Shown here: positions 1 to 33,210 of the stretch, piece by piece
Layout of the letters: each line of letters starts with the position of its first letter
How positions within the stretch are numbered: the stretch's first letter is position 1
Assembly: GCF_008016535.1 (NCBI RefSeq)
Contig: NZ_SAXY01000051.1
Coordinates: 1-33,210, forward strand
Origin: Brachyspira pilosicoli
Lineage (GTDB): Bacteria; Spirochaetota; Brachyspiria; Brachyspirales; Brachyspiraceae
Reading direction: 5' to 3'
Length of the DNA stretch: 33,210 bases
Position numbers and translations under genes: made by a program
Notes under the pieces: model-generated
Databases searched by the model: none
What the model saw: only the letters and a program-made list of their open reading frames with translations
What the model was told of the DNA's origin: nothing

Positions 1-131
1 AGTTCTCAAACGATATAAAATACTTTCTACTCGATATCGAAATCATTTACAAAAGTTAAATACAAGATTTTTTATATTAGCATCAATATATAATTATCAG
101 TTAAAAAATGACTTTTGAAACAAGTCTAATA
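1..131. repeat. Left arm of 131-bp perfect terminal inverted repeat
   Basis: These bases are the exact reverse complement of 33080-33210, and identity is lost at base 132. The arm overlaps the first eight codons of the hsdS reading frame that starts at 108. Frame 2 is open from base 2 to a TGA at 116-118. The other two forward frames are closed by TAA at 16-18 and 57-59. The repeat reaches the window edge, so it may continue outside. Confidence 0.97.
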
Positions 132-878
132 ATACCGCTCCCGCCAATAGAAGTACAAAAGGAGATAGTTCGTATATTAGACACTTTTACAAAATATCAA
201 GATTTATTAAATAGAGAATTAGAATTAAGAAAAAAGCAGTATGAGTATTATAGGGACAAGCTGCTGACTTTTGACGACGAGGTAGAATATAAATTTTTAG
301 GAGAAGTTTGTAATGTGCAATCTGGAGGCACTCCATTAAAGACTAAAGTAGAATATTGGGAAAATGGAAATATAAAATGGCTTGGCTCTGGTGTTTGTGA
401 AAACCAAAAAACAGTAAATGAGATTACTAACTATATTAGTGAATCAGGTTTAGAAAAATCATCAGCCAAATTAATGAAAAAAGATACTACTTTAATTGCA
501 TTAGTTGGTGCTACAATAGGTAAAGTTGCTTTTCTTCCATTTGAAGCAGCAATAAATCAAAATATAGCAGGTGTATATCCAATAGATATTAATAAACTTA
601 ATCCTTCATTTGTTTATTACATATGTACAACCTATTATAAAGATTTTATAAGTTTAGGTAATGGCAAATTAACAATGGCAAATTTATCTTTTGTAAGAAA
701 TTTAAAAATCCCAGTACCGCCGTTGGAGGAGCAGGAACGTATCGTAAACATATTAGACAAGTTTGATGCTTTGTGTAATGACATCACTAGGGGGCTGCCT
801 GCTGAGATTGAGATGCGTAAAAAGCAGTACGAGTATTATAGAGATAAATTACTTACTTTTAAGGAGAAGAATAAATAA
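108..878 (+). CDS. hsdS: Type I restriction-modification specificity subunit HsdS, C-terminal part
   Basis: HsdS supplies DNA target recognition for a type I restriction-modification complex (HsdR, HsdM, HsdS). The 256 residues cover only about 60% of a usual subunit. Residues 8-55 are the end of the first half and the central conserved helix (IIPLPPIEVQKEIV, then RKKQYEYYRDKLLTF at 41-55). Residues about 60-200 are one complete target-recognition domain (SGGTP at 72-76, VGATIGK at 133-139). Residues 201-251 repeat the conserved part (IPVPPLEEQERIV, then RKKQYEYYRDKLLTF again at 237-251). The first recognition domain is missing. The ATG at 108 lies inside the terminal inverted repeat and has no Shine-Dalgarno sequence, so it is probably not a natural start. 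The real N-terminal half should lie outside the window, possibly joined through frame 2 with a one-base shift at the A6 run 103-108. The family call is firm; whether the gene is intact is not. Confidence 0.85.
   Translation: MTFETSLIIPLPPIEVQKEIVRILDTFTKYQDLLNRELELRKKQYEYYRDKLLTFDDEVEYKFLGEVCNVQSGGTPLKTKVEYWENGNIKWLGSGVCENQKTVNEITNYISESGLEKSSAKLMKKDTTLIALVGATIGKVAFLPFEAAINQNIAGVYPIDINKLNPSFVYYICTTYYKDFISLGNGKLTMANLSFVRNLKIPVPPLEEQERIVNILDKFDALCNDITRGLPAEIEMRKKQYEYYRDKLLTFKEKNK
228..272 (+). repeat. hsdS conserved-region direct repeat, copy 1
   Basis: This stretch encodes RKKQYEYYRDKLLTF. It recurs with a few silent differences at 816-860 as the second conserved region of the same gene. Such paired repeats are normal in HsdS and are known substrates for domain shuffling in that family. 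Confidence 0.8.
816..860 (+). repeat. hsdS conserved-region direct repeat, copy 2
   Basis: Second copy of the segment at 228-272. It encodes the same 15 residues at the C-terminal end of the subunit, after the recognition domain. Confidence 0.8.
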
Positions 879-900
879 TTGTGAATGAAAAATCACTCCC

Positions 901-1018
901 CCGCACGTTTAGAGTGCTATGATTAAAGCAGAGCATTGTCGTGCGGCAAGGTGGTACAGCTCGTACCACCGCACGCGTAGAGGGTTATAATTAAAGCATA
1001 GCATTACCGTGCGGCAAG
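901..1018. repeat. Two 50-bp GC-rich direct repeats with CCGCACG/CGTGCGG ends
   Basis: Units 901-950 and 969-1018 share most bases. Each opens with CCGCACG and closes with CGTGCGGCAAG, so each unit has short terminal inverted repeats and could fold as a hairpin. Between them, and again at 1036-1049, lies a small palindrome, GGTACAGCTCGTACC. The block is far more GC-rich than its surroundings. It lies between the end of hsdS and the terminator of the LysM operon, and I see no open reading frame of note in it. Confidence 0.8.
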
Positions 1019-1049
1019 CCCCTACGGCGAGTATTGGTACAGCTCGTAC

Positions 1050-1090
1050 AAAAAAGGCCATACATATTAAATGCATGACCTTTTGTATTT
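1050..1090 (-). terminator. Rho-independent terminator of the LysM operon, possibly bidirectional
   Basis: On the minus strand AAAAGGTCATGCAT pairs with ATGTATGGCCTTTT, with two G-T pairs, and a T run follows. It begins about 15 bases after the LysM stop codon. The plus strand also ends in a T-rich run, so it may stop hsdS transcripts as well. Confidence 0.75.
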
Positions 1091-1104
1091 TATAAGTTTA
1101 TTTC

Positions 1105-2790
1105 TTACTGTTGTGCTTGAGTAGTGTTATTTTGCTGTCTTAACTGCATAACCTCATCATAAGTTAAATACTCTAAATCAGGGTTATATTGACCGCTTCT
1201 CTCTTCACCGTTAAGACTAGGTATTATTAATCTTTGACCAGGAAGTATTAAATCAGGGTTGTCAGGATCTCTAAGTATATTTCTATTAGCTTCATATATT
1301 CTGTACCATTCTATAGGGTTATTGTATATGTAGCTGTATCCTGCAATTCTCCATAAAGCATCAGTTAGAGGTACTCTTCTTACAACAACATAATATTGAG
1401 GCAATACAGTAACTTTTCCTTCTGTATTAACTTCCTGACCAGTAGCAGCATCAATGATTTGACCAGTTTCATTTCCTCCAATGTCTCCCGGTATCACTTG
1501 TCCGTCAAGAGGTCCTCTCTCTTCTATAGCATTCATAGCTAAATTAGCTTCCTGCATTTTCTGATTAGCTAAAGTATAATCATTATTGTTTAGAGCATCT
1601 TCAGCTTCCTGAATTGTTTTAGATAGATTTTGCTCTTCTTCGCTGTCTTTTGTCAAATAACCTTCGCTTATAAGTCTGTCTCTTCTTGCTTTTAATTGCT
1701 CTAAATTTTTAACAGCTTCTTCTTTTTTCAACTGATTAGCAGTGTTTAATATATTATCCATAGTTTTAGAAGCTTCTAAAGCTTTATCGCTTGCAGTTTT
1801 AGGGGTGTTTTGTAAAGCATTATTAGCATCAGTTAAAAGTTTTGATACATTTCTATCATTATCATCGCCTTTAGCTATTACTTCATCATTAACTAAATTA
1901 TTATATTTATTTTGTGCATCTTCTATGTCTTTCTTAGCTTTTGCTATTGCATCTGCTTTCGCTTTAGCTTCTGCTTCAGCCTTTGCTTTAGCAGCAGCGG
2001 CAGCCTTTGCTTTAGCCTCTGCCTCCGCCTTTGCCTTAGCAGCAGCCTTTGCTTTAGCTTCAGCCGCTGCTTTTGCTTTAGCATCTGCTATAGCTTTGTT
2101 AATGCCAGCTAATGCAGCTGATACATTCTGCTGAACGCTTGCAAAGTTGTCATTACTAAGAGCCGCATCAGCTCTAGTTAAAGCACCATTAATATTTCTA
2201 TCATTAGCATCGCCTGCTTTTACACTTTTACCTAATTCTGCTTTATATTTGTTTCTAGCATCATTAATAGATTTTGAAGCTATTGCTCTTTCTCTATTAA
2301 GATAACCTTCTTTAACACTGTTAGCAGCCTCTAAAGCATTATTGAAAGAATTAAATACTGTTGTAAATGTGTTTGAAGAAGCAGTAAACTCTTCATCTGT
2401 AGGAGGAGTCTCTGGTTCTGGAGGAAGTGTATTTATAGCATTATTGCCCTCTTCAAAAAATTTAAGAGCCTCTTGATATTTTGTTTTAAATTCATTATCA
2501 GCAGAAGCACCTAATTGTTCTATTTCGTTAATAGTGCTGCTTGCATCATTTTTTGCTTTAGCTATTCTTAAAGTCATTAATCTATAAAATAATGATACAG
2601 TAGTTTTATCTATAGAATCAGAAGCCTCTTGTGATTTATCATAAGACTTTTGATATTCTCCATTATTTTGCAAAGTTTCGGCTTCTCCAGTAATTCTAGC
2701 TGCATCATCATAAGTTTGAGCAGGTAATACGCTAAAACTAAAAGAGATTAAAGCTATATAAGCTACGATTTTTTTTATTAAAGTACTCAT
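1105..2790 (-). CDS. Exported LysM-domain protein with three helical repeats
   Basis: A signal peptide is visible at residues 1-24 (MSTLIKKIVAYIALISFSFS, then VLPAQ), so the protein is exported. The body is helical. Three related blocks of about 60 residues, near 168-230, 287-350 and 362-420, share a pattern of D/N-rich turns and a final run of small residues. Between blocks 1 and 2 lies a long Ala/Lys/Glu low-complexity helix (about 231-286). Residues 466-525 form a LysM-like peptidoglycan-binding domain (YYVVVRRVPLTDALWRIAGY, ending PGQRLIIPS). It is the second gene after the lipoprotein at 2819-3439, 28 bases downstream, and the two are presumably co-transcribed. The pair probably bridges the peptidoglycan and a membrane. 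LysM is the only domain I can name; the helical part is unassigned. Confidence 0.85.
   Translation of the reverse strand: MSTLIKKIVAYIALISFSFSVLPAQTYDDAARITGEAETLQNNGEYQKSYDKSQEASDSIDKTTVSLFYRLMTLRIAKAKNDASSTINEIEQLGASADNEFKTKYQEALKFFEEGNNAINTLPPEPETPPTDEEFTASSNTFTTVFNSFNNALEAANSVKEGYLNRERAIASKSINDARNKYKAELGKSVKAGDANDRNINGALTRADAALSNDNFASVQQNVSAALAGINKAIADAKAKAAAEAKAKAAAKAKAEAEAKAKAAAAAKAKAEAEAKAKADAIAKAKKDIEDAQNKYNNLVNDEVIAKGDDNDRNVSKLLTDANNALQNTPKTASDKALEASKTMDNILNTANQLKKEEAVKNLEQLKARRDRLISEGYLTKDSEEEQNLSKTIQEAEDALNNNDYTLANQKMQEANLAMNAIEERGPLDGQVIPGDIGGNETGQIIDAATGQEVNTEGKVTVLPQYYVVVRRVPLTDALWRIAGYSYIYNNPIEWYRIYEANRNILRDPDNPDLILPGQRLIIPSLNGEERSGQYNPDLEYLTYDEVMQLRQQNNTTQAQQ
1938..2095 (-). 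repeat. Low-complexity Ala/Lys/Glu codon repeat inside the LysM gene
   Basis: Degenerate tandem GCA/GCT-AAA/GAA codons encode the alanine-rich helix. The tract also opens long alanine- or serine-rich shadow frames on the opposite strand. It is a plausible site of length variation between strains. Confidence 0.7.
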
Positions 2791-2818
2791 TTTTCTTTTA
2801 TACTCCTTAAATTAAAAA

Positions 2819-3439
2819 TTAGCTTTGTTGCTCTTGCTCTAAAGTTTCAAGCTCTTTTACCATAGCTTCAAGTTCAGCTAAACGCTCTTTTACTTTAGTT
2901 AAAGCTTCATCACTTTTATCAAATTGTTCTTTTGTTTTATTATATAAAGCTAAATAAGCTTCTTTTGCTGTATAAAGTTTATCTACTAATACTCTGTAAT
3001 CTTTAGTTTCAGCAGTATACATAGCGTTTGCTTCATTATATATTGCTTCTGCCTGAGCATACTCTTCACCATACATAACATTAGCTTTTATTTCACTAGC
3101 ATTAGTATAATTTTCATCAGTTTGTTTTTTTAGTATTTCAGAATAAGGCGGTAAACCTTTATCTAAAACTAAATTATAATTTGTTTCAGCTGTGAGAAGA
3201 AGTTCTTTAGCCTTTTCTGCTTCTTCTTTATTTTCTGCCTTCATAATGATATCAGCCTCTGCATAACCTTGTTCAGCGATATCATAATCATTTTGAGCAA
3301 AAGTTTTAATTTCAGTATACTTGTTTACAGTTTCTCTTAAAGCAGTAACTCTCTCATAATCTTTTGTAGGAAGCCCTCCGCAAGACATTACAAAGAAAGA
3401 TAATGCTATTATTAGAGCCTTTTTACCTTCTAAACTCAT
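2819..3439 (-). CDS. Helical lipoprotein, upstream partner of the LysM protein
   Basis: The N-terminus MSLEGKKALIIALSFFVMSC carries a lipobox (FVMSC), with the lipidated cysteine at residue 20. The remaining 186 residues are almost entirely helical, rich in A, E, K and Y, with spacing like TPR or DUF4398 lipoproteins (YDIAEQGYAEAD, AEKAKELLLTAETNY). It ends in a coiled-coil tail. A strong Shine-Dalgarno, AGGAGG, precedes the ATG. It is first in a two-gene minus-strand operon with the LysM protein, which suggests a role in cell-envelope structure. The exact function is unknown. Confidence 0.8.
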   Translation of the reverse strand: MSLEGKKALIIALSFFVMSCGGLPTKDYERVTALRETVNKYTEIKTFAQNDYDIAEQGYAEADIIMKAENKEEAEKAKELLLTAETNYNLVLDKGLPPYSEILKKQTDENYTNASEIKANVMYGEEYAQAEAIYNEANAMYTAETKDYRVLVDKLYTAKEAYLALYNKTKEQFDKSDEALTKVKERLAELEAMVKELETLEQEQQS

Positions 3440-3503
3440 ATTAATATAATTCCTCCTGTTTTTTAATTATATATAAAAATACAAAAAATAATATGTCAAC
3501 AAC

Positions 3504-3531
3504 ATTATCGCTTAAATAATTAAAAAGTCAA
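3504..3531 (-). promoter_or_regulatory. Probable sigma70 promoter of the lipoprotein/LysM operon
   Basis: On the minus strand TTGACT (3526-3531) is followed after 16 bases by GATAAT (3504-3509), giving a leader of roughly 60 bases. A TTGACA at 3494-3499 lies nearby, but it has no -10 at a normal distance. Confidence 0.5.
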
Positions 3532-3671
3532 GTTATTTTAATTATAGAATGCACACAATAAAATTATAATAATAGTAAAACCTACTATATATTAAAATAG
3601 TTTATAAATAAAAAAGTAAAATTGATTAGATTATAAACTATTAAAAATATTAAATGTTTTAAAAATAATAC

Positions 3672-3699
3672 TTGCATTTTATTTATTATATAGTATAAT
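3672..3699 (+). promoter_or_regulatory. Promoter of tRNA-Thr
   Basis: TTGCAT (3672-3677), 16 bases, TATAAT (3694-3699). It ends 14 bases before the tRNA. Confidence 0.7.
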
Positions 3700-3713
3700 A
3701 AATAAATCATTTT

Positions 3714-3786
3714 GCTGGTGTAGCTCAATTGGCAGAGCAGCTGATTTGTAATCAGCCGGTTGCGGGTTCAAGTCCCATCACCAGCT
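3714..3786 (+). tRNA. tRNA-Thr (anticodon TGT)
   Basis: Acceptor arms GCTGGTG and CACCAGC pair perfectly. The anticodon stem GCTGA/TCAGC holds the loop TTTGTAA with TGT at 3747-3749. The T arm contains GGTTCAAGTCC. No CCA is encoded. Confidence 0.96.
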
Positions 3787-3882
3787 CATCTTTTTTAACG
3801 CTCAATTTTTTCATATTAATAAATCTGTTTTTCTTTTCGATAATTATTTTATATATTTTTAATATCTTCTTGGGATAATGTT

Positions 3883-4920
3883 ATGGCAAATCTTAAATTA
3901 AAAGACTTAATCAAAAAAAATAATTTCTTTGTAATCGCAGAATCAGGCTCTAATCATGAAGGCTCTATAGAGGATGCTATTAAATTAATTAGAGAAGCCT
4001 CTAAGGCTGGAGCTAATGCTGTGAAGTTTCAAAGCTTTACTTCAAAAACTCTATTTGCACAAAAAGAATATACTAAAATACTTAAAATACCGGAAAATGC
4101 ATTAGATAATGTTGATGATATAGTATTAAAAAAAGAGTGGTATGAAACTCTATATAAAGAAGCTAATAAAAATAAAATTATTTTAATGAGTACTCCTTTT
4201 TCTGTTGAGGCTGTAGATGATATGAATAAATATGTGCCTATATACAAAATAGCTTCTTGCGATATAGATAATATTCCTCTTCTAAGAAAAGTTGCTTCTA
4301 CAAAAAAACCTGTAATACTTTCCACTGGTTTGGCTGCAAATAAAGATATAAAAAATGCTTTAAAAATTTTAAAAAATAATGAGGCAGCTTTGCTTCATTG
4401 TTCTGTGGAATATCCTACACCTTTAGAAAATGCTAGATTAAATAGAATAACTGTTATGAATAAACTCTTCAAAAAAAATATTATAGGCTATTCTGACCAT
4501 ACTATAGGTATAGATGCTCCTATTATAGCCTACAGTCTTGGTGCTAAAATAATAGAGAAACATTTCACAATTACACCGGAAAAAAAATCAGGCGACCATA
4601 TAATAAGTTTAGATACTAATTCTATGAAAGAGATGATTTCTAAATTAAAAGACACTAATAAAATGCTTGGCGGAAATGATGCTCTAAAGACTGATAAAAA
4701 AATGAGTAAGCAGGAGAAAAAAGAGCTTGTTTATGCTAAGAGGGGTATATATCTTAATCATAGCATGCTTAAAAATGAAGTGATAACTGAAAAAGATTTA
4801 GTAACTTTAAGGCCATGTGTGGGAATATCTGCTAAAGATTATGATAAAGTTGTTGGTAAAAAATTAAAAATTGATAAGAAATCATTTACGGCATTAAATT
4901 TAAAAGATTTAAAAAAATAG
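3883..4920 (+). CDS. neuB: N-acetylneuraminate / pseudaminate synthase family protein
   Basis: NeuB-family enzymes condense phosphoenolpyruvate with an N-acyl amino sugar in the cytoplasm to make a nonulosonic (sialic-type) acid for surface glycans. The 345 residues match the family length. The TIM-barrel part shows IAESGSNHEG, AGANAVKFQSF, MSTPFSVEAVDDM, KIASCDIDN, LSTGLA, LLHCSVEYPTP and GYSDHT (about residue 205). Residues about 285-345 form the C-terminal antifreeze-like/SAF domain (RGIYLNHSML, VITEKDLVTLRPCVGISAKD). The ATG at 3883 begins MANLKLKDLIKK. The next gene starts at 5013 behind its own promoter. I cannot tell from sequence whether the product is neuraminic, legionaminic or pseudaminic acid. 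The matching cytidylyltransferase is not in this window. Confidence 0.85.
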   Translation: MANLKLKDLIKKNNFFVIAESGSNHEGSIEDAIKLIREASKAGANAVKFQSFTSKTLFAQKEYTKILKIPENALDNVDDIVLKKEWYETLYKEANKNKIILMSTPFSVEAVDDMNKYVPIYKIASCDIDNIPLLRKVASTKKPVILSTGLAANKDIKNALKILKNNEAALLHCSVEYPTPLENARLNRITVMNKLFKKNIIGYSDHTIGIDAPIIAYSLGAKIIEKHFTITPEKKSGDHIISLDTNSMKEMISKLKDTNKMLGGNDALKTDKKMSKQEKKELVYAKRGIYLNHSMLKNEVITEKDLVTLRPCVGISAKDYDKVVGKKLKIDKKSFTALNLKDLKK

Positions 4921-4942
4921 CAATAAAGTAAACATAATTTAT

Positions 4943-4970
4943 TTGATTTAATTCTTCAATATAGTATAAT
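4943..4970 (+). promoter_or_regulatory. Promoter of the exported protein gene
   Basis: TTGATT (4943-4948), 16 bases, TATAAT (4965-4970), about 43 bases before the ATG at 5013. Confidence 0.6.
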
Positions 4971-5012
4971 AATAAAAAAAGTATAATAATAAAAAAGTTG
5001 GAGAATAAAAAA

Positions 5013-5900
5013 ATGAAAAAATTGCTAGCAATATCTTTGTTCATATCTATGAGCATTGCTCTTCATGCATATGAAACTATACCTTATATGTTTAACAATA
5101 GTGTGCCTTATGGTGTATCTCCTGACGAAGTAAATCAAATACTTATGTCTAATAATTTTATAACAGCAGAAGGTCAGGCGGTAAGCGGTACTTTTTATAT
5201 ATCTTCATATCCTGATCCTGATTTAGCTTGGTATAATCCTCAAACTTTGAAATGGGTTAATATAAAATTTACTACTAATGATATGTCTGATTTATTTAAG
5301 AGAGATTTAAATCTTTTATATTTTAATTATAAATTAGACGGAGAGTTTAAATGTATGACTATAACTTCAGAAAATTTATCTGAAGACAGCACTTTAGCAG
5401 GAAAAAATACTAAATGGGTTTATAAATTCTTCTTCCATAATGATGAGTTATTTGCAGTAAGTTCCCGCTATCAAGGAGATGGTGCTTTAGAACAATATAA
5501 GCAAAGAAATCCTGATAATGAATATGCCAATCCTGGATATGTTATGTCTTCAGCTTTATTTAATAGAACTTTAGATGGATTCAAATTAAAATATGGCGGA
5601 TTTAATAATAGTCTTGTAAGAACTTTAGATGATTTTACTTCTATGTATTATGGAAATTATATTAATAGACAAGCTGATACTTCTTTATCTGTATTTTATG
5701 CAAAGTATGCTATGAGAAATATTAATTTTGTTGCTTCTTATGTTGATAATTATAGAATGAGACCTATTTATTATAGATTCCAAAATAAGGTTTATGAGGA
5801 TATAAATGATATAACAGATGTTCCTGTTGGAATACCGCTTGAAGTAAAACAAATAAAAGAAGAAGACAATAATCAGGCAGCAACTGAAAATAATCAGTAA
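5013..5900 (+). CDS. Exported protein of unknown function
   Basis: I choose the ATG at 5013 rather than an upstream TTG at 4998, because TTGGAG (4998-5003) is the ribosome-binding site and the protein then starts with a clean signal peptide (MKKLLAISLFISMSIALHA, cleavage before YETIP). The 295-residue product has no further membrane segment and no lipobox. It is rich in Tyr, Asn and aromatic residues, like a beta-rich periplasmic or surface domain, and it ends in a short charged, Gln/Asn-rich tail. I do not recognise the family. It has its own promoter and terminator, so it is a single-gene unit between two glycan genes. Confidence 0.8.
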   Translation: MKKLLAISLFISMSIALHAYETIPYMFNNSVPYGVSPDEVNQILMSNNFITAEGQAVSGTFYISSYPDPDLAWYNPQTLKWVNIKFTTNDMSDLFKRDLNLLYFNYKLDGEFKCMTITSENLSEDSTLAGKNTKWVYKFFFHNDELFAVSSRYQGDGALEQYKQRNPDNEYANPGYVMSSALFNRTLDGFKLKYGGFNNSLVRTLDDFTSMYYGNYINRQADTSLSVFYAKYAMRNINFVASYVDNYRMRPIYYRFQNKVYEDINDITDVPVGIPLEVKQIKEEDNNQAATENNQ

Positions 5901-5916
5901 TTTAAATCAATAATAT

Positions 5917-5949
5917 AAAAAGGAGGCTAAAATATAGCCTCCTTTTTTA
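5917..5949 (+). terminator. Rho-independent terminator
   Basis: AAAAAGGAGGCT, a 7-base loop, then AGCCTCCTTTTTT: a perfect stem ending in a T run, 16 bases after the stop codon at 5900. Confidence 0.92.
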
Positions 5950-6062
5950 TGTTTTATAAATTAATATGAGATTTTATTAAATAAAATTAAATTAATTTAG
6001 ACTTATTGAAAAATATAGAAATATCATATATCATATATTATAATTTTTTAAGGGAAAATATT

Positions 6063-7001
6063 ATGAAAAGAATAATTGTAACAGGCGGAGCTGGATTTTT
6101 AGGTTCTCATTTATGTGAGAGATTATTAAAAGAAGGAAATTATGTTGTATCAATAGATAATTTCTTTACAGGTGCAAAAGAAAATATAAAACATTTATTA
6201 GATAATAAAAACTTTGAAAGTATTAGGCATGATATAACAGAACCTATACATATAGAATGCGATGAAATATATAATTTTGCATGTCCTGCTTCTCCAATAC
6301 ATTATCAAAGAAACCCATTGCATACTTTTAAAACTAATGTATTTGGTATACTTAATATGCTTGAGTTAGCAAGAAATTGCAATGCTAGAATACTTCAAGC
6401 CTCTACTAGTGAAGTGTATGGAGATCCATTAGAACATCCGCAGAAAGAGAGCTATTGGGGGCATGTAAATCCTAATGGTATAAGAAGCTGTTATGATGAG
6501 GGAAAAAGATGTGCTGAAACTTTAATGATGGATTATCATAGACAATACAATACCGATATAAAAATTATAAGAATATTTAATACATATGGACCTAGAATGA
6601 ATGAAAATGACGGAAGGGTGGTTTCAAACTTTGTTATACAGGCATTACAAAATATTGATATAACTGTTTATGGAGATGGAAGTCAGACTAGAAGTTTTTG
6701 CTATTGTGATGATTTAATAGATGGTACTATAAAAATGATGAACAGTGAAAACTTTATTGGACCTGTAAATTTGGGCAATCCTTATGAAATGACAGTTTTA
6801 GAATTTGCTAAAAAAATAATAGAAATGACTAATTCAAAATCAAAAATAATATTTAAAGAACTTCCTAAAGATGATCCTATAAAAAGGCAGCCTAATATTA
6901 GTTTGGCTAAAGAAAAACTTAATTGGCAGCCTAACTATAAATTAGAAGAAGGCTTAAAAAAGACAATAGAATATTTTGATAATTATTTAAAAAGTAAATA
7001 A
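6063..7001 (+). CDS. UDP-glucuronate decarboxylase-like NAD-dependent SDR
   Basis: This extended short-chain dehydrogenase most resembles UDP-glucuronate decarboxylases (UDP-xylose synthases), which make pentose sugar nucleotides for surface glycans. The N-terminus has the nucleotide-binding motif [26 protein letters not shown] is typical of this subfamily. [14 protein letters not shown] supplies the catalytic Ser/Glu region, and the YDEGK motif supplies Tyr and Lys. [10 protein letters not shown] and [11 protein letters not shown] are the substrate-binding signatures. I start at the ATG at 6063, preceded by AAGGGAAAATATT. The frame extends upstream to 6006, but that part looks non-coding. 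The length of 312 residues is normal. A different UDP-sugar epimerase or decarboxylase activity cannot be excluded. Confidence 0.85.
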
Positions 7002-7069
7002 TTCATATATATTCTTGAATTTTATTATAAAAATGTTAAAATAAGAAAAAAATGTTTGGATAAACTATT

Positions 7070-7312
7070 ATGGATTTAAATATAGAAGACTTAAAATGTC
7101 AAACATCTATAAATTATGATAAAATACTTTGCAATTGCAAGAATGTATCATATAGGCAGGTCTACAGTGCAATAGCAGCAGATAAACTTACAACTGTAGA
7201 AAGTGTGTCTGAAAAAACTCAGGCATGTACCGGCTGCGGAGGATGTAAAGAAAAAATAGAGCATTTATTAGAATATGTTAAAAAAAATGAATATGCTCCT
7301 TTAAACTTTTAA
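7070..7312 (+). CDS. BFD-like [2Fe-2S]-binding protein
   Basis: This is an 80-residue cytoplasmic protein with the cysteine layout of a BFD-like (bacterioferritin-associated ferredoxin-type) domain: C21-x-C23, then C53-x2-C56 followed by C59 (CNCKNVS, CTGCGGC). Such domains bind one [2Fe-2S] cluster and occur alone or inside nitrite reductase, NifU-like proteins and oxidoreductases. A short GGAT precedes the ATG. Its last four bases overlap, tail to tail, the end of the transporter gene on the other strand. Its electron-transfer partner is not evident here. Confidence 0.8.
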   Translation: MDLNIEDLKCQTSINYDKILCNCKNVSYRQVYSAIAADKLTTVESVSEKTQACTGCGGCKEKIEHLLEYVKKNEYAPLNF

Positions 7313-8496
7313 GCTTTATATTTTTTATCTGCTTCTTCTATTAATCTATTAAATTTTTCTTTAATTAGAGATGTTCTTTTTCTCTGCCACATTAAATATA
7401 TTGCTATACTATAACATATTAGAGAAATTATCATCATAAACAAAAAAGCTATAAAATATGAAAAGTTTGAAGCTAAATATCCAACTATAAAAGGTATTAC
7501 TAAAGCAGCAGCACCTGTTAAACCTTCGTTTATGGCAACATTTGAGCTATCTCTCTCTTGATCGGCTAAAGCATAATATAGCCCAAAGAAATATCCAAAT
7601 CCGCTTACAAATCCTAAAAATGTAAATGATATCAAAAATACCCAAAAGTTATTAGAAATTAAAAGTAAAGTTAAAGCAATAGGAGTAAGCAATCCAACAA
7701 TAGTGAATACTCTCTTTTTTTCTAATATTCTAAAATAGAATGCAGAAAAAAGTGCCCCAAAGGCCATAACTCCAGATAACATTCCAACCAAAAATGTAGC
7801 ACTTCCTTTTGAAAGTCCAACTTCTTTCATTCCATAATCTAAGAACATAAATCTTAATGTATGAAGAACTAAAGCTCCTACAAATATAATAAGCCAGCCT
7901 ATATAAACCTTATATCTTGGAGCTCTCATAAAAGCCTCTTCCCATTTACGTCTAGGTTTAAAATGTAAATGTCTTGATAAATAAAATAATATAAACATCA
8001 AAACACTCATAACTATTACAATAAAAAATCCAATTCTAGAATTAAAGTTATAAACAATACCAGTAACTATAGGTCCCACAGATAAACCCAAAGTCCAAGA
8101 GAATATAAAAAGTCCGCTGCTTATTCTCACAGGCAAATCTTTTGATACATTATCTAATAATGATTGAAAACATACAAAAAATATAGTAGTGTTTGAACCA
8201 TATAAAAAAGAATATAAAAGAGATAATTCATTATTTAAATATATTATAGAAAGCATGCTCAATATTGCCTGCACACAAGATTGAATATATAGTAATCTAG
8301 GATATATTCTTTTTGGTATTTTAAACTTTGAAAAAGTGCTGGCAGAAACCATCATACCCATGCCATAAAATACTGCTAAAAGAGAAATAAAAAAGGCATT
8401 AGCTCCCATTTCCGATGCATTAATAACTAAAACTGTTGAAAATATACTGGAACATAAATAAAGTAAAAAAGGCATTGAATAAACCAATAATATCAT
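7309..8496 (-). CDS. MFS transporter
   Basis: This 395-residue protein is almost wholly hydrophobic, with about twelve membrane segments and a cytoplasmic loop near the middle (SRHLHFKPRRKWEEAFMRAP). It is the shape of a major facilitator permease in the inner membrane. The substrate cannot be read from the sequence. It is divergent from the LysR regulator at 8745, separated by 248 AT-rich bases, the usual layout of a LysR regulator and its target. Its end overlaps the BFD-like gene by four bases. Confidence 0.85.
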   Translation of the reverse strand: MILLVYSMPFLLYLCSSIFSTVLVINASEMGANAFFISLLAVFYGMGMMVSASTFSKFKIPKRIYPRLLYIQSCVQAILSMLSIIYLNNELSLLYSFLYGSNTTIFFVCFQSLLDNVSKDLPVRISSGLFIFSWTLGLSVGPIVTGIVYNFNSRIGFFIVIVMSVLMFILFYLSRHLHFKPRRKWEEAFMRAPRYKVYIGWLIIFVGALVLHTLRFMFLDYGMKEVGLSKGSATFLVGMLSGVMAFGALFSAFYFRILEKKRVFTIVGLLTPIALTLLLISNNFWVFLISFTFLGFVSGFGYFFGLYYALADQERDSSNVAINEGLTGAAALVIPFIVGYLASNFSYFIAFLFMMIISLICYSIAIYLMWQRKRTSLIKEKFNRLIEEADKKYKA

Positions 8497-8744
8497 TTTA
8501 TTTTTACCTCGATAAAATAATATAATAATATATATTTTATTTTTAAAAAAGATATAGCAAATAAAATTTTTATTTAAATAACTATGATTTTTTTATAAAA
8601 ATACATGTTCATTTAAATATTATATTATTTTAATAACATATAATTAGAAATATTTTTTATTATCAATATTAATTATTTAAAATTAAATATATAATTAATA
8701 ATCTTAATATATTATAAAAAATTATTTTGTAAAAGGCTTAATTT

Positions 8745-9638
8745 ATGGAAATTAGGGTATTAAAATATTTTTTAACAACCATAAGAGAGGGCAACATTAC
8801 TAAAGCAGCAAAATATCTTAATCTCACTCAGCCTAATTTATCTAGACAAATAAATATGCTTGAAAGAGATATAGGTCATAAACTTTTTGAAAGAAAACAT
8901 AATAATATAATTCTCACTCCTGAAGGTATTTTATTAAAAAAGAGAGCTGAAGAAATAATAAATATGGTAGATAAAACAAGAGCCGAGTTTAATTTTACTG
9001 ATAAGGTCATAGCGGGTGATATATTTATTGGTGCAGGGGAGACTTGGGCTATGAGTTTGGTTGCTTCTGTGATGAAAGATGTGCAGAAAGATTATCCGCA
9101 TATAAAATACAATATTTACAGCGGCAATTTTCAAGACATTACAGAAAAACTTGATAAGGGGTTACTTGATTTTGGATTATTAATTGACCCTGCTGATTTA
9201 TCTAAATATGATTATTTAAAAATGCCTGTAAAAGATACTTGGGGATTAGCTATGAGAAAAGATTCTCCTCTTTCAAATAAAAAAAATATAACAAAAAAGG
9301 ATTTATTAAATATTCCATTAATAATTTCGAGGCAGGTAATAGAAACAGAAATAGAGGACAATGATTTTTCAAGATGGTTTTCTGACACTTTTAACAATCT
9401 TAATATAACAGCAACCTATAACCTAATTTACAATGCATTAATTATGGTAGGTGAAGGTATGGGGTATGCTTTATGTTTAGATAAGTTAATAGATAATATG
9501 GAGCATCAAAATATTTGTTTTTTACCTTTAAAGCCGAAATTAGAATCTGGAATTAATATAGTTTGGAAGAAGAATCAGGAGTTTTCAATGGCATCAAAGA
9601 TATTTCTTCATGTACTTAAAAATAAATTTACTTCATAA
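8745..9638 (+). CDS. LysR-family transcriptional regulator
   Basis: This is a 297-residue cytoplasmic DNA-binding regulator. The N-terminal winged helix-turn-helix is clear: LKYFLTTIREGNITKAAKYL, then NLTQPNLSRQINMLERDIG and KLFERKHNNIILTPEG (residues 6-66). Residues about 90-295 form the periplasmic-binding-protein-like effector domain. The length is typical of the family. It is divergent from the MFS transporter, which is the most likely target. The effector is unknown. Confidence 0.93.
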   Translation: MEIRVLKYFLTTIREGNITKAAKYLNLTQPNLSRQINMLERDIGHKLFERKHNNIILTPEGILLKKRAEEIINMVDKTRAEFNFTDKVIAGDIFIGAGETWAMSLVASVMKDVQKDYPHIKYNIYSGNFQDITEKLDKGLLDFGLLIDPADLSKYDYLKMPVKDTWGLAMRKDSPLSNKKNITKKDLLNIPLIISRQVIETEIEDNDFSRWFSDTFNNLNITATYNLIYNALIMVGEGMGYALCLDKLIDNMEHQNICFLPLKPKLESGINIVWKKNQEFSMASKIFLHVLKNKFTS

Positions 9639-9895
9639 CGCATGGTAAAAAACTACAAAATATAAGTGCATTTCTATTTTTTATATAGTCCTAAAATTAA
9701 AACTGTTAAAACGTGCGGTGTACAATACAGCGAATTTAAAAAACGCTTGGGTGGGTGCTTTAAATTATAATTAAATAAAAAATATAAAATAATTTCTAAT
9801 GCAAAATAAAATTATAAAATCTAGAGGGTGGGGAGAGAAAATGAAATTTTTAAAATTTATTTACACTTGGGGGTTTTTATGTTAATAGACTGAAA
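9639..9895. other. Intergenic stretch with G-rich boxes and a CGTGCGG motif
   Basis: The gap holds ACGTGCGGTG (9711-9720), CTTGGGTGGGTGC (near 9748), GAGGGTGGGGAG (near 9825) and CTTGGGGG (near 9868). All are GC islands in very AT-rich DNA. A 14-codon frame at 9841-9885 follows the GGGGAGAG box. I would not call it a gene without more evidence. Confidence 0.5.
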
Positions 9896-10990
9896 TTATT
9901 TCAAATTGTCTTTGAAGAATTGTGATAATTTTTCAAAAGGAATTTTCTCCATATTGTCATATAAATCAACATGGTCAGCATCTTCTACTATTACTAATTC
10001 TTTTGGCTCTAACGCTTCTTTATAAACATCTTCAGAGTAGTATCTTGAATGAGCATTTTCTCCAGCTACCAAAAGTATAGGAGTAGGAGAAACATCTTTA
10101 ATATTAGCCATTAAAGGAAAGTTCCAAAATGATATAGGCATTGTTGCTGTCCAAGAAGTAACAAAATTTATAGCTCTAGGATGATAAGCTCTTTTAGCAT
10201 AATAGTTGTAGAATGCAGCAAATACAGGGTCAGCATTTTCTGGAAGTTCTTTTGGTACAACCATTGCAGAAGCTTGTATATTATTATTAGCATCAAAAGT
10301 AGGTTCATGATTTCCTAAAGCATAAGTATTGTTTTCTGCATCTTTCCAACGCTGCTCGCTTAAATATTCTCTTATTATTCTTCTTTGCTCAGGTGTGTAA
10401 TAATCTTGATGACCTCTGCTCATATCTCTTGACATATCATACATTGAAAGAGTTGCTACAGCTTTTATTCTAGTATCAGTTCCAGCAGCAGTAATAGCCA
10501 TACCAGAAAGTCCACAAATACCTATTGCACCAATACGGTTTCTATCTACATAATCAAGCAAACCTAAATAATCTACAGCAGCACTATAATCTTCAGTAAA
10601 TATATCAGGTGAAGAAGTATTTCTTACATCGCCTCCGCTCTCACCTGTAAAAGACGGGTCAAATGCTAAAGCAATAAAACCATAAGCAGCCATCTCTTGA
10701 GCATATAATCCTGAAGCCTGTTCTTTAACTGCTCCAAATGGTCCAGATACAACTATCGCAGGATTTTTTTGATTGGTATAATTTTCTGGTAAATATAAAT
10801 CCCCTGCTATTTCTATGCCATAACGATTTTTAAATCTTACTTTTTCCATTTCTATATTTGTGTAAATTTTAAAAACTCTTGTATCCATTTCATCTCCTCC
10901 TTTAGATTGATTATTTTGGTTATTTTGTGATTGATTACAAGACATTAAAAAAGTTAATATTAAAGTTGCTGCTAATATTGTTTTTTTCAT
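9896..10990 (-). CDS. Alpha/beta-hydrolase lipoprotein (dienelactone hydrolase-like)
   Basis: Residues 1-18 form a lipoprotein signal (FLMSC, lipidated Cys18), followed by an Asn/Gln-rich linker. The rest is an alpha/beta-hydrolase fold: NPAIVVSGPFGAVKE (oxyanion region), the nucleophile elbow GAIGICGLSG (154-163), VAGENAHS (acid region) and VEDADHVDLYD (catalytic His). The nucleophile could be Cys159, as in dienelactone-hydrolase-like proteins, or Ser162 in GLSGM. The substrate is unknown. It lies 23 bases after the sugar O-acetyltransferase on the same strand, so the two are probably co-transcribed. An internal ATG at 10888 (Met35) has its own excellent Shine-Dalgarno and would give a non-lipidated cytoplasmic form. 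Confidence 0.8.
   Translation of the reverse strand: MKKTILAATLILTFLMSCNQSQNNQNNQSKGGDEMDTRVFKIYTNIEMEKVRFKNRYGIEIAGDLYLPENYTNQKNPAIVVSGPFGAVKEQASGLYAQEMAAYGFIALAFDPSFTGESGGDVRNTSSPDIFTEDYSAAVDYLGLLDYVDRNRIGAIGICGLSGMAITAAGTDTRIKAVATLSMYDMSRDMSRGHQDYYTPEQRRIIREYLSEQRWKDAENNTYALGNHEPTFDANNNIQASAMVVPKELPENADPVFAAFYNYYAKRAYHPRAINFVTSWTATMPISFWNFPLMANIKDVSPTPILLVAGENAHSRYYSEDVYKEALEPKELVIVEDADHVDLYDNMEKIPFEKLSQFFKDNLK
10886..10903 (-). promoter_or_regulatory. Internal Shine-Dalgarno and second start in the hydrolase gene
   Basis: On the minus strand AAAGGAGG (10896-10903) lies seven bases before the ATG at 10886-10888 (Met35). The first start at 10990 also has a good site (AAGGAG). Both could be used. 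Confidence 0.55.
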
Positions 10991-11013
10991 TTAACGCTCC
11001 TTAATTTTATTTA

Positions 11014-11580
11014 TTATAAATTTTTTATAATTTTAGCAGGCACTCCTCTAACTATCACATTAGAAGGCACATCTTTATTAACCAAAGCACCAGCAGCTAT
11101 TATTGAGTTATCTCCTATAGTTATGCCTCCGAGTATATTAGCCCCAGAGCCTATCCAAACATTATTACCTATAACTACTTTTGACGGATATGTTGTGCTT
11201 CTATGTTCTAAATCAAAACCATGATTTAAAGTTGATATAGTAACATTCATTCCAAGAAATACATTGTCTCCTATAGTTATTCCCCCTCTGTCTTGAAATG
11301 AGCAGCCGCAGTTAAAAAACACATTCTTTCCAATTTTTATGTTTCTTCCAAAGTCGCTGTAAAATGGCGGGAAGCATGTAAAGCTTTCATCTATATTTTC
11401 TCCTGTTAGCTTTTCAAATAATTTTCTTACCTCTTCTGGAGTGTGATAACTATTATTAATTTCCATACATGTTTTTATTGCATTTTGTGCACATTCATGC
11501 AAAAATGGTGAAAGCTCTTTATCAATGCTTGATACAGGGTTGCCGTCTTTGCAGTATTTTATAAACTCTTCAATATTCAT
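11014..11580 (-). CDS. Sugar O-acetyltransferase (maltose acetyltransferase/NodL family)
   Basis: This enzyme transfers acetyl from acetyl-CoA to a sugar hydroxyl. The N-terminal helical part (about 1-65) is the Mac domain. From about residue 75 the left-handed beta-helix repeats appear (IGKNVFFNCGCSFQDRG, ITIGDNVFLGMNVTISTLNH, VVIGNNVWIGSGANILGG, ITIGDNSIIAAGALVNKDVP). The catalytic His lies in STLNHGFD, and the C-terminus is the standard GVPAKIIKNL. The 188 residues match the family. The start has AAAGGAAG upstream. A hybrid promoter formed by the adjacent IS end probably drives this gene and the hydrolase after it. Confidence 0.92.
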   Translation of the reverse strand: MNIEEFIKYCKDGNPVSSIDKELSPFLHECAQNAIKTCMEINNSYHTPEEVRKLFEKLTGENIDESFTCFPPFYSDFGRNIKIGKNVFFNCGCSFQDRGGITIGDNVFLGMNVTISTLNHGFDLEHRSTTYPSKVVIGNNVWIGSGANILGGITIGDNSIIAAGALVNKDVPSNVIVRGVPAKIIKNL

Positions 11581-11629
11581 TTAGTTACTTCCTTTATTTT
11601 AATTTATTTGCATTTTATAGAGAAAAGTA

Positions 11630-11657
11630 ATTATATCAAATATTTATGAGTTGTCAT
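11630..11657 (-). promoter_or_regulatory. Hybrid promoter: -35 from IS end, -10 from host DNA
   Basis: On the minus strand ATGACA (11652-11657) is the terminal six bases of IS copy A, one base away from TTGACA. After exactly 16 bases comes TATAAT (11630-11635), in host sequence. The acetyltransferase ATG follows about 50 bases later. The site before insertion would have had GATATA at this -35 position, judged from the DNA beyond the right target duplicate. Confidence 0.6.
11637..11651. repeat. 15-bp target duplication of IS copy A, left
   Basis: CAAATATTTATGAGT is repeated exactly at 12688-12702, on the other side of the element. Confidence 0.92.
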
Positions 11658-12687
11658 GGAGCCATAGATATTGTACTTTTACTTGCTATAATATTTTTGA
11701 TTCTTTCTTTGATTGTAATATACAATAACGAAGAAATCAATCTTTGATTGTTATAAAAATGTGTATATTCTTTTAATTTTTCTCTTAATAATTCTACAGT
11801 TATATTTTTATTTAATCGTGAATAAAATTCTCTTTCGTCTATACCGTGTACTCTTTCTACTACGCCATTGTATCTTGGTGTAGCTACAGGAATATATCTC
11901 CTCTCTAATTTATTTTTTAAGCAGTATTCATCAAAAATATTTATTTTAGGAGTATTAATACAGCGATAAGTATATTCTATACCATTGTCCGTTTGTATAG
12001 CCTGTATCTTAAAAGGTGAAGTTTTTAAGACATATTTTAAGAAAGATAAAGCACTATAAGGTGTTTTATCCTCATAGATTTGCCTCCAACTATAACGTGT
12101 AGCTAAATCTACAGCAGTGAATTGATAAACTGTTTTTCTGCCTAATTTGATATATTTAGTGTCTATTTGAACTATTTTGCCTTCTTTTTCTATCTTAGAG
12201 ACAAATTTTCGTTTATCATATCGCTTCTTTTTCTTTTTTGTTTTATATCTCCAAAGATTATTTCTTTTTAGTACATTCTCTATAGCTGTAACACCTATCT
12301 TAATGCCTTCACGATTTAAATATGCTTTAATATAATGCTTACCTCGATATTCTTTAGTATAGAGTTCAATAATTAAATTAATAGCTTTTTAATTATTAAA
12401 GATATTTGGGGAAGTTTTTGGTCTAGTGCTAAAATTGGCGACAGTTCCAGTGTCTTTATATTTTTTAAGCCAAGCATAAAAAGTAGATTTGGGTATTTCT
12501 TCTATCTTTAAAAATCTTTTAATATTTTTAGTTTCTAATGCTTCATCCACTATAAATAATTTAAATTCTGTGCTATAATCTTTTTTCATAGTAGCATCCT
12601 TTTTATTTGTTTTCTGTTCAAAATATTATAACAAGGATACTGCTTTTTTTAAACTAAAAAACGTGCAATATGTATGGCTCCTAAACA
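11652..12687 (-). mobile_element. IS481-like insertion sequence, copy A (defective transposase)
   Basis: A 1036-bp element with TGT...ACA ends. The left end is TGTCATGGAGCC and the complement of the right end is TGTTTAGGAGCC, forming an imperfect inverted repeat of about 25 bp. It is flanked by a 15-bp target duplication. It is the most diverged of the four copies here, differing from the others at its right end, and its transposase is interrupted. Confidence 0.93.
11654..12589 (-). pseudogene. IS481-like transposase, broken by a nonsense codon
   Basis: The gene is the same length (936 bp) as the intact transposases at 13707, 26498 and 29456. Codon 67, CAA (Gln) in the other copies, is TAA here at 12389-12391, leaving a 66-residue helix-turn-helix fragment. 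I see no net insertion or deletion in the rest, which still contains the DDE catalytic region. The fragment might still bind the element's ends, but the copy cannot move by itself. Transposase from the sister copies could act on it. Confidence 0.88.
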
Positions 12688-12702
12688 CAAATATTTATGA
12701 GT
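12688..12702. repeat. 15-bp target duplication of IS copy A, right
   Basis: Exact copy of 11637-11651. Confidence 0.92.
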
Positions 12703-12781
12703 TATATCTTTTTATGCCTAAAAGGTATAGTTTGCTTATTTAAATAAACTATCAATTAAATACAAAAATTACTATGAAAGA

Positions 12782-12810
12782 TTGACAAACGTATATGAAA
12801 AGTATATAAT
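12782..12810 (+). promoter_or_regulatory. Consensus sigma70 promoter of the zinc-ribbon/TPR operon
   Basis: TTGACA (12782-12787), exactly 17 bases, TATAAT (12805-12810): a full match to the housekeeping consensus. The first convincing gene starts at 12973, leaving a leader of about 155 bases with no supported gene in it. This is the strongest promoter in the window on sequence alone. Confidence 0.85.
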
Positions 12811-12972
12811 TATTAACATAATATTAGCAGTATAAGGTTTAATTATGTTATTTAATCGCATCGCATCGTCTTATTTTACTATAAAACATTATTTCAATCT
12901 TTGGAAATACTTAAATATATTAATGCATTTTCTTTTGGCATTGCAAAAAAAATTATGTAAAAGGAGAATATT

Positions 12973-13224
12973 ATGGCTAATTTTTACTGCGAATATTGCG
13001 GGGCTAAATTTTCTAATGCTTCTTCTCTATTATCTCAATCATGCTCAAGACATCCTAGTGGTTTTCATAAAGGAAAGCATAAACTTTATGAGGGAAGCGA
13101 AAAAACCAAATACCTATGTAAATACTGCGGAGCTTCATTTAATTCATTAAGTTCATTAACTTCTCAAACTTGTTCAAAGCATCCGAATGGTTTCCATAAG
13201 GGCAAACATGCACCAACATTATAA
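12973..13224 (+). CDS. Small protein with two tandem zinc-ribbon-like repeats
   Basis: The 83 residues are two near-identical units, 6-36 and 49-79, 43 residues apart. Each has the pattern C-x2-C-G-x2-F-x5-SL-x3-C-x2-HP-x-GFHKGKH. The cysteines are 6, 9, 24 and 49, 52, 67, followed by His27/His70 and conserved His32, His36 and His75, His79, so each unit should bind one zinc. The lysine/histidine-rich end of each unit could contact nucleic acid or acidic lipid. AAAGGAG precedes the ATG at the ideal distance. It is the first gene behind a consensus promoter and is followed 20 bases later by the TPR/TM2 gene. I know of similar small repeats in other gut bacteria, but no function I can name. Confidence 0.85.
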   Translation: MANFYCEYCGAKFSNASSLLSQSCSRHPSGFHKGKHKLYEGSEKTKYLCKYCGASFNSLSSLTSQTCSKHPNGFHKGKHAPTL

Positions 13225-13244
13225 TAAAATAATAGGAGTTTTTT

Positions 13245-13616
13245 ATGTTAAATAATAATATGGTAATTAAAACAAATGTTTACTATCAAAGAATATTTTA
13301 CAATAGATTAAATTCATTTATAGATAATATTAGAAATGCATCAGATAATAATATTATATCTCTAACAGAGCCTAAAAAAGTATATATAAATTTAAAAAAT
13401 GGCTTAAATGATTTATTTTTAGCTATATATGATGATAATAATAAAAACTATTTAGAAAAACATAATCCATATTTGGAAGCTATATATGAGCTATTAATTT
13501 ATGACTGTATAGATAAATTTGAATATTGTCATAAAAAAATTATTGATCATGTAAAGGAAACAGATATAGAAATGTATTATAAAAGTCAAGAATCATCTTT
13601 GACTGCGACTGTTTAG
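13245..13616 (+). pseudogene. TPR/TM2 protein gene, 5' fragment split by IS copy B
   Basis: The ATG at 13245 has AGGAG upstream. The fragment has 122 native residues, mostly helical and without a recognised domain, then runs into the element and stops one codon later. Removing the element and one copy of the duplicated target joins it in frame to the fragment at 14650 (…SSLTAT then LLEGMS…), giving one protein of 467 residues. A truncated helical product may still be made. Confidence 0.85.
13594..13609. repeat. Target duplication of IS copy B, left
   Basis: CATCTTTGACTGCGAC is repeated at 14645-14660. The exact length is 15 to 17 because the ends of the element share bases with the site. Confidence 0.9.
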
Positions 13617-13655
13617 GAGTATGAGATATTGGACATTTTTTAGTATAAAAAAAGC

Positions 13656-13703
13656 AGTATCCTTGTTATAATATTTTGATATAGAAAATAAATAAAGGAT
13701 ACT
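13656..13703 (+). promoter_or_regulatory. Transposase promoter -10 inside a hairpin that can cover the ribosome-binding site
   Basis: AGTATCCTT (13656-13664) is complementary to AAGGATACT (13695-13703), which contains the Shine-Dalgarno just before the ATG at 13707. The element's own TATAAT (13667-13672) lies between the arms. Only transcripts that enter from outside contain both arms. The same arrangement is present in the other three copies, with one change in copy A. Confidence 0.6.
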
Positions 13704-13706
13704 ACT

Positions 13707-14642
13707 ATGAAAAAAGATTATAGCACAGAATTTAAATTATTTATAGTGGATGAAGCATTAGAAACTAAAAATATTAAAAGATTTTTAAAGATAGAAGAAA
13801 TACCCAAATCTACTTTTTATGCTTGGCTTAAAAAATATAAAGACACTGGAACTGTCGCCAATTTTAGCACTAGACCAAAAACTTCCCCAAATATCTTTAA
13901 TAACCAAAAAGCTATTAATTTAATTATTAAACTCTATACTAAAGAATATCGAGGTAAGCATTATATTAAAGCATATTTAAATCGTGAAGGCATTAAGATA
14001 GGTGTTACAGCTATAGAGAATGTACTAAAAAGAAATAATCTTTGGAGATATAAAACAAAAAAGAAAAAGAAGCGATATGATAAACGAAAATTTGTCTCTA
14101 AAATACAAAAAGAAGGCAAAATAGTTCAAATAGACACTAAATATATCAAATTAGGCAGAAAAACAGTCTATCAGTTCACTGCTGTCGATTTAGCTACTCG
14201 CTATAGTTGGAGGCAAATCTATGAGGATAAAACACCTTATAGTGCTTTATCTTTCTTAAAATATGTCTTAAAAACTTCACCTTTTAAGATACAATCTATA
14301 CAGACCGATAATGGTATAGAATATACATACCGCTGTATCAATACCTCTAAAATAAATATTTTTGATGAATACTGCTTAAAAAATAAATTAGAGAGGAGAT
14401 ATATTCCTATAGCAACACCAAGATATAACGGCGTAGTAGAAAGAGTACACGGCATAGACGAAAGAGAATTTTATTCACGATTAAATAAAAATATCACAGT
14501 AGAATTATTGAGAGAAAAATTAAAAGAATATACACATTTTTATAACAATCAAAGATTGATTTCTTCGTTATTGTATATTACAATCAAAGAAAGAATCAAA
14601 AATATTATAGCAAGTAAAAGTACAATATCTATGGCTCCATGA
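13707..14642 (+). CDS. IS481-like DDE transposase, copy B
   Basis: A 311-residue transposase. Residues about 1-60 are a helix-turn-helix (FLKIEEIPKSTFYAWLKKYK), then a second HTH region (RGKHYIKAYLNREGI). The integrase-core domain holds the DDE acidic triad: Asp in QIDTKY, Asp in QTDNG and Glu in VVERVH. The last codons, ending MAP, run into the terminal inverted repeat (ATGACA). It differs from copies C and D at a few residues (for example SLLYITI instead of SLGYITI). No frameshift or second frame is used, unlike IS3 elements. It appears active in principle. Confidence 0.93.
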   Translation: MKKDYSTEFKLFIVDEALETKNIKRFLKIEEIPKSTFYAWLKKYKDTGTVANFSTRPKTSPNIFNNQKAINLIIKLYTKEYRGKHYIKAYLNREGIKIGVTAIENVLKRNNLWRYKTKKKKKRYDKRKFVSKIQKEGKIVQIDTKYIKLGRKTVYQFTAVDLATRYSWRQIYEDKTPYSALSFLKYVLKTSPFKIQSIQTDNGIEYTYRCINTSKINIFDEYCLKNKLERRYIPIATPRYNGVVERVHGIDEREFYSRLNKNITVELLREKLKEYTHFYNNQRLISSLLYITIKERIKNIIASKSTISMAP

Positions 14643-14644
14643 CA

Positions 14645-14660
14645 CATCTTTGACTGCGAC
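14645..14660. repeat. Target duplication of IS copy B, right
   Basis: Exact copy of 13594-13609. Confidence 0.9.
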
Positions 14661-15699
14661 TTTATTAGAAGGGATGTCAATTAATGATTTTTGTAAGAAT
14701 AATAAATTAACATTCAAAGGCTTTGCTTATTCTGCAGCAGCAGCTATTTTTGAGAACAAAAAACAAGAAAAAAATATAAATGAAATATTTGAAATGAAAA
14801 AAAAGATGGGAGATAATATTTCTGAATTAATAGAATATTATATACTTGATCAAATAGATGCAGTATTTCAACGAACATTGGTTAATATACCAATATTTGT
14901 TCAATCTATTTATGAAGATAATTTCTTTATCTTCTTTGCCAATATTGATATAATAGGTGAAGATGATTCTATAAGAGAATTAAAATATAAAGTATTTAAT
15001 AATCCAAATGATTTAGAAAGTAAGTATCAACTAGCTTGCTATTATTTTGCTATAGAAAAATATTATTTATCATTAGCTTTAATTAATGAAGCTATAGAAA
15101 TTGATTTCAATAATTTAGATTATTTAGAATTATCTGCTTTAAATCAATTGATTTTAGGATTATATCCTGAAACTTCTGAAACCATAGATAAAGCTTTAAG
15201 TATAGATCAAGATAATAAAAATATTTTATCAATATTATGTCGTCTTAAATTATATACAGATGAGTATGATGAAGCTTTGAAAATTTCAGATAGATTATTA
15301 CAATGTGATCCAGAAAATGAAGATTATTTATTATTAAATGCAGATTGTTTATTGTCTTTAGATAAATTAAAAGATTCCCATAAAATATATCAAAAATTAT
15401 TTAAAAATAGTTCTTTTGATAAAGAATCTATCAAAGCTAAAATTGATTTTATTAAAGAAAAAAGAAATCTTTCAAATAAGAATTATAAATTTACTCTATT
15501 TTTATCAATAGTATTTCCATCATTTCAAAGATTTTATACAGGTAGAGTAAAATTAGGTTTTTTATATATAATAATATTAATTGCTTCATTTGTTATGAAT
15601 AAAATTTATATATTTGGTATTTTTTATCTATTAGATATCTGTTTATTGCTTTTGGGTAAATTTAAAGATAAAAATGGAAAATATGTAAGTCAATATTAA
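14650..15699 (+). pseudogene. TPR/TM2 protein gene, 3' fragment
   Basis: This is the larger part of the split gene, with 345 native residues. The frame could restart at TTG 14650 or, more likely, at ATG 14674 (MSINDFCKNN). After a helical N-terminal region, residues about 120-265 hold four or so TPR-like helical pairs (LASKYQ-type spacing, KALSIDQDNKNILSILCRLK, ALKISDRLLQCDPENEDYLL). The C-terminus is a TM2-like domain with two membrane segments: FYTGRVKLGFLYIIILIAS, then FYLLDICLLLLGKFKDKNG. The intact protein would place its TPRs in the cytoplasm, anchored to the membrane. It remains in the operon 62 bases before the DUF1232 gene. The insertion may also be polar on the downstream genes. Confidence 0.85.
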
Positions 15700-15761
15700 A
15701 TAAGGTTATTTTTAATTTATGATAAATAAAAAAATTGATAATAAAAAAATAGGAGATTTTT

Positions 15762-16082
15762 ATGAGTAATTATAATGATAATTCTAACCAACCAGCACAA
15801 TCTGGAATAGGACCTTGTATACCTTTAATATTAGCAATAATATACACTGTTTCTCCAGTAGATTTAGTACCTGATGTACTTCCCGTTGTAGGGTGGTTTG
15901 AAGATGCATTATTTTTAGTTGTAGGAGGTCTTAATGGGGTACAAAATGGACTTCTTGATGCCAATAGTTCATTAAGAGGGATAGTAAAATTCTTAAAATG
16001 GGGACTTTTAATATTAGGTGGAATAGGAATATTAATAGTAGTTCTTTTAGTTGTTTTAGTTTTCAAAGCAGTTGCAAATTAA
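15762..16082 (+). CDS. DUF1232 (YkvA-like) small membrane protein
   Basis: A 106-residue protein. The segment ILAIIYTVSPVDLVPDVLPV, followed by VGWFEDALFLVVGG (residues about 24-57), is the DUF1232 signature (tyrosine-x2-SPxDLxPD, then G-x2-x-D/E-D). A second long hydrophobic segment, about 78-103, follows (LILGGIGILIVVLLVVLVF). It is therefore an integral membrane protein with about two segments. AGGAG precedes the ATG. The family has no agreed function. Its place between two TPR membrane proteins suggests a membrane complex. Confidence 0.85.
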   Translation: MSNYNDNSNQPAQSGIGPCIPLILAIIYTVSPVDLVPDVLPVVGWFEDALFLVVGGLNGVQNGLLDANSSLRGIVKFLKWGLLILGGIGILIVVLLVVLVFKAVAN

Positions 16083-16098
16083 TAAAAAGGATATTAAT

Positions 16099-16500
16099 AT
16101 GTCATACGAAGAAATTAATAATCAATTAAGATCAGTTAATGAAAAAACAGAATTAATAGTATCATCTTCTAATAATTCAGATGGTATTATAGGGGCTATA
16201 GGTTCTATCTTTATCAATTTAAAAGAAATTGACAAAGAAATGTTATTAATAGACAGACAGTTTCAATATGTTATGAAAAAAGCAGATATTGATTTTAAAA
16301 AATTTAAATATAGTTTTGAATTAACTTCAGCTATGCTGCTTAATATTTCCAATCATTTAAATGTTTTTACACAGCAGATATTAAATATTCCTACAAATAC
16401 ACTTAATGAATTTGAAATACATCATAGAACAGAATTGCTTCATATGGTAAATAATTTGAGTATGAGAATTTCAGAAATGTTAATTAGTTTACTTAAATAA
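16099..16500 (+). CDS. Small helical protein of unknown function
   Basis: I take the ATG at 16099, which has AAAAAGGAT upstream; a TTG at 16072 would overlap the DUF1232 gene. The 133 residues are predicted mainly helical and hydrophilic, with a hydrophobic patch (SDGIIGAIGSIFINLKEID). There is no signal peptide, no clear membrane segment and no cysteine. I do not recognise it. It lies 16 bases after DUF1232 and 11 bases before the TPR-membrane gene, so it is part of the same operon and perhaps a soluble partner. Confidence 0.75.
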   Translation: MSYEEINNQLRSVNEKTELIVSSSNNSDGIIGAIGSIFINLKEIDKEMLLIDRQFQYVMKKADIDFKKFKYSFELTSAMLLNISNHLNVFTQQILNIPTNTLNEFEIHHRTELLHMVNNLSMRISEMLISLLK

Positions 16501-16511
16501 AAGGATAAATT

Positions 16512-18023
16512 ATGTCTAATAATTTAATAAATGATGAAGAGTTTATGCAGATAAAAAAGGAACTTGATGAAATACTTAGAGAAATAGATAGATTAGCATC
16601 GCCTTGGATAGATTTGGGAAATGCAGTTGCTGGTATTGGTTTAATATCTGCTTTTATGATAAATCCATTAGTAGGTCTTGGAGCAGCGGCAGCAGGCTGG
16701 TTATTCAGTAACGCCAAAAAAGAAGAAGCATTAGAAAATAAGAGACAAGTATTTTATGAGGCTTTACCTAGATTAAAAAAATCAGCTAGAGTTAAAATAC
16801 CTGCTATAGAACATACTATAAACATTCTTGATAATAATATTAGTTTCATCGAAAACACTATGCTGAACGATGCTAAATTAATAGTAACAGAAAACAATGC
16901 CCAGAACAAAGAATATCTCATTAATGGTTTGGCTTCTTCTTTTAAAGCATACTGCAGATTTACTTATATGCAGGAATTATATGAATATGCATTAGACACA
17001 TATAATGCTTGGCTTAATGAAGAATATTCAGCAGGTTATCAATGTCCTAATATAAATGATTCAAATAGAGAATCTGCAAAAGTATTATATGAAAATTCTG
17101 ATTTTTCTACTATTATATCTGAAAATCCTTCAATAGGCTCATTATTAATATTAGATAACAATAATGATGATGATATTAGATTTTTATCACAAACTGTATC
17201 TGAAGAAGTTTATATAGACTATATTTTTGATGACATTTTATTTGTTAACAGAGAAAATGAAAAATTAATACATACGAGATTATTATCTGACTATGATAGT
17301 CATAGAAGTTATAAAGTAGAAATGAGCTTATCTAATCATTATGATAAAATGCCTATGGTTTTATTTTTGACTCCTATTGTATCATTTATAGCTTTAATAA
17401 TAGCAGGGTGGGGAGAAAAGGATGTAGGTTTTTTCAAATATCTATTTATTTTAATTTCATGCTCGGCATTGATAACAGGAATAATTGCAGCTATTTGGGT
17501 TGTTTTATATTATTTTTTATTTAATATTAGATATAGATTTTATAAATCTAATAAGGTTAAAGGTATAATATACTTTATTATATTAACAGTATTAGTATGT
17601 TCTATATTTTTTATATTTAACAAAGTTAGCTCCTTAAAGATATATAATCAAAATACTTATAATCAGAATAAACTTCTTGAAAAAGGAATAAATTATTATA
17701 ATAATGACAATTATAAAGAAGCTATACAATGCTTAAAAAAAGCTGCGGAATTAAAACCTGATGATTATTTGAATTGGTATTGGTTAGGGCGTTCTTATAA
17801 TGGTAATGGTGACTATAAAGAAGCTATACGATGCTTAAAAAAAGCTGTAGAATTAGATCCTGATAATGCTAATAATTGGGAATGGCTTGGAGATTCTTAT
17901 AGTAAAAATAAGCAATTCAAAGAAGCACAAAATGCTTATGCTAAGGCTTTAGAAATTGAACCTGATAATGATTATTACAAAGAACAATTCAAATTAAATG
18001 GAGATAAGGCTAACGGAAGATAG
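16512..18023 (+). CDS. Membrane protein with C-terminal TPR repeats
   Basis: A 503-residue protein. The N-terminal third is a helical domain with a Gly/Ala-rich hydrophobic hairpin (about 36-65: AVAGIGLISAFMINPLVGLG). Residues about 100-270 are soluble and unassigned. Three membrane segments follow at about 281-302, 310-340 and 350-370. The last 110 residues are three canonical TPRs (YYNNDNYKEAIQCLKKAAEL, YNGNGDYKEAIRCLKKAVEL, YSKNKQFKEAQNAYAKALEI). The TPRs probably bind a partner. AAAGGAT precedes the ATG. It is the last gene before a strong hairpin terminator. Its function is unknown, but it resembles the split TPR/TM2 protein in combining membrane segments with TPRs. Confidence 0.85.
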   Translation: MSNNLINDEEFMQIKKELDEILREIDRLASPWIDLGNAVAGIGLISAFMINPLVGLGAAAAGWLFSNAKKEEALENKRQVFYEALPRLKKSARVKIPAIEHTINILDNNISFIENTMLNDAKLIVTENNAQNKEYLINGLASSFKAYCRFTYMQELYEYALDTYNAWLNEEYSAGYQCPNINDSNRESAKVLYENSDFSTIISENPSIGSLLILDNNNDDDIRFLSQTVSEEVYIDYIFDDILFVNRENEKLIHTRLLSDYDSHRSYKVEMSLSNHYDKMPMVLFLTPIVSFIALIIAGWGEKDVGFFKYLFILISCSALITGIIAAIWVVLYYFLFNIRYRFYKSNKVKGIIYFIILTVLVCSIFFIFNKVSSLKIYNQNTYNQNKLLEKGINYYNNDNYKEAIQCLKKAAELKPDDYLNWYWLGRSYNGNGDYKEAIRCLKKAVELDPDNANNWEWLGDSYSKNKQFKEAQNAYAKALEIEPDNDYYKEQFKLNGDKANGR

Positions 18024-18047
18024 ATTTATTTTACTAAATAAAAACAA

Positions 18048-18086
18048 AAACTAGTTAATAATCCACTATAAATTATTAACTAGTTT
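18048..18086 (+). terminator. Hairpin terminator at the end of the TPR operon
   Basis: AAACTAGTTAATAAT (18048-18062), a 9-base loop, then the exact complement (18072-18086), followed by AAATTTTTAAT. The 15-bp stem is perfect but AT-rich. Confidence 0.75.
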
Positions 18087-18386
18087 AAATTTTTAATCTA
18101 TTTACCTTGCACTATATTTAATAATAATTTTTATAAAAAATATAATGCACGGGAACAAAATATATTGCATATAGAAATTCCTTAATTTATTAAAGTATAT
18201 AATAGTACTGTTAGGCGTTTTAATAAAAAAGCTTTTGTCTTTTTATTTTTTTATATAAAAATTTTTCACTAAATACATTTTTCTAAAAATTTGATTTTTT
18301 ATCTCTTTTGTATAATACTTATTATATAACGTTTATTATATTTAAATGTTGAATGTAATAAATTATCTTAAAAATAAGGATTTGCG
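18087..18386. other. AT-rich gap before phoH
   Basis: I see no gene here. A TATAAT lies at about 18311, but its only -35 candidate (TTGATT) is 14 bases away, which is too close for a confident promoter call. Confidence 0.4.
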
Positions 18387-19742
18387 ATGATAGAAAATTT
18401 TATACCTAATAAAAAAGTATTCGTTTTTGATACAAATGTTATACTGCATGATTTTAAATCAGTATTTTCTTTTGAAGAAACTAATATTGTTATACCTATC
18501 ACAGTTTTGGAAGAGGTTGATAAGTTCAAAAAAGGAAGCGATACAATTAATTTTAATGCGAGAGAGTTTATAAGGGAGCTTGATGCTATAGTTGAAAAAA
18601 ATGAAAAAACTGAAGGTGTGAAAGACATATTTAAAAAAGGTGCTTTGCTTGATAATAAGAGTAAGGTATTTGTTGATGTTAATAATGAAGAGAAAGAAGA
18701 TTTTAAAAGGATATTTGCAGGAAACATACCCGACCACAAAATACTATCTTGTGCATACAATTTGAAATCTGAAAATCATAGAGTAGTTCTCATTACAAAA
18801 GATATTAATATGAGAATGAAGGCAAGAAGTTTAGGTATAGATACTCAGGATTATAACACTGATAAAATAGATAAATTATCTTCACTATTTACAGGTATAG
18901 AAAGTATATTTGGTGACAATGCACTCGTTTATATAAAAGAGCTTCAAGAGAGTAAAGAGATAGGAGTTAAAGAAGAGCATTCAATTTATCCTAATACATA
19001 TTTTTGCTACAGAGTAAATGAAGAAGATGATGCAGTAATAGGTAAATATAAAGATGATACTAATACTATAGTTTATGTTGATAGTAATATTAATGCTTAT
19101 GGAATAAAACCAAGAAATGAAGAGCAGGCTATGGCTTTAGATGTTTTGCTTGATAATGATATACCTTTAGTCACAATAATGGGTAAAGCTGGTACTGGTA
19201 AAACACTTTTAGCTCTTGCTGCTGCTTTAGAAAAAAGAAGAGAATATAGGCAAATACTTTTAGCCCGTCCAATTGTTGCACTTTCTAATAAAGATTTAGG
19301 TTTTTTGCCGGGAGATGTTAATAGTAAATTAGACCCTTATATGCAGCCTTTATTTGACAACCTTTCAGTAATACAGCATATTCACTCTGATGACAGTGAT
19401 GAAAGTAAGAACATCAAAAAAATGCTTGAAAATGAAAAGATAGTAATTTCTCCTTTAGCATATATTAGAGGAAGAAGCTTAAATAGAATATATTTTATAG
19501 TAGATGAAGCACAGAACTTAACTCCTCATGAAATAAAAACTATTATAACAAGAGCAGGCGAAGGAACAAAAATTGTTTTCACTGGCGACATTCACCAGAT
19601 AGATACTCCTTATTTGGACGAAAGAAACAATGGTCTTACTTATTTGATAGATAGAACCAAAGGAGAAGTTTTAAGCGGCACTGTAACACTTGAAAAAGGA
19701 GAGCGTTCAAAACTTGCCGAGCTTGCTGCGAACGTATTATAA
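18387..19742 (+). CDS. phoH: PhoH-family protein with N-terminal PIN domain
   Basis: A 451-residue cytoplasmic protein. Residues 10-150 form a PIN nuclease-type domain with acidic residues in FVFDTNVILHD and LEEVDKFK, and the later IPDHKILSCA and LITKDINMRMKA. Residues about 235-451 form the PhoH ATPase: Walker A GKAGTGKT (266-273), ILLARPIVALSNKDLGFLPG, Walker B FIVDEAQN (about 370-377), TGDIHQID and a final LEKGERSKLAELA. PIN-PhoH fusions (YlaK-like) are thought to act as RNA-directed nuclease/helicase-type enzymes. The ATG has AAGGAT upstream. It stands alone, with its own terminator. Confidence 0.93.
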   Translation: MIENFIPNKKVFVFDTNVILHDFKSVFSFEETNIVIPITVLEEVDKFKKGSDTINFNAREFIRELDAIVEKNEKTEGVKDIFKKGALLDNKSKVFVDVNNEEKEDFKRIFAGNIPDHKILSCAYNLKSENHRVVLITKDINMRMKARSLGIDTQDYNTDKIDKLSSLFTGIESIFGDNALVYIKELQESKEIGVKEEHSIYPNTYFCYRVNEEDDAVIGKYKDDTNTIVYVDSNINAYGIKPRNEEQAMALDVLLDNDIPLVTIMGKAGTGKTLLALAAALEKRREYRQILLARPIVALSNKDLGFLPGDVNSKLDPYMQPLFDNLSVIQHIHSDDSDESKNIKKMLENEKIVISPLAYIRGRSLNRIYFIVDEAQNLTPHEIKTIITRAGEGTKIVFTGDIHQIDTPYLDERNNGLTYLIDRTKGEVLSGTVTLEKGERSKLAELAANVL

Positions 19743-19763
19743 AATTATTGAATGAATAAATAT

Positions 19764-19803
19764 AAAGCATAAAGAGTAAAGCCCACCCTTTATGCTTTTT
19801 GTT
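19764..19803 (+). terminator. Rho-independent terminator of phoH
   Basis: AAAGCATAAAG (19764-19774) pairs with CTTTATGCTTT (19788-19798), and a T run follows. The loop contains GCCCACCC, one of the GC boxes scattered through the window's gaps. Confidence 0.85.
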
Positions 19804-19919
19804 TTTAATTGATATAAAATATTTTTAATTTCATAAATTATATTTTTATAAATTAGCACTTTTTGTTGTTTATTATTTTTTACAAGTTGCTGCAGGAAAA
19901 ATAACAATAAAAAATTTAA

Positions 19920-20651
19920 TTAACTTTTATAAATGCTGTCTATCATATATTTTAATTTTGTTGCTTCTATTTGTCCGGGTGCTGATGCTCTTTTAGCAGA
20001 AGCAAATGTAATTGCTGAATAAAATAATCTTGTTATAATGCCTTCTTCTCCCATTGATATCGATATTAGAGGTATATTATTTATTTCATTATGAAGCTCT
20101 AATATTGTTAATACATCTTTTTGTTTTTTTGGAGTGTAGGCTACTTTTGCTATATCAGCTTTTAATTTTATCATCTTTTTGATTCTATGAATTATTTCAA
20201 GTTTATTTGGTGTTTTACTAAAGTCATGATTAGAAAGAATAGTTTTTATATTTTCTTTTTTTGATAGTTTTATTAATTCTTTTATATCATTTTCTTTTAG
20301 AGTTAATAATTCTATATCTATAATTGAGAATAGTTTTTTATCTATTATAGTTTTATAAATATCAATCATACAGTCATAAGTATTAGGTTTTATATTGAGA
20401 TTTCCTCCTTCTTTAACGCTTCTTAAAGTAAATATTATAGGTTTAGATGTGCATTTTTTTATCTCTTTAGAAATTTCTTCTATATTGTTGTCGCTGTCTT
20501 CATAAAAATCTGCACGCCATTCTATTAAATCTATTGGAAGTTTATCTATTTCTTTTATATATTTTAAAGCGTCTTTTTTATGTTTTTCTATAACAGGAAT
20601 ACATATTTTAGGAACGCCATCGCCAATATTAACATTTTTTACTTTAATCAT
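19920..20651 (-). CDS. aroD: 3-dehydroquinate dehydratase, type I
   Basis: It dehydrates 3-dehydroquinate to 3-dehydroshikimate in the shikimate pathway. Type I motifs are all present in 243 residues: EWRAD (44-48), FTLR (74-77), the catalytic His in SNHDF (His142), the Schiff-base Lys in IAKVA (Lys169), ISMGEEG, and SAPGQ near the C-terminus. It lies 20 bases after aroE on the same strand, so the two consecutive pathway steps are co-expressed. A ribosome-binding site CGGAG precedes the ATG. Confidence 0.95.
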   Translation of the reverse strand: MIKVKNVNIGDGVPKICIPVIEKHKKDALKYIKEIDKLPIDLIEWRADFYEDSDNNIEEISKEIKKCTSKPIIFTLRSVKEGGNLNIKPNTYDCMIDIYKTIIDKKLFSIIDIELLTLKENDIKELIKLSKKENIKTILSNHDFSKTPNKLEIIHRIKKMIKLKADIAKVAYTPKKQKDVLTILELHNEINNIPLISISMGEEGIITRLFYSAITFASAKRASAPGQIEATKLKYMIDSIYKS

Positions 20652-20671
20652 AATAACTCCGCTAATATTTT

Positions 20672-21523
20672 TTAATTAAATATAATATTTTTTATATAAT
20701 CTACAGGCATCTCTTTAGAAGTCCACATCTCAAAAGCTAATGCCCCCTGATATAAAAGCATACCCATTCCATTAATTATTTTGCAATTTTCTTTTTCTGC
20801 TATTTGTAGCAATTTGGTTTTTGCTGGGCTATATATACAATCAGCAACGATTAAATCATCTCTAAAAAATGTTTTATCTTCTATAATTGAAGCATCATCT
20901 TTCATACCAACACTTGTAGCATTAATTAATAATTTGCTATTATTTATTTGTTTTTTTAATTCTTTTTTATTATCCAAAGTGTAAAGCTCTATTTTGCAAT
21001 TAGTTTTATCTTGAATATTGTCTATTATTTTTTTTTGTTCAGTCCAATTATTGTCCCTTTTAAAAACAGATATTTCTTTTACTCCGTAAAGAGCAAACTC
21101 AGTAATTATAGATATAGAAGCCCCTCCAATACCAAGTATTGTAACATCGCTATTTTTTATATTAATATTTTCTTCTTCAATGGATTTTATAAAACCTTTA
21201 CCGTCTGTAGAGTGCCCTGTTAAAACTCCGTTGTCATTAACTATAGTATTTACGCTTTGAGATAGACTTGCAGATTCTGAAATATTATCTAAATACTGTA
21301 TAACTTCTTTTTTATTCGGCATAGATAAATTAACGCCTCTCATATTTAACGTTTTTATAGAGAATACAGCTTCTTTCAAATTATTTTTATCTACTTCAAA
21401 AGCCAAATACACATAATCTAATGATAATTTTTCAAAAGATTTATTATGCATGATTGGGGATAAACTATGTCTGCAAGGTGAAGCAAAAAGTGCGGTTAAT
21501 GTTGTTTTTGCTGTTATATTCAT
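20672..21523 (-). CDS. aroE: Shikimate dehydrogenase
   Basis: It reduces 3-dehydroshikimate to shikimate with NADPH. The 283 residues show the substrate loop RHSLSPIMHN (Ser20, Ser22), the catalytic lysine in NLSMPNKK (Lys71 or Lys72), VNTIV, STDGKG (Asp107), a nucleotide-binding loop (ILGIGGASISI) and the C-terminal GMGMLLYQGALAFEMW. The usual NVTxPxK motif is altered to NLSMPNK, but the lysine is kept. It begins 7 bases after the CapD-like gene and is followed by aroD. Confidence 0.95.
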   Translation of the reverse strand: MNITAKTTLTALFASPCRHSLSPIMHNKSFEKLSLDYVYLAFEVDKNNLKEAVFSIKTLNMRGVNLSMPNKKEVIQYLDNISESASLSQSVNTIVNDNGVLTGHSTDGKGFIKSIEEENINIKNSDVTILGIGGASISIITEFALYGVKEISVFKRDNNWTEQKKIIDNIQDKTNCKIELYTLDNKKELKKQINNSKLLINATSVGMKDDASIIEDKTFFRDDLIVADCIYSPAKTKLLQIAEKENCKIINGMGMLLYQGALAFEMWTSKEMPVDYIKNIIFN

Positions 21524-21530
21524 TTTTTAA

Positions 21531-22979
21531 TTATCCTGTATATTCTTCTATATATTTTTTCATCAGCAATTTTATTGTATCTTTATCGGCATCGAGTGAA
21601 GCTATATCGAATGCATCAATCATTATTTTACGTTCTTCTGGTGTTAAACATTGTACAGGGTCTTTAGCTATAAATAATTTTTTATACTGTGAAGGTATTA
21701 AAGTTTCATCATCCATTAGAATCTCTTCATATAATTTTTCACCTTCTCTTATACCTGTAAATATTATAGGAATATCTTTCTCTGTAAGACCATACATCTT
21801 AAGCATATTTTTTGCCAAATCTAATATCTTTACAGGTTTACCCATATCTAAAGTAAATATAACTCCATCATTAAGTGTACAAGCTTTTATTACTAGTCTT
21901 GCTGCTTCTCTTATGGACATAAAAAATCTAACCATTTCTGGGTGTGTAACTGTTAGAGGTTTTCCTTCTCTAATCTGCCTTTCAAAAACTGGTATTACGC
22001 TTCCGCTACTTCCTAATACATTACCAAATCTTGTTATTTTAAATTTAGTGTTGTTTTGTTCATGCGAGAGTGACATTATCATTCTTTCGCATATTCTTTT
22101 ACTTGCCCCCATAAGTGATGTTGGACGCACTGCTTTATCTGTTGATATAAATATAAAGTTTTTTATATTATTTTTTATTGCTAATGTAGCTATATTTTCT
22201 GTTGCTAATATATTATTTTTAATTGCCTCTTCAGGATATTCTTCCATAAATGGCAAATGCTTATGTGCTGCTGCATGAAATATTATATCCGGATTTTCTT
22301 GCTTTAAGATTTTATCTACTTTTACATAATCTCTAACATTAGATATAATATATTTAAACTTATGTTTGTTCTTTTCATTTTTTCTGTCATTCAAAGACAT
22401 TATAAGACTATGTATAGCACTTTCAGAATTATCCAATGCCATTACTTTTTTTACAGGAAGTGTAACTAATTGTCTTACAAGTTCACTTCCAATAGAGCCT
22501 CCACCTCCTGTAACTAGTATTGTTTTATCTTTATAATAATCTGATATCTCTTTTTCATCGAAACCTATTTCCTCTCTTCCAAGCAAATCTGAAGGTTCTA
22601 TATTTCTAATGTCTTTAATAGAAGCATTTCCTTTTATTATCTCAAAAAAGCAAGGAAGTATTTTATATTTTATTGATGTAGGATATATTATATCTAGTAT
22701 TTCAAGAAGTTCTTTTTGTTTAAGTGTAGGTATTGCTATAATAATTTCTTCTATTTCTATATTATATTTTTTATATTTATTTATAATTTCTTCTATATCT
22801 TTAACTTTACCTTCAACTTTTATAGTATGATTATCAATATTAATTTCTTTTTTATTTTCATCATCATCCAAAAAACATAATATATTATATTCGTTATTTT
22901 CGTCTGATGTCAATATTTCAGAAGCAAGTGTTTCTCCTGCATTGCCAGCTCCGATAATAACAATGTTTTTTTTATTCAT
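21531..22979 (-). CDS. CapD/FlaA1-like nucleotide-sugar 4,6-dehydratase
   Basis: It probably converts UDP-GlcNAc, or a related nucleotide sugar, to a 4-keto-6-deoxy sugar for surface glycans. Residues about 3-115 form a first Rossmann fold (NIVIIGAGNAGETLASEIL). The second, catalytic SDR starts near 148 with TILVTGGGGSIGSELVRQL and contains HAAAHKHLPFME, FISTDKAVRPTSLMGASKR and FGNVLGSSGSVIPVF. The usual N-terminal four-helix membrane part of long CapD/PglF proteins is absent. The second ATG (22979) is the better start, because the GGGAT upstream is too close to the first (22985). It heads an operon with aroE and aroD. Confidence 0.88.
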   Translation of the reverse strand: MNKKNIVIIGAGNAGETLASEILTSDENNEYNILCFLDDDENKKEINIDNHTIKVEGKVKDIEEIINKYKKYNIEIEEIIIAIPTLKQKELLEILDIIYPTSIKYKILPCFFEIIKGNASIKDIRNIEPSDLLGREEIGFDEKEISDYYKDKTILVTGGGGSIGSELVRQLVTLPVKKVMALDNSESAIHSLIMSLNDRKNEKNKHKFKYIISNVRDYVKVDKILKQENPDIIFHAAAHKHLPFMEEYPEEAIKNNILATENIATLAIKNNIKNFIFISTDKAVRPTSLMGASKRICERMIMSLSHEQNNTKFKITRFGNVLGSSGSVIPVFERQIREGKPLTVTHPEMVRFFMSIREAARLVIKACTLNDGVIFTLDMGKPVKILDLAKNMLKMYGLTEKDIPIIFTGIREGEKLYEEILMDDETLIPSQYKKLFIAKDPVQCLTPEERKIMIDAFDIASLDADKDTIKLLMKKYIEEYTG

Positions 22980-23009
22980 ATACATCCCAAAATTATTTTT
23001 TAATAATTA

Positions 23010-23037
23010 ATTATAGTATATATTTGTTATTATACAA
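23010..23037 (-). promoter_or_regulatory. Promoter of the capD-like/aroE/aroD operon
   Basis: On the minus strand TTGTAT (23032-23037), 16 bases, TATAAT (23010-23015), about 30 bases before the start codon. Confidence 0.6.
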
Positions 23038-23050
23038 GTTTTTTAATTTA

Positions 23051-23470
23051 TTTACCGCACGGTGATGAAAATTTATTTATGCAATAAAAGTTGTATTCTA
23101 ATTTAGATTATATTTTATGTTGATTTACCGTGCGTTGTATAAATAAATAATTTAAAAAATATAGGGCGGGTAGCTAATATTATAGAAAAAACAAAAAATG
23201 AATATGAAGCAACAATAACAGTAAATGCAAAAAACTTGAGGGCGGGGATTGCAGTTTAAATTTAAAAACTATTTTGAATCCCACCCTATATGCTTATTGC
23301 TTAAATTTAATATACAAAACTATTATTAGTTATGCTCAAATTAGTAATAGCACTGCCCGCCCAGTTTTTATTAAAAAAATTATTTATTTACCGCACGGTG
23401 AGTAATTTTTTATTTATAATATAAGTTGTATTTTAATTTAGTTTATATTTTTTGTTGATTTAACGTGCGT
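23051..23470. repeat. Pair of about 85-bp repeats with ACCGCACGGT starts, around G-rich boxes
   Basis: Copy 1 (23051-23136) and copy 2 (about 23388-23470) run in the same direction. Each opens with TTTACCGCACGGTGA, has an AAGTTGTATT core and closes with TGTTGATTTA(A/C)CGTGCG. The ends are complementary (ACCGCACG/CGTGCG), as in a small hairpin or MITE-like element. Between them lie AGGGCGGGTAG (23163), GAGGGCGGGGATT (23239), CCCACCCTATA (23281) and TGCCCGCCCAG (23354). I see no supported gene in the roughly 600-base gap. Confidence 0.75.
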
Positions 23471-23528
23471 AGTGTTTATGCTTCATTTGATTGTTTGTAA
23501 AATATTTCAATTTAAATTGTTAGAAAAC

Positions 23529-23556
23529 TTGACAAATAGAAGTATAAAAATATAAT
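23529..23556 (+). promoter_or_regulatory. Promoter of the HAD/histidine kinase pair
   Basis: TTGACA (23529-23534), 16 bases, TATAAT (23551-23556): both hexamers match consensus. The ATG at 23583 follows with AAAGGA. Confidence 0.8.
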
Positions 23557-23582
23557 GAATATATTATATTAAAGGACTAAAA

Positions 23583-24197
23583 ATGATAAAAAATATTATA
23601 TCAGATATAGGAAATGTTTTATTTAAATTTGATATAGTTGATTTTCTATATAAACATACTGATAAAGTAGATGATGTAAATGAGTTTTTAGATAATACTA
23701 TAAGAGATAAAAATTGGAGTTTAATGGATAAAGGAGATTTATCTTTTAATGATGCTAAAAATTATTTTTTATCTGCTTGTCCTAAATATAAATTTATTTT
23801 AAAACAAATATTTGATTCTTATTTAGGTGATGTGTTATCTATACATCATAATATAGAAATATTAAAAGAGTATAAATTGAAAGGTTATAATATATATTAT
23901 TTATCTAATATGCCAATAGAAACTTTTAATGTAATAAGAAAAAAAACTGACTTTTTTGATAAAACATGTTCTGGCGGTATAATATCAGCTGATGTGAAAA
24001 TTATTAAACCAACTAAAGCAATATATGAACTGTTACTTAAAAGATATAAATTAAATATAAAAGAATGTTTATTTATAGATGATAATTTGGATAATGTTAT
24101 TTCTGCTCAAAAAATGGGAATAAAATCTATACATCTAAAAAATATAGATGATTTATCTTTAGAATTAAAAAATATAGAGTATGATGAAAATAATTAA
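23583..24197 (+). CDS. HAD-superfamily (class IA) phosphatase-like hydrolase
   Basis: A 204-residue cytoplasmic protein. Motif I is SDIGNVLF (nucleophile Asp8, with Gly in place of the usual second Asp, as in the YihX-like group). Motif II is LSNMP (Ser108), motif III is Lys142 in IIKPTKAIYELL, and motif IV is LFIDDNLDN (Asp166-Asp167). YihX-like members dephosphorylate sugar phosphates such as glucose-1-phosphate; the substrate here is not known. Its last 17 bases overlap the kinase gene, so the two are translationally coupled behind a consensus promoter. Confidence 0.88.
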   Translation: MIKNIISDIGNVLFKFDIVDFLYKHTDKVDDVNEFLDNTIRDKNWSLMDKGDLSFNDAKNYFLSACPKYKFILKQIFDSYLGDVLSIHHNIEILKEYKLKGYNIYYLSNMPIETFNVIRKKTDFFDKTCSGGIISADVKIIKPTKAIYELLLKRYKLNIKECLFIDDNLDNVISAQKMGIKSIHLKNIDDLSLELKNIEYDENN

Positions 24198-25953
24198 AAA
24201 GTTTTTTATAAAAATTAAAAATCGCTATGGCGGTTTATATTTATTAATAGTCTCTATATTTATATTATTAGCTTTAATTGCTTCTATATATATAAGCAGT
24301 TTCGTATATGAACCAAATACTACTAATTTAGTATATGTATTTTTTATTCTTTTTTTACCATCATCAAGCATTATAGTTGGTGTGTTAATTATTATTAAAT
24401 TTGTATTAGAAGCTCTTAGAAAAAAAGAAGGTTCTCATCTTAAACTTGCTATAGTATCAATAATGGCTTTTATGACTGTTATTACAAGTTTAGTTACTAG
24501 TAAGATGTCATATTATATTATAGAGTCTAATCTAAACCTATTTACAAATAAGAGTATTAATGACTCCCTTTCATACATAATAGATGTTTCTAATGATGAT
24601 ATAGTTAATAAACAAAATAGTATATTAAATAGTATATCAAATGTTTCTGTAAATTATTTAAATAATATAGATTTATCTGATAGTAGTAAAATTAGTAATA
24701 TAATATACAGAGATAATATTTTTACTAATATAATTTTTGTTTCTAATTCATATTATGGCTATAGTACAGTTTTATTTAATTCTCAAAATTATGTTCCTCT
24801 TGATATCAATTATAGGTTTTCTTTAGATAAAATTACATTTGCAAATAGTGAGTATAATGGACTATTTTATATTAATGCTATAGTTCCATTAAGAGATGTA
24901 AATCATTATGCTATTATTTTTGACAGCATGCCTAGTAATTATATTAATGTTAGGAATAATGCTTTGAAAGCTTTTAGAATATATAATTCAATTAATATGT
25001 TTACAGGAGAGTTTTCAATAGTTTTAAAACTTTTATATATATTTATATTAGGGATATCTACATTTATATCTATTATTTTTGGTATAATATTTTCTAGTTT
25101 TATAACAAGACCTATAAGTTTGCTTCTTAATGCTACCAACTCTATTATTAATTCAGATTTTAATATAGAGATGAAATTTTCTGGTGTTCATGACCTTAGA
25201 AATCTGATTTATAGATTCAATGTTATGGCAAGGGCTTTAAAATATCATAGAGATAAAGAAAAAATAAGAGTATCATTAGAAACTTGGAAAGAAGCTGCTA
25301 TTAAAGTGGCACATGAAATAAAAAATCCGCTTATGCCTATTATGATGAATGCTGAATTAATTGAAAAGAGATTAAAAAATAATATGTCTGATGATGATTT
25401 AGATAAAATAAAAAGATATGTTAATACGATTATTAAAAATTCTAATAGCATTTTATCTTTAGTAAAATCATTTTCAGAGTTTTCTTTTAATATAAAACTT
25501 TCAGATGATAAACAGTCTATCAATAGTGTTCTTGTTGAAGTTTTTGATTCTTTTAAAAATATGCAAAATGTTAAGTTTCAAGCATCATTTTCTAAAATAG
25601 ACTGTTTTATTAAAATGGATAGATATAAACTAATTATTGCTTTTAGAAATTTAATAAAAAATGCTATAGAAGCTATGGATAATAATAATAAAGAATCATT
25701 AATATATTTGTCTAGCTATCATGAGGTGTTAGACGGGGAAGAATTTTTTACAGTTAGTGTTACTGATACTGGTAATGGTATAGAGAAAAAAGATTTGAAG
25801 AAGATTTTTGAGCCATATTTTACTTCTAAAGATAAAGGTACTGGTATAGGTCTTGCTATAGTGGAGAAAATTATCAATGAACATAATGGCAGAATAGATG
25901 TAGATTCTATAATAGGCGAGGGTACTACATTTTTTGTTAGATTTGAAATTTAA
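24181..25953 (+). CDS. NtrY-like membrane sensor histidine kinase
   Basis: A 590-residue inner-membrane kinase. Three membrane segments are visible near 18-40, 52-76 and 88-108, then a periplasmic-type domain (about 109-280), a fourth segment (about 283-308), a HAMP region and the dimerisation/phosphoacceptor box KVAHEIKNPLMP with His378. The ATPase part has the N box NLIKNAIEAM, G1 DTGNGIEKKD, the F box FEPYFTSKDKG and G2 TGIGLAIV. The order matches NtrY-like kinases. The start is ATG 24181 or the adjacent 24184. No response regulator with an intact phosphoacceptor lies next to it; the gene on the other strand encodes a receiver without one. Confidence 0.92.
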   Translation: MMKIIKKFFIKIKNRYGGLYLLIVSIFILLALIASIYISSFVYEPNTTNLVYVFFILFLPSSSIIVGVLIIIKFVLEALRKKEGSHLKLAIVSIMAFMTVITSLVTSKMSYYIIESNLNLFTNKSINDSLSYIIDVSNDDIVNKQNSILNSISNVSVNYLNNIDLSDSSKISNIIYRDNIFTNIIFVSNSYYGYSTVLFNSQNYVPLDINYRFSLDKITFANSEYNGLFYINAIVPLRDVNHYAIIFDSMPSNYINVRNNALKAFRIYNSINMFTGEFSIVLKLLYIFILGISTFISIIFGIIFSSFITRPISLLLNATNSIINSDFNIEMKFSGVHDLRNLIYRFNVMARALKYHRDKEKIRVSLETWKEAAIKVAHEIKNPLMPIMMNAELIEKRLKNNMSDDDLDKIKRYVNTIIKNSNSILSLVKSFSEFSFNIKLSDDKQSINSVLVEVFDSFKNMQNVKFQASFSKIDCFIKMDRYKLIIAFRNLIKNAIEAMDNNNKESLIYLSSYHEVLDGEEFFTVSVTDTGNGIEKKDLKKIFEPYFTSKDKGTGIGLAIVEKIINEHNGRIDVDSIIGEGTTFFVRFEI

Positions 25954-25958
25954 AATTA

Positions 25959-26315
25959 TTATTTGGTTAAATCTTGTACTATTTTATTAATATTTGAATT
26001 ATTATTAATATATTTTACATTTAATTTTTTTGCTTCTTCTTTCAAATTTTTATCTATATTTTCTGATATAAAGAATATTTTAAAATTTAATTCATTATTT
26101 ACTTTTTTTAGTTCAGTGATAAACTCTATAACATTAATCCATACTAAATTAGGATTAAATATTAAAGTATCTATATTATATTTATATATTTTGCTCATAA
26201 GTTCGTATAAATTTTCGGCAGTTAATACTTTTATTGAAGAACTTTCAAGTGAAGCTTTGATTTTATTTAGGCTAATACCATCATCATCAACTAGTATAAC
26301 AGTATTTTCTTTCAT
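25959..26315 (-). CDS. Stand-alone pseudo-receiver (degenerate CheY-like) protein
   Basis: I start at ATG 26315 (MKENTVILVDDDG), with TTGGAT upstream. The 118 residues have the receiver fold: the acidic pair in VILVDDDG, then LIFNPNL where the phosphoacceptor aspartate should be (Asn instead), IFFISEN (Ser at the Thr/Ser position) and VKYINNN, where the conserved Lys-Pro is gone. It therefore cannot be phosphorylated in the normal way. It converges with the kinase gene with only 5 bases between them. It may act as a binding partner or may be decaying. Confidence 0.8.
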   Translation of the reverse strand: MKENTVILVDDDGISLNKIKASLESSSIKVLTAENLYELMSKIYKYNIDTLIFNPNLVWINVIEFITELKKVNNELNFKIFFISENIDKNLKEEAKKLNVKYINNNSNINKIVQDLTK

Positions 26316-26348
26316 AAATAATCCAAAGAAATTAATAATTATTATATT

Positions 26349-26432
26349 TACCGAGAGAGGGAATCGAACCCTCACTGAGTCGCCCCAATCAGATTTTGAG
26401 TCTGACGTGTCTACCAATTTCACCATCTCGGC
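26349..26432 (-). tRNA. tRNA-Leu (anticodon CAA)
   Basis: On the minus strand the acceptor GCCGAGA pairs with TCTCGGT. The anticodon stem TCAGA/TCTGA holds the loop CTCAAAA with CAA (26396-26398 on the plus strand as TTG). A long variable arm and GGTTCGATTCC follow. The discriminator base is A, as expected for leucine. Confidence 0.95.
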
Positions 26433-26447
26433 TTAAAAAACATTTAT

Positions 26448-26476
26448 ATTATATTATATAATTATCTAAAAATCAA
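26448..26476 (-). promoter_or_regulatory. Promoter of tRNA-Leu
   Basis: On the minus strand TTGATT (26471-26476), 17 bases, TATAAT (26448-26453). IS copy C begins 20 bases upstream of the -35, so the insertion narrowly misses it. Confidence 0.65.
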
Positions 26477-26480
26477 GTAT

Positions 26481-26495
26481 ATTTTTAATGTTAAG
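26481..26495. repeat. 15-bp target duplication of IS copy C, left
   Basis: ATTTTTAATGTTAAG is repeated at 27532-27546. Confidence 0.93.
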
Positions 26496-27531
26496 TGTCA
26501 TGGAGCCATAGATATTGTACTTTTACTTGCTATAATATTTTTGATTCTTTCTTTGATTGTAATATAACCTAACGAAGAAATCAATCTTTGATTGTTATAA
26601 AAATGTGTATATTCTTTTAATTTTTCTCTCAATAATTCTACTGTGATATTTTTATTTAATCGTGAATAAAATTCTCTTTCGTCTATGCCGTGTACTCTTT
26701 CTACTACGCCATTGTATCTTGGTGTTGCTACTGGAATATATCTTCTCTCTAATTTATTTTTTAAGCAGTATTCATCAAAAATATTGATTTTAGGAGTATT
26801 AATACAGCGATAAGTATATTCTATACCATTGTCTGTTTGTATAGCTTGTATCTTAAAAGGCGAAGTTTTTAAGACATATTTTAAGAAAGATAAAGCACTA
26901 GAAGGTGTTTTATCTTCATAGATTTCTCTCCAACTATAACGAGTAGCTAAATCTACAGCAGTGAATTGATAAACTGTTTTTCTGCCTAATTTGATATATT
27001 TAGTGTCTATTTGAACTATTTTGCCTTCTTTTTCTATCTTAGAGACAAATTTTCGTTTATCATATCGCTTCTTTTTCTTTTTTATTTTGTATCTCCAAAG
27101 ATTATTTCTTTTTAGTACATTCTCTATAGCTGTAACACCTATATTAATGCCTTCACGATTTAAATATGCTTTAATATAATGCTTACCTCGATATTCTTTA
27201 GTATAGAGTTCAATAATTAAATTAATAGCTTTTTGATTATTAAAGATATTTGGAGAAGTTTTTGGCTTAGTGCTAAAATTAGCGACAGTTCCAGTGTCTT
27301 TATATTTCTTAAGCCAAGTATAAAAAGTGGATTTATTTATTCTTTCCATCTTTAAAAATCTTTTAATATTTTTAGTTTTTAATGCTTCATCCACTATAAA
27401 TAATTTAAATTCTGTGCTATAATCTTTTTTCATAGTAGTATCCTTTTATTTGTTTTCTATATCAAAATATTATAACAAGGATACTGCTTTTTTTATACTA
27501 AAAAATGTCCAATATCTCACACTCCTAAACA
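26496..27531 (-). mobile_element. IS481-like insertion sequence, copy C
   Basis: A 1036-bp element with ends TGTCATGGAGCC and (complement of the right end) TGTTTAGGAGTG. The transposase is intact. It is inserted between tRNA-Leu and tsaC. Confidence 0.95.
26498..27433 (-). CDS. IS481-like DDE transposase, copy C
   Basis: 311 residues with the HTH and DDE integrase core (QIDTKY, QTDNG, VVERVH). It differs from copies B and D mainly in the first HTH (MERINKSTFYTW in place of IEEIPKSTFYAW). The gene ends inside the left terminal repeat. As in the other copies, a hairpin that can cover the ribosome-binding site precedes the start. Confidence 0.93.
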   Translation of the reverse strand: MKKDYSTEFKLFIVDEALKTKNIKRFLKMERINKSTFYTWLKKYKDTGTVANFSTKPKTSPNIFNNQKAINLIIELYTKEYRGKHYIKAYLNREGINIGVTAIENVLKRNNLWRYKIKKKKKRYDKRKFVSKIEKEGKIVQIDTKYIKLGRKTVYQFTAVDLATRYSWREIYEDKTPSSALSFLKYVLKTSPFKIQAIQTDNGIEYTYRCINTPKINIFDEYCLKNKLERRYIPVATPRYNGVVERVHGIDEREFYSRLNKNITVELLREKLKEYTHFYNNQRLISSLGYITIKERIKNIIASKSTISMAP

Positions 27532-27546
27532 ATTTTTAATGTTAAG
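27532..27546. repeat. 15-bp target duplication of IS copy C, right
   Basis: Exact copy of 26481-26495. The next 148 bases up to tsaC are AT-rich and hold nothing I recognise. Confidence 0.93.
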
Positions 27547-27694
27547 CGTTTATGAGTTTAAGTTATAGTATTATTAATAATGTTGATAGTATAATAAAAA
27601 TAATATTTATAGAATAGTGTATATTATATTGCTTTTAGAAAGTAAAATTTTTATAGTATATGTATTTTTTAGTATAAAAATAAATAATTAAATA

Positions 27695-28285
27695 TTATAA
27701 ATAAACACTTCCCTGACGAAGCACTTTATTATTAATACAATCATATAAAGTGGAAGGCAGTTTTTTTTCTATAGTGCCGCAATTAACAATAAGATCAACT
27801 TTATCTTTATAAAGTTCTACTAATTTATTGCCGTCATATATAACACCATAACCTGTAGGATTAGCAGAAGGGGCTACTAAAGGCGGAGTCAATTGCAAAA
27901 GTTTTTCCATATAATCATCTTTTGGTATTCTAAGAGCCACAGTATCTTTTAAATATAGAAAATCTTTTTTTATCATTTTTTTTAACGGCATAATAAAAGT
28001 AAGTTCGCCCGGTATTTTTGCTTTCACTATATCAGGTATATTTCCTTCGCAGAGTATATTAATAAACTTAGAATCTTTTAAGAGTATAAGAAGCGGTTTT
28101 TCTCTTTCTCTCTCTTTTATTGAATATATTCTATTAATAGCATCAACATTAAAAGCATCAGCTAGCATTCCATAAACAGTATCAGTTGGAGATATTACAA
28201 CGCCTCCATCATTTATAACTTTAGCAACTTCTTCTACAGCATATTCTATACTATCAGCATTGTTTTTATCAAGTTCAATTACCAT
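27695..28285 (-). CDS. tsaC: Threonylcarbamoyl-AMP synthase (TsaC/Sua5 YrdC domain)
   Basis: It makes threonylcarbamoyl-AMP for the t6A modification of ANN-decoding tRNAs. The 196 residues form a single YrdC domain: VISPTDTVYGMLADA, IKEREREKPLLILL, PGELTFIMPL, VALRIPKD and APSANPTGYG. The C-terminus stops after STLYD and LRQGSVYL, without the Sua5 extension. It lies 19 bases after the receiver/GGDEF gene and is probably expressed with it. Confidence 0.92.
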   Translation of the reverse strand: MVIELDKNNADSIEYAVEEVAKVINDGGVVISPTDTVYGMLADAFNVDAINRIYSIKEREREKPLLILLKDSKFINILCEGNIPDIVKAKIPGELTFIMPLKKMIKKDFLYLKDTVALRIPKDDYMEKLLQLTPPLVAPSANPTGYGVIYDGNKLVELYKDKVDLIVNCGTIEKKLPSTLYDCINNKVLRQGSVYL

Positions 28286-28304
28286 AAAATATCCTTATTA
28301 TTAA

Positions 28305-29327
28305 TTATCTTCTAATAACAGTAGGGTGAATATATACTTTGGCAAATCCTCTTCTTTTAGCATTATGTAAAGCAAGAAGCGAAGGGGAAATTTCTTTATC
28401 AAGATTATCAAAATGATAGTTAGCTTTGTAAGCAGTATATGCTATTCCAGCAGATACAGTATATTTTATAACTATTTCATTATACATTATTTCATTTTTA
28501 TTAACTAATTCTTTTATTTGCTCTATTTTATCTTCATAAAGTCTTATATCCATTCTCTTAAATGCCACCATAAATAAATTAGTATCATATCTAGCTATAA
28601 TATCTTCTTCTCTAGAAGCATTAATTAATACTTTAGAAAATTGTAATATTATTTCTTCTCCAGCCATTATACCAAATTCTTCTATTATGTTTTCTATACC
28701 ATCTATAGAAAAAGAAGCTAATATTATAGTTTCCTCATGCCTTACAGTTTCTGCTAATAATCTTTTAAATTGAATTAAAAATTCATTTTTATTAGAAAAA
28801 CCTGTTTCTAAGTCAATATTTAATACTTCTTCATATTTCTTTTGTGATTCTTTATAAGACTGATAATTTTTATTTGAAGTTTCAGTCATATTATTTAGAG
28901 CACTTTGCAGATAATCTATTTGTTTAAGAGTTTTTTGATGTTCTATATACATTTTCTTTTGTTTCATGGCATTATGTACATTAACTATAAATTCCATTTC
29001 ATCAAAAGGGGTAAATACAAGCCCATCAATGTCTAATGATATAGCCTCTTCTATAAACTCTATTTTTTTATATGGTGTGCTTAATAATATTACAGGTATT
29101 CCTTTAGTATTTTCTTGATTTTTAAAAGTATCTAAAAGCTGAAGCCCTTGAGAATCACCTATATCTGCATCTATTATTATTAAGTCGAGAGATGTTTCAT
29201 TTGATATATTAATAGCTTGTGAACGTGATTTTGTTGATATTGGGTTGTAATGTCTTTCTTTTAAGATATCAACTATTTTTTCTAATAGTTCTGCTCTATG
29301 TTCTATGACTAAAATGTTTTCATTCAT
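28305..29327 (-). CDS. Receiver-GGDEF-like protein with a degenerate active site
   Basis: I start at ATG 29327 (MNENILVIEHRAE); the frame stays open upstream only because it runs into the end of IS copy D. Residues 2-120 form a receiver domain with the phosphoacceptor Asp in LIIIDADIGDSQG. The usual acidic pair reads IEHR, and the Lys-Pro motif reads TPFD. A coiled linker (about 125-175) leads to a GGDEF-type domain (about 178-330). Its signature loop RYGGDEF is replaced by RYDTNLFMVAF, so diguanylate cyclase activity is unlikely. The protein may bind c-di-GMP, GTP or a partner instead. Of 340 residues, all are in one frame. It precedes tsaC. Confidence 0.82.
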   Translation of the reverse strand: MNENILVIEHRAELLEKIVDILKERHYNPISTKSRSQAINISNETSLDLIIIDADIGDSQGLQLLDTFKNQENTKGIPVILLSTPYKKIEFIEEAISLDIDGLVFTPFDEMEFIVNVHNAMKQKKMYIEHQKTLKQIDYLQSALNNMTETSNKNYQSYKESQKKYEEVLNIDLETGFSNKNEFLIQFKRLLAETVRHEETIILASFSIDGIENIIEEFGIMAGEEIILQFSKVLINASREEDIIARYDTNLFMVAFKRMDIRLYEDKIEQIKELVNKNEIMYNEIVIKYTVSAGIAYTAYKANYHFDNLDKEISPSLLALHNAKRRGFAKVYIHPTVIRR

Positions 29328-29438
29328 AAATAATACTTTACTAATTTTATATATAATATGTTTCAATATCGTAAATAAAACAAAATATATTAAATAAAAA
29401 TATTCAAATTGTATGATTAAAATATAGTGTGTAATTTT

Positions 29439-29453
29439 ATAAAAATTTATATG
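29439..29453. repeat. 15-bp target duplication of IS copy D, left
   Basis: ATAAAAATTTATATG is repeated at 30489-30503. Confidence 0.93.
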
Positions 29454-30488
29454 TGTCATGGAGCCATAGATATTGTACTTTTACTTGCTATAATATTTTT
29501 GATTCTTTCTTTGATTGTAATATAACCTAACGAAGAAATCAATCTTTGATTGTTATAAAAATGTGTATATTCTTTTAATTTTTCTCTCAATAATTCTACT
29601 GTGATATTTTTATTTAATCGTGAATAAAATTCTCTTTCGTCTATGCCGTGTACTCTTTCTACTACGCCGTTATATCTTGGTGTTGCTACAGGAATATATC
29701 TTCTCTCTAATTTATTTTTCAAGCAGTATTCATCAAAAATATTGATTTTAGAGGTATTGATACAACGGTATGTATATTCCATACCATTATCGGTCTGTAT
29801 AGCCTGTATCCTAAAAGGTGAAGTTTTTAAGACATATTTTAAGAAAGATAAAGCACTATAAGGTGTTTTATCTTCATAGATTTGCCTCCAACTATAACGA
29901 GTAGCTAAATCTACAGCAGTGAATTGATAAACAGTTTTTCTGCCTAATTTGATATATTTAGTGTCTATTTGAACTATTTTGCCTTCTTTTTGTATTTTAG
30001 AGACAAATTTACGCTTATCATATCGCTTCTTTTTCTTTTTTATTTTGTATCTCCAAAGATTATTTCTTTTTAGTACATTCTCTATAGCTGTAACCCCTAT
30101 CTTAATTCCTTTACGATTTAAATATGCTTTAATATAATGCTTACCTCGATATTCTTTAGTATAGAGTTCAATAATTAAATTAATAGCTTCTTGATTATTA
30201 AAGATATTTGGAGAAGTTTTCGGTCTAGTGCTAAAATTAGCGACAGTTTCAGTGTCTTTATATTTTTTAAGCCAAGCATAAAAAGTAGATTTGGGTATTT
30301 CTTCTATCTTTAGAAATCTTTTAATATTTTTAGTTTTTAATGCTTCATCCACTATAAATAATTTAAATTCTGTGCTATAATCTTTTTTCATAGTAGTATC
30401 CTTTATTTATTTTCTATATCAAAATATTATAACAAGGATACTGCTTTTTTTATACTAAAAAATGTCCAATATCTCACACTCCTAAACA
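29454..30488 (-). mobile_element. IS481-like insertion sequence, copy D
   Basis: A 1035-bp element with the same ends as copy C. It is inserted 126 bases upstream of the receiver/GGDEF start codon and 90 bases before the OmpA-like gene on the other side, in a divergent promoter region. Confidence 0.95.
29456..30391 (-). CDS. IS481-like DDE transposase, copy D
   Basis: 311 residues, intact, closest to copy B in the first helix-turn-helix (FLKIEEIPKSTFYAWLKKYK) and to copy C near the C-terminus (SLGYITIKER). This mosaic pattern suggests exchange between copies. The DDE motifs are as in the other copies. Confidence 0.93.
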   Translation of the reverse strand: MKKDYSTEFKLFIVDEALKTKNIKRFLKIEEIPKSTFYAWLKKYKDTETVANFSTRPKTSPNIFNNQEAINLIIELYTKEYRGKHYIKAYLNRKGIKIGVTAIENVLKRNNLWRYKIKKKKKRYDKRKFVSKIQKEGKIVQIDTKYIKLGRKTVYQFTAVDLATRYSWRQIYEDKTPYSALSFLKYVLKTSPFRIQAIQTDNGMEYTYRCINTSKINIFDEYCLKNKLERRYIPVATPRYNGVVERVHGIDEREFYSRLNKNITVELLREKLKEYTHFYNNQRLISSLGYITIKERIKNIIASKSTISMAP

Positions 30489-30503
30489 ATAAAAATTTAT
30501 ATG
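30489..30503. repeat. 15-bp target duplication of IS copy D, right
   Basis: Exact copy of 29439-29453. Confidence 0.93.
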
Positions 30504-30578
30504 AATATTGATTTTTTTAATAATTATCCGATAATAAAATAGATTTTAAATAAATAAGTAGATAAAAATTAGTTGTAA

Positions 30579-31223
30579 ATGAGAGTTTTTATATTATTAT
30601 CTTTATTATTTTTTATAGGCTGTCAAAGTGCCGTTATTATATCGAGTAATTCTGATAATGAAAATTTAAATAATAAAAATAATACAGATGCTATAAATAA
30701 TGGACAGTTTATATATGTTACAAATGATGTAATAACTAATACTAATAATTTTGAAAATAATGTTTTTTATGTACAAAATACTAAAAGAGGAAAACTTTTA
30801 ATATTAAAAGAACCCATATTTTTTGATTCTAACAGCAGTGTTGTGAATACAAACATATATGCATCAACTTTAGATTATTTATCTTTAGTATTAAAATCTA
30901 CAAATATTCTTAGTATATATATAGAAGGGCATATTGATTCTAGTGAAATTAGATATATGAATAAAAATACTGTATATAATCTAAGCCCTACAAATAATAT
31001 ATTATATTTATATGATAGAAATAATGAAGCTGATTTATCATATTTGCGTTCATTGGCGGTAGCAGATTCATTAACAGATAATGATAAAAAATTAAAAATA
31101 ATAGGGCTTCAAAATTTAATAGACTATGGTACAAAAGAACAAAATAGAAGAGTTGAATTTGTTATAATAGAAAACTCTAATGATATGTATATGTATACCA
31201 ACTATATATTTAATTTATATTAA
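30579..31223 (+). CDS. OmpA-like lipoprotein
   Basis: A 214-residue protein. MRVFILLSLLFFIGC ends in a lipobox (FIGC, lipidated Cys15), and an Asn-rich linker (about 25-50) follows. The C-terminal part has the OmpA-like peptidoglycan-binding pattern: IFFDSNSSVVN, IYIEGHIDSSE (position of GHTD), YLRSLAVADSL and the final EQNRRVEFVI. It should tether the outer membrane to the cell wall. Two short insertions around 128-148 (Asn/Tyr-rich) are unusual for the fold. No clear ribosome-binding site is visible. Its last four bases overlap the SDR gene tail to tail. Confidence 0.82.
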   Translation: MRVFILLSLLFFIGCQSAVIISSNSDNENLNNKNNTDAINNGQFIYVTNDVITNTNNFENNVFYVQNTKRGKLLILKEPIFFDSNSSVVNTNIYASTLDYLSLVLKSTNILSIYIEGHIDSSEIRYMNKNTVYNLSPTNNILYLYDRNNEADLSYLRSLAVADSLTDNDKKLKIIGLQNLIDYGTKEQNRRVEFVIIENSNDMYMYTNYIFNLY

Positions 31224-32776
31224 ACTTTTTTATAATTAGCTTTGAAATTCTCATCAAAATAATAAATCATATCTTCATCTTCTTTATGTGAATCATACCA
31301 AACCTGAGCGAAGTAAGGATTTTTCTTAGCTAAAATATCAAAGTTCCAAGTATAGTCTGGCATACATTCTTCGCACCAATGACCTGCTTTTATAATAGTA
31401 AATGGTGAAGCTTCAAATTCATGACCTTCAGCACAAGCCCATTTTAGCTTTGTGTGTAAATCTCCTTTAGTCATACTGGTGCTTAAAAGTTTACCGCCTC
31501 TAAACTCTGCTGCTTTCTTTAAATCCTCTAAATCTATTTCACTGTCTTTTTTGTTTTCATCATAACCATGATTAAGTAGCTTAGCATTTTTTATATCAAG
31601 TAAAGCCTTATAATCTATGTAATTTCCTTCAGAGTCTTTATTTTCAAAAATCAGATTAAAATCTTCCCATTTTTTAGGCAGATTATCAAAATTTTCTAAA
31701 CTTCCAAAATATGCAATTATTTTACCGTCTTCATTATTTTTACGCCAATATGTTGGTGAATTAGGGTGCGGCAAAAGTCTTTGTATAGCAAAAAATGATA
31801 TTAAAGCAGGCGGCACAATCTTACCTAATGCATAATACCAATGAGTTTTTCCTATCTCATCCCAATAATCTATAACTGACTCTTTTTGATATGAGAATAA
31901 TTCTTCTAATTTGTTTCCGTCATAATACCAAAGCCCGTGAAAATTTCTTATGGCATTCCAATTAGGCTTCATATATTTTTTTGTAGAGCCTCCAATGAGT
32001 TTAAATCCGTCATTGAATGTATCATAACCAATGAGTCTATTTTCTGCCTTGCTTCCCAAATTAAAACAACCCTTCCAAAAATACTCATCTAAATTACCTT
32101 TAATATCTTCTTCTATGATTCTTTTCATTAAAAGTCCGCTATATCTTGCAGTAACCCATTCAAGCGGTGCATTATAGCAAGTATGGAACATTAGTCCGTC
32201 ACTCATATTATCTGTAAGCATTCTATTATGAAGCATAGCTGTTTGTCTTATTATAGCTCTATTTTCTAATGATGAATTAAGTACATATCTTTCTCCTTTC
32301 AATTTTGAAAAAGAATAAACGTCATAAGCACTTATAAGTAATGGGTCGCCAACTCTTCCCCAAGGGTGTTTTTCATTTCTATTTCCATAAAGAGCAACTG
32401 TTGATATATGAACTAATTTAGGACGATTGTTTTTAGGAATTGCTTCTAGTATATCAACAATATTTTTAGCTCCTACAAAGTTAGTTAAATATGCTAGTTT
32501 TGGGTATTTGTCAGAATTTGGAGGAATAACCGCTGCAAGATTAAGTACATAATGAGAGTCTTTTATTAATTTTTCGCAGTCTTCTTTTTTGTGTAAATAT
32601 CCTGTAACTATTTCTACTCTTTTACCATACTGTTTTTTGAATTTATTGCCTGCTTTCTTGCTTTCTTTTCTTACTAATACTTTTACAACTTCAATATCTT
32701 CTATCTCCATTAATTGTCTTAATGTTTCAAGACCCATATTGCCAGTTGCTCCTGTTAAAGCAATTACATATTTCAT
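31220..32776 (-). CDS. Extended SDR (epimerase/dehydratase-like) with C-terminal zinc-finger tail
   Basis: A 518-residue protein. Residues 1-260 form an NAD(P)-dependent SDR: nucleotide loop TGATGNMGLETLRQL, NLAAVIPPNSDKYP, VHISTVALYG, and the catalytic YSFSK motif (Tyr and Lys). A hydrophobic stretch lies near 315-335 (IVPPALISFFAIQRLLPHP). Residues about 422-518 are an added tail with a treble-clef-like pattern: Cys448, His452, Cys468 and Cys471 (WACAEGHEFEAS, AGHWCEEC), of the kind seen in small zinc-ribbon domains that bind nucleic acid. AAAAGGAT precedes the ATG. The substrate is unknown, and the SDR-zinc pairing is unusual. Confidence 0.78.
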   Translation of the reverse strand: MKYVIALTGATGNMGLETLRQLMEIEDIEVVKVLVRKESKKAGNKFKKQYGKRVEIVTGYLHKKEDCEKLIKDSHYVLNLAAVIPPNSDKYPKLAYLTNFVGAKNIVDILEAIPKNNRPKLVHISTVALYGNRNEKHPWGRVGDPLLISAYDVYSFSKLKGERYVLNSSLENRAIIRQTAMLHNRMLTDNMSDGLMFHTCYNAPLEWVTARYSGLLMKRIIEEDIKGNLDEYFWKGCFNLGSKAENRLIGYDTFNDGFKLIGGSTKKYMKPNWNAIRNFHGLWYYDGNKLEELFSYQKESVIDYWDEIGKTHWYYALGKIVPPALISFFAIQRLLPHPNSPTYWRKNNEDGKIIAYFGSLENFDNLPKKWEDFNLIFENKDSEGNYIDYKALLDIKNAKLLNHGYDENKKDSEIDLEDLKKAAEFRGGKLLSTSMTKGDLHTKLKWACAEGHEFEASPFTIIKAGHWCEECMPDYTWNFDILAKKNPYFAQVWYDSHKEDEDMIYYFDENFKANYKKV

Positions 32777-33079
32777 TTTATTATCCTTTTATTTCATTAA
32801 AATTATACAAACATTTATAGACACTTTTCATTTTATGTAGAATTATATACGAAAAACTATTTTTTGTAAATAACTTGTAAAAAGATATATGAAAAAATGA
32901 TTTTTTATAAAGAAGATTAAAAAATATTTGAATTTTATTTAAAACCCCGCCCTTTAAAATTTAAAGCCTTTATTTCAATTAAAAATTTTTTATATTAAAA
33001 GCAAAATCAGAAAAAGCACACCCACCCAATCTTTTTTAAATTTATAATGAACACACCGCACGGTAAATGCATTATAATA
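32777..33079. other. Gap with G-rich boxes next to the right inverted repeat
   Basis: It holds CCCCGCCC (near 32944), CACCCACCC (near 33019) and ACCGCACGGT (33055-33064). The last lies 15 bases inside the inverted repeat. I see no supported gene here. Confidence 0.5.
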
Positions 33080-33210
33080 TATTAGACTTGTTTCAAAAGT
33101 CATTTTTTAACTGATAATTATATATTGATGCTAATATAAAAAATCTTGTATTTAACTTTTGTAAATGATTTCGATATCGAGTAGAAAGTATTTTATATCG
33201 TTTGAGAACT
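33080..33210. repeat. Right arm of 131-bp perfect terminal inverted repeat
   Basis: Exact reverse complement of bases 1-131. On the minus strand it reads like the left arm, but then enters non-coding DNA instead of hsdS. Any hsdS 5' part belonging to this arm would have to lie beyond the window. Confidence 0.97.

Follow-up and report, generated by a model that had tools for sequence, protein, structure and literature searches.

A putative translated ribosome-binding site inside a Brachyspira lipoprotein gene that may supply both an anchored and a cytosolic alpha/beta hydrolase

Pairs of in-frame starts whose products are assigned to different locations have been described in enteric bacteria. 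For Salmonella, Ribo-RET was accompanied by predictions of different locations for the long and short forms of PagC, OmpX and the lipoprotein YfhG (mBio 2024, PMC11005335), and in E. coli a pair of SpeA proteoforms was linked to different compartments (NAR 2026, PMC13245402). Going by the accessible portions of these two reports, the pairs resemble the hydrolase gene analyzed here in having two in-frame starts, with an export or envelope feature that belongs, or is predicted to belong, to the longer form only. They differ in being single cases with no stated origin and with measured expression, whereas the hydrolase is known here from sequence, and in that the inner start of the hydrolase would be the ancestral start of a transferred gene, its ribosome-binding site would have become the linker, and the design recurs in the genus. 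Shine-Dalgarno (SD)-like elements have also been tied to pauses, which are enriched at codons 16–36 of E. coli membrane proteins (eLife 2014, PMC4359368). In the accessible part of that study, programmed pauses share with the hydrolase gene an SD-like element early in the gene of an exported or membrane protein, but the pause model, unlike the hydrolase, involves no start codon. A search of the literature, with subscription journals mostly outside its reach, returned no report of a ribosome-binding site turned linker or of dual starts in Brachyspira, and the accessible part of a paper on the Brachyspira exposed proteome (PMC4955376) does not mention the hydrolase. Dual-start genes are already known; the route from ribosome-binding site to linker, kept and repeated across enzyme families, appears to be new.

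The window is the whole stretch of Brachyspira pilosicoli DNA that was analyzed, 33,210 nucleotides of contig NZ_SAXY01000051.1 (assembly GCF_008016535.1). By sequence reading, an open reading frame (ORF) of 364 codons on the minus strand (9896–10990) encodes MKKTILAATLILTFLMSC, then NQSQNNQNNQSKGGDE, then MDTRVF and onward; the residues directly after SKGGDE are MDTRVFKIYTNIEM. A search of 26 Brachyspira genomes found a homologue of some kind in 23 and orthologues, at 81% identity or above, in 21; identities reach 94% in Brachyspira records, and the orthologue counts below refer to these 21. The features of the locus, in the order of transcription of the hydrolase gene and ending with the gene beyond it, are as follows.

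11014–11580, minus strand: hexapeptide sugar O-acetyltransferase-like gene, 23 nt upstream of the hydrolase and clustered with it in Bacillota relatives too
10997–11002, minus strand: outer Shine-Dalgarno AAGGAG of the lipoprotein start, read from sequence (duplex energy −7.9)
10988–10990, minus strand: outer start codon ATG; an in-frame outer ATG precedes the lipobox in 21/21 orthologues
10937–10990, minus strand: predicted lipoprotein signal peptide with lipobox LMSC, Cys18 at 10937–10939; lipobox in 21/21 orthologues
10889–10936, minus strand: Asn/Gln-rich linker, whose end SKGGDE is the putative translated ancestral ribosome-binding site and aligns with the non-coding ribosome-binding site of cytoplasmic relatives
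10896–10903, minus strand: inner Shine-Dalgarno AAAGGAGG; AAGGAG in 21/21 orthologues, with zero changes on the tree
10886–10888, minus strand: inner start codon ATG, Met35 (codon 35); ATG in 21/21 orthologues, aligned with Met1 of the closest outside relative (L045)
9896–10888, minus strand: alpha/beta-hydrolase domain of the PA2218/YcjY type, full length from Met35 (phmmer matches to 2HDW and 5XB6; predicted structure)
8745–9638, plus strand: adjoining LysR-type regulator; a related LysR gene flanks Bacillota hydrolase genes

The acetyltransferase-like gene and the hydrolase are probably in the same operon. Judged by pattern, MKKTILAATLILTFLMSC contains an n-region, a hydrophobic stretch and a lipobox ending in Cys, and the Cys of the anchored form is predicted to be lipidated. 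Elsewhere in the window, three near-identical 311-residue transposase-like ORFs (13707–14642, plus strand; 26498–27433 and 29456–30391, both minus strand; integrase type by eye) represent a recent insertion-sequence expansion. The N-terminus (MVKLVDTSDSKSDWGDSVRVRFP) of a response-regulator-like ORF (25959–26426, minus strand) is translated tRNA: ARAGORN placed a tRNA-Leu at 26349–26432, so the true start of this ORF lies further downstream.

The gene product is assigned as an alpha/beta hydrolase on the basis of sequence matches and a predicted structure. The closest solved structures found with phmmer were PA2218 of Pseudomonas (2HDW, E = 7e-107, residues 21–363) and YcjY (5XB6, E = 1e-40); both are alpha/beta hydrolases that match over the whole domain, and their PDB molecule names state no function. 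Five curated alpha/beta-hydrolase families of Pfam matched, all under the gathering cut-off, and the best NCBIfam match, the acyl-homoserine lactonase UilS (NF047920), scored 54.3 bits against a curated cut-off of 400. In the predicted structure (mean pLDDT 85) the order of strands and helices is that of the alpha/beta hydrolase fold, and no fold search was needed because the sequence match to 2HDW was clear. Residues 1–33 are unordered (pLDDT below 50), confidence is good beyond about residue 40, the first strand is at residue 47 and the folded domain begins at about residues 35–40, which places the inner start at the domain edge. Cys159 (in GICG) and His340, the candidate nucleophile and base, respectively, are invariant in a 30-row alignment.

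The two starts were compared by duplex energies computed with an assumed anti-SD tail (ACCUCCUUU). The inner AAAGGAGG, separated by 7 nt from the ATG at codon 35, gave −11.7 kcal/mol, compared with −7.9 kcal/mol for the outer site. By predicted folding, the inner site is unstructured (MFE −3.0, z +0.9) and the outer site is folded (MFE −7.9, z −2.2). A sequence-only reading of this DNA had described a lipoprotein made from the first start and a second ATG at Met35, after the Asn/Gln linker and with AAAGGAGG seven bases upstream; the signal peptide with its LMSC lipobox and the coordinates of the inner site bore this out. The same reading had called the inner site as good as the first. It is a good site, but the two are not equal, the inner one being the stronger. 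The gene carries a second in-frame start codon with a good Shine-Dalgarno, as dual-start genes do. The chance level was taken from 40 stretches of 20 kb from a related complete genome (G011; about 31% of that genome, 669 ORF calls). Within this sample, −11.7 was reached by 0/650 first ATGs and by 3/3656 in-frame ATGs beyond codon 100, AAGGAG occurred 4–9 nt upstream of 2/3656 of the latter, and among 23 lipoproteins MsrA alone had an inner SD-ATG of similar strength. In the window's own genome, AAAGGAGG followed by seven nucleotides and ATG occurs three times, the hydrolase site included. A chance coincidence of inner SD and ATG is ruled out by this background (2/3656) together with conservation in the orthologues.

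A comparison of orthologue start regions had been proposed as a check, with loss of the internal site as the outcome that would count against it; the site is instead kept throughout, hexamer and ATG unchanged. A lipobox is present in all 21 orthologues, as is an AAGGAG ahead of the inner ATG. The AAGGAG-to-ATG spacer is 8 in 19/21, and in 19/21 the strength of the inner site equals or exceeds that of the outer one. The outer start is preceded by AGGAG in 20/21; in one orthologue (G002), the in-frame outer ATG is not the ATG that follows the good SD. A mis-annotated upstream start was considered and rejected on the signal peptide and lipobox in 21/21 and the AGGAG in 20/21. The linker differs in length and sequence among orthologues, and the residues encoded at the inner SD read SKGGDE, NKGENN, TKGDKN, SQKGDN or SQGGDN, while the bases of AAGGAG and ATG are constant. 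On a tree built from the body sequence, the nine SD and ATG sites had 0 changes and the 23 flanking linker sites had 48 (average 2.1 per site). With unchanged sites placed at random, the count anchored on the hexamer and rate differences among codon positions ignored, the chance that all nine fall among the 12 unchanged of 32 sites is 8e-6; this count and a Poisson test both treat the sites as exchangeable. The inner Gly codon is GGA in 21/21, and 0/18 conserved Gly columns of the body are free of synonymous change; with all four-fold codons as the yardstick, 13/75 body columns are also unchanged, so the codon test alone is weak. Retention of the inner site partly mirrors shared descent, the orthologues being related, and the conservation of SD and ATG looks like selection at the sequence level.

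Relatives of the gene were sought by a genome scan, from which 80 of 171 confirmed loci were kept. Among these 80, the nearest relatives outside Brachyspira come from gut Bacillota, Lachnospiraceae among them, with identities of up to 81%, and most of the closest lack a signal peptide. In the closest of all (L045), Met1 aligns exactly with Met35, and its ribosome-binding site, gtaaaggag at a spacer of 8, occupies the same position as the inner SD. This protein and three others (L061, L085 and L064) all begin at the position that matches Met35, and taaaggag or gaggag precedes their ATG; the AAGGAG-to-ATG spacer is also 8 in L061. In many other Bacillota relatives the start lies three codons before this position (MENKDTR), and a GGAG precedes it at a spacer of 8 or 9. 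Genes next to the Bacillota hydrolases, named by eye from ORF translations, include a LysR gene, aldo/keto reductases and an acetyltransferase of the same type. The cytoplasmic Lachnospiraceae orthologues share with the window gene up to 81% identity, the LysR/acetyltransferase neighbourhood and the position of the ribosome-binding site; they differ in having no signal peptide and in gene order, the hydrolase lying before the acetyltransferase rather than after it as in the window.

For the tree, 88 proteins parsed from the loci (11 loci were unparsed) and four paralogues were reduced to 68 rows by removal of near-copies and short rows. The eight Brachyspira rows group as one clade (100/99), and this clade is nested in a set of 31 rows (100/98), the rest of which consists of 21 cytoplasmic Bacillota proteins and two with an independent secretion signal; the inner forks of the set are unsettled. 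Two clostridial homologues (L065 and L067) gained an export signal independently and carry a long extra N-terminal domain before the hydrolase. Among 198 spirochaete genomes searched (26 Brachyspira and 172 others), 9 of the 172 had a homologue at E ≤ 1e-60, with 47–52% identity. An ancestral lipoprotein with later loss of the signal in Bacillota is less probable: the Brachyspira clade sits within a group of cytoplasmic proteins and more cytoplasmic rows branch outside it, though the two outermost cytoplasmic rows of the set are long branches. In the accessible part of the B. hyodysenteriae genome report, 15% of coding sequences matched Clostridium best, and small clusters were judged likely to have been transferred horizontally (PMC2650404). 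A Bacillota gene that carried its ribosome-binding site and later received a signal is the best account, because ribosome-binding sites and starts align, the tree is nested and identities to other spirochaetes are lower. We therefore consider it very probable that an older cytoplasmic gene acquired the signal peptide, which the sequence-only reading had put forward as its second option.

Lipoprotein genes of the same design were sought across the 26 genomes. A carboxymuconolactone-decarboxylase (CMD, PF02627) lipoprotein was found at 21 loci in 20/26 genomes (L213–L233), and at all 21 the edge of the domain is marked by GGAG and an ATG in frame, the ATG lying 25–28 codons before a conserved IFNNF motif. 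The residue before GGAG varies (K, S or N) and GGAG is constant; GGAG and ATG showed no change in the 18 of 21 loci tested (chance by the unchanged-site count, with sites taken as exchangeable, 0.0075). In the codon test, for which 15/21 loci were parsed, the inner GGA was constant and 0/12 conserved Gly columns of the body were free of synonymous change. CMD is thus a second example of this design, independent of the hydrolase. A second hydrolase, 35% identical to the first, has AAAAGGAG and ATG in 4/4 loci and a lipoprotein signal in three; in the G003 copy the signal is out of frame and the inner start is kept. MsrA (PF01625) was found in 26/26 genomes (L164–L189; also L135:15971–16459, plus strand) and is a lipoprotein in most. 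In 5/26 genomes it has a very strong internal ribosome-binding site and ATG just before the enzyme domain. The MsrA inner site is strong (−11.1) in these five and weak (−3.9 to −5.6) or absent in the rest, so its loss is tolerable without obvious harm; because such sites can decay, their complete conservation in the hydrolase and CMD carries information.

Pattern searches over the 26 genomes for a lipobox (TCTTGY or TCATGY), SD and ATG gave 157 rows, 36 of them in frame and stop-free: 20 orthologues, three second-hydrolase genes, one MsrA and 12 others that were set aside on their translated linkers alone. These patterns miss AGC-Cys lipoboxes, such as that of the G018 orthologue. At 13/14 loci of clostridial aldo/keto-reductase (AKR) lipoproteins (L045–L084 clusters), an ATG or GTG close to the edge of the domain follows an SD-like element, a count made without a genome background that we treat as a lead only. 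The AKR copy of Brachyspira G003 (L161:3082–4041, minus strand) has a weaker SD-like element.

We favor a reading in which both starts are used, to which, together with the Bacillota origin and the added signal, a probability of roughly 0.68 is given. A cytoplasmic alpha/beta-hydrolase gene of gut Bacillota would have entered the Brachyspira lineage together with its ribosome-binding site. A lipoprotein signal peptide followed by a short Asn/Gln linker would then have been joined to it in frame on the upstream side, and the old site (AAAGGAG, 8 nt, ATG) would now be translated as the linker SKGGDE-M. Initiation at the outer start would give a Sec-exported, lipid-anchored enzyme, and initiation at the inner start would give the original soluble cytoplasmic enzyme. 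Anchored and cytosolic forms are favored because the inner ribosome-binding site is retained and independent examples exist in the genus; from these patterns we infer initiation at the inner site in vivo and activity of both forms. Translation from the outer start may interfere with initiation at the inner one. A dual product and a later-added signal, which had been offered as alternatives, are compatible; the sequence evidence supports the later-added signal strongly and the dual product indirectly.

Had the signal been added and the old ribosome-binding site left as an inert relic, essentially the lipoprotein alone would be made. The evidence on origin would then be the same, the genus has diverged modestly (tree length 1.25 for the 21 hydrolase genes), and the MsrA inner sites, strong in 5/26 genomes and weak or missing elsewhere, look as relics would. 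The SD and ATG of the hydrolase, however, are constant in 21/21 despite changes in linker sequence and length, CMD behaves likewise, and a strong, unstructured SD-ATG is expected to initiate unless blocked; we consider a pure relic somewhat unlikely. The opposite imbalance, with a minor lipoprotein product and an enzyme that is chiefly cytoplasmic as in Bacillota, would fit an inner SD that exceeds the outer one in strength and has less structure, and a G002 outer start that is weak or out of frame, but is very unlikely given the good outer SD (AGGAG) in 20/21 and the signal peptide and lipobox in 21/21. The element could also act as an elongation pause that aids signal-peptide targeting, with no start at all. 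Its position at codons 30–32 falls within the pause-enriched range of codons 16–36, where SD-like elements have been tied to pauses (PMC4359368). A pause would leave unexplained both the ATG at start-like spacing in 21/21 and the coincidence with the start of the cytoplasmic relatives, a comparably strong inner SD-ATG was present in only 1/23 lipoproteins of the G011 sample (MsrA), and the accessible part of the pause study found periplasmic proteins to be depleted in pauses; we regard this explanation as highly improbable.

The outer start runs into an A-tract of 7–8 bases (ATGAAAAAAA). In the G002 hydrolase (L017), the G009 CMD (L220) and the G009 MsrA (L172), the ATG that leads into the A-tract does not share the frame of the remaining signal peptide. 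The first two keep an intact, strong inner start; in the G009 MsrA the inner site is weak (−3.9). These cases may be draft-assembly or homopolymer errors. A broader architecture can be imagined, in which Brachyspira cytoplasmic enzymes (two alpha/beta hydrolases, CMD, MsrA and AKR, the last perhaps also in Lachnospiraceae) would be dual-located by a lipoprotein signal placed before a working ribosome-binding site, and slippage in the A-tract would silence the anchored form and leave the cytosolic form in production, giving a phase-variable location; as a whole this is speculative and distinctly unlikely.

Under the favored reading that both starts are used, a signal added upstream, with the old ribosome-binding site left as linker, would be a route to an exported enzyme without losing the cytosolic one. 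Annotation with the longest form alone, or with the Met35 form alone, would then miss one product. A lipobox, a short polar linker, an SD and an ATG at the domain edge would together serve as a search recipe for dual-located enzymes, and since the pattern repeats in several enzyme families of the genus, internal starts that are used can be directly tested against those that are relics.
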